Source: Culicoidibacter larvae (lineage in GTDB: Bacteria > Bacillota_I > Bacilli_A > Culicoidibacterales > Culicoidibacteraceae). Taken from it: a stretch of DNA of 37,946 nt. Both the position numbers and the translations under genes were made by a program. Of the stretch, positions 1-37,946 are shown in pieces. Numbering within the stretch: the stretch's first letter is position 1; each line of letters starts with the position of its first letter. Below the pieces are notes generated by a model that was not told the origin of the DNA, searched no databases, and saw nothing but the letters and a program-made list of their open reading frames with translations. Location: positions 1-37,946 of the forward strand of contig NZ_VBWP01000014.1 of NCBI RefSeq assembly GCF_005771635.1, in the 5' to 3' direction.

Positions 1-1041
1 TTGACGCAACCAACAGATTCATCAGTGAATCTTGATGCATTAACCAACCCAACAAGAGCCGGATATAGCTTTGTCGGATGGTTCGATAATGCTGACACAC
101 AACACAGCGGCACATTCACAATGCCAGTTGGCGGATTAAGCCTCAAAGCAAAATGGACCGCAGATGACCAAGTGATTAGTTTCAACACCAAAGGTGGAAC
201 AGGTGTTGCCTCAATCACTGCGAAAACTGATACAACCGTTGACCTTGATACCGTAAGTACAACACGTCCTGGTTACCAATTTGATGGTTGGTATGTAGGC
301 AGTACACAATACACTGGTGTTGTAACCGTACCAGCAGGCGGACTTGCGCTAGAAGCACGCTGGACAGCATTAGACCAAACCATCACTTTCGATGTGAATG
401 GTGGTAACATAGCTACCCAACCGGCAGACATCATTCAAGTAACTGACAGCACAGTTGACTTAAGTGCGGTCACTGCACCAACATGGTTTGGACACAAGTT
501 CTTAGGTTGGAAAGATGCGGCAGATACAAGTTACAGCGGTACAATCACTATGCCAGCAGGCGGATTAAACCTAATCGCTGATTGGCAAGACTTGATTGCT
601 GATGGCACTTGGCAAATTGATGCTAACAACATCAAAATGACCTTATCTGAATTCTAAGCATTTGTAGATGCGAATACTATTGAACAAGAAATATTAACTC
701 GTTCAGAAGCAAAAGCATGGAACAATGAAACAAGTGAAAGCTTAGACACAGTTCGTGCTGACCTTAGCACCGTAACTGCGGTTGAAGGTACTCATATGGC
801 TACTGTTTACCTCGAAGAGGTTTCATCAGCTACAACACTTAGCACATATGCTTTTGATGACCAGGTGCAAGCTTTTAACGCAACAAGCACAAGTTTGCAA
901 ACAGCTATTAATATTGAACTCTACACTGAACCTCAAACAGCATTACCAACAACCGGTGATGACACAGCAATGATTGGCATTATTAGTGGGACAAGTATTA
1001 TTAGTTTGGCAGGAATAATTATATATCGCCGTAGAAAATAA
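1..1041 (+). pseudogene. LPXTG-anchored surface protein with InlB B-repeats, interrupted by an in-frame TAA (5' end outside window)
   Basis: One reading frame runs from base 1 to the TAA at 1039-1041, broken only by a TAA at 655-657. Upstream of that stop are InlB/Listeria-Bacteroides (Flg_new-type) repeats with the usual GWxxx...GG(L)xLxAxW pattern. After the stop the same frame stays open (658-795) and looks coding. It ends with a textbook sortase signal: LPTTG at 943-957, a hydrophobic stretch of about 20 residues, and a YRRRK tail. The protein was therefore built as a wall-anchored adhesin-like protein. As it stands the main product would end at 657 and lose its anchor. TAA could come from CAA by one C-to-T change. 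It may be a pseudogene, a sequencing error or a readthrough site. The TTG at base 1 is almost certainly internal to the gene. Confidence 0.85.
157..585 (+). repeat. Two complete InlB B-repeat units (a partial third at 1-156)
   Basis: Units of about 69-74 residues each end in the AKW/ARW/ADW tryptophan motif. One spans about 157-363 and one 364-585, with the tail of an earlier unit at 1-156. Shared landmarks are a ValDxLxxV start, a GYxFxGW/GHKFLGW centre, and a TMPxGGLxLxAxW end. The units are diverged at DNA level, so they are old repeats rather than a recent amplification. Confidence 0.85.
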
Positions 1042-1071
1042 ACTGAACAATTCTTATTTTAAGAGAAATTG

Positions 1072-1106
1072 AAAGCCGGTCCGGGCCAACCCCGGACCGG
1101 CTTTTT
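1072..1106 (+). terminator. Rho-independent terminator after the surface protein
   Basis: A 14-bp perfect stem (1072-1085 with 1091-1104), a 5-nt loop, and a run of five T after the stem. It is very GC-rich (GCCGGTCCGGG arm). Confidence 0.93.
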
Positions 1107-1172
1107 GCTTCTCCAATAATGACGTGTCTCGATAAATTATATGTGCTAAAATTGAGAAAAGGAGCTGAATCT

Positions 1173-1493
1173 ATGATAGTAAAAACGATTGCTGCACATT
1201 TAGGCGAGGGTAGTTTTCCAACGTTTGCATCCGGAACAGCGGTTGAAATGGGAGCGAGCTGCCAACATTTTCTGCACTGGTCGGCCTGCGAAATTGATGG
1301 TTATCAAACGTATGTGCCGGATGTATTTGTTGAGCATGGATATTTGAATCAGGATTATAACCCAACTGAATTAGTAGCAGAACCGGATGAGTTAATGGAA
1401 GTATTACAGGTTGTTCATGCGTGGTTATTAGTGCGCTCAGAAAGAAGTGGTAAAGTTGGCTGGATGCCAGCTGAAAATGTTGTTTCAGTGTAA
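1173..1493 (+). CDS. Small SH3-like domain protein, function unknown
   Basis: 106 residues. The start at 1173 is chosen because AAAAGGAG (1157-1164) sits 8 nt upstream; an upstream in-frame ATG at 1119 has no ribosome binding site. The C-terminal half ends in GKVGWMPAENVVSV, the typical last strand of a bacterial SH3 fold (GWxPxxxV). A YVPDVFVEHGYL segment in the middle suggests a second, diverged SH3-like unit. There is no signal peptide or membrane segment, so it is probably cytosolic. SH3 folds of this kind usually bind peptides or act as accessory modules. Nothing here identifies the partner. It is a single-gene unit between two terminators. Confidence 0.7.
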   Translation: MIVKTIAAHLGEGSFPTFASGTAVEMGASCQHFLHWSACEIDGYQTYVPDVFVEHGYLNQDYNPTELVAEPDELMEVLQVVHAWLLVRSERSGKVGWMPAENVVSV

Positions 1494-1519
1494 AAGTGTC
1501 GCATAAGCGACGCTTTTTT
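1494..1519 (+). terminator. Terminator after the SH3-like gene
   Basis: A 9-bp stem AAGTGTCGC / GCGACGCTT with an ATAA loop, followed by T6. It begins directly at the stop codon. Confidence 0.88.
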
Positions 1520-1562
1520 GTTACCACAACAAGATATACTATGAGTAAAGCAGGTGAGCTAT

Positions 1563-2459
1563 ATGCAGTTTCGTGAAGTGACGTGCAGTAAAGCGATGAC
1601 TAAGCTGAATAGTAAATACCAGCCATATTCATGGGATTTGAATATTTATCGCGGTTGCAGTCATCGCTGCCAATATTGTTTTGCTATTTATTCACATCAG
1701 TATCTTGATTATGATGCGGAGGATTTTTTTGAGACGATTCATGTGAAAACGAATGTTGTTGATAGCTTGGAGCAACAGTTGCGGGCAAAATCTTGGAAGC
1801 AGGAAGTCATCAATCTTGGCGGCGTTACTGATAGTTATCAGGCGGCAGAACGCAAGTATCAGCTGATGCCGGATATTATCCGCTTGTTGATTAAGTATAA
1901 AACGCCAGCGATTATTTCCACTAAATCAGAGCTGATTCTACGCGATTTCGATCTTTGGCATGAGCTTTCGCAAGTAACTGCAGTAAATATTGCCTCAACT
2001 ATTATCAGTTATGACGCTGAATTATTGCAGAAGATTGAACCGGGCACGCCATCGCCGCAAGCGCGTATGGCGATGCTGCATGAGTTTCGCAAAACCAATG
2101 CCGCAACCGGGGTGCATATTATGCCAATCATTCCCTATATCAATGATGGTGTTGAGCAGACTGCTGAGCTACTGGCTGCCGCTAAAGCCGCCGAGGTTGA
2201 CTATGTACTGCCAGGCACATTGTATCTGCGTGGCTCAACCAAGCCGCACTTTCTCAAGTTTATTCACCAAACTTTCCCTGAGCACCACCAAGCATTAGTT
2301 CAACTCTATAATAATCGCGAACAACGCCAACTCTATAAACGCAACATGTATCAAACCCTGCTCAAACAAATTGATGACTACCGACTCTCAAGAAATTATA
2401 TGGCACCCTTACTTGCACGGATGCCCAAACAAGCGCAGCAGTTACAATTGATTTTATGA
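1563..2459 (+). CDS. Radical SAM protein of the SPL (spore photoproduct lyase-like) family
   Basis: 298 residues. The start ATG at 1563 is 4 nt after AGGTGAG; a GTG at 1554 is possible but lies inside the SD. The 4Fe-4S/SAM motif is C-x3-C-x2-C at residues 32, 36 and 39 (GCSHRCQYC). Later motifs (NLGGVTDSYQ, STKSELILRD, GVHIMPIIPYIND) match the COG1533 group that includes SplB and its many non-spore relatives. These enzymes cleave S-adenosylmethionine to a 5'-deoxyadenosyl radical. True spore photoproduct lyase is usually longer, with extra conserved Cys and Tyr residues that I do not see here. I therefore call the family and not the substrate. It is a single gene between terminators. Confidence 0.85.
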   Translation: MQFREVTCSKAMTKLNSKYQPYSWDLNIYRGCSHRCQYCFAIYSHQYLDYDAEDFFETIHVKTNVVDSLEQQLRAKSWKQEVINLGGVTDSYQAAERKYQLMPDIIRLLIKYKTPAIISTKSELILRDFDLWHELSQVTAVNIASTIISYDAELLQKIEPGTPSPQARMAMLHEFRKTNAATGVHIMPIIPYINDGVEQTAELLAAAKAAEVDYVLPGTLYLRGSTKPHFLKFIHQTFPEHHQALVQLYNNREQRQLYKRNMYQTLLKQIDDYRLSRNYMAPLLARMPKQAQQLQLIL

Positions 2460-2465
2460 GAAAAT

Positions 2466-2499
2466 AAAAAAACGGATGCCGTTAACGGCATCCGTTTTT
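2466..2499. terminator. Bidirectional terminator between convergent genes
   Basis: A perfect palindrome, AAACGGATGCCGTT followed by its complement (2470-2497). It has A-rich flank on the left and T5 on the right, so it can end both the radical SAM gene and the K+ channel gene. Confidence 0.9.
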
Positions 2500-3203
2500 C
2501 ACTTATCTTTAAACATTCCCCGGTCACGCATCTCGGAAATGAATCCGGCACTTAATACCCCACTAGGGATGGCAATCAAGCCGATACCAAGAATTACCAG
2601 TAATGAACCGGCAATTCGGCCTACAACGGTGATTGGATACATATCTCCGTAACCGACCGTTGTTACCGTTGATATTGCCCACCACATCGTGGTCATAATA
2701 TCCGGGAACTTATCAGGCTGAACAAGATTTTCAGAAGAGTAAACCACAACTGAGGTAATAAAGACGACGATTGCAGCAAGGGAAACTGTGGTTATCAAGA
2801 TTTCTTTTTCGCGAATGAATACGCGTTTGATAATATCAAGCGGTTCAGAATACTTATCAAGTTTGAAGACCCGGACAACCCGTAGAATTCGGATAACTTG
2901 TAAGAATTTTAAATCGATTGTCGATGCCGGAATCAGTGCCGGAACAACTGAAAGCAAGTCAATAATACCGTTTACCGAGAAAATGTATTTAATTTTATCC
3001 TCAGCAGTATAGATACTTAATATGTAGTCAAGCCCAAAAATGATAACTAATAAGATATCGAGCATGTCAAAATAAAGACCGTATTGTTCTTCAAGTGAAG
3101 TAACTGACTGCAAGACAGTGGCAATACAGGCAACAAAAACCGGAATCAAAATAATGATCTCATACCGGGTAGAATTCATAAAAGTAAATATTTTCTTTTT
3201 CAT
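2499..3203 (-). CDS. Voltage-gated-type potassium channel (6TM, one pore)
   Basis: 234 residues. Hydrophobic segments fit S1-S6. S4 at about residues 98-115 has arginines at regular spacing (VIRILRVVRVFKLDK). The pore loop carries the K+ selectivity filter TTVGYGD at residues 181-187, preceded by the usual MWWAISTVT helix. The protein stops shortly after S6, so it lacks an RCK or cyclic-nucleotide domain. It resembles small bacterial Kv channels such as KvAP-like proteins. It should be a tetrameric inner-membrane K+ channel that sets membrane potential. The SD is AAGAGG 8-9 nt before the ATG. It is transcribed alone from a good promoter. Confidence 0.92.
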   Translation of the reverse strand: MKKKIFTFMNSTRYEIIILIPVFVACIATVLQSVTSLEEQYGLYFDMLDILLVIIFGLDYILSIYTAEDKIKYIFSVNGIIDLLSVVPALIPASTIDLKFLQVIRILRVVRVFKLDKYSEPLDIIKRVFIREKEILITTVSLAAIVVFITSVVVYSSENLVQPDKFPDIMTTMWWAISTVTTVGYGDMYPITVVGRIAGSLLVILGIGLIAIPSGVLSAGFISEMRDRGMFKDK

Positions 3204-3235
3204 AATAACCTCTTAAATATGTAATAGATACCCTA

Positions 3236-3264
3236 ACTATACCCAAATTTTGCCAAAATAGCAA
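3236..3264 (-). promoter_or_regulatory. Promoter of the K+ channel gene
   Basis: On the minus strand, TTGCTA (3264-3259), a 17-nt spacer, then TATAGT (3241-3236). It lies about 33 nt before the start codon. Confidence 0.75.
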
Positions 3265-3400
3265 TGTTTTAATAATCTAGCAGGAAAGTTTAAAAAAAGG
3301 GATATAAGCCTATTTTATTTTGGTGATAAAATTATTGAAAATGTTAGTTTTATGAGCGAACTTTTTCCTTACAGTGACGGGCGTATATGCCTTTATTTTG

Positions 3401-3442
3401 TGAGTGCACTCAATTGCGATTATTATTGGGGTATGATAAAAT
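3401..3442 (+). promoter_or_regulatory. MerR-gene promoter with a 12-bp palindrome at its upstream edge
   Basis: TTGCGA (3414-3419), 17 nt, TAAAAT (3437-3442). The perfect palindrome TGAGTGCACTCA (3401-3412) sits one base upstream of the -35 box and is a candidate operator. The 3204-3400 stretch otherwise holds the divergent channel promoter and nothing else I recognise. Confidence 0.65.
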
Positions 3443-3477
3443 GTAAACATGGGTTATAGATATATGAAGGTGGGCAT

Positions 3478-3936
3478 ATGATAAAACGAACTATTAAACA
3501 AGTGTCGGAATTGCTGCATGTCAGTGAGCACACGTTGCGATTCTATGAAAAAGAACGCTTGATTGTCCCGGAGCGGGGAGCGAACGGGTATCGAATTTAC
3601 GATGAGGAGGCCGTACTGCTTTTAAAATATATTATTGCAATGCGTTATTGCGGATTTACTATTCCGGAGATTCGCAGTGTTATTAAATATTTTTACGATG
3701 GATATACTGCTGAAGTTGTTCAAAAGATTGCCGCATTACTGGAAGAGAAAAAAGAATGGGTCGCAGGCATGCAGGCGCATTATAATAGCATTGCTGCAGT
3801 TATCAATGAGGCAGAACAGCAGCTAAGTCATGCCTCATCATCAGATATTGAAGCGGCATTTGATGAAATAGTTGACCAAATTATTCAAGATGCTCAGGGA
3901 CCTGAGCACAGCAATGAATTTGATGACATTCTGTGA
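3478..3936 (+). CDS. MerR-family transcriptional regulator
   Basis: 152 residues. The N-terminal winged HTH is clear: TIKQVSELLHVSEHTLRFYEKERLI..RGANGYRIYDEEAVLLLKYI, residues about 4-75. It is followed by a long helix used for dimerisation and a short acidic tail (EHSNEFDDIL). No cysteine cluster of the metal-sensing type is present in the C-terminus, so the ligand is probably organic or unknown. The length fits the small MerR regulators near TipA-N/BmrR-like or oxidoreductase-linked groups. The next gene is a lipoprotein behind its own terminator and promoter, so it is not an obvious target. The palindrome at 3401 may be its own operator. The SD is GGTGG before ATG. Confidence 0.88.
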   Translation: MIKRTIKQVSELLHVSEHTLRFYEKERLIVPERGANGYRIYDEEAVLLLKYIIAMRYCGFTIPEIRSVIKYFYDGYTAEVVQKIAALLEEKKEWVAGMQAHYNSIAAVINEAEQQLSHASSSDIEAAFDEIVDQIIQDAQGPEHSNEFDDIL

Positions 3937-3983
3937 AAGCATTGCTTTCTTAGGTTTTCAGTGTATATTTATGGATTTTTACC

Positions 3984-4010
3984 AAAAGCGGGGGTATCCC
4001 TCCGCTTTTT
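3984..4010 (+). terminator. Terminator after the MerR gene
   Basis: Stem AAAGCGGGGG / CCCTCCGCTTT with one G-T pair and a TAT-type loop, then T5. A weaker hairpin (GAAAGCA / TGCTTTC, 3935-3949) overlaps the stop codon. The next gene's -10-like TATAAT boxes (4014-4019 and 4025-4030) follow immediately. Confidence 0.8.
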
Positions 4011-4050
4011 GTGTATAATTGAACTATAATAATTGAAAGAGGGATATCAT

Positions 4051-4953
4051 ATGAAATTAGTACGAGTTACATTGCTTGCTATTGCAGCAAGTTTGTTACT
4101 TGCGGCTTGCGGAAAGCCGATTATTGAGCGTGATGCTCAATATCAAATGGGGGATTTTGCAGTAACTGAAAATGCAGAGTTTGGTGTATCTGCTACAGAG
4201 GTGATACTGGAAGAAGGAGATGACGGTGTTGAACAAGTTGTTGTTGATATAATGATTGTGAATAATTCACTGGATATTTTTAATGTTAGTGATTTAGACA
4301 TTGACTATTATACGCCAACCGGAGAAGAGCTTGAATATACCAGTGTCAAAGATCCTGGAGAGAATTACATGCTTCCTGGTGGGAATACTTTGGCTACTTT
4401 ATTCTTGAAATATACCGAAGATGGCACTTATTATCTAAACTTCCTTGATGCTACTGATAAGGAAACTTTATATGCAATTGAAGTAAAAAAAGGCGAAGTT
4501 ATTGAAAAAGCATTGCCAGAGGTAACAAACACTGCTTCAGCCGATTTAGGCAGCAATGTTGAAAAAGGTGTTGCTAGTGGATTGGGTAATTTAGAATTTA
4601 CTTTTGGTACCACAAATATATATACTTTGACAAGTTTTGGCTCAGACCAACTATATTATGGAGTAGAACTAACGATTAGAAATACTGGTTCAGATGCTGT
4701 AAACTTTGATGGGTATTCGTTCTATCAAATCTATACTTATCAAGATAATACAGTAAGTTTTAGCTCGGTTATGAATCAAATAGGTTCAGATGATGACGAT
4801 GTTTTGGAAATTGGTGAAGTAACAACATTGGAAGCCGGAGAATCAAAAGCAGTTACTTTAATGGTTTCATCATCACCAAGTGCCGGAAAAGATTTATTTG
4901 CTAGATATATTGAAATCACTTTTGATGGTGAAAAGATTACTTATAAATTTTAG
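4051..4953 (+). CDS. Lipoprotein with two immunoglobulin-like (DUF4352/DUF5067-type) domains, function unknown
   Basis: 300 residues. The start at 4051 follows GAGGG and gives a clean lipoprotein signal: basic MKLVR, a hydrophobic core, and lipobox LAAC with Cys20 as the lipidated residue. The mature part is acidic and beta-rich, with two similar halves (about residues 30-150 and 170-300). Each half has a VxVTEVxLEEG.. or LTSFGSDQLYYGVELTIRNTGSD type strand pattern ending in a FxxYIEITFDG-like strand. This resembles the DUF4352/DUF5067 surface lipoproteins of Gram-positive bacteria. The role is unknown, possibly ligand or cell-wall binding. It is a single gene with its own terminator. Confidence 0.8.
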   Translation: MKLVRVTLLAIAASLLLAACGKPIIERDAQYQMGDFAVTENAEFGVSATEVILEEGDDGVEQVVVDIMIVNNSLDIFNVSDLDIDYYTPTGEELEYTSVKDPGENYMLPGGNTLATLFLKYTEDGTYYLNFLDATDKETLYAIEVKKGEVIEKALPEVTNTASADLGSNVEKGVASGLGNLEFTFGTTNIYTLTSFGSDQLYYGVELTIRNTGSDAVNFDGYSFYQIYTYQDNTVSFSSVMNQIGSDDDDVLEIGEVTTLEAGESKAVTLMVSSSPSAGKDLFARYIEITFDGEKITYKF

Positions 4954-4985
4954 AAAAACGCAAGCGCTTAGCGCTTGCGTTTTTA
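4954..4985. terminator. Terminator after the lipoprotein gene
   Basis: 14-bp perfect stem AAAAACGCAAGCGC / GCGCTTGCGTTTTT with a TTA loop. It starts right after the stop codon. Confidence 0.93.
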
Positions 4986-5011
4986 TGATGGTTTTCAAGA
5001 TGAGCTTTTTG

Positions 5012-5058
5012 TTTTCAATTTTTGAAAATGAAAAGCCGGGTTTTTCAAAATATGAAAA
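5012..5058. promoter_or_regulatory. Tandem operator: two TTTTCA-N5-TGAAAA inverted repeats 30 bp apart
   Basis: Copies at 5012-5028 and 5042-5058 have identical 6-bp arms and a 5-bp spacer. They are exactly 30 bp apart, about three DNA turns. A lone TTTTCA half-site lies at 4992-4997. They sit just upstream of the GH4 gene's -10 box. The RpiR regulator encoded at 7016-7714 is the likely reader by proximity; this is inference. Confidence 0.65.
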
Positions 5059-5076
5059 GGGTTACAGATGTATCTT

Positions 5077-5085
5077 TGTTATAAT
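5077..5085 (+). promoter_or_regulatory. Extended -10 promoter of the GH4 gene
   Basis: TGTTATAAT (TG at 5077-5078, TATAAT at 5080-5085) lies 32 nt before the start codon. No good -35 is present, which fits an activated or operator-controlled extended -10 promoter. Confidence 0.7.
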
Positions 5086-5117
5086 GAAGGTAAGATAAGA
5101 ATTAGGAGGTCATGTAA

Positions 5118-6470
5118 ATGGCAAATAAAGGTGTTAAAATCGTTACAATTGGTGGAGGGTCTAGTTACACTCCCGAATTAGTAGAAGGATTTATCAAACG
5201 TTATGATGAATTACCAATCCGTGAACTTTGGTTGGTTGATATTGAAGAAGGTCGCGAAAAGCTGGAAATCGTTGGCGCAATGGCGCAACGGATGGTGAAA
5301 GCAGCAGGTATTGATTGTACCGTTCATTTGACTTTGGATCGTCGTGAAGCTTTGAAAGACGCTGACTTTGTTACAACGCAATTCCGTGTTGGTTTATTAC
5401 AAGCACGTATCAAAGATGAGCGTATCCCATTAAGCCATGGTATGATTGGTCAAGAAACCAATGGTGCCGGCGGAATGTTCAAAGCATTGCGTACAGTACC
5501 GGTAATCTTAAGTATTGTTGAAGATATGAAAGAATTATGTCCAAATGCTTGGTTGATTAACTTTACCAATCCAGCTGGTATGATTACTCAAGCTGTTTTA
5601 ACTCACGGAAACTGGAAAAAAGTTATTGGTCTTTGTAATGTGCCAATCGGCGCAACTAAAATGGATGCTGCCGCTCTTGGTGTTGAAGAAGAGGATTTAC
5701 GTTTCCAATTCGCTGGTTTAAATCACTTGCACTGGCATAAAATTAAAGATACTAAAGGTAACGATCGCACGATGGAAGTAATTGATAAATTAACTGACGT
5801 CAGCGGTGTTGATTCAGGTATTGCTAACTTAAAAATGTTACGCTTCTTACCTGAACAAATTAAAGACTTAGGTATGATTCCATGTGGTTATCACCGTTAC
5901 TACTACATGACTGATGTTATGTTAGCTGATGAACTTGAAGAATATAATACTATTGGTACCCGTGGTGAACAAGTTAAGAAATTGGAAGATTCATTATTTG
6001 AATTGTACAAAGACCCTAACTTAGATTACAAACCAGAGGAATTATCAAAACGTGGTGGTACTCACTATAGTGACGCTGCATGTGAAGTTATCAATTCAAT
6101 CTACAACAATAAAGGAACTACTATGGTTGTTAGTACAGAAAATAACGGAACAATCGATGATCTGCCATACGATTGCGCTGTCGAAGTCAGCGCAACTATT
6201 GATGCTAGCGGTGCACATCCAGTCAACTGGGGGAAATTCCCGGCATCAGCTCGTGGGTTAGTACAAGTTATGAAAGCTATGGAAGAATTAATTATTGAAG
6301 CCGGAGCAACCGGAGATTATGGTAAAGCGTTACAAGCATTTACTATGAACCCGTTAGTTGTAAGCGGCGATGGTGCTAAAGCGTTACTTAACGAAATGTT
6401 AGTTGCTCACGAAGCGCACTTACCGCAATTCGCTGATTCAATTGCTAAAATTAAAGCGAATCAATTATAA
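5118..6470 (+). CDS. 6-phospho-beta-glucosidase, glycoside hydrolase family 4
   Basis: 450 residues, normal for GH4. It hydrolyses PTS-imported 6-phospho-glycosides in the cytosol by an NAD-dependent oxidation-elimination route that also needs a divalent metal. The N-terminal Rossmann motif is VTIGGGSSYTPEL (residues 9-21). GQETNGAGGMFKALRT (111-126) and NFTNPAG (148-154) are GH4 signatures. Cys173 (GLCNVP) and His203 (LNHLHW) match the metal ligands. The GQETNGAGG form is closer to LicH/CelF-type beta-glucosidases than to alpha-glucosidases such as GlvA. The SD is AGGAGGT. It is monocistronic, but with the RpiR gene and the EIIC at 8531 it fits a beta-glucoside block. Confidence 0.92.
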   Translation: MANKGVKIVTIGGGSSYTPELVEGFIKRYDELPIRELWLVDIEEGREKLEIVGAMAQRMVKAAGIDCTVHLTLDRREALKDADFVTTQFRVGLLQARIKDERIPLSHGMIGQETNGAGGMFKALRTVPVILSIVEDMKELCPNAWLINFTNPAGMITQAVLTHGNWKKVIGLCNVPIGATKMDAAALGVEEEDLRFQFAGLNHLHWHKIKDTKGNDRTMEVIDKLTDVSGVDSGIANLKMLRFLPEQIKDLGMIPCGYHRYYYMTDVMLADELEEYNTIGTRGEQVKKLEDSLFELYKDPNLDYKPEELSKRGGTHYSDAACEVINSIYNNKGTTMVVSTENNGTIDDLPYDCAVEVSATIDASGAHPVNWGKFPASARGLVQVMKAMEELIIEAGATGDYGKALQAFTMNPLVVSGDGAKALLNEMLVAHEAHLPQFADSIAKIKANQL

Positions 6471-6508
6471 TTTTGTGACTCACCGCTTTTAGGCGTTCGC
6501 AACTTACC

Positions 6509-6541
6509 GGTCCGGATGATTGTACATCCGGACCATTTTTT
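6509..6541 (+). terminator. Terminator after the GH4 gene
   Basis: 10-bp stem GGTCCGGATG / CATCCGGACC with loop ATTGTA, then A and T6. Confidence 0.92.
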
Positions 6542-6624
6542 GTACATTTAATTGCATCATCCTTTTTATTATCGCTGTATGTGTTATTATTTAAGTAAGA
6601 TTTACGTGAAGGAAGGTAAAAGCT

Positions 6625-6876
6625 ATGGGATACTTTGGACCGTTGGGACCAGCTGGTTTCAGACGCAGAGGCCGCCGGCGCGGACTTGCAGTCGGTTTGA
6701 TGGTGGGTAGCGCGATGGGCCGTGGGGAGCAAGCGAATGCAGCAGCGCAACAGCAGAGCGGTGCTGGTAAGCTAACTGACGAGAGTGCTTTGGAAAAGCT
6801 GAGTCAGTTGCATGAGGCCGGTATTTTGACTGATGTTGAATTTGAAGCGAAGAAGAAACAGGTTTTAGGTGAATAG
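6625..6876 (+). CDS. Small SHOCT-domain protein
   Basis: 83 residues. The N-terminus is Gly/Pro/Arg-rich (GPLGPAGFRRRGRRRG), followed by a short Gly/Ala/Met segment (LAVGLMVGSAMG) too short to be a sure membrane helix. The C-terminus is a SHOCT (short C-terminal) domain: ALEKLSQLHEAGILTDVEFEAKKKQVLG, residues about 55-82. SHOCT domains end many bacterial membrane or nucleic-acid-linked proteins and probably mediate oligomerisation; the exact role is unknown. The SD is GGAAGG. The gene stands alone with its own terminator. Its base composition is more GC-rich than the neighbours, mainly from the Arg/Gly codons. Confidence 0.85.
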   Translation: MGYFGPLGPAGFRRRGRRRGLAVGLMVGSAMGRGEQANAAAQQQSGAGKLTDESALEKLSQLHEAGILTDVEFEAKKKQVLGE

Positions 6877-6879
6877 AAG

Positions 6880-6920
6880 AAAGCCCCGGGTCCCGATTTG
6901 TAGGACCCAGGGCTTTTAAT
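6880..6920. terminator. Terminator shared by the SHOCT gene and, in reverse, the RpiR gene
   Basis: Stem AAAGCCC-c-GGGTCC (6880-6893) with GGACCC-a-GGGCTTT (6903-6916). There is one C/A mismatch, a 9-nt loop, then TTAATTTT. Read leftwards it also has a T-rich tail. Confidence 0.85.
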
Positions 6921-7015
6921 TTTCTTGAAAACATGTTTTCGTTTTGGAAACCTGATAGCAATGGTAGCTAAACTATTGTTTTATGAAAGCGCTTTTGGTA
7001 CATTGAATTCATAGG
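6921..7015. other. Gene-free stretch with a 14-bp palindrome and a cre-like site
   Basis: GAAAACATGTTTTC (6927-6940) is a perfect palindrome. TGAAAGCGCTTTTG (6984-6997) matches the CcpA cre consensus at 12 of 14 positions. Both lie in the gap between convergent genes, where a control site has no obvious promoter to act on. Confidence 0.5.
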
Positions 7016-7714
7016 TTAAGTAGTTGTATCGAGGAGGGCTTCAAAGCAGAGGATTGCATAAGCAAAGAAACTATTGGGTACATCAAGGCGGTTGCCGCTG
7101 ATTTGGCTTGGTTCACAAGTGATTGGCAGAGTAGCGTGTTTTGCTATTGGTGAGTTGGCATCGCCGCAGAAGCTGATAATATCAATGTTGCGATTAGCAG
7201 CATTCTGGATATTTTCGAGCAGACGGGCATTTTTACCGGACTGGGAAACTACAATTAGTAAAGTTTCTTTTTGATAGTTGGCAAGCAAGAGCTGGATGTG
7301 GTCACTGGTGATGCTTTGATAACCGTTAAGTAGAAGTCGCTCACTGATGTAGTTAGCAATAAGTCGGGAGAAACCTAAGCCAAGGACAAGAATGCGTTTA
7401 TCATGATATTGATTGAGCAGAGCTTGGAATTGTTCGCGGTGTGCTGCGACATCTTCGAAAAGCATCTCAAAGCCGGTAGATTCCGGATTCGTAAGTGGTT
7501 TTGTTCGCAGGTTAAAAATGAGCTCAGAATAGCCATTAAAACCTAAGCGTTTGGCTAACTTAAAGACTGTTGCTGTTGAGGTAAAATTTGCCTCAGCAAC
7601 TGAACGGATTTGTACTGCTTTTGGATTATCAATGTTATCGATAATATATTGCAACAAGGTTTGTTCAAATTCATCAAGTTGCATGGTAATTGCTAAATCT
7701 TCAAAGTTTTGCAT
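7016..7714 (-). CDS. MurR/RpiR-family transcriptional regulator (HTH + SIS)
   Basis: 232 residues from the ATG at 7714, which has GGGAGGGTG 8 nt upstream; a TTG further up lies before this SD and is rejected. Residues about 1-75 form the RpiR winged HTH (LLQYIIDNI, VRSVAEANFTSTATVFKLAKRLGFNGYSEL). Residues about 105-230 form a SIS sugar-phosphate-binding domain (RILVLGLGFSRLIANYISERL, LLIVVSQSGKNARLLENI, IISFCGD). Such proteins sense a phosphosugar. It is divergent from the 7808 gene and EIIC and near the GH4 gene, so it probably controls this beta-glucoside block. The TTTTCA-N5-TGAAAA repeats at 5012 are its likely target. Confidence 0.9.
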   Translation of the reverse strand: MQNFEDLAITMQLDEFEQTLLQYIIDNIDNPKAVQIRSVAEANFTSTATVFKLAKRLGFNGYSELIFNLRTKPLTNPESTGFEMLFEDVAAHREQFQALLNQYHDKRILVLGLGFSRLIANYISERLLLNGYQSITSDHIQLLLANYQKETLLIVVSQSGKNARLLENIQNAANRNIDIISFCGDANSPIAKHATLPITCEPSQISGNRLDVPNSFFAYAILCFEALLDTTT

Positions 7715-7756
7715 ACGACACCCTCCCCGGGATTTCAACTATTTATATCTAATTTT

Positions 7757-7785
7757 ATTATAGTCAGCAGAATGACAAATTTCAA
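7757..7785 (-). promoter_or_regulatory. Promoter of the RpiR gene
   Basis: On the minus strand, TTGAAA (7785-7780), 17 nt, TATAAT (7762-7757). On the plus strand a TATAGT (7759-7764) overlaps it and may serve the divergent 7808 gene; its -35 is poor. Confidence 0.7.
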
Positions 7786-7807
7786 TATCGAAAGGAAAGA
7801 AGACATT

Positions 7808-8422
7808 ATGAGTACAGTATTCAGTCAGGACCCATGGAGTCGCGTGACAACAAGAAACGGACTAGCCGGGGACGAGGTAATTTCAGCACTGCAAAAATCA
7901 ATTCGTCGCGGATTAACTGAGGACGCTTGTGCCTTTGCTTATGAAATGTATATCACATCAGAACAAATGGAAGATAAACTATGGCGCCGACTATTGGCAA
8001 TTTCAGTTGAAGACATCGGTATGGGCAATATTCATGCCGCTGAACAAATGCGTACATTAAATGAATTACGTAAAGAGTTTGACTACCGTGATGGTGATCG
8101 GCCGATTTTCTTTATTCATGCGATTCGCATTCTTTGTAGTTCTGAAAAAGATCGCTCAAGTGATCTTTTGAAAAATATTATTATTAAAGGTTTTGCAATG
8201 GGTAATGTTCCGGAAATTCCGGATGTTGCTTTAGACAAACATACAACACGCGGTTTAGCAATGGGACGCGATTCATTCCACTTCCTCAATGAAGCAAGTA
8301 TTGTTATTCCACAAATGGCAGTTGATAATAATTACAAAGAAAGATACGCAAAAATTCTTGAAAAATATAATAAAGATGATGTAGCACCAACGACGTTCAC
8401 GTATAACCCATATCAAACCTAA
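7808..8422 (+). CDS. Stand-alone protein resembling the RarA/MgsA C-terminal helical domain
   Basis: 204 residues. There is no AAA+ ATPase part. The sequence GDEVISALQKSIRRG, DACAFAYEMY, LWRRLLAISVEDIGMGN (residues about 20-85) recalls the C-terminal region of RarA/MgsA ATPases (SALHKSIRGSD..DAALYWLARM...RRLIRIASEDIG). The later DVALDKHTTRGLAMGR motif is also highly conserved-looking. In RarA this part drives tetramer formation and contacts DNA. Here it lies divergent to an RpiR regulator and about 110 nt before a PTS permease gene, an unusual place for a DNA-replication domain. The start ATG at 7808 has GAAAGGAAAG upstream. It could be a structural analogue with a sugar-related job. Confidence 0.6.
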   Translation: MSTVFSQDPWSRVTTRNGLAGDEVISALQKSIRRGLTEDACAFAYEMYITSEQMEDKLWRRLLAISVEDIGMGNIHAAEQMRTLNELRKEFDYRDGDRPIFFIHAIRILCSSEKDRSSDLLKNIIIKGFAMGNVPEIPDVALDKHTTRGLAMGRDSFHFLNEASIVIPQMAVDNNYKERYAKILEKYNKDDVAPTTFTYNPYQT

Positions 8423-8530
8423 ACGGTTGTAAAACGCATATTAAACGTTTTTCGACGTAAATCTTCGATTTACTAGTCCCTTTGGGAATCCGTTTATACT
8501 TTTTTAAGTACAAATAGGGAGGCTATTTAT
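8423..8530 (+). other. Leader between the RarA-like gene and EIIC, with small hairpins
   Basis: GTAAATC-TTC-GATTTAC (8457-8473) is a perfect 7-bp hairpin with no T-run. TCCC-TTT-GGGA follows at once. No LicT/BglG RAT sequence and no strong promoter is seen, so EIIC is probably co-transcribed with 7808. Confidence 0.45.
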
Positions 8531-9853
8531 ATGAACAATTTAAAAACAAAAGCAGAGAAAATTTTATATGGTGCCGGTGAAAAATTAGGGAACCAACGGC
8601 ATCTTAAAGCAATTTCAAGCGGGATGATGCTGATTTTGCCACTTATTGTTATTGGCGCATTATTTATGATTGTTGCCAATCCACCAATAAATGTAGATTT
8701 GGTCGATCCGCTGACGACCAACCCGATTTTCCAATTTCTTTTGGCATGGAAAAGCTTTGCTGTTACTAACTATGGCTACTTAACAGCACCGTTTGATATG
8801 ACAATGGGACTTTTCGGCGTATTTGCGGCATTCACCATTGCATACCAACTAGCAAAAGAATATAAGCTATCTTCAATTACTGCCGGACTGGTATCAATGA
8901 CGATGTTTGTTTTAGTTTGTGCGACACCAGTAGTAGACGGCACAATCAGTATGAATTATTTGGGTGCAAACGGTTTGTTTGTAGCAATTATTATTGCTTT
9001 ACTGAGTGTGGAAGTATTCCACTTAGTAGAAGTAAAAAACTGGAAACTGCAATTTCCCGATGATGTTCCACAGATGGTAACATTATTTGTGAATTCATTG
9101 TTGCCAATCTTAATTAACATCATTGTCTTCTACGGCATCAATATTTTATTCGTTTATTTTATGGGCATGAACTTCCCTGATGTCATTATGGCATTATTAA
9201 CCCCAGGGCTCAGTGCAATTGACAATATTTGGGTATATATTGCTATTGCTGTCTTTGCAAATGTACTCTGGCTCTTCGGAATTAACGGAACCTCAATAAT
9301 TTTCCCGATTGTCTTTACCGTTGGTATTGCTAATACTGGTATCAATGCTGAGGCAGTGCTAAATGGGCAAGATCCAAGTGTAATTATGAACTTACAGATG
9401 ATGCGTTACATGATTCTTGGCGGCGCCGGCAATACATTAGGTTTAGTTTTATTGATGATGTTTAGTAAATCAGCACAATTGAAGGCGGTTGGTCGACTTT
9501 CGATTGTGCCCGGAATATGCGGCATCAATGAACCGGTTATCTTTGGCGGTCCGGTTGTTTTCAACCCAATCTTAGCGATTCCATTCCTGATCATGCCGGT
9601 TATCAGCTTGCTTTTAGGATACGTTGTGCAGATGGTTGGCCTGGTTACTCCGGGATATATTATTGACCCATCATTCACACCATTCTTTATCCAAGCATAT
9701 CTATCAGGCCTCGACTGGCGTAACATTGTCTTCGTCGTTGTCCTTGTTGTTATCAGCGTAGCCGTTTATTATCCATTCTTTAAAGTATACGAACGCAAAT
9801 TACTCAACGATGCAACCAAAGTAAACGCAGAAGAAGAATTATCGACGGTTTGA
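8531..9853 (+). CDS. PTS lactose/cellobiose-family EIIC permease
   Basis: 440 residues, typical for a free-standing EIIC. It forms the membrane channel that moves a beta-glucoside while EIIA and EIIB supply phosphate. Family marks are GNQRHLKAISSGMM at residues 20-33, WLFGINGTS at 247-255, and the phosphorylation/substrate region GICGINEPVIFGGPVVFNP with NEPVIFG at 333-339. About ten hydrophobic segments are present. The SD is AGGGAGG. No EIIA or EIIB is encoded in this window, so partners must come from elsewhere. Neighbours (GH4 6-phospho-glucosidase, RpiR) suggest cellobiose-like or aryl-beta-glucoside substrates. Confidence 0.92.
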   Translation: MNNLKTKAEKILYGAGEKLGNQRHLKAISSGMMLILPLIVIGALFMIVANPPINVDLVDPLTTNPIFQFLLAWKSFAVTNYGYLTAPFDMTMGLFGVFAAFTIAYQLAKEYKLSSITAGLVSMTMFVLVCATPVVDGTISMNYLGANGLFVAIIIALLSVEVFHLVEVKNWKLQFPDDVPQMVTLFVNSLLPILINIIVFYGINILFVYFMGMNFPDVIMALLTPGLSAIDNIWVYIAIAVFANVLWLFGINGTSIIFPIVFTVGIANTGINAEAVLNGQDPSVIMNLQMMRYMILGGAGNTLGLVLLMMFSKSAQLKAVGRLSIVPGICGINEPVIFGGPVVFNPILAIPFLIMPVISLLLGYVVQMVGLVTPGYIIDPSFTPFFIQAYLSGLDWRNIVFVVVLVVISVAVYYPFFKVYERKLLNDATKVNAEEELSTV

Positions 9854-9866
9854 TGAAATACCGCGA

Positions 9867-9897
9867 AAAAGCCGGGAGTGCTGCACTCTCGGCTTTT
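9867..9897 (+). terminator. Terminator after the first EIIC gene
   Basis: Stem AAAAGCCG-g-GAGTG / CACTC-t-CGGCTTTT with one G-T pair and a 3-nt loop. The T-run is only four. Confidence 0.8.
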
Positions 9898-9918
9898 CCC
9901 GTACTTTATTAATTTCGG

Positions 9919-9947
9919 TTAACAATTAGCGCTGAATACGGTATAAT
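9919..9947 (+). promoter_or_regulatory. Promoter of the M29 aminopeptidase gene
   Basis: TTAACA (9919-9924), 17 nt, TATAAT (9942-9947). Confidence 0.85.
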
Positions 9948-9977
9948 TAAACTGATTAACCAAAAGGAGTGGCGCAA

Positions 9978-11216
9978 ATGAAAAATCAAGAACGTATCGA
10001 TAAGTATATCCAGTTGATTGTCCATCGCGGCGTACAAATTACTGTCGGCGATAAGCTGATCATTTTCTCAATGGTTGAGAATCCGGAAATTACCCGGGCA
10101 GTTGTTGCCGAGGCCTATAAAGCCGGTGCCCGTGAAGTAGTGGTGCAATACAAAGATGAACAAATCAGTCGTCTGACCGGTCTATACGCTGCCGACGAAG
10201 TCTTTGATGTCTACCCGAAATGGCAGGCGGAATTGTACACGATGATCTGCGAAGAAAATGTTAAGTTGCTGCATTTGGCTTCAGAAGATCCGGAAGCATT
10301 AAACGGCGTGGAACCAAGCCGCCTCATGCGCTTGCAGAAAGCGGCTCAAGAACCGCTGAAAACATACCGCAGCCAGTTAATGGGTGACTATCTGACATGG
10401 AGCATTGCCGGAGTACCGAACATTGCTTGGGCAAAAAAAGTGTATCCTGAATTAGATGAAGCAGCTGCAGTTGAAAAACTTTGGGATTCGATTCTCTACT
10501 CAGTGCATATTGATGATCAAGATGATCCGCTTGCAGGCTGGGATGCCCATACTGCGCGCTTGCAACATGCATTGGAGCAGATGAATGATTATAACTTCAA
10601 AAGCTTGCACTATACCAACAGTTTAGGCACTGACTTATTTATTGGTCTGCCTGAAGGACATGCTTGGGAAGGCGGTAAGTCAACCAACAAAACAACTAAT
10701 ACTAAATTTAACGCTAATATGCCGACTGAAGAAGTATTCTCACTGGCAGACTGCAATAATGTTGAAGGAGTAGTTTATAGTTCAAAACCATTATCATACA
10801 GTGGTGTGCTGATGGAAAACTTCGGTTTTCGTTTTGAAGCTGGCCGGGTAGTAGAAGTCTTTGCTGAGAATGGTAAAGATATGCTTGAAGAAATGATTGC
10901 CAGTGATGATGGTGCCGGTCGTATTGGTGAAGTGGCATTAGTGCCATACCATTCACCAATTTCACTCATGGACACAATTTTCTATAACACGCTTTATGAT
11001 GAGAATGCGTCATGTCACTTAGCACTAGGTGCTGCTTATCCGACAACTTTGCCGGCAAGTGATGGCAAAACACCGGAAGAATTAAAAGCAATGGGTTTCA
11101 ATGAATCGCTGATTCATGTTGACTTTATGATTGGAACGGCCGACCTAAAAATTATTGGTACAACCCAAGACGGTCAAGAAATTCCAGTATTTATTGATGG
11201 TGATTTTGCCTTCTAA
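9978..11216 (+). CDS. M29-family metallo-aminopeptidase (AmpS/PepS type)
   Basis: 412 residues from the ATG at 9978. The GTG at 9969 overlaps the end of the AAGGAG SD, so it is not the start. M29 enzymes are cytosolic dimers that remove N-terminal residues using two metal ions, often Co or Zn. Candidate ligands follow the family order: Glu251 (NMPTEEVF), Glu318 (GRIGEVAL), His347 (DENASCHLALG), His380 and Asp382 (HVDFMIG). The N-terminal half has the GDKLIIF...AYKAGAREVVVQYKD fold typical of the group. It is complete, single-gene, with its own promoter and a strong terminator. Role: general peptide turnover. Confidence 0.93.
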   Translation: MKNQERIDKYIQLIVHRGVQITVGDKLIIFSMVENPEITRAVVAEAYKAGAREVVVQYKDEQISRLTGLYAADEVFDVYPKWQAELYTMICEENVKLLHLASEDPEALNGVEPSRLMRLQKAAQEPLKTYRSQLMGDYLTWSIAGVPNIAWAKKVYPELDEAAAVEKLWDSILYSVHIDDQDDPLAGWDAHTARLQHALEQMNDYNFKSLHYTNSLGTDLFIGLPEGHAWEGGKSTNKTTNTKFNANMPTEEVFSLADCNNVEGVVYSSKPLSYSGVLMENFGFRFEAGRVVEVFAENGKDMLEEMIASDDGAGRIGEVALVPYHSPISLMDTIFYNTLYDENASCHLALGAAYPTTLPASDGKTPEELKAMGFNESLIHVDFMIGTADLKIIGTTQDGQEIPVFIDGDFAF

Positions 11217-11223
11217 AGAAGAT

Positions 11224-11259
11224 AAAAAAACTGCGGAAGTTTACTTCCGCAGTTTTTTT
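11224..11259. terminator. Bidirectional terminator between convergent genes
   Basis: 17-bp perfect stem from A7-CTGCGGAAGT to ACTTCCGCAG-T7 with a 2-nt TT loop. It overlaps the stop codon of the minus-strand gene at 11258. Confidence 0.93.
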
Positions 11260-11746
11260 ACATTTTAAATGGAGTTACCTCAGCGTTTTTATCAGCAAAG
11301 CGAACAATATACTTGTGCTCGCCGTCAAATAATACCGCACCGGTTAATTGGATTTTCAGTAAACAGGTACCCTCGTCTTTTTCATTAACATGAGCATCGT
11401 AAAACTGAATAAATACTTGCCGCAGTTCATCGCGCAATGCCTTGTTCTGTGGCTCAAGCGGGTGTCCGAGGTTCTCGGCGTCGCCCCAAGCCTGAAACAG
11501 GCTTTCGGCGTCAGTCACCGGCACTTGCTGTTCAACACCGCGGCAAAGTCCGGCACGCGGATTCTTGGCAATTTGCTGCATCTTTATCGAGGCGGTGTGG
11601 CTAGTGATGTAGATAGCACCATCTTTGTAGTAACCATTAATATTGCGGGCAGTAGGGATATCATCAGCACTCGTCGCCAGCGCGAATACCACATTATGTC
11701 CTAATTGCTCAGTTAAGACAGCTTCAGCTTTATCATAATCAGTCAT
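11258..11746 (-). CDS. Pyridoxamine 5'-phosphate oxidase-like, flavin-binding split-barrel protein
   Basis: 162 residues from the ATG at 11746, which follows GGGAGGA; an upstream in-frame start precedes this SD and is rejected. The sequence NVVFALATSADDIPTARNINGYYKDGAIYITSHTASIKMQQIAKNPRAGLC is the standard beginning of the PNPOx-like FMN-binding barrel. The later EGTCLLKIQLTGAVLFDGEHKYIVRFADKNAEVTPF closes it. These small proteins bind FMN or F420 and often act as general-stress flavoproteins or reductases. True pyridoxine biosynthesis enzymes are longer. Substrate unknown. It is monocistronic. Confidence 0.87.
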   Translation of the reverse strand: MTDYDKAEAVLTEQLGHNVVFALATSADDIPTARNINGYYKDGAIYITSHTASIKMQQIAKNPRAGLCRGVEQQVPVTDAESLFQAWGDAENLGHPLEPQNKALRDELRQVFIQFYDAHVNEKDEGTCLLKIQLTGAVLFDGEHKYIVRFADKNAEVTPFKM

Positions 11747-11780
11747 AAAAATTCCTCCCTTAATCATGTTTGATGTTACT

Positions 11781-11789
11781 AGTATAGCA
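11781..11789 (-). promoter_or_regulatory. Extended -10 promoter of the PNPOx-like gene
   Basis: On the minus strand TGC-TATACT (11789-11781), about 35 nt before the start. No clear -35. Confidence 0.6.
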
Positions 11790-11832
11790 CGGAATGAATG
11801 AAGATAAGCGACATTGCGAAAATATCACATTG

Positions 11833-11861
11833 TTGACAGCAGCAAGGGATTTCGGTATAGT
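11833..11861 (+). promoter_or_regulatory. Strong promoter of the ABC-F leader transcript
   Basis: TTGACA (11833-11838), 17 nt, TATAGT (11856-11861). Transcription would start near 11868, giving an untranslated leader of about 278 nt before the ABC-F start codon. Confidence 0.88.
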
Positions 11862-11896
11862 TAATGTAACTAGAAACAAAGTGAGGTGAGAATTTT

Positions 11897-12025
11897 ATGT
11901 TAGCGAATAATGCGCAGTTAAAATTAGTCAGTTATTTATATTTAACTTGTGCGCTTGTAAACAAAGTGCTTTTTACAGGGGAGGAGTCTGCCCAAATGAG
12001 TACAAAATTACATAATTATTCGTAG
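11897..12025 (+). CDS. Leader peptide of the ABC-F gene (42 codons, with a nested 9-codon start)
   Basis: The ATG at 11897 follows GAGGTGAG by 6 nt and opens a 42-residue frame ending in TAG at 12023-12025. Inside it, in the same frame, the ATG at 11996 follows an even stronger SD, GGGGAGGAG (11978-11986), by 9 nt. It would give the 9-residue peptide MSTKLHNYS. Either or both may be translated. The frame ends 36 nt before an intrinsic terminator that itself precedes the ABC-F gene. This is the layout of ribosome-mediated attenuation known for ABC-F and Erm resistance genes, where a drug-stalled ribosome on the leader prevents terminator formation. The peptide sequence is not one I recognise. 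Confidence 0.65.
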   Translation: MLANNAQLKLVSYLYLTCALVNKVLFTGEESAQMSTKLHNYS

Positions 12026-12061
12026 ATAACATGGAATTCTTTTTTGGTTTATAAGAACTTG

Positions 12062-12101
12062 AACAGGAGCAGCCCGTGGGGTCTGTTCCTGTTTTTATTT
12101 T
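12062..12101 (+). terminator. Attenuator terminator upstream of the ABC-F gene
   Basis: Stem AACAGGAGCAG (12062-12072) with CTGTTCCTGTT (12083-12093), one G-T pair, extended by CCC/GGG inside the loop, then TTTTTATTTT. It lies between the leader peptide and the ABC-F start. An alternative CTGTTTTTATTT / AAATAAACAG pairing (about 12089-12112) overlaps its T-run and could compete. Confidence 0.85.
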
Positions 12102-12145
12102 CAAATAAACAGCTATCTGCGAACATATTTAAAGGAGAATAAAAA

Positions 12146-13774
12146 ATGATTGCAGTAGCAGTAAATAAAGTGAAAAAGAGCTATGGCGGGAATGTTGTGT
12201 TGGAAGATATAACATTTTCGATTCAAGAGGGCGAGCGGATTGGTTTTATCGGCCGCAATGGTGAGGGCAAGAGTACAATTTTAAAGATTATTGCCGGTAT
12301 TGAATCGGTTGATGGCGGTGAAGTTTTTCGCAAGAAGCAGATGAGTATTGGGATGCTTGATCAGATTCCGGAAGCAGAGGCGAATGAATCGGTTGAGGAA
12401 TTTTTATTAGCAGCATTTACCGATGTTTTAGCGTTACAGCAGCGTTTGCACGAATTGGAAGCAATGATGGCTAGTGATATGAGTGAGCGGGTGCTTAATC
12501 AATATGGCCGAATACAGAGCGAGTTTATTGAACTTGGTGGCTATCAGATTGAAAGTGAAATTGCACGGATACTCAATGGATTAGGGATTGCTGATTTAGC
12601 GAAGCAGCGGTTTGCTAAGTTGTCTGGTGGCGAGCGCACGAAGGTGGCGCTGGCGCAATTGCTGTTGCAACAGCCGGACTTGCTGTTGCTGGATGAGCCG
12701 ACCAATCATTTAGATTTGGCGGCGGTTTTATGGCTGACTAACTTTGTAAAAAATTATAACGGTACCTGCTTTATGGTTTCGCATGATCGCTACTTTCTTG
12801 ATGATACCGCACAACGTATTTTTGAATTGGATAATAAAACGATGTATGAATATACCGGTAACTATTCAGCGTATTTGGTAGAACGTGAAGCGCGGATATT
12901 ACGCGAGTTTCAGGAGTATAAGGACCAGCAGAAGAAAATTACTAAGATGAAGCAGGCAATAAAACGTCTGCGTGAGTGGGCGATGGCTGCCAATCCGCCA
13001 AATGCCGCGCTGTTTCGCCGGGCTAAAAATATGGAGCGGGCATTGGCAAGAATTGAGTTAGTTAAGAAGCCCAATACGGCTAAGCCGATGAATTTACAGT
13101 TCGAGACTGGTAAGCGCAGTGGTAAGGATGCTTTGATTTTTGAGGCCGTGAGTAAACAATTTGCTGATAAAGTGATAGTATCGGCGGTTGATTTGCAAGT
13201 TCGTTACGGCGAACGAGTTGCTTTGATTGGCGAAAACGGCGCCGGCAAGTCAACGATTCTTCGACTTGCATTAGGGAGTGAAGCGGTTGACAGCGGTAAG
13301 GCAATGTTAGGTTCACAGGTAAAAATTGCCTATTTGTCACAAGATTTTGTTGTTGATTCACCAAAGCAGCGAGTTATTGATTTCTTTCGCGAACGGGTGT
13401 TGGTTGATGAGGGGAAAGCGCGCCATCTGTTGGCTCAGTTTTTATTCTATGGCGATATGGTTTACCGCCGGGTCAGCGATTTAAGCGGTGGCGAACAGAT
13501 GCGTTTGCGCTTTGCAGCATTTGTGAATCAGCCGGTGAATATGCTGGTATTGGATGAACCAACCAATCATTTAGATATTGCCTCACGCGAAGTACTTGAA
13601 GAAGCAATTAAGAACTTTGCGGGAACGGTGATTTGTGTGTCGCATGACCGTTACTTTATTGATCAGCTTTGCGACCGTGTGCTTTGGCTGGAACAAGGCA
13701 TGCTATCTTCGTACCCGGGCAATTATTCATACGCTTTTGAAAAACGATTGGAGCAGGAAAAAGCCGGGCGCTAG
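12146..13774 (+). CDS. ABC-F family ATPase (ribosome-associated, possible antibiotic resistance)
   Basis: 542 residues with two ABC domains and no membrane domain. Domain 1: Walker A GRNGEGKST (36-44), signature LSGGE (159-163), Walker B LLLLDEPTNHLD (179-190). Domain 2: GENGAGKST (362-370), LSGGE (446-450), MLVLDEPTNHLD (466-477). The linker between them (about 240-315, rich in K/R/E with REWAMAANPPNAALFRRAKNMERAL) is the part that reaches the ribosomal P-site tRNA. ABC-F proteins act on the ribosome. Some are housekeeping (Uup, EttA-like) and some displace antibiotics (Vga, Lsa, VmlR). The long leader with attenuator argues for drug-induced expression. I cannot name the drug class. The SD is AAAGGAG. 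Confidence 0.9.
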   Translation: MIAVAVNKVKKSYGGNVVLEDITFSIQEGERIGFIGRNGEGKSTILKIIAGIESVDGGEVFRKKQMSIGMLDQIPEAEANESVEEFLLAAFTDVLALQQRLHELEAMMASDMSERVLNQYGRIQSEFIELGGYQIESEIARILNGLGIADLAKQRFAKLSGGERTKVALAQLLLQQPDLLLLDEPTNHLDLAAVLWLTNFVKNYNGTCFMVSHDRYFLDDTAQRIFELDNKTMYEYTGNYSAYLVEREARILREFQEYKDQQKKITKMKQAIKRLREWAMAANPPNAALFRRAKNMERALARIELVKKPNTAKPMNLQFETGKRSGKDALIFEAVSKQFADKVIVSAVDLQVRYGERVALIGENGAGKSTILRLALGSEAVDSGKAMLGSQVKIAYLSQDFVVDSPKQRVIDFFRERVLVDEGKARHLLAQFLFYGDMVYRRVSDLSGGEQMRLRFAAFVNQPVNMLVLDEPTNHLDIASREVLEEAIKNFAGTVICVSHDRYFIDQLCDRVLWLEQGMLSSYPGNYSYAFEKRLEQEKAGR

Positions 13775-13790
13775 GCGTCCGACTTTTTTT
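13758..13790 (+). terminator. Terminator overlapping the end of the ABC-F gene
   Basis: Stem AAAAG-c-CGG-G-CGC / GCG-T-CCG-a-CTTTT, one mismatch and one G-T pair, then T7. The stop codon lies in the loop. Confidence 0.8.
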
Positions 13791-13811
13791 AACTTTTCCT
13801 AAAAAGAGAGA

Positions 13812-13840
13812 TTGTAAACAATTATATTTTTCGGTACAAT
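13812..13840 (+). promoter_or_regulatory. Promoter of the YdjG-YdjH-like pair
   Basis: TTGTAA (13812-13817), 17 nt, TACAAT (13835-13840); a second TATAAT follows at 13843-13848. Confidence 0.72.
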
Positions 13841-13874
13841 ATATAATAACTATATATGAAAAAAGGGGTAAAAT

Positions 13875-14930
13875 ATGGCAGTTTCTACATACAATTGTCC
13901 GAATTGCGGGGCAGCGGTAGTGTTTAATGCAGAGACACAGCTTTTTGGGTGTGATTATTGCGGTGGTAGCTTTACGGAGCCGGAGATTAAACAACTTACT
14001 GATGCGCTGGCAGGTAAAAATCAAGAACGAGCAAAAGTTGAACAAGAGAGCGAAGCAATTGGTGGACAAATCAATTATCATTGTAGTCAGTGCGGAGCTG
14101 AAATTATTGGTGATGAAAATACGTCGGCAACTTTTTGCTTGTATTGTCAGAGTCCAACAATCATTCCTTCACGACTAACTGATAAATTTGCGCCAAATAT
14201 GCTGATTCCATTTAAAATCAGTAAAGAACAGGCCGTGCAAACTTTTATGAACTGGTCAGCAAGTGCGTGGTTTGTGCCAAATGATTTTCGCTCAAAGTCG
14301 CAGCAGGAAAAGATGTCAGGTCTTTATGTGCCATTCTGGCTTTTTGATTTTAAAGCGGAGTTTGCTTTTAATGGTACTGGGACTAAAGTGAAAACATGGC
14401 GGGCAGGGAATTACCGCTATACACAAACTGATACATATCAGATACAACGTCAAGGAAATATGGGGTTTGCTCATATGCCAGCTGACGGGTCTAAAAAAAT
14501 GAGTAATGAAATAATGGACTTGCTTGAACCATATAATTTTACTGATTTGCAAAAATTTGAGCCAGCTTATTTATCAGGCTTTTTTGCTGAGAAGTATGAT
14601 GAGGATCAAACGGTGGTATTTCCGCGGATTTCTGAGCGTGGTAAGAAATATTGTAATGAGAATGTCAGTCGAACCATTTCCGGGTATACGACGATGGCAA
14701 TTGAGCGCCAAATTAATATTCCTAAGGCAACTCATAACTATGCTTTGTTGCCAGTATGGATTTTAGGCTATAAATACAATGATAGAATTTATTATTTCAC
14801 TATGAATGGACAAACCGGTAAAGTAATTGGCAAATTGCCGGTGAGTCGCGGTAAAGTTGTTCGCTTTGCCATTCTATTGGCAGTTATCAGCTTTATCATT
14901 ATGTTCATCGGGGGGGCGTTGGTATTATGA
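13875..14930 (+). CDS. YdjG-like zinc-ribbon protein with a C-terminal membrane anchor
   Basis: 351 residues. Two zinc ribbons stand at the N-terminus: CPNC..CDYC (residues about 8-29) and CSQC..CLYC (about 61-82). The central region has NMLIPFKISKEQA, GLYVPFWLFDF and LLPVWILGYKY motifs. A single membrane helix (about 326-348) ends the protein, so the bulk faces the cytosol. The closest named relative by domain plan and neighbours is Bacillus subtilis YdjG. There YdjG and YdjH form a membrane complex that works with the SPFH protein YdjI and PspA in membrane-stress response. Here it overlaps the YdjH-like gene by 4 nt (ATGA). SD AAGGGG. Confidence 0.8.
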   Translation: MAVSTYNCPNCGAAVVFNAETQLFGCDYCGGSFTEPEIKQLTDALAGKNQERAKVEQESEAIGGQINYHCSQCGAEIIGDENTSATFCLYCQSPTIIPSRLTDKFAPNMLIPFKISKEQAVQTFMNWSASAWFVPNDFRSKSQQEKMSGLYVPFWLFDFKAEFAFNGTGTKVKTWRAGNYRYTQTDTYQIQRQGNMGFAHMPADGSKKMSNEIMDLLEPYNFTDLQKFEPAYLSGFFAEKYDEDQTVVFPRISERGKKYCNENVSRTISGYTTMAIERQINIPKATHNYALLPVWILGYKYNDRIYYFTMNGQTGKVIGKLPVSRGKVVRFAILLAVISFIIMFIGGALVL

Positions 14931-15781
14931 CAAAGATAAAATTATTGTTTGCGACTTTGCTAATTGGGATAATCAGTTTGACAATAGCACCGGCAACCCA
15001 GACTTTTGCAGCTGTTGATACCGAACAACGGATATATGATGCTGCTGATTTGCTGACTGATTCACAGGAGGCAGAATTAAAAGCTCTTTCCGAATCATTG
15101 AAAGCAACCACCAATATGGATATCATTATGGTGACGACTAATAATAGCGAAGGTAAAAGTTCGATGGCTTATGCTGATGATTTCTATGATTATAATGGGT
15201 TTAGTGAAGATGGCATTTTAATGCTTATTGATATGGATAATCGCGAAGTGTGGATTTCCACCTCAGGCTTAGGTATTCGTTACCTGACTGATGCACGGAT
15301 TGATACGATGCTGGATAACATTTTTGCTTACATGCCAAATGACTATCATATGGCGGGGAAAACTTTTTTCAATGATGTTGAACATTATTACCAATTAGGT
15401 ATTCCCAGCAACCAGTATAATCAGGATGAAGAAGGCAATATCGATCCCTATTATCCAGCGGAAGTAAAAACTTTTGGTGGGCAACTATTAAAAACACTGA
15501 CTATGTCGCCGGTATTCTTAATAATTGCTGCTGGCTTTGGCGCTTTAGTTGCCTTTATCGCTTCAAGACGCAAAAATGCCCGGGTAACCACCAATTCATC
15601 AACATATGCCAATGGCGATTTGCAATTCCAAATTCAACAAGATACATTTATTAACTCGCATACTAGCCAAACTTATATTCCGCCTGCCAGCAGTTCACGT
15701 AGCAGCGGTAGCAGTGGCAGAAGTTCCACTCATAGTAGCAGCAGTGGTCGCAGTCACGGCGGTGGCGGGCGCAAGTTCTAG
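14927..15781 (+). CDS. YdjH/YgcG-like TPM-domain membrane protein
   Basis: 284 residues. An N-terminal signal peptide (KIKLLFATLLIGIISLTIAP..) is followed by a TPM domain (about 30-165; RIYDAADLLTDSQEAELKALSESL, DIIMVTTN, GILMLIDMDNREVWISTSGLG) and a membrane helix (about 186-208). The tail is almost only Ser, Gly, Arg and His, ending in SHGGGGRKF. The TPM domain faces outside and the Ser/Gly tail lies inside, as in B. subtilis YdjH. Translationally coupled to the YdjG-like gene. Some TPM proteins have weak phosphatase activity, but here a structural membrane role is more likely. Confidence 0.85.
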   Translation: MTKIKLLFATLLIGIISLTIAPATQTFAAVDTEQRIYDAADLLTDSQEAELKALSESLKATTNMDIIMVTTNNSEGKSSMAYADDFYDYNGFSEDGILMLIDMDNREVWISTSGLGIRYLTDARIDTMLDNIFAYMPNDYHMAGKTFFNDVEHYYQLGIPSNQYNQDEEGNIDPYYPAEVKTFGGQLLKTLTMSPVFLIIAAGFGALVAFIASRRKNARVTTNSSTYANGDLQFQIQQDTFINSHTSQTYIPPASSSRSSGSSGRSSTHSSSSGRSHGGGGRKF

Positions 15782-15789
15782 GGGAAATT

Positions 15790-15822
15790 AAAAAGCGTTC
15801 AATCATGGATTGAACGCTTTTT
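15790..15822. terminator. Bidirectional terminator between the YdjH-like and YdjI-like genes
   Basis: 15-bp perfect stem AAAAAGCGTTCAATC / GATTGAACGCTTTTT with an ATG loop. Confidence 0.93.
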
Positions 15823-15827
15823 GCTTA

Positions 15828-17078
15828 TTATTTTATTTCGGTTCCACAATTAGAACAGAATTTACCAGTAGCTTCAGTGCCACATTCAGGACAGAATTTT
15901 TTCTTTGTTGGAGCTTCGGTTCCGCAATTAGAACAAAATTTGCCATTTACCGTTTCTCCGCAATTGTTGCAAGCTATGTCCGCCGCTTCAGTTGGCTCCG
16001 CGCTTTGCTCAGCAGCCTTTGGTTGCGTCGGATTCGGATCATACGCTTGCATCTCCGGTCCCTTTGGCATGCTGTTATCATTCATAACTGCACCGGCAGT
16101 TCCGGCAACAACACCGCCGGTTGCCGCACCCATCATGCCCATACCCATAAAGGTATTGATAGCGCCATTCTCGTTTTTAGCAGCATCTTGAACTGCCTTA
16201 CCATAAGCATCGGTAAGCGTTCCTTTTTGTTGATAGATATCGCCACCAATTTCGTAAGTATCGATTTTTTTCTCTGACTCTTCATCAAGGGTTACCGATT
16301 CAACAACGAAACTAACAATATTCAATCCGCGGTCGCGAATTGCCTGATCATAAATATGCTCGTCCATAGCGCGTTTAATTTCAAGACTCTTGCTTGGCAA
16401 TGAAAGTGCCGGAATTTTATATTCTTCACTTCCTAAGCCATTCAATACGTTAGTGAAAGCACCGATAACTTCACTGCGCATTTGTTCATTGATTTGGGTT
16501 TTGGTATAACGATCGGCAGTTCCACCGATAACTTGCATAAACAAAGCCGGATCGGTAATTTTAAAAGTATACTTTCCGAAACATTTAATTTCTAAACGCA
16601 TTGGTATATAACCACCAGTACGCGCATTCATAACGACATGTTCGAAGTCACGGTAAGGAATTGGTGCCGGACTGCCGAATTTATTATCAATAATTTCTTT
16701 GGTATTGAAATAGAAGACTGCTTGCTGGCGGGCACGCTCACCACCATAAGTAAAACGTTCCCACATTTGTTTAAATACTGGGCCGAATTGTCCGGCAAAG
16801 AATGATGGTGTTGCTGATGTATCATATGTATACATGCCTTCTTCAGCAGTTGCATCAACAACGCGGCCGTTATCGTAAACAACTGCCATTTGGCCTGGAC
16901 CAACGACAATCATACTTTTATTAGCAAGTACACCATTTTCTGGTGTTACCCGTTGCATTAATATTTCATTCCCCATATCATTGCAACGTATTGCTTTTTT
17001 CCATTGGTCTTCAAGGGTTGAGTCAATTGCTGAACCGGCGTTGCCTACAACGGAAGCCAGCATTTTAATTAATCCCAT
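15828..17078 (-). CDS. YdjI-like SPFH-domain protein with C-terminal zinc ribbons
   Basis: 416 residues; start at 17078 after GAAAGGATGG. Residues about 45-310 form an SPFH (stomatin/prohibitin/flotillin) domain of the YdjI 'virion core' group: MIVVGPGQMAVVYDNGRVVDATAEEGMYTYD, GYIPMRLEIKCFGKYTFKITDP, and the RGLNIVSFVVESVTL end. After a Gly/Ala/Met-rich linker come two zinc ribbons, CNNC..CSNC and CPEC..CSNC (about 368-413). In Bacillus, YdjI is soluble but recruited to the membrane by YdjG/YdjH and holds PspA there. Here it is convergent with ydjG-ydjH rather than in the same operon, and no pspA lies in the window. It may be co-transcribed with the upstream MFS gene. Confidence 0.85.
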   Translation of the reverse strand: MGLIKMLASVVGNAGSAIDSTLEDQWKKAIRCNDMGNEILMQRVTPENGVLANKSMIVVGPGQMAVVYDNGRVVDATAEEGMYTYDTSATPSFFAGQFGPVFKQMWERFTYGGERARQQAVFYFNTKEIIDNKFGSPAPIPYRDFEHVVMNARTGGYIPMRLEIKCFGKYTFKITDPALFMQVIGGTADRYTKTQINEQMRSEVIGAFTNVLNGLGSEEYKIPALSLPSKSLEIKRAMDEHIYDQAIRDRGLNIVSFVVESVTLDEESEKKIDTYEIGGDIYQQKGTLTDAYGKAVQDAAKNENGAINTFMGMGMMGAATGGVVAGTAGAVMNDNSMPKGPEMQAYDPNPTQPKAAEQSAEPTEAADIACNNCGETVNGKFCSNCGTEAPTKKKFCPECGTEATGKFCSNCGTEIK

Positions 17079-17146
17079 TTTGTTCCATCCTTTCAAATCT
17101 GTAAAACAGTAATATTATCATTATTATACCATTTTTAATTATGAGT

Positions 17147-18409
17147 TTATATGTTTTTTTCTAAATGAAGTTTTGCTTTCCGCAGAGCGTAAAGGTGGAA
17201 CATGTGCCAGAAAATAAATGCCGCGATTGCTGAGAATATTGCTAGAATCACAAAGCTTAATCGAAAGCCGATAACGCCTACGAAAGTGATGAATAGCGGA
17301 GCGATAATCCTAGCACATGTGTTTGGGAAATCAGCTGCGGCTAAGTATTGCGCACGCTGATTTTCTGGTGCGATTTCAACAATAAAAGTACTGTTTGGGG
17401 CAACTAGAATTATTTCACCAAAGGTGAGCACAATCATGCCTAAAGCTAGGAATAGCATTGATGAATCAACACCGAAGAGCAGCATTGAGGCGCTGTAAGC
17501 GCCGGCGCCGATTGCAAAGATTGTTTTGTTAGAAAAACGCAAGCGAATCATTAAGCGTTGCAGTAAGATACCAAAGAGGCTGATCATAATGCCGTTGATA
17601 GCAATAATGATACTGTATTTATCAACTGCAAAACCAAATATAGATATTTTACTATCAGCGTATATTGAAAGCATGCTACCGAATTGGCTGGCAGTAATTG
17701 AGAGCAGAATCCAGGCAACAGCAAAGAGACCAAAGATGCGGTCACGATAAATAGTCATGTAGCCAGCAAATTGCTTATGTAAAGTGGTGAACCAGCCGGG
17801 AACATCTTTAAGCAACAATTTCTGTACTTGATGGTGAACCGTCTCATGAAACTGGGTGGTGATGACCAAATACATGATGATGCTGATAATGAAAGCGGAA
17901 AGCATGATGAAAAAGGGGTATTCAAAAAAGAGCACGCCACCAATTAATGGACCAACAACGATAGTGATGTTGGCGATGACATAAAAGGTAGAGAATACTG
18001 CCGGGCGATCTGCCGGTGCCACCAGGTCGGCAACCATTGCCCGTGAGGCGCTGTTGTAGAATGCTGAGAATAGACCGGTCGTCGCATAGGCAAAGACGGC
18101 AAAAAGTGGCAGTTCTGGTAAGAGCGGGAAGAAGCAAATCATATAGAAGATAAAGGTGAGTATCCGCAAAACTGATGCAATCTGCATCATTTTTTTGCGT
18201 CCATATCGATCTGCCAGGTAACCACCCATTAATACTGCGACGGCCTCGAATGTTTTTAAGCCGAGCAAAAGAATACCGGTTGCCAACTCCCCGTAGTAGC
18301 TAGTAAAAAAACGGGTCATATATGGGAAGAACATCCAATATAAAAAGCCGTTAGTAAATTCCATATAAAGGCGGTACTTTAGATTCTTGTCCCAGTCGCG
18401 AAATTTCAT
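17147..18409 (-). CDS. Major facilitator superfamily transporter
   Basis: 420 residues with about twelve hydrophobic segments. The MFS loop 2-3 motif is GGYLADRYGRKKMM (residues about 62-75), and an acid-containing NSASRAMVADLV motif follows in the first half. The general form matches multidrug or sugar efflux carriers of the proton-driven drug:H+ type. Substrate unknown. The start codon has only a weak SD (AGGGCGG). It lies 69 nt upstream of the YdjI-like gene on the same strand without a terminator between them, so the two may be one transcript. Confidence 0.88.
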   Translation of the reverse strand: MKFRDWDKNLKYRLYMEFTNGFLYWMFFPYMTRFFTSYYGELATGILLLGLKTFEAVAVLMGGYLADRYGRKKMMQIASVLRILTFIFYMICFFPLLPELPLFAVFAYATTGLFSAFYNSASRAMVADLVAPADRPAVFSTFYVIANITIVVGPLIGGVLFFEYPFFIMLSAFIISIIMYLVITTQFHETVHHQVQKLLLKDVPGWFTTLHKQFAGYMTIYRDRIFGLFAVAWILLSITASQFGSMLSIYADSKISIFGFAVDKYSIIIAINGIMISLFGILLQRLMIRLRFSNKTIFAIGAGAYSASMLLFGVDSSMLFLALGMIVLTFGEIILVAPNSTFIVEIAPENQRAQYLAAADFPNTCARIIAPLFITFVGVIGFRLSFVILAIFSAIAAFIFWHMFHLYALRKAKLHLEKNI

Positions 18410-18445
18410 AGCATTATTACCGCCCTTCGAAAATATATTGTTCCA

Positions 18446-18454
18446 ATTATAGCA
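18446..18454 (-). promoter_or_regulatory. Extended -10 promoter of the MFS gene
   Basis: On the minus strand TGC-TATAAT (18454-18446), 37 nt before the start codon. The -35 is poor. Confidence 0.62.
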
Positions 18455-18511
18455 GAAATTTATTGGGAAAAGAAGTGCAATTTCATTCTTTTCAATTTTT
18501 GGAAGAAAAAT

Positions 18512-18542
18512 AAAAAAGCGGCACGCTGCGTGCCGCTTTTTT
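18512..18542. terminator. Terminator after the YggT gene
   Basis: 14-bp perfect stem AAAAAAGCGGCACG / CGTGCCGCTTTTTT, CTG loop. Lies between two minus-strand genes. Confidence 0.92.
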
Positions 18543-18547
18543 CAGTT

Positions 18548-18859
18548 TTAATATATCCCGAAGATAAGTACAAAAACAAATGCTAGAACCCAAGCAATTA
18601 CTTGCCAGGCAACATTAATAATCAATGCCCAAACGAATGGACTGAATTGAATTTGTTTGCCGCCAAGGTTCGCTTTTAAGTCAAATAATTTAACTAGTGG
18701 ATCACAGATTGTTGCTAAGAACTTTCCAAATCCGCTGTCTAAATATTTTTCCATCCAGTTCATAATGATGAAGTAGATGAAGAACGCAAATGCATAAATG
18801 TATACTACCCAAGATATGATTGAAATAATCAATGAAAGTATTGCGTAAAACCCAAACAT
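18548..18859 (-). CDS. YggT-family membrane protein
   Basis: 103 residues; ATG at 18859 follows AGGAGG by 7 nt. There are two hydrophobic parts (about 1-35 and 78-103). The middle segment GKFLATICDPLVKLFDL...IQFSPFVWALI matches the YggT signature (GRFLxxICEPxLxPFR...IDxSPIVA). Bacterial YggT proteins are linked to cell division, osmotic shock tolerance and, in plants, cytochrome b6f maturation (CCB3). Usually they follow sepF or lie near proC; here the gene is alone. Its promoter carries a palindrome right at the start site. Confidence 0.82.
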   Translation of the reverse strand: MFGFYAILSLIISIISWVVYIYAFAFFIYFIIMNWMEKYLDSGFGKFLATICDPLVKLFDLKANLGGKQIQFSPFVWALIINVAWQVIAWVLAFVFVLIFGIY

Positions 18860-18875
18860 AATATTCCTCCTAAAA

Positions 18876-18923
18876 TTGGCTATAGCCAAAGTTTATTATA
18901 TGTTATTTTAAAGCGAATTGCAA
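18876..18923 (-). promoter_or_regulatory. YggT promoter with a 14-bp palindrome over the start site
   Basis: On the minus strand TTGCAA (18923-18918), 17 nt, TATAAT (18900-18895). The perfect palindrome TTGGCTATAGCCAA (18889-18876) begins 5 nt after the -10 box, covering +1. It can act as a repressor operator or a 5' stabilising hairpin. Confidence 0.75.
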
Positions 18924-18925
18924 TT

Positions 18926-19120
18926 TTAGTCACAATTTACATGATTCATCGGATTAGATAGTTTGTAAAAAGTGGTGAGCTCAGTAGTTTCATCTGCAAA
19001 TATACCAAAATTGAGTATTTCAAAATCATCCTCAACTTGTTGCAATGCCAATGCCAGCTGTTCGGCCATAATTTGGTTTTTATCTATTTGGCTACTGCCA
19101 TGAATAATTCCGATTCTCAT
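18926..19120 (-). pseudogene. N-terminal remnant of an RpiB/LacAB-type sugar-phosphate isomerase
   Basis: 64 codons from the ATG at 19120 (SD AAAGGAATG). The start MRIGIIHGSSQIDKNQIMAEQL, then FEILNFGIFADE, matches the beginning of RpiB/LacA/LacB-related isomerases, which are normally 145-210 residues. The frame then degrades (TTFYKLSNPMNHVNCD) and stops. The catalytic VDFVVTGCSSGQGM-type core is absent. The stop codon abuts the YggT promoter, so a deletion removed the rest. It is likely non-functional. Confidence 0.65.
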
Positions 19121-19173
19121 GTTGCTCATTCCTTTGCATATATTATATTGAATAGTGCGAATGCATTTTCTAG

Positions 19174-19202
19174 TTAAGCACAAAATATATTTATGCTATA
19201 AT
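19174..19202 (+). promoter_or_regulatory. Promoter of the DeoR-family regulator
   Basis: TTAAGC (19174-19179), 17 nt, TATAAT (19197-19202) with TGC directly before it (extended -10). Confidence 0.7.
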
Positions 19203-19223
19203 AAAGTTTAGGAGATGGTAATG

Positions 19224-19964
19224 ATGTTAAAGGCAGAACGCTGGCAGCGAATCTTACAATTGGTAAACCAGGCAGGGTTTGTGCGCAGTGAAGAACTTGC
19301 GCAGACGCTTGATTGTGCCGAGATTACGATTCGACGTGATTTAATTGCACTTGCTGAAGTTGGTAAATTAGTAAAAGTACATGGTGGTGCGGTTAGCAAT
19401 AAGCAACAGAAAGCAAAGACTGATGTGCCGGTAGGAACACGAACTGCTGAGGCAGTTCAGCAAAAAATTCGGATTGCAGAACAGGCAGCAGAGTTGATTG
19501 ATGCCGGCAGTCATATCTATTTAGATGCCGGGACTAGTGTATCAATGATGATACCATTATTGGAAGATAAAGATATTGTTGTTTATACCCATGGATTGCA
19601 TCATATTCCTGAACTCATTGCTCATCACATACCTACCTATATAATCGGCGGGCGATTAAAAGCTGAGACCTCAGCTGCAGTCGGTGGTCCGGCAATCCGA
19701 ATGATTGAAACCATACGTATTGACTACGCTTTTATGGGTACCAATGGTATCAGTCCGACTTTCGGTTTCTCGACACCGGAGCAAGAAGAGGCGACAATTA
19801 AACAGGCAATTATTAAACAAGCTAAGCAAGTATATATTTTAGCTGACAGTGATAAGTTTGACCAGGAATCATATATTCAGTTTGCCGGTCACCAAGATGC
19901 TACTATTATTACCGATCAAAAACCAAACGAAAAATACCAAAATTTCAATATTATTACTATCTAG
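19224..19964 (+). CDS. fruR: DeoR-family regulator of the fructose operon
   Basis: 246 residues. ATGs at 19215, 19221 and 19224 are in frame. The AGGAG at 19210-19214 touches the first, so 19224 (9 nt) is preferred, giving the usual MLKAERWQRI start. Residues 5-60 form the DeoR HTH (VRSEELAQTLDCAEITIRRDLIAL). The C-terminal part is the DeoR sugar-phosphate sensor (IYLDAGTSVSMMIPLL, YIIGGRLK, DYAFMGTNGIS.. GFSTPEQEEATIKQAII). It is followed after a terminator by fruK-fruA. By position and family it is FruR/FruR-like, sensing fructose 1-phosphate. The periodic CAATC repeats upstream of fruK are candidate binding sites. Confidence 0.85.
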   Translation: MLKAERWQRILQLVNQAGFVRSEELAQTLDCAEITIRRDLIALAEVGKLVKVHGGAVSNKQQKAKTDVPVGTRTAEAVQQKIRIAEQAAELIDAGSHIYLDAGTSVSMMIPLLEDKDIVVYTHGLHHIPELIAHHIPTYIIGGRLKAETSAAVGGPAIRMIETIRIDYAFMGTNGISPTFGFSTPEQEEATIKQAIIKQAKQVYILADSDKFDQESYIQFAGHQDATIITDQKPNEKYQNFNIITI

Positions 19965-19986
19965 TTTTATTTTTTATGAGAAGCCG

Positions 19987-20023
19987 AAAACGCACATTTC
20001 TAAGGAAATGTGCGTTTTTTTTT
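19987..20023 (+). terminator. Terminator after the DeoR-family gene
   Basis: 14-bp perfect stem AAAACGCACATTTC / GAAATGTGCGTTTT with TAAG loop, then a long T-run. Confidence 0.93.
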
Positions 20024-20043
20024 CAAAAAATGAGCGAAAATGT

Positions 20044-20072
20044 TTGTAAACGGTTACTCGATATGCTAAAAT
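20044..20072 (+). promoter_or_regulatory. fruKA promoter with an overlapping cre site
   Basis: TTGTAA (20044-20049), 17 nt, TAAAAT (20067-20072), with an extended -10 TGC. TGTAAACGGTTACT (20045-20058) matches the cre consensus TGWAARCGYTWNCW at 13 of 14 positions and covers the -35. CcpA bound here should block transcription when preferred sugars are present. Confidence 0.85.
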
Positions 20073-20093
20073 CAAATTGAAAAAGAACAAAAA

Positions 20094-20118
20094 CAATCAT
20101 TTTCAATCAACAACAATC
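20094..20118 (+). promoter_or_regulatory. Three CAATC direct repeats at 10-bp spacing (candidate FruR operator)
   Basis: CAATC at 20094, 20104 and 20114, on the same DNA face, just downstream of the fruK promoter. DeoR-family regulators often use directly repeated sites. The match to FruR is inference. Confidence 0.55.
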
Positions 20119-20147
20119 TTTTTACACTTACGAAAGGAGATGTTTTC

Positions 20148-21062
20148 ATGATTTATACATACACATTGAACCCATCAATCGATTACGTCATGCACGTTGA
20201 TGCTATTCAATTTGGAGCAACAAATCGGTCAACTTCAGAAATATATAAAATAGGCGGAAAAGGAATCAATGTCTCGGTGGTACTTAATAATCTAGCGATT
20301 AAAAACCGCGCGTCAGGATTTCTTGGTGGTTTTTCGGGAAACTTTATTGATAGTGAGCTGAAAAAATACCAGCATATTGAAAATGACTTTGTCCATACTG
20401 AACTGCCAACACGGATTAACATTAAAATCAAACAGGATGTTGAAACCGAAATTAATGGCAGCGGTGCAGCCATTCCTGAAGATGCCATCGAGGCACTCTG
20501 GCAGCAAATTCGTAATTTGCCGGATGATGCCTTCGTTGTGCTTTCAGGAAGTCTGGCAAAAGGTGTGCCGGAATCAATATATATTGATATCTGTCAGTAC
20601 CTGAAAAGCCGCAACATTGGCTTCGTCGTTGACACAGCCTCAGCAACATTGCTGGACATCGCCAAGCTCGGCCCGGTTTTGATTAAACCGAACCGCGAAG
20701 AGCTTGAAGCTTTTTACAATAGCGAGTTCGCTGATGATCAAGCACTGATTGCTGCTGGTAAAAGGTTGCATGCCGATGGTGCCCAACATGTGATTATTTC
20801 CCTGGGTGGCAAAGGTTCAATGTTGATTTGTGAACAAGGTATCTACCGTGCAACTGTTCCCAAAGGAACGCTGGTTGACTCAGTTGGTGCCGGAGATTCA
20901 ATGATTGCCGGCTTCGTTTACGGTTTTACCATTGGTATGTCCGCGGTAGAAAGCTTTAGGTATGCTGCGGCGGCCGGCAGCGCCACAGCATACTCAAGGG
21001 ATTTAGCAACGAAGGATGCTATTAACACATTAAAAGATGATATTGAAATTGTTCAGTTATAA
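20148..21062 (+). CDS. fruK: 1-phosphofructokinase
   Basis: 304 residues, normal for FruK. It phosphorylates fructose 1-phosphate, the product of the fructose PTS, to fructose 1,6-bisphosphate. PfkB-family features: TYTLNPSIDY at the start, GGKGINVSVVLNNL (residues 37-50), and SVGAGDSMIAGFVYG with catalytic Asp250. TLNPxxD is the tagatose/fructose-1-phosphate kinase subgroup mark. SD AAAGGAG. It precedes fruA by 21 nt, so the two form one transcript. Regulated by the cre site and probably by the DeoR-family regulator just upstream. Confidence 0.94.
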   Translation: MIYTYTLNPSIDYVMHVDAIQFGATNRSTSEIYKIGGKGINVSVVLNNLAIKNRASGFLGGFSGNFIDSELKKYQHIENDFVHTELPTRINIKIKQDVETEINGSGAAIPEDAIEALWQQIRNLPDDAFVVLSGSLAKGVPESIYIDICQYLKSRNIGFVVDTASATLLDIAKLGPVLIKPNREELEAFYNSEFADDQALIAAGKRLHADGAQHVIISLGGKGSMLICEQGIYRATVPKGTLVDSVGAGDSMIAGFVYGFTIGMSAVESFRYAAAAGSATAYSRDLATKDAINTLKDDIEIVQL

Positions 21063-21083
21063 AAATATAGGAGCGTGAAAAAG

Positions 21084-23021
21084 ATGAATATTCAAGAGGT
21101 ATTAAGAAAAGAGCTTGTAATTCTTGATTTGCAAGCAACAACTAAGGAAGGTGCCATTGAAGAGATGGCGGATCGTTTAGTCGCGACCGGCGTAGTTAGT
21201 GACAAGGCAGCTTTTCTGGCAAATATTTGGAAGCGTGAAGAAGAGGGCACAACCGGGATTGGTGATGGGATAGCGATTCCCCATGCTAAAACTGACGTTG
21301 TTAGCACCCCGTCAATTGTATTTGCTCGTTCAACCGCAGGCGTTGACTTCGCTTCAATGGACGGCAAACCGGCATACTTATTCTTTATGATTGCCACTCC
21401 GGCAAATTCAAGTGATGCTCACTTGAAATTATTGTCTGAGTTATCAACACAATTGATTCATGAATCAGTTCGTAAACAATTAATGACAGAAACTGATTAC
21501 GATAAAATTATTGGAATCTTCAGCCAAGGGGCAAAAACTGAAAATACAGTTAGTAATGAGGCACCATTTGTTGTTGCTGTTACTGGTTGTGCGACCGGGA
21601 TTGCTCATACTTATATGGCGGCAGAGAAGTTACAAGAAGCCGGCAATAAACTTGGTATTCGGGTAAAAGTGGAAACTAATGGTTCTACCGGTGTGGAAAA
21701 TCGCTTGACTGGTGCGGATATTAAGGATGCAGCTGGTGTTGTTATTGCTGCTGATGTCAATGTAGAAATGGATCGTTTTGATGGTAAACACTTGATTTCG
21801 CAGCCGGTTGCTGCCGGAATTCACAAGCCGGAACAATTATTGCAGGAAGCAATAAGCGGAAAAGCACCCGTGTACCATAGCGAAGGCGGGAACACTGAAA
21901 GTAGTGCCAGTGGTGATAAGTTATCAGTTGGGCAACAAATTTATAAGCATTTAATGAGCGGGGTTTCGCATATGTTACCGTTTGTTATCGGTGGTGGTAT
22001 CGCTATCGCGTTAGCATTCTTACTTGACCAATTGATTGGTGTGCCGCAAGATCAGTTAGCTAGTCTTGGGTCATATAATGCGATTGCTTCACTCTTTAAA
22101 CAAATTGGTGGTTTGGCATTTGGCTTTATGCTACCAGTATTTGCCGGATACATTGCTTATAGTATTGCTGATCGACCAGGTTTAGTTGCCGGGTTTGTAG
22201 CTGGTGGTATTGCAGCTGGTGGTGGTGCAATTGTTGTGAGCTTAGGTGAAGCAATTGGTATTACTGGTTTATCTGATGCCAGTGCCGGATTCCTTGGCGC
22301 TTTAGTTGGTGGTTTCTTGGCTGGTTACGTAGTACTGGGAATTAAAGCATTATTCAAAAACTTGCCAAAAGTGTTTGATGGCATTAAAACAATTCTTATT
22401 TATCCAGTGTTAACAGTTATCATTGTCGGCATTCTGATGGTCGTTATTACTATTCCAATGGGATGGTTGAATACTTGGCTGAATGACTTCTTAAATGGTT
22501 TAAGCGGCGCCAATGCGATTCTGCTTGGATTATTGCTTGGAGCAATGATGGCAGTTGACTTAGGTGGTCCGGTAAACAAGGCAGCCTATATCTTTGCAAC
22601 CGGAACATTAGCGGCAACGGTAAGCACCGGTGGTAGCGCAATTATGGCTGCAGTTATGGCAGCCGGAATGGTTCCGCCATTGGCAACGTTTGTGGCAACA
22701 TTAGTATTCCGCAAAAAATTTACTTCACAAGAACGTGATGCCGGCTTAACGAACTCAGTACTGGGATTATCATTCATTACTGAGGGTGCGATTCCATTTG
22801 CAGCCGCCGACCCATTACGGATGATCCCAAGTTTCATTGCCGGAAGTGCAATTACCGGAGCAATCGTTATGTTCTTGAATATTAAAGTATTGGCACCGCA
22901 TGGTGGAATTTTCGTTATCATGCTTGTGTCTAACCCATTATTCTATATTGTGGCAATTGTTGTCGGAACCTTAATTAGTGCTTTGCTGATTGGCGTGTTG
23001 CGCAAAAAACCTACAGTTTAG
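21084..23021 (+). CDS. fruA: Fructose-specific PTS enzyme EIIABC
   Basis: 645 residues from the ATG at 21084; the GTG at 21075 is only 1 nt from the AGGAG and is rejected. Domain order is EIIA (1-150; phospho-His67 in GIAIPHAKT), EIIB (about 160-265; phospho-Cys169 in VTGCATGIAHTYMA), EIIC (about 285-640, ten or so membrane segments). It imports fructose as fructose 1-phosphate. EIIA-EIIB-EIIC order in one chain is standard for Gram-positive FruA. It follows fruK directly and ends at a strong terminator. Confidence 0.95.
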   Translation: MNIQEVLRKELVILDLQATTKEGAIEEMADRLVATGVVSDKAAFLANIWKREEEGTTGIGDGIAIPHAKTDVVSTPSIVFARSTAGVDFASMDGKPAYLFFMIATPANSSDAHLKLLSELSTQLIHESVRKQLMTETDYDKIIGIFSQGAKTENTVSNEAPFVVAVTGCATGIAHTYMAAEKLQEAGNKLGIRVKVETNGSTGVENRLTGADIKDAAGVVIAADVNVEMDRFDGKHLISQPVAAGIHKPEQLLQEAISGKAPVYHSEGGNTESSASGDKLSVGQQIYKHLMSGVSHMLPFVIGGGIAIALAFLLDQLIGVPQDQLASLGSYNAIASLFKQIGGLAFGFMLPVFAGYIAYSIADRPGLVAGFVAGGIAAGGGAIVVSLGEAIGITGLSDASAGFLGALVGGFLAGYVVLGIKALFKNLPKVFDGIKTILIYPVLTVIIVGILMVVITIPMGWLNTWLNDFLNGLSGANAILLGLLLGAMMAVDLGGPVNKAAYIFATGTLAATVSTGGSAIMAAVMAAGMVPPLATFVATLVFRKKFTSQERDAGLTNSVLGLSFITEGAIPFAAADPLRMIPSFIAGSAITGAIVMFLNIKVLAPHGGIFVIMLVSNPLFYIVAIVVGTLISALLIGVLRKKPTV

Positions 23022-23031
23022 GGAGAAATTT

Positions 23032-23063
23032 AAAACCCGCGAAGCCTCGGCTTCGCGGGTTTT
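23032..23063. terminator. Terminator of the fruKA operon
   Basis: 15-bp perfect stem AAAACCCGCGAAGCC / GGCTTCGCGGGTTTT with TC loop. Confidence 0.93.
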
Positions 23064-23160
23064 GTACTTTTAATACATATTTTTCATCGGCTATTCATGT
23101 ACTTATACTTGCAAAATCAGTATCATTAATAATGAAATGAATATGGTTGGAGGTAAACAA

Positions 23161-23430
23161 ATGAGAGTAGCAAAATGGATTTTGGCAATTGTTAATGGTA
23201 TATGGATATTTATCTTTTTTGTAATTGCTTCTATTACACAATATGAGGTCTCACAAAAATTTATTAATGGTCAATGTCCGGCGAATCATCCGGTAGGTGA
23301 TTTTGGTTGTTCTAATGGACTTACTGTTGCTGGACTGATTGGTATCAGCTTTATATTATGGTTTGTTACGATAGTGGCATTAATTGTCTTGAAGATTGTT
23401 AAGATGAATGAAAAACACCAGAATAATTAG
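23161..23430 (+). CDS. Small two-helix membrane protein, function unknown
   Basis: 89 residues from the ATG at 23161, placed 7 nt after GGAGG. Two membrane helices (about 7-27 and 55-80) flank a short outer loop with two cysteines (QCPANHPVGDFGC) that may form a disulphide. The C-terminus is basic and polar (KIVKMNEKHQNN). I do not recognise the family. It stands alone between the fru operon and the small toxin-like locus. Hairpin-plus-hydrophobic layouts like this are common among small Gram-positive membrane proteins, so no role is inferred. Confidence 0.7.
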   Translation: MRVAKWILAIVNGIWIFIFFVIASITQYEVSQKFINGQCPANHPVGDFGCSNGLTVAGLIGISFILWFVTIVALIVLKIVKMNEKHQNN

Positions 23431-23444
23431 CTTATAATAATATT

Positions 23445-23473
23445 TTGTTAAAAATAAATAATTTTATTAAAAT
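23445..23473 (+). promoter_or_regulatory. Candidate promoter of the toxin-like mRNA
   Basis: TTGTTA (23445-23450), 17 nt, TAAAAT (23468-23473). A second -10-like TATAAT lies at 23481-23486 without a good -35. Confidence 0.6.
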
Positions 23474-23531
23474 TTTGTATTATAATAATTAAGTGGCGAA
23501 ACCATAAGTGCCTCTGTGAGGAGGTGAAGGG

Positions 23532-23606
23532 ATGGAGATATTAGCTCTTATAATATTGTTAATACTTCTAATACTACGTCAAATTGATGGTGGAAAAGAT
23601 GATTAA
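23532..23606 (+). CDS. 24-residue hydrophobic peptide, candidate type I toxin
   Basis: ATG at 23532, TAA at 23604-23606. The SD is very strong, GAGGAGGTG (23518-23526). The first 15 residues are nearly all Leu and Ile (MEILALIILLILLI), forming one membrane helix. The tail is polar and charged (RQIDGGKDD). This is the shape of Fst, Ibs and TxpA-type toxins, membrane peptides kept silent by antisense RNA. It has no proline like the Fst family consensus, so it would be a new sequence family. A CCTC at 23511-23514 can pair with the SD (GAGG), as in toxin mRNAs with hidden ribosome sites. Function is inferred from layout, not from homology. Confidence 0.7.
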   Translation: MEILALIILLILLILRQIDGGKDD

Positions 23607-23621
23607 TGAAGGTTGAGTCAC

Positions 23622-23688
23622 AATAAAAAGGAAGCCAAGCCCGGCTTCCTTTTTTCTGTTAACAAGATGGACTTGTTAGCTCTTATAC
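23622..23688 (-). ncRNA. Candidate antitoxin RNA (about 65 nt), convergent with the toxin mRNA
   Basis: Promoter at 23723-23695 puts the start near 23688, and the shared terminator ends it near 23622. The 5' tail reads TATAAGAGCTAA, the exact complement of toxin codons 4-7 (23541-23552). Next is a perfect 7-bp hairpin, TAACAAG-TCCAT-CTTGTTA (23678-23660). Its loop UCCAU is complementary to AUGGA at the toxin start codon. Then comes the terminator hairpin. Size, convergence, shared terminator and repeat-based pairing all match RNA II of the Fst/par system. Confidence 0.7.
23625..23654. terminator. Bidirectional terminator shared by toxin mRNA and antisense RNA
   Basis: 12-bp perfect stem AAAAAGGAAGCC / GGCTTCCTTTTT with loop AAGCCC, T-runs on both sides. 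Confidence 0.92.
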
Positions 23689-23694
23689 TTCTTG

Positions 23695-23723
23695 ATTATA
23701 CAACTAATATAAAGAAAAAGCAA
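23695..23723 (-). promoter_or_regulatory. Promoter of the antitoxin-like RNA
   Basis: On the minus strand TTGCTT (23723-23718), 17 nt, TATAAT (23700-23695). It is a better promoter than the toxin's, as expected for an antitoxin in excess. Confidence 0.8.
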
Positions 23724-23761
23724 GAAATAAAAATATAAATGATAAAATAATAGTAATTTGA

Positions 23762-24472
23762 TTAAAGTATCATACTGCCTTCCATATCTTCGTATTCTTC
23801 TTCAAGTTTGGATTTGCCTTGAATGATTCCGTGAGCCTCAAGCAGTTTTTCCAAACGGGGAATGAAGAAACCAAGTAATGGTCCAAGGATTAGCATGCCG
23901 ATGATGGTGCCTTCGCGGATAGTGAAGGTAAGGCTGAATATTAATGTAAGTATCAGTGAAGAGATGATACAAAGGACATCGAAGCCTTGGCGAACGCGCG
24001 CGAATGGCCATTTGGTGACAGTGCTAATAGCAAGGCAGATGCCTTCGGCCGGAAAGGGCACGACATCAAGGATGACGATGAGGCTGACGCAGAAGGCCAT
24101 GGTGGCGATGGCAAGAGTGAAGATGAGCAGTTGTAGTAGGTAGTTATCGATGAAAAAGTCAGTCAGTAAGCTATAAAGCGTCCAGTTGACGACAACGCCG
24201 AGCAGAAGTGAGAGCGGGATTTGCAGGAGATTAATTGGTCGAAAATTCTTTCTGAGTAAGGCAATCTGAGCTAGAAGCAGGATAACGTTGAGGCCGATGC
24301 CGATAGTTCCGATTTCAATACCGGTCATAAAATAGAGTGATTGGCAAATAGCATCCCAGGCACCAACACCAATCATCATTTTAATGGTAACAGATGCTGC
24401 CATTCCGACGCCGACAACTGCTAATAGGAATAAAGTAATCTGCAACCAATTATATTTGCTTTTTCGCTTCAT
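23762..24472 (-). CDS. YczE/YitT-like integral membrane protein
   Basis: 236 residues from the ATG at 24472 (AGGTGG, 8 nt). About five to six membrane segments. The motif GVGAWDAICQSLYFMTGIEIGTIGIGLNVILLLAQ and the later PFPAEGICLAIS..FARVRQGFDVLCII fit the YczE/YyaS family (COG2364). B. subtilis YczE is needed for surfactin and bacillaene production by an unclear route. In most genomes the function is unknown. The cytosolic C-terminus is acidic (LEEEYEDMEGS). It is monocistronic and ends about 40 nt before the antitoxin RNA promoter. Confidence 0.82.
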   Translation of the reverse strand: MKRKSKYNWLQITLFLLAVVGVGMAASVTIKMMIGVGAWDAICQSLYFMTGIEIGTIGIGLNVILLLAQIALLRKNFRPINLLQIPLSLLLGVVVNWTLYSLLTDFFIDNYLLQLLIFTLAIATMAFCVSLIVILDVVPFPAEGICLAISTVTKWPFARVRQGFDVLCIISSLILTLIFSLTFTIREGTIIGMLILGPLLGFFIPRLEKLLEAHGIIQGKSKLEEEYEDMEGSMIL

Positions 24473-24563
24473 AACTATAACCACCTTCTAATCTTCTTAT
24501 TACCTTGATGATATACTATTATTTCTCTTTTGTGAAGTTCTAATAAGTATATAGCTAGTGCCA

Positions 24564-24597
24564 GGTCAGTATGACCGGCTTGGCCGGCATGCTGACC
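24564..24597. repeat. Long GC-rich hairpin in a divergent gap
   Basis: GGTCAG-T-AT-ga-CCGGC (24564-24579) pairs with GCCGG-c-AT-G-CTGACC (24583-24597). There is no T-run, and it lies upstream of the promoter at 24622, so it is neither a terminator nor part of the 5' UTR. It may be a protein site or a mobile small repeat (REP-like) copy. Confidence 0.6.
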
Positions 24598-24621
24598 CAA
24601 ATTTTCCCGAAAAGAAAGGCA

Positions 24622-24651
24622 TTGCTTCATTTATTCACTTTTTGGTATACT
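24622..24651 (+). promoter_or_regulatory. Promoter of the nucleotidyltransferase gene
   Basis: TTGCTT (24622-24627), 18 nt, TATACT (24646-24651). Confidence 0.7.
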
Positions 24652-24674
24652 TATAGCAATAGGAGAGGGTATCT

Positions 24675-25451
24675 ATGTTTGAAAGAATTCGTGAGGAGCT
24701 GCGGAATATTGAACAAACTCATGGGGTAAAGATCTTATATGCTTGTGAGTCCGGCAGTCGCGCTTGGGGTTTTCCGTCTAAGGATAGTGATTATGATGTG
24801 CGTTTTATTTATGTGCATAAGCCGGATTGGTATTTGGCGATTGATCAGCAGTCGGATGTGATTGAGTTATCACTGGATGACGGGGTGCTGGATATGTCAG
24901 GATGGGATTTACGTAAGACCCTACAGTTGTATCGCAAATCGAATCCTAGTTTGCAGGAGTGGCTGGAGTCGCCGATTGTCTATCTGGAGCAGGATGATTT
25001 TTTACATAATATGTTGCAGTTACAAGATGAGGTGTTTTCGCCGTATGTTTGTTTCCATCATTATTTGTCAATGGCGGAGAATACGTATATGAATTATTTG
25101 ATGGAAGATGAAGTGCGGGCTAAGAAGTATTTTTATGCTTTGCGACCAATCTTTGCTTGCTGGTGGATTGAAGAGAACGGTACGATGCCACCGATTCCTT
25201 TTGATGAGTTGCTGGATAGCAGTGTGCCGCGTGAGACACCGCTCTATGAGGCGATTAGTGAATTGTTATTTGCCAAGATGCAAAACGATGAGCAAGATGT
25301 TGTTCCTAAAAACCGATTGTTGAATATGTTTATCAGCGAGTGTGTTGAGGAGTTTCATGAATATGCTAAGACATTAGAGAAAACAAATCATGATGTGACA
25401 CCGCTGCTAAATCGTTTTTTTATGCATACCTTAAAGAAAGCTTGGAAATAG
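24675..25451 (+). CDS. RlaP/YcgL-type nucleotidyltransferase (DNA polymerase beta superfamily)
   Basis: 258 residues. The nucleotidyltransferase signature is GSRAWGFPSKDSDYDVRF (residues 27-44), with the catalytic acid pair Asp39 and Asp41. SLDDGVLDMSGWDLRKTLQLYRKSNPSLQEWLESP follows, as in the COG3541/PF10127 family. The family was named RlaP from its link to RNA ligases in RNA-repair clusters, but many copies stand alone. It would transfer a nucleotide to RNA, protein or a small molecule; the substrate is unknown. No RNA ligase lies nearby. SD AGGAGAGG. Complete and single. Confidence 0.85.
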   Translation: MFERIREELRNIEQTHGVKILYACESGSRAWGFPSKDSDYDVRFIYVHKPDWYLAIDQQSDVIELSLDDGVLDMSGWDLRKTLQLYRKSNPSLQEWLESPIVYLEQDDFLHNMLQLQDEVFSPYVCFHHYLSMAENTYMNYLMEDEVRAKKYFYALRPIFACWWIEENGTMPPIPFDELLDSSVPRETPLYEAISELLFAKMQNDEQDVVPKNRLLNMFISECVEEFHEYAKTLEKTNHDVTPLLNRFFMHTLKKAWK

Positions 25452-25465
25452 ATAAGTGAGAGGAA

Positions 25466-25496
25466 AAAATCCTGACCATTCTGTGGTTGGGATTTT
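25466..25496 (+). terminator. Terminator after the nucleotidyltransferase gene
   Basis: 13-bp stem AAAATCC-TG-ACCA / TGGT-TG-GGATTTT with two G-T pairs and a 5-nt loop, then ATTT. Confidence 0.8.
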
Positions 25497-25506
25497 ATTT
25501 ATTTTC

Positions 25507-25554
25507 ATAACATTATAATGTTATATTGACAGACGCTTTCAAAAGCATTATAAT
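25507..25554 (+). promoter_or_regulatory. Consensus promoter and 18-bp operator of the amino-sugar-acid operon
   Basis: TTGACA (25526-25531), 17 nt, TATAAT (25549-25554): a perfect consensus. Two bases... the palindrome ATAACATTATAATGTTAT (25507-25524) ends one base before the -35. The spacer carries TGAAAGCGT on the reverse strand (25540-25532), a cre half-site. A promoter this strong needs repression. The GntR regulator at 32532 is the obvious candidate for the palindrome. Confidence 0.85.
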
Positions 25555-25603
25555 CTAGCCATATAGTATTTATATGAATGTTTTTTTTGAAGGAGGGATT
25601 CTC

Positions 25604-26944
25604 ATGGAAGCAGCTTTAGAGCGCTTTGGAGAAAAGCTTTTGCCATTTGCTAATGCGATTGGTAATCAGCGTCACATGCAAGCAATCCGAAATGGATTAA
25701 TTGCTATTTTACCACTGACTATTGTGGGGTCGTTTTTTGTCATTTTCTTGAATTTACCGATTCCCGGGTATACTGAGTGGATTGCCCCTTATCGCGAAAT
25801 TTTGGATGTACCATTTCGTTTTACAGTAGGGATTATGGCTTTGTATGCTAGTTTTACGATTGGCTCGTTTTTAGGAAAGTCTTATGGGTTAGATGATATT
25901 ACCAGCGGGTTTTTGGCATCTTTAGGATTTTTATTGTTGGTTATGCCGGTTAACATCACTGAAGGTATTACCAGCGCTGGTGTTGAAATTACCGGACGAT
26001 ATATTCCTATTACGCCACTTTCGGCCCAAGGTTTGTTCTCGGCGATTCTAGCATCGGTAATTGCAGTTGAGATTTTTCATTTAATGAAGAAGTATAAGCT
26101 GGAAATCAGAATGCCTGAGGGAGTGCCGCCGGTAGTAACGAGTTCATTCTCGGCATTATTACCAACCTTAGTTATTATATTAGTATTCTGGATTCCGCGT
26201 CATATTTTGAATTTTGATGTGAATGGTGCATTGACTTGGTTGATTTCACCATTGCAGGTATTCTTAACCGGAGATAACTTATTTGGTGGTATATTAACAG
26301 TATTGTTGATTTGTGTCTTCTGGGTATTAGGGATTCATGGTCCGGCAGTATTGGGGCCGATTGTTCGTCCATTCTGGGATCAAGCCATTGCTCAAAACAG
26401 TGAGGCTTTCCAAGCTGGAATGAGTGCCTTCCAACTACCGAATATTTTTACCGAGCAGTTTTTGCAATGGTATTTGTGGATTGGTGGCGCAGGAACAACA
26501 TTGGCATTAGTAATTATGTTTATGTTCTCGAAGTCAAAGTATCTTCGTCAGCTTGGCCGACTTTCATTTTTACCGGGATTATTTAATATTAATGAGCCAA
26601 TTATTTTTGGAGCACCGATTGTTATGAATCCGATTTTGGCGGTTCCATTCATTGTGACACCGATAATCAACCTATTTATTGCGTATTTCTTTACAATAAT
26701 GGATTGGGTGCCGCGAATGGTGGCCAAGGCGCCGTTTACAGTGCCGGCACCAATAGGAGCGATGATGAGTTCTAACTGGAATGTCATGTCCTTCTTCTTG
26801 GTATTAATATGTTTTGCGGTTTCGTGGGTTATATATTGGCCATTCTTCCGTATATTTGAGCGCCGTAACTTGGAGAATGAGGCGGCAGTTGAAGCCGAAG
26901 CGGAAGCTACTAAAGCAGAAGTGAATGATGCAGCAACTGCATAA
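25604..26944 (+). CDS. PTS lactose/cellobiose-family EIIC permease, second copy
   Basis: 446 residues from the ATG at 25604 (GAAGGAGGG, an upstream ATG at 25574 is before it). The GNQRHMQAIRNGL start (20-32) and GLFNINEPIIFGAPIVMNPILAVPF with NEPIIFG at 330-336 place it in the same family as the permease at 8531, but the two are diverged. The Ala/Glu-rich tail (EAAVEAEAEATKAEVNDAATA) is extra. It heads an operon with a DUF871 phospho-glycosidase, so it should import the disaccharide as its 6-phosphate. No EIIA or EIIB is in the operon. Confidence 0.92.
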   Translation: MEAALERFGEKLLPFANAIGNQRHMQAIRNGLIAILPLTIVGSFFVIFLNLPIPGYTEWIAPYREILDVPFRFTVGIMALYASFTIGSFLGKSYGLDDITSGFLASLGFLLLVMPVNITEGITSAGVEITGRYIPITPLSAQGLFSAILASVIAVEIFHLMKKYKLEIRMPEGVPPVVTSSFSALLPTLVIILVFWIPRHILNFDVNGALTWLISPLQVFLTGDNLFGGILTVLLICVFWVLGIHGPAVLGPIVRPFWDQAIAQNSEAFQAGMSAFQLPNIFTEQFLQWYLWIGGAGTTLALVIMFMFSKSKYLRQLGRLSFLPGLFNINEPIIFGAPIVMNPILAVPFIVTPIINLFIAYFFTIMDWVPRMVAKAPFTVPAPIGAMMSSNWNVMSFFLVLICFAVSWVIYWPFFRIFERRNLENEAAVEAEAEATKAEVNDAATA

Positions 26945-26974
26945 TTTAAAATAGAAAGAATTTGGTGAATTGAT

Positions 26975-27241
26975 ATGGATACAGTCTTATTGGGAATATT
27001 AATAGTAGCAATAATAATTGTTGCTCAAGTAGTTTTGCGTCGAGTACACTGGGTGGCGCATGCGCCGATTATTAATGTTATTTTGGCAGCATTAGCAATC
27101 ATTGTCGTTACCGTAGTTATATGTATAGTGCTGGGAAATTACTTTTATGAACCAGTGATTATGGCAACAATTTTTGGGGCAACAATGATTCAGATTAATT
27201 ATTCAAAGAGATTGCAACGGTATCAAGAAGCAGCTAAATAA
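26975..27241 (+). CDS. Small membrane protein between EIIC and the MupG-like enzyme
   Basis: 88 residues with three hydrophobic segments (about 4-19, 31-53, 57-73) and a basic end (NYSKRLQRYQEAAK). I do not recognise the family. It is 30 nt after EIIC and 69 nt before the next gene in the same direction, without a terminator, so it is part of the operon. The SD (GGTGA) is weak, which suggests low output or coupling to EIIC. It could be an accessory subunit of the permease, but nothing in the sequence proves this. Confidence 0.7.
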   Translation: MDTVLLGILIVAIIIVAQVVLRRVHWVAHAPIINVILAALAIIVVTVVICIVLGNYFYEPVIMATIFGATMIQINYSKRLQRYQEAAK

Positions 27242-27310
27242 GTAAGGGGATGTCGGGAAAATTTAATTTGACCGACATCTTTGATTTTTCATAGAAAGAC
27301 GGTGTATAAT

Positions 27311-28405
27311 ATGAATAGACGATTGGGAATTTCAATTTATCCGGAACACTCGACGGTAGAGCGGGATAAGGCATACATTAAGCGCGCTGCCGAATGTGGT
27401 TTTGAGCGGGTGTTTACTTGTTTGTTATCAGCGCAGAAACCGATTGATGTGATTCGTGAAGAATTCAGTGAGACAATTGGCTTTGCCAGAAATTTAGAGA
27501 TGGATGTCATTTTAGATATTGCGCCAGCAGTATTCTCCGGTTTAGGAATTAGTTATGATGATTTATCATTTTTTGCTGAACTGGGTGCCAGCGGGATCCG
27601 TTTAGATTTAGGTTTTGATGGCTTGCGCGAATCACAGTTTACTTATAACCAATATGATTTGGATATTGAAATCAACATGAGTAACAACACCAATTATGTC
27701 AATAATATTTTTTCGCATAATCCTAAGGAGACGAAATTATTAGGGTGTCATAATTTTTATCCGCAACGCTTTACCGGACTTGATTTTGATTTTTTCATTG
27801 CTTGTTCGCAACGTTTTAAAGAATTAGGATTACGTACAGCAGCATTTGTAAGCTCAGATGCAGCAACAATCGGACCATGGGACATAAATGACGGTTTATG
27901 TACTTTGGAAGAGCATCGGGAGTTGCCGATTACGACACAGGCAAAACATCTTTGGGCTACCAATTTGATTGATGACGTTATTATTGGGAATGCTTACGCC
28001 AGTGATGATGAGTTAGCGGCACTTGGCGCACTGAACCGTTATGTATTGGAGTTTGAAGTTGAAGTTGAGGCTGGAGTGAGTGCAGTCGAACGAACAATTA
28101 TGTTTGATGAGCCGCATATTCGCCGTGGTGATATAAGCAGTTATATGATTCGCTCAACGCCGAGCCGGACCAAATACAAAGCTGAGCAGTTTCCGGTTCG
28201 CCCGGTAGAGAGTCATACCTGCGGTGATGTGATGATTGGTAATGACAACTTTGGCAAGTATAAAGGTGAGTTACAATTAATTTTAAAAACAATGCCAATT
28301 GATGAACGTAAGAATTTAGTTGCTCGGGTTGTTGATTACGAACGATTCTTGATTCCGTATATCGGCGCATGGAACACATTAGCATTTAAGGAAAAAACAA
28401 AATAG
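27311..28405 (+). CDS. MupG-like 6-phospho-glycosidase (DUF871 family)
   Basis: 364 residues. The start at 27311 (MNRRLGISIYPEHS) is the usual DUF871 opening. ERDKAYIKRAAECGFERVFTCLLS, RLDLGFDG, NMSNNTNYVNNI and LLGCHNFYPQRFTGLD are hallmarks of the family: a TIM barrel plus a small cyclophilin-like C-terminal domain (about 245-360). In Staphylococcus the family member MupG splits MurNAc 6-phosphate-GlcNAc in the cytosol. Operons often pair it with a lactose-type EIIC, as here. It should cut the imported phospho-disaccharide. Whether the substrate is a MurNAc or another amino sugar glycoside is not decided by sequence alone. Confidence 0.88.
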   Translation: MNRRLGISIYPEHSTVERDKAYIKRAAECGFERVFTCLLSAQKPIDVIREEFSETIGFARNLEMDVILDIAPAVFSGLGISYDDLSFFAELGASGIRLDLGFDGLRESQFTYNQYDLDIEINMSNNTNYVNNIFSHNPKETKLLGCHNFYPQRFTGLDFDFFIACSQRFKELGLRTAAFVSSDAATIGPWDINDGLCTLEEHRELPITTQAKHLWATNLIDDVIIGNAYASDDELAALGALNRYVLEFEVEVEAGVSAVERTIMFDEPHIRRGDISSYMIRSTPSRTKYKAEQFPVRPVESHTCGDVMIGNDNFGKYKGELQLILKTMPIDERKNLVARVVDYERFLIPYIGAWNTLAFKEKTK

Positions 28406-28421
28406 ATAAGGAGTCTTAATG

Positions 28422-30701
28422 ATGGGACATTTATTAAAGTCGGGGATTTTGCTTGATACCTCTCATCCGCGACATTTACAGCAAACTGACATTTTAATTG
28501 AGGATGGGAAGATTAGCCAAGTGGCGGCAAATATTGCTGCGGATGAGCATGAAGTTATTGAATTAAGCGGGAAGTATGTATCGGCGGGCTGGATTGATAT
28601 GCACGCACATACGTTTACCAGTGATGGTCCGCTTAGTACTGATGCTGATCTCCTTGGTGTTGAGCAAGGCGTAAGTATGGTTATCGATGCCGGTACTGCC
28701 GGAAGCGACGACATGCCGGTCTTTTTTGAGCAGATGCAAACAAAGAAGACAAAGATTAAAGCCTTTATAAATGTTTCATCAATGGGAATTGCCAGCCGGT
28801 ATGAGTTGCGGGATTTAAATCAGATTAGATTTGATGATATCCGCAACACATATAAAAACTACCAGGATTTTATTGTTGGTATTAAGGTACGTGAGAGCGG
28901 TAGTGTGGTGGGTGAAAACGGAGTGCAACCGCTTGTCCTCGGACAAACGATTGCAAAAGAACTTGGATTGCCAATCATGGTTCATATCGGCAATACGCCG
29001 CCGGAATTATTGGATATTCTAGCTTTGTTAAAGCGTGGCGATATTGTTACGCACATATATAATGGCAAAGCTAATAATATTTTCCAAGGTGGCGATGTGG
29101 TGCATCCGGATGTTATTGCAGCTCATCAGCGCGGCGTTATTTTTGATATTGGTCATGGTCGAGATAGTTTTAGTTTTGATGTGGCCCGCCGTGCGTTAGC
29201 ACAAGGATTGGTGACTGATACGATTAGTACAGACGGGTATACTGAAAATTTACCGGGACCGGTAAAAAGTTTAGCTAACGTGGTAACTAAGTTTCTGCAC
29301 TTAGGTATGCCGCTTGCCGATTGTATTGATAAGATTACTGCGAAGCCGGCGGCAGTGCTTGGCCTTGAGAACGGCCGTGTGCTGCCCGGACTTCCTGCTG
29401 ATATAACCGTCTTTAGTGTTATTCGTGAGGAAGTTGAATTAGTAGATAGTACTGGTGCGGTTGAGATTGGGCAGCAATTCATCCAGCCGGAGATGGTATT
29501 TATTGATGGTGATAAATTTTTAGTACACCCCAAGAGTACTTGTTCACAAGCGGTTATAGAGCCGCTTGACACAGCGGAGGAGTTAAATAGTATGGAGTTA
29601 GTTGATTTAGGTGTGCGCCGGGTAATTAATGCCTCGGGGCGGATGACCAAGCTTGGGGTTTCAACACCAAGTGCGTCGGTGCTAGCAGCGATGAATCGTG
29701 GTGCCGACAGTTATGTGCTGATGGATGAATTAATTGATGCAGCCGGTCAGTTTATTGCCAGCGAGATTGGTGCGGCTGACGTTTGTGTGACAACAAGTGC
29801 TTCTAGTGGAATTGTTTTGACAATTGCTTCATTGATAGCCAAAAATAATATTGAGTATATTGAGAACCTGACGAAATATAGTTCAAAACTGCCAAATCAA
29901 GTGTTGATGCTTAAGGGACACAATGTGAATTATAATGTGCCAATCGAGACGATGGTGAATCTTGGTGGCGGTGTTATTAAAGAAGTTGGCTCAGCTAACC
30001 AGGCGTCACGTGCGCAGCTGGAAGCGGCGGTCAGCGATGATACGATTGCGCTTTTTTACGTGAAATCGCATCATACGGTGCAGAAGAATATGGTTTCGCT
30101 TGAAGACATGATTGCTGTCGCTAAGGCATATCATTTGCCATTGATTGTAGATGCTGCAGCTGAAGAAGATTTCAGTAAGTATCTGGCAATGGGCGCTGAT
30201 TTGGTCATCTATAGCGGAACTAAAGCTTTATGCGGTCCGACATCGGGATTTGTAGCTGGTAGTGACGCTGAGTTGATTGCTAATATTAAAGCACAATACC
30301 GTGGCATTGGCCGGGCAATGAAGGTCGGCAAGGAAACTATTTACGGATTGGTACAGGCGGTTGCTGAGTTTATGCAGGCACCACCAAAACCAGTGGTAAC
30401 CCAGACTGAACTTGAAGCGTTTATGGGCGCTGTGAATCAGATTGCCGGATTAACTGCTGAATTTGAAGATGATGAGTCCGGGCGGGCAATTGCGCGAGTG
30501 CAGATTCATGTTGATGAACGAACTGATGGTTATGGAAAAAATGCGCTCACCCTGGTCAGCGAGCTGGCCCAAGGTGAGGTAGCGATATTCACCCGTGACT
30601 ACTATGCTAATGTTGGTCACTTCAGCATTGATCCGCGGCCGTTGTTGGCAGGCGACTTAGATATTATTTTAAGCCAATTACAAAATTTGCAAGGAGAATG
30701 A
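28422..30701 (+). CDS. Fusion: amidohydrolase/deacetylase + DgaE-like PLP ammonia-lyase
   Basis: 759 residues, joining two enzymes usually made separately. Residues 1-380 are a COG3964-type metallo-deacetylase (HAH metal motif at His61/His63, VGIKVRES lysine, MVHIGN, VTHIYNG, ISTDGY). Residues 391-759 are a SelA/DgaE-like pyridoxal-phosphate enzyme (VRRVINASGRMTKLG, TTSASSGIVL, SGTKALCGPTSG with Schiff-base Lys601). DgaE turns D-glucosaminate 6-phosphate into 2-keto-3-deoxygluconate 6-phosphate and ammonia. The fused chain could deacetylate an N-acetyl-amino sugar acid and pass it to the lyase. Start at 28422 or 28419; AAGGAG precedes. An internal ribosome site near 29576 may also make the lyase alone. 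Confidence 0.87.
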   Translation: MGHLLKSGILLDTSHPRHLQQTDILIEDGKISQVAANIAADEHEVIELSGKYVSAGWIDMHAHTFTSDGPLSTDADLLGVEQGVSMVIDAGTAGSDDMPVFFEQMQTKKTKIKAFINVSSMGIASRYELRDLNQIRFDDIRNTYKNYQDFIVGIKVRESGSVVGENGVQPLVLGQTIAKELGLPIMVHIGNTPPELLDILALLKRGDIVTHIYNGKANNIFQGGDVVHPDVIAAHQRGVIFDIGHGRDSFSFDVARRALAQGLVTDTISTDGYTENLPGPVKSLANVVTKFLHLGMPLADCIDKITAKPAAVLGLENGRVLPGLPADITVFSVIREEVELVDSTGAVEIGQQFIQPEMVFIDGDKFLVHPKSTCSQAVIEPLDTAEELNSMELVDLGVRRVINASGRMTKLGVSTPSASVLAAMNRGADSYVLMDELIDAAGQFIASEIGAADVCVTTSASSGIVLTIASLIAKNNIEYIENLTKYSSKLPNQVLMLKGHNVNYNVPIETMVNLGGGVIKEVGSANQASRAQLEAAVSDDTIALFYVKSHHTVQKNMVSLEDMIAVAKAYHLPLIVDAAAEEDFSKYLAMGADLVIYSGTKALCGPTSGFVAGSDAELIANIKAQYRGIGRAMKVGKETIYGLVQAVAEFMQAPPKPVVTQTELEAFMGAVNQIAGLTAEFEDDESGRAIARVQIHVDERTDGYGKNALTLVSELAQGEVAIFTRDYYANVGHFSIDPRPLLAGDLDIILSQLQNLQGE
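29576..29594 (+). promoter_or_regulatory. Internal ribosome binding site and start at the fusion junction
   Basis: GGAGGAG (29576-29582), 9 nt, then in-frame ATG (29592). Translation from here gives a 369-residue protein, a normal DgaE length. It decides whether a separate lyase subunit is also made. Confidence 0.65.
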
Positions 30702-30704
30702 GTT

Positions 30705-31442
30705 ATGAATACAAAAATTAGTTTTTATAAAGGACGAGTAGCATTGAATGTGCTGACTAATAGCCTTGAGAATGCCAAAGCAATTTATGATGCAACTGAA
30801 GGTCATGTAGTAGTAGGATTGCTTTCTGCCGACTACCCGGATGTGCCAAGTGCAATTACTGATATGAAACAATATCAAGAAGCAATTGATAATGCAATTT
30901 CAGTAGGTCTTGGTGCCGGTAATCCTAAACAGTGGCGAGCTGTGGCGGAAATTTCAGCAGTCTTAAAACCGCAACATGCTAATCAAGTATTTCCGGCAGT
31001 AGGTTTTACCCGGGCAAAGATTGATAATGATACAAGCTTCATCAATACACTAGTAAGCCCAAGCGGAACACCAGGGATGGTGAAAATTACTACCGGACCA
31101 CTTTCAAGTCAAGCACCTGATGGTGTTGTACCTGTTGAATCAGCGATTGCTTTGATTAAAGACATGGGTGGTAGTTCAATTAAGTTCTTTCCAATGAAGG
31201 GTTTAGCAACTAAAGATGAATATATTGCGGTCGCAAAGGCTTGTGCGGAGCACGATTTAGCATTAGAGCCAACCGGTGGTATTGATTTGGATAACTTTGA
31301 AGAGATTGTACAAATTGCCCTTGATGCCGGAGTAAAAGAAATTATTCCTCATGTATATACTTCAATCATTGATAAAGACAGTGGTTCAACACGTATTGAA
31401 GATGTTGAAACATTATATGCAATAATCAAAAAAATAGTCTAG
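30705..31442 (+). CDS. KDPG-type aldolase, DgaF family
   Basis: 245 residues. NVLTNSLENAKAIYDATEGHVVVGLLSADYPDV, SVGLGAGNPKQW, FPAVGFTRAKI and SSIKFFPMKGLATKDEY match the DgaF/EF_0839-like 2-dehydro-3-deoxy-phosphogluconate aldolase family (PF07071). It splits 2-keto-3-deoxygluconate 6-phosphate into pyruvate and glyceraldehyde 3-phosphate. The start is 3 nt after the previous stop, and its AAGGAG SD overlaps the end of the fusion gene. Tight coupling with the lyase supports one pathway. KFFPMKG probably holds the Schiff-base Lys. Confidence 0.88.
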   Translation: MNTKISFYKGRVALNVLTNSLENAKAIYDATEGHVVVGLLSADYPDVPSAITDMKQYQEAIDNAISVGLGAGNPKQWRAVAEISAVLKPQHANQVFPAVGFTRAKIDNDTSFINTLVSPSGTPGMVKITTGPLSSQAPDGVVPVESAIALIKDMGGSSIKFFPMKGLATKDEYIAVAKACAEHDLALEPTGGIDLDNFEEIVQIALDAGVKEIIPHVYTSIIDKDSGSTRIEDVETLYAIIKKIV

Positions 31443-31459
31443 TATAGGAGCGATTGAGT

Positions 31460-32473
31460 ATGCAAAAGATTGCCGGTTTCGGAGAAATTATGCAGCGACT
31501 GATGACACAGAAGTATCAGACAATTGAGCAGACGCAAGGCTTTGATGTGATGTACACCGGAACCGCCTTGAATGTTTTGGCGAGCCTGGCTTACTTTGGC
31601 TATGATACACGTATGATCAGTAAGTTGCCGGAGAATGCTTTGGGCTTTGCGGCCAGGAGTGCGGCGCAAAGTTTTGGCGTTGATATGTCAAGAGTGATTA
31701 TCGGCGGCGATTACCTGGGATTGTATTTTTTAGAGCAGGGATTTGGGGTGCGGCCTTCTAAGGTTATTTATAATCGTGAGCATAGTGCATTTGTGACCTC
31801 GCATTTGGATGAATATGATTGGGATGCTATTTATCAGGATGTGACTCATGTACATTTTTGCGGGATTAGTTTTGCGGTGGCAGAAAATGTGCGTAATATT
31901 GCAGTGGCAGCGATTAAGCAGGCTAAGGAACGCGATATTGTTGTGAGTTTGGATTTTAACTATCGCCCCGGGCTTTGGAGCAAGGAAGAAGCTATTGATG
32001 TTTACTTAGGTGTTTTGCCGCTCGTTGATATTTGTTTTGCTAATCAGCGGGATTTTTCAGAATTATTGCCGTTTAGCGTGATTGATGAGACTGAGAGTTA
32101 CGAGCAAATGATTGAGAAGACGATGCAAGATGTGTTCTCGAGATACCCTAATATTCAGTTGATTGCCGGAACCAAACGTTTAGTTTTAGAACCAACCTTT
32201 CATCAGTTGCAAGGATTCATTGCAACCCCTGCGACCGTAGTGTTTTCCAAGGCGTATCAATTTGATGTGCTGGAGCGAATCGGTGGTGGTGATGCATTTG
32301 TTGCCGGTGTTTTACATGGCTATTTGGGGGAAGAACCCTTGAGCTACACCGTCGAGTTCGGTGTAGCCAGTAGCGTGTACAAGCACACAATTTTAGGCGA
32401 CTCAAATCGGGCTCGCATTAGTGACATTGAAAAGTTGATGAAAAGCAGTAAAAATGATATGATAGAGAGGTAA
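31460..32473 (+). CDS. PfkB-family kinase, probably 2-keto-3-deoxygluconate kinase
   Basis: 337 residues from ATG 31460 (AGGAG, 9 nt). PfkB features: GFGEIMQRLM at the start, VMYTGTALNVLASLAYFG, and the active-site loop RIGGGDAFVAGVLHG with catalytic Asp278. The loop has GGGD in place of the usual GAGD, as in several KDG kinases. Phosphorylation of KDG to KDPG gives the substrate for the aldolase just upstream. A kinase is only needed if the sugar acid is not already phosphorylated by the PTS. That helps decide which end of the disaccharide is the acid. Confidence 0.8.
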   Translation: MQKIAGFGEIMQRLMTQKYQTIEQTQGFDVMYTGTALNVLASLAYFGYDTRMISKLPENALGFAARSAAQSFGVDMSRVIIGGDYLGLYFLEQGFGVRPSKVIYNREHSAFVTSHLDEYDWDAIYQDVTHVHFCGISFAVAENVRNIAVAAIKQAKERDIVVSLDFNYRPGLWSKEEAIDVYLGVLPLVDICFANQRDFSELLPFSVIDETESYEQMIEKTMQDVFSRYPNIQLIAGTKRLVLEPTFHQLQGFIATPATVVFSKAYQFDVLERIGGGDAFVAGVLHGYLGEEPLSYTVEFGVASSVYKHTILGDSNRARISDIEKLMKSSKNDMIER

Positions 32474-32512
32474 ATTACGATCTGTAAGGAGAGGTTATTT
32501 ACCTCTTTTTTT
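32466..32512 (+). terminator. Terminator with two competing hairpins between kinase and GntR genes
   Basis: The 3' arm ATTTACCTCT (32497-32506), then T7, can pair with AGAGGTAAAT (32466-32475, overlapping the kinase stop) or, by its inner part, with the nearer AGAGGT (32490-32495). Both give a terminator. A partial terminator would let some transcription reach the regulator. Confidence 0.7.
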
Positions 32513-32531
32513 ACATTTAGGAGGAAAACAA

Positions 32532-33248
32532 ATGCTCGATTACCGTAAGGGGGCACCGGCATTGTATTTGCAGATTAAGGATATTTTACGCCAAGAGATT
32601 TTCGATGGCTTATATCCTCTAGGAACTTACATTCCAACCGAAACCGAATTGGAAAAAAAGTTCGATGTCAGCAAGATTACGATTCGCAAAGCAATTCAGG
32701 ATTTAGAAGATGAGGGGTATCTGCTAAAGAAGAAGGGCAAAGGGACATTGGTTATTCAGAATAACTATTTTAACAAACTTTCAAAGGCCAAGTCTTATTC
32801 ACAGAAACTTGAGGAATTAGGGTTTACGCTTTCAAAAGCAGAGGTTACAGTATCACGAGTGGATACCAAAACAATTCCCGGACTGGACAACTATTTTGCG
32901 ACGCAGGCACTCTGTGTATCACGGGTTATTCTGGCAGATAAAGATAAACTGACATACATTCAAACTTATTTGCCGGCAACTCTGGGATTACCAGAAATTG
33001 CAAGCGGGTACAAAGATTCATTGTATCGGTTGTTATCTGACTTAGGTGCAACGATGGGGCGTTGTGAAGATCAATTTAGTGTTGAATATGCCAACAGTGA
33101 AGTTGCTGCCAAATTGAACATTCCTGCCGGGCAGGCAATTTTAAAGCGAATCAGAATCGGTTATGATCAGTTTAACCAAGTAATTGAATATTCATTAGCA
33201 TACTATCCGACGACAATTCAACCTTATATTGTTGAGATGGAGAAGTAG
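32532..33248 (+). CDS. GntR/HutC-family regulator of the operon
   Basis: 238 residues. The N-terminal GntR HTH (about 8-75): LYLQIKDILRQEIFDGLYPLGTYIPTETELEKKFDVSKITIRKAIQDLEDEGYLLKKKGKGTLV. The C-terminal UTRA effector domain (about 95-235) binds a small ligand, often a phosphosugar. AGGAGG SD. It closes the operon that starts at 25526 and is the probable repressor at the ATAACATTATAATGTTAT palindrome. The ligand is likely a pathway intermediate such as the phospho-disaccharide or KDPG. Confidence 0.88.
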   Translation: MLDYRKGAPALYLQIKDILRQEIFDGLYPLGTYIPTETELEKKFDVSKITIRKAIQDLEDEGYLLKKKGKGTLVIQNNYFNKLSKAKSYSQKLEELGFTLSKAEVTVSRVDTKTIPGLDNYFATQALCVSRVILADKDKLTYIQTYLPATLGLPEIASGYKDSLYRLLSDLGATMGRCEDQFSVEYANSEVAAKLNIPAGQAILKRIRIGYDQFNQVIEYSLAYYPTTIQPYIVEMEK

Positions 33249-33282
33249 AAAAAGGGGCACCGCTTGGCGGTGCCCCTTTTTT
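33249..33282. terminator. Terminator of the amino-sugar-acid operon
   Basis: 15-bp perfect stem AAAAAGGGGCACCGC / GCGGTGCCCCTTTTT with TTG loop and an extra T. Confidence 0.94.
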
Positions 33283-33363
33283 ATAAAATAAAGCAATAAA
33301 TAAGTTGGAAAACAAAAAAAATGGGATTTCATGTGTTTTATTTGCAAAGATAGAGTGCTTTAC

Positions 33364-33392
33364 TTGTGCAATCGTGAAATCAGATTTATACT
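33364..33392 (+). promoter_or_regulatory. Promoter of the alkylsulfatase-like gene
   Basis: TTGTGC (33364-33369), 17 nt, TATACT (33387-33392). The stretch 33283-33363 holds no other signal that I can recognise. Confidence 0.75.
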
Positions 33393-33414
33393 AAAATAGA
33401 AAGGTGTGAGATAA

Positions 33415-35331
33415 ATGGAAAATTTAGCAAAGGATGCTAGCCAGTTTACTAAAGTTGAAAATAAGAAGTTGTTATCTCAGTTAGATTTTGCTGACATGCA
33501 AGATTTTGAGGATGCGCAACGGGGATTATTGGGAACAGTACCGGCTCCGGGAATAACTAATGCAAATGGAGATGTTGTTTGGTCAGTAGAGAAGTTTGCT
33601 TTTGAAGATATTGATGCAGATTGCCCTGACACGGTAAATCCAAGTCTTTGGCGTCAAGCAAAATTAAATAATATACACGGATTATTTGAAGTAACTGAGG
33701 GTATTTATCAGGTGCGTAATCTTGATCTTGCCAACATGACAATTATTGAAAGTGACACCGGTATTATCATTATTGATACAACAAGTACGGTTGATCAATC
33801 CAAAGCGGCACTGCAGTTGTATTATTCAATTCGTGGTGAGAAACCAATTAAAGCAATTTTAATTACTCACTCACATGTTGACCACTATGGTGGATTAGCA
33901 GGATTAGTGAGTCAGGAAGATATTGATTCTGGGAAAGTACCATTATATGTACCGGATGGATTCTTACTTGAAGCTATTAGCGAAAATGCTTATGTTGGGA
34001 ATATTATGAGTCGCCGTATGTATAATCAGGTTGGTATTATTCTTGACGCCAGTCCAAAAGGTCAAGTGGATGAGGGATTAGGTAAAGGTGGTGCTATTAA
34101 TGGTGAAGTGTCATTGTTAGTACCATCACATATAATAAAAGAAAAACGTGAGACCCATGTGATTGATGGTTTCGAGATTGAATTTATGCTAGTGCCAGGA
34201 ACAGAAGCGCCTGCCGAAATGATTATGTATATGCCAAGCAAAAAAATATTATTACCGGCTGAATTAATTACTCATAATTTGCATAATGTCCTGACATTAC
34301 GTGGCGCCCAAGTTCGTGACGTACGTAAATGGTGGCAAGCTATTGATGATATGATGGCAATTTATGGCGATAAGACAGATATTATTTGTGCCGTTCACCA
34401 TTGGCCGACATGGGGACACGAACGTTGCATGGAATTGATGACAATCCAACGTGATACTTATAAATATATGCTTGACCAAACTTTACGTTTGATGAACTTA
34501 GGATACAACATGGTTGAGATTGCCGAAATGATGGAGTTGCCACCAAAACTAGGCAATCATTGGAGCATGCGTGGATATTATGGAACATTGAATCATGATG
34601 TGAAAGCCATCTATCAACGCTATTTAGGTTGGTTTGACATGAATCCGGCTAACTTACATCCGTTACCACCGGTTGAACAAGGCAAAGCTTTTGTTGAATT
34701 TGGTGGCGGTAGCGAAGCGGTACTTGCAAAAGTAAAAGCTGCATATGAAAATGGAGAATATCGCTTTGGTGCGGAAATTGGTAAACATTTGGTGTTTGCT
34801 GAGCCGGATAATAAGGAAGCGATGTTGGTGCTTGCTGATATTTATGAGCAATTAGGTTACCAGAGTGAAGCCGGAACATGGCGTGATACTTATCTGATGG
34901 GGGCACTTGAATTACGGGCTGCTACAGCAGGCAAGAAAATTACTCCACCGGTTGGAACCGTAGGTGTAAACTCATTGAATGCTATGGAAGACTATATGTT
35001 GCTTGATTTCTTGTCAATGCTTATTGTTGGTCCGAAAATAGTTGATAAGCCAATGAACTTCAAGTTAGTGCAACCTGATCGCAAATCAACTTATGCGCTG
35101 GAAATAAGTAATGGGGTTTTGATTTTCCATGAGAATAAAAAGTTGCCAAATGTTGATGCAACAATTACTTTGAATCGTAATGAGTTATCAATGCTGGCGC
35201 TAAAAATGACAAAACCATCTGAACTGATTGCCTCAGGAAAAATGACGGTTGAAGGTAATGCTGATATGGTTGAAGAGTTCTTCACCGAACTTGATGCATT
35301 TACCCTTGATATTAATATTGCCAGACCATAA
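33415..35331 (+). CDS. Alkyl/aryl sulfatase, metallo-beta-lactamase fold (SdsA/BDS1 type)
   Basis: 638 residues, usual for the family. Order: N-terminal extension, MBL domain (about 85-330) with two-metal motif THSHVDH (His152, His154, Asp156, His157), alkylsulfatase dimerisation domain (about 380-520) and an SCP2-like C-terminal domain (about 530-638) that holds the alkyl chain. Later ligands PGTEAPAEM, PAELITHNLHNV and VHHWPTWG are present. These enzymes remove sulfate from alkyl or aryl sulfate esters such as detergents. Most known members are exported; this one lacks a signal peptide and should be cytosolic. SD AAGGTGTGAG. A GntR regulator follows and may control it. Confidence 0.92.
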   Translation: MENLAKDASQFTKVENKKLLSQLDFADMQDFEDAQRGLLGTVPAPGITNANGDVVWSVEKFAFEDIDADCPDTVNPSLWRQAKLNNIHGLFEVTEGIYQVRNLDLANMTIIESDTGIIIIDTTSTVDQSKAALQLYYSIRGEKPIKAILITHSHVDHYGGLAGLVSQEDIDSGKVPLYVPDGFLLEAISENAYVGNIMSRRMYNQVGIILDASPKGQVDEGLGKGGAINGEVSLLVPSHIIKEKRETHVIDGFEIEFMLVPGTEAPAEMIMYMPSKKILLPAELITHNLHNVLTLRGAQVRDVRKWWQAIDDMMAIYGDKTDIICAVHHWPTWGHERCMELMTIQRDTYKYMLDQTLRLMNLGYNMVEIAEMMELPPKLGNHWSMRGYYGTLNHDVKAIYQRYLGWFDMNPANLHPLPPVEQGKAFVEFGGGSEAVLAKVKAAYENGEYRFGAEIGKHLVFAEPDNKEAMLVLADIYEQLGYQSEAGTWRDTYLMGALELRAATAGKKITPPVGTVGVNSLNAMEDYMLLDFLSMLIVGPKIVDKPMNFKLVQPDRKSTYALEISNGVLIFHENKKLPNVDATITLNRNELSMLALKMTKPSELIASGKMTVEGNADMVEEFFTELDAFTLDINIARP

Positions 35332-35340
35332 ATTGGTTTA

Positions 35341-35369
35341 AAAAAAGCTCCCTGCCGGGGAGTTTTTTT
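35341..35369 (+). terminator. Terminator after the alkylsulfatase gene
   Basis: Short stem CTCCC / GGGAG with a TGCCG-type loop, A6 before and T7 after. Confidence 0.78.
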
Positions 35370-35371
35370 CC

Positions 35372-35403
35372 TTGTTTAAACAACTGCAGAAATATGGTAG
35401 AAT
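35372..35403 (+). promoter_or_regulatory. Promoter and palindrome of the second GntR gene
   Basis: Perfect palindrome TTGTTTAAACAA (35372-35383) covers the -35 TTTAAA (35375-35380). Then 17 nt and an extended -10 TGG-TAGAAT (35398-35403). Likely an autoregulatory operator. Confidence 0.65.
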
Positions 35404-35429
35404 AAAGCTATTAGGTGGTGCCAAGCAGC

Positions 35430-36128
35430 ATGAACAAATATTATGAGATTTATGAAGATTTGAAAGCAAAGATTTTAAATAATGAGTATCGGGAGCTGTT
35501 GCCTTCTGAAAATCAACTGACCGAGATTTATGGGGTGACGCGTAATACTATTCGTAGGGCTATTGATCTACTTGCCAGTGATGGTTTTGTTGTCAGTAAA
35601 AAAGGCAAGGGTGTTTTTGTGCTTGAGAATCGCTCGGTTGAATTTGCTATCAGTGGTTTGGAAAGTTTTCGCGAGGTTATGATTCGAACCGGGGAAAAAT
35701 TTAAAACTGATGTTGCTGAGTTTGGGGCGATGATTGCTGATGAGCAGTTAGCAAAGCAGAGCGGGTTTACGCCGGGGACGGTGCTGACACATATTAAGCG
35801 GGTGCGTTCGTTGCAAAATGAGCGGATTATTCTTGATGTTAATTATTTTGTTGAACAATTGATTCCTGGACTTACTAAGGAAGTTGCTGAACAGTCGATT
35901 TATACTTTTATTGAGCAAGAACTAAATATTGAGATTGGTATTGCTAAAAAGAGTATTGTGATTGAACGGGCTACAGAGATGGACTATCAATATTTGGATA
36001 TGCTTGACTTTGACTTAGTAGTCGTTGTGCATAACTTTGTTTATTTACAGGACGGGGTATTGTTTGAGTATACGCAGTCGCGTCACCGTCCCGATCGCTT
36101 TATTTTTACCGATATTGCTCGCCGATAA
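35430..36128 (+). CDS. GntR/HutC-family regulator, second copy
   Basis: 232 residues from the ATG at 35430; GTG at 35415 lies inside the AGGTGGTG SD. The HTH (about 5-70: YYEIYEDLKAKILNNEYRELLPSENQLTEIYGVTRNTIRRAIDLLASDGFVVSKKGKGVFV) is TreR-like. A UTRA domain fills the rest (SGLESFREVMIRTGEKFKT ... YTQSRHRPDRFIF). Phosphosugar or other small-molecule sensing is typical. The only close metabolic gene is the alkylsulfatase upstream. I see no trehalose genes, so I do not name it treR. Confidence 0.87.
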   Translation: MNKYYEIYEDLKAKILNNEYRELLPSENQLTEIYGVTRNTIRRAIDLLASDGFVVSKKGKGVFVLENRSVEFAISGLESFREVMIRTGEKFKTDVAEFGAMIADEQLAKQSGFTPGTVLTHIKRVRSLQNERIILDVNYFVEQLIPGLTKEVAEQSIYTFIEQELNIEIGIAKKSIVIERATEMDYQYLDMLDFDLVVVVHNFVYLQDGVLFEYTQSRHRPDRFIFTDIARR

Positions 36129-36139
36129 CTAAGATGAGT

Positions 36140-36169
36140 CGGCCACTGGATAACCAGTGGCCGTTTTTT
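36140..36169 (+). terminator. Terminator after the second GntR gene
   Basis: 10-bp perfect stem CGGCCACTGG / CCAGTGGCCG with ATAA loop and T6. Confidence 0.93.
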
Positions 36170-36294
36170 GTTAGAAAATGTATTTTGATTGTACTTTGTG
36201 TGTATAATTAATGAACAATATTGCTAAATTATCGTATTTTTATTATAATTTAATCTTGTAAGCAGTTATAAAATGTAAAGTGGGGGGCTTTTTT

Positions 36295-36972
36295 ATGACA
36301 AAAATATTGTTTGTAGATGATGATGAGCGCTATCAAACGGTCATCAAAGAATTATTAGAAGTTGAAGGGTATACCGTTGTAACGGCAATGAATGTTGCCA
36401 GTGGACTGGAACTCTATAAAAATAGTAAGTTTGATTTAGTAATTAGCGATTTAAAGATGGAGACTTTTGATGGGCTTCAGTTCTTACAAATGATTCGCAA
36501 ATATAATAAGCAAGCGAAAGTGATTATTTTGACAAATTCAGAAAGTCCGCGCGACGAGTTGCGGGGCTTGGATTTAGAAGCAAGTGAGTATATTAATAAG
36601 ACAACTGAAATTGATATTATGCTCAAGCGAATTGAGCGCGTACTGATGATGGATGTTGATGCTCAGCCTAAACGTGAAATTTTACGAAGTAATTTTGAGG
36701 ATTTATCTTTAGACTTGCGCAATTTCCGGGTGAAGAAGAATGATGTGGAATATAATCTTACGCAGACGGAATTTAATGTCTTGGCTTATTTGATGAAAAA
36801 TAAAAATGAAGTTGTCAGCCGGGAAACAATTTTGGAAGCAGTTTGGAATGTATCCGGGACGCTTGGCGATATTCGTGCCGTAGATACTTATGTAAAGCGG
36901 ATTCGTTCGAAGTTGCGGATTTCGAGCATTTTTACCGTTCGCGGTGTTGGCTATGAATGGGTTGAGAAGTAA
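36295..36972 (+). CDS. OmpR/PhoB-family response regulator
   Basis: 225 residues from the ATG at 36295 (GGGGGG 8 nt upstream). Receiver domain 1-115: acidic pocket DDD at 8-10, phospho-acceptor Asp52 (VISDLKM), Thr80, and Lys102 (INKTT; the usual KP is KT here). Winged-helix effector about 130-225: LTQTEFNVLAYLMKNKNEVVSRETILEAVWN...VDTYVKRIRSKL. The stop codon TAA shares its last base with the kinase start, so the two are coupled. A TATAAT at 36203-36208 is the likely -10. Target genes cannot be told from here. Confidence 0.93.
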   Translation: MTKILFVDDDERYQTVIKELLEVEGYTVVTAMNVASGLELYKNSKFDLVISDLKMETFDGLQFLQMIRKYNKQAKVIILTNSESPRDELRGLDLEASEYINKTTEIDIMLKRIERVLMMDVDAQPKREILRSNFEDLSLDLRNFRVKKNDVEYNLTQTEFNVLAYLMKNKNEVVSRETILEAVWNVSGTLGDIRAVDTYVKRIRSKLRISSIFTVRGVGYEWVEK

Positions 36973-37886
36973 TGAAGAATACAGGGTGGAAAAAATTATT
37001 TTATGTTTTGACAATCACCTACTTTGTATTTGTACTTATCCTTGCAGCTGCATTATATTTGATGTCGAACATGTATAACCAACTAAATATGCAACACGCA
37101 GAAACGATGAAAAATGAAATTACTGAAATACTGTATACCCAAGAGACAAGTGATTTGCCTCAGGTGCTCAGTGCGTTTAAAGCTGAAAATAATGTTGATT
37201 TAGTAGTTATTACGCCAAATGAATTGATTTATTCATCAATGCCAACTGCTGATTTTTCAGTTTTAAATAAGACTGTTAATCAAGAACAAATTAGTTTTTA
37301 TGGTGCTTTTACCGTTGAACAAGATGGATTAACATATCAGGTTTGGACTGCGGTCTATAAAATTAACAGCGAGCAATTTTTCTTAATTATTATGACAGCA
37401 TTTGTTTTGGCAGTGCTGGTTTTGGCGTGTATTATAATTGTTCTTTTATTATTAGTATTCCGTAATTCAATTAAACCACTAAGCCGTTTGCGTGATAATA
37501 TTCTCAAGCTGCGCAGTTATCAGCTTGATGAAGTAGCGGCGAAAGCGAATGCCAATGAATATGACCGGCTTTCGCAAGAGCTTAGTGAGTTTACTGATGA
37601 CTTGCAAGAGAAGATGGATGTTATTGGCACCCAGTATTCTCAGCTTGAGCGTGAGCTGCAGAAGAAGCAAGAGCAACACATCAGTAAAATTAATTTAGTG
37701 CGATCATTGATTCATGATGCTAAAACACCGGTCAGCTTGGAGTTGCTGAATATCAGTCAGCTTAAGAAAAATGACGGTAATATTGAAGAAAATGAGCAAC
37801 GGCTTCAAAATATGGAGCAGAATAATAAAGCCTTGCTTGCTGATATTCTTGATATCATGAAGATTTTAAATGAGCTAACTATGTAA
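36972..37886 (+). CDS. Sensor histidine kinase lacking the ATPase domain
   Basis: 304 residues. Membrane helix 1 (about 10-31), an outer sensor domain (about 32-133), helix 2 (about 136-163), a HAMP-like linker (about 164-215), a coiled coil, then the dimerisation/phospho-acceptor region with His248 in SLIHDAKTPVSLELLN. The frame ends after the second DHp helix (ADILDIMKILNELTM). No N, G1, F or G2 box of the HATPase_c domain follows. The 60 bases to the window end are A/T-rich with stops. A GAAAGG SD-like sequence at 37937-37942 hints that a next gene, possibly encoding the ATPase part, starts just outside. Confidence 0.85.
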   Translation: MKNTGWKKLFYVLTITYFVFVLILAAALYLMSNMYNQLNMQHAETMKNEITEILYTQETSDLPQVLSAFKAENNVDLVVITPNELIYSSMPTADFSVLNKTVNQEQISFYGAFTVEQDGLTYQVWTAVYKINSEQFFLIIMTAFVLAVLVLACIIIVLLLLVFRNSIKPLSRLRDNILKLRSYQLDEVAAKANANEYDRLSQELSEFTDDLQEKMDVIGTQYSQLERELQKKQEQHISKINLVRSLIHDAKTPVSLELLNISQLKKNDGNIEENEQRLQNMEQNNKALLADILDIMKILNELTM

Positions 37887-37946
37887 TTGTCAATATATAA
37901 TCATAAAATTATTGTTCATTCTTTAATAGCGTAACTTGAAAGGATC
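37887..37946 (+). other. Intergenic tail at the window edge
   Basis: A/T-rich, with stops in the kinase frame. GAAAGG near 37937-37942 is a possible SD for a gene starting beyond the window. Confidence 0.4.

Follow-up and report, generated by a model that had tools for sequence, protein, structure and literature searches.

ABC-F genes acting against pleuromutilins, lincosamides and streptogramins A are preceded by uORFs of only three to four codons, namely MIN, MK[L/Q], MR[I/M] and MAGN (PMC10201436). The vmlR leader of Bacillus subtilis comprises a hairpin bearing the uORF, a small second hairpin, a terminator and a closed ribosome-binding site (RBS), and it combines transcription and translation attenuation with RNA polymerase pausing (PMC9226507). 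Its three-codon uORF, Met-Ile-Asn, responds to drugs that stall initiating ribosomes, and VmlR is an ARE2 protein (PMC10201436). The cplR leader of Clostridioides difficile regulates the gene of an ARE1 ABC-F protein through a terminator and Shine-Dalgarno (SD) sequestration (PMC10201436); the uORF is Met-Arg-Ile, and the SD lies inside the terminator stem itself. In ermC-type translation attenuators, arrest on a leader peptide rearranges the RNA and exposes the downstream SD (PMC10219788). The RliI RNA of Listeria was found as a small RNA and reportedly binds the lmo1035-lmo1036 transcript (PMC8079631). It lies upstream of lmo2760, term-seq marked it as a putative conditional terminator of that gene, and the review lists it among the sRNAs whose physiological role is unknown (PMC8079631).

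Here, we describe a leader upstream of an ABC-F gene in the window, a stretch of 37,946 nucleotides from Culicoidibacter larvae. On the combined evidence, the leader is probably a ribosome-mediated attenuator of the ABC-F gene and a distant homologue of the RliI leader of lmo2760. Its layout resembles that of vmlR, including the proposed combination of transcription and translation attenuation, and it shares with cplR a terminator together with an SD predicted to be closed. However, its ORF has 42 codons with conservation deep in the frame, in contrast to the three-codon uORFs of vmlR and cplR. The proposed rearrangement upon peptide arrest is similar to that of ermC, whereas in the window an intrinsic terminator lies between the switch arms, and we judge the peptide sequences to be unrelated.

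Elements of the leader

All elements lie on the forward strand. The sigma-A type promoter TTGACA-N17-TATAGT (11833-11861) agrees with the consensus at 11 of 12 bases, has a 17-nt spacer and ranked top of the six matches returned by the promoter scan within 11000-14500. Transcription would start near 11868, and the match to the RliI model begins at 11871. An SD, GAGGTGA (11883-11889), precedes the 42-codon leader ORF (11897-12025), which encodes MLANNAQLKLVSYLYLTCALVNKVLFTGEESAQMSTKLHNYS. The intrinsic terminator stem-loop (12061-12094), which leads into a U-rich tract ending at about 12102, folds at -22.9 kcal/mol (z -4.3), and none of 200 shuffles was equally stable; a simple scan missed it, probably owing to its bulged stem. 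The entire leader (11868-12145) gave a z of -5.0, and again 0 of 200 shuffles folded equally well. The gene itself, with the SD AAGGAG at 12132-12137, encodes an ABC-F ATPase of 542 aa (12146-13774). The earlier note had named the promoter, the leader ORF and the terminator ahead of the gene start, and all of these were confirmed in place. It had also pointed to a nested 9-codon ORF, MSTKLHNYS (11996-12025), whose ATG at 11996 is indeed present behind GGGGAGGAG.

Two short sequences were recorded in passing. TTCTTT (12037-12042), between the leader ORF and the terminator, fits TTNTTT, the NusG-dependent pause motif described for vmlR (PMC9226507), although it is too short for judgement. A terminator-like hairpin (13765-13781) overlaps the last codons of the ABC-F gene, which makes a monocistronic transcript probable.

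Homology to the Listeria RliI leader

The Rfam scan at the gathering threshold listed nothing for the window leader. In the E-value scan, RF01487 (rliI) matched 11871-12094 over its full length (model 1-239 of 239) with 20.2 bits and an E of 0.0025 or 0.0034 according to the length of sequence scanned, and this was the best RF01487 place in the whole 2.5-Mb genome (E 0.005, next 4.5). Because 20.2 bits falls short of the gathering score of 45 bits, we call the leader a distant homologue backed by position and not a formal member of RF01487. For comparison, the Listeria leader (locus L010) scored 282.6 bits. The rliI scan over the other leaders returned only one weak match, in E. gilvus (17.2 bits, E 4.2). 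As in Listeria, the window leader sits upstream of an apparent lmo2760 ortholog and has an intrinsic terminator at its end. The Listeria gene, which adjoins guaB, was taken as lmo2760 by its position relative to RliI (PMC8079631).

The peptide frames agree as well. Beginning at the start codon, the Listeria leader frame MFLLNARTSIAKFLYIVRAIFSVIAVTLAKSAQKTV and the first 36 codons of the window frame form a gap-free alignment, with nine identities past the start (p 0.0002 by score and 0.0006 by identities). In nucleotides, the two ORFs agree at 57 of 108 positions and share one in-register identical run of 12, each with p 0.0002 against codon shuffles. These comparisons exclude a chance origin of the long peptide frame and support the 42-codon frame as a working peptide homologous in register to the one encoded by RliI. 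The peptide therefore has a precedent (p about 0.0002), contrary to what had been noted before. A staphylococcal leader, MFLIAYCCRYLQIIRNKFSILIPKLVKSV..., matched the Listeria leader at a 3-residue offset (p 0.0004); between plasmids its frame shifts and its sequence changes after KSV, while the RNA arms stay.

The two leaders share a hairpin motif ending in GCCCAAA. They differ in their arm, terminator and post-terminator sequences, and the Listeria ORF has 36 codons and no nested start, whereas the window ORF has 42 codons and carries one.

The ABC-F protein and its relatives

The window ABC-F scored 476 bits with the NCBIfam model of ribosomal protection-like ABC-F proteins, whose cut-off is 380 bits. 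Among annotated records, the closest named protein was Lmo2760 of Listeria monocytogenes (57%), followed by staphylococcal plasmid proteins (about 46%). Maximum-likelihood trees placed the window protein and Lmo2760 in one clade (support 100/97 and 99/98) and joined both with the staphylococcal proteins in a larger clade, here clade A (100/100 and 100/99). Clade A fell outside Vga/Msr, Lsa, OptrA with the YdiF-like proteins, and PoxtA; VmlR, Sal and LmrC were not sampled. Hence, unlike VmlR, the window ABC-F belongs to none of the characterised ARE clades sampled (Vga/Msr, Lsa, OptrA and PoxtA).

The inter-domain stretch measures 94 aa in the window protein and 94-95 aa throughout clade A, compared with 116-120 aa in Vga, Msr and Lsa, 92 in PoxtA, 88 in OptrA and 84 in EttA. 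The window protein thus has no long antibiotic-resistance-domain linker of the kind typical of PLSA or macrolide factors. Short linkers are found in phenicol/oxazolidinone factors and also in housekeeping ABC-Fs.

Genome searches of the genus, order, phylum and class returned no second clade A member, the ABC-F scan of the genome contigs returned only an unrelated ABC ATPase, and the search of viral contigs gave no match. Clade A ABC-F genes with a leader occur on several staphylococcal plasmids (L011-L013, L058 and L059), near recombinase or Fst toxin genes. A GenBank record labelled as a Listeria phage (OR846961.1) contains the Listeria RliI leader frame and lmo2760; it most likely represents bacterial chromosome within a phage assembly. 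Across the loci compared, leader and ABC-F gene remain linked and the remaining neighbours vary.

Class- and order-wide searches with Lmo2760 retrieved ABC-Fs at 37-44%. A second clade among them (clade B, support 100/99) has leader ORFs of 38-45 codons led by an SD and followed by terminators. Seven of the nine clade B leaders contain [AV]FCRTI-x-FT and the remaining two [AS]F[SC]HAI-x-F. The residues [RHC]-[AT]-[IL] are common to the related leaders. An SD-led uORF is thus conserved among relatives, with a premature intrinsic terminator between uORF and gene, two traits of the ribosome-mediated ABC-F attenuators of the vmlR, vgaL/Rli53 and cplR type. No convincing conserved leader was seen in most other relatives of the Lmo2760-search group. 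Two members from two genera (L060 and L061) have in common another short leader frame, CRR...GT.LRTESV, about 190 nt upstream of the ABC-F gene, which suggests that this ABC-F group includes a third leader family.

A hairpin kept as RNA and the nested frame

The last third of the leader frame contains a GG...RAGUNYGYYCAAA stretch in the window, in Listeria and in clade B. It is degenerate in the staphylococcal leaders and in L073, L076 and L077. In the window it reads GGGGAGGAGUCUGCCCAAA (11978-11996), with RAGUNYGYYCAAA at 11984-11996; in most folds, as in the Rfam consensus, the leader stem is capped by a small hairpin made from this stretch. A single match to the hairpin pattern, whose derivation does not require the window sequence, lies in the window, where 0.09 would be expected by chance. 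The motif pattern RAGTNYGYYCAAA alone is unspecific genome-wide (9 matches versus 5 in a reversed control).

The AGU triplet of the motif occupies a different frame (0, 1 or 2) in different leaders, and we therefore regard the stretch as kept for its RNA. For the same reason, the shared SAQ residues were rejected as a peptide arrest motif in the main reading, although they may still be relevant within clade A. The SD-like sequence of the nested frame, GGGGAGGAG, is the 5' half of this hairpin motif, and Listeria has no AUG there. On both grounds, the nested 9-codon frame is likely a by-product.

Predicted switch helices in the readthrough RNA

In all 11 terminator-bearing leaders, the segment between hairpin and terminator has a complement between the terminator and the gene start. 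The paired arms vary by lineage: UUCGUAGAUA/UAUCUGCGAA in the window, around GAAGCAUGG/CCAUGCUUC in Listeria, GCGGGAAAA/UUUUUCCCGC in L066 and GGAGGAAUUGUA/UGCAAUUCCUC in L069. Of 300 shuffles per leader, 1-9 paired equally well for five leaders, 17-19 for three, 43 and 52 for two and 174 for one (L077); the 11 include related leaders and are not independent. The window duplex is only moderately better than its shuffles (18 of 300). The scan found no terminator in the staphylococcal leaders, in which visual inspection showed an 11-bp complement, UCUAUAAGGAA/UUCCUUAUAGA.

In the window, arm 2 (UUCGUAGAUA, 12019-12028) overlaps the leader stop codon; a terminating ribosome would therefore cover it. 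Its predicted partner is the 5' end of the leader ORF in the off state and arm 3 (UAUCUGCGAA, 12114-12123) in the on state. In readthrough RNA, the terminator U tract (12092-12102) is predicted to form an off helix of 11 bp with the ABC-F RBS inside 12134-12145. Three states were compared for RNA ending at 12148: ribosome-free, ribosome at codon 20 and ribosome at the stop codon. In these states, the arm 2:arm 3 duplex had predicted probabilities of 0.00, 0.94 and 0.00, and the U tract:RBS helix 0.73, 0.00 and 0.58. In RNA extending to 12160 or beyond, arm 3 is predicted to pair with ABC-F codons 2-5, and the on state drops to 0.00-0.21. According to this modelling, a translation switch can exist besides the terminator, with the end of the leader ORF pairing with post-terminator RNA of the nascent transcript.

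In the predictions, the terminator itself did not respond. With ribosomes masked at codons 1-42, equilibrium folding gave no antiterminator and a terminator probability of 0.96-0.98 at every position. Termination could then be relieved only through kinetics or factors beyond this modelling.

Proposed mechanism and alternative explanations

In the absence of drug, either the 42-codon leader would be translated in full or its RNA would fold back on itself, with arm 2 occupied either way. Most transcripts would stop at the terminator, and in those that read through, the U tract:RBS helix would shut the ABC-F ribosome-binding site. A translation inhibitor would arrest the ribosome within the leader, most likely at about codons 19-20. 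This would free arm 2 to pair with arm 3 and open the ABC-F start, and arrest presumably also lowers termination. The ABC-F protein, for which a resistance function is assumed, would then relieve the inhibition of the ribosome.

The general idea of ribosome-mediated attenuation, already put forward in the earlier note, is strengthened by the conserved leader ORF, the terminator and the predicted mutually exclusive helices of the relatives; the part of it that assigned the sensor role to the nested 9-codon ORF fared worse. Under that reading, drug-stalled ribosomes starting at 11996 would hold the leader hairpin open, and the good SD-like sequence with an AUG 9 nt downstream speaks for it. However, Listeria offers no counterpart to this ORF, the relatives carry no similar nested peptide, and the SD-like run belongs to a hairpin motif conserved for RNA reasons; we consider such a sensor unlikely. 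Slightly less likely again is a leader that acts mainly in trans as a small RNA, with the ABC-F gene expressed by accidental readthrough. The history of RliI, found as an sRNA with a reported mRNA partner (PMC8079631), fits this explanation, whereas the in-register conservation of the peptide frame and the lasting linkage of leader and ABC-F gene do not, and a trans role would do without the recurring complementarity to the sequence behind the terminator.

If the leader ORF encoded a small hydrophobic peptide that acts independently, perhaps at the membrane, this would account for the hydrophobic stretch in the clade A peptides. Nevertheless, the clade B peptides are less hydrophobic and the staphylococcal copies alter frame and sequence past KSV with the RNA arms kept, which makes this the least probable of the three and a very improbable one. 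Attenuation by ribosomes on the long frame thus stays our preferred reading, and the comparison suggests concretely what RliI would do, namely attenuate an ABC-F gene through a leader peptide.

Candidate inducers

The candidate arrest site, codons 19-20 (Ala-Leu, 11951-11956), aligns with Ala-Ile in Listeria and [AT]-Ile in clade B. Conservation near codon 20 suggests an elongation inhibitor that acts context-specifically. Under chloramphenicol or linezolid, ribosomes arrest when the penultimate residue is Ala and, to a lesser extent, Ser or Thr (PMC8987054). The shared [RHC]-[AT]-[IL] places Ala or Thr at -1 and fits this rule, as the short linker does; the staphylococcal leader has Asn at this position and fits the rule at KSV only. 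From the shared residues and the 94-aa linker, phenicols or oxazolidinones are possible inducers, a suggestion that we keep well short of an expectation because Ala, Ser and Thr are frequent residues and a short linker is also found among housekeeping ABC-Fs.

More tentatively still, RliI and the window leader may represent an unrecognised class of long-ORF dual attenuators spanning at least two ABC-F clades. Such leaders would combine an in-frame arrest peptide, [AT]-[IL] at the arrest point and an RNA hairpin tolerated in any frame, would respond to inhibitors with context specificity, phenicols or oxazolidinones for instance, and would control a new subfamily of ribosome-protection ABC-Fs with copies on staphylococcal plasmids. 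The clade is uncharacterised and partly plasmid-borne in staphylococci; its inducing drug would hint at its protection target.

Other loci

The same genome encodes a second ABC-F on the Vga branch (contig G000:C11, about 45.7-47.5 kb), which has a leader of its own. This leader comprises a TTGACA/TATGCT-like promoter, a 3-codon frame, Met-Lys-Leu (MKL), and, immediately before the gene, a hairpin, GAGCTCGTGG...CCACGAGC, with T-rich sequence behind it. Elsewhere in the window, a 760-aa ORF (28419-30701) appeared, by eye from its translation, to combine an amidohydrolase with a PLP-dependent SelA/DgaE-like domain, and its surroundings, which include PTS genes, look like a sugar-acid or amino-sugar cluster.
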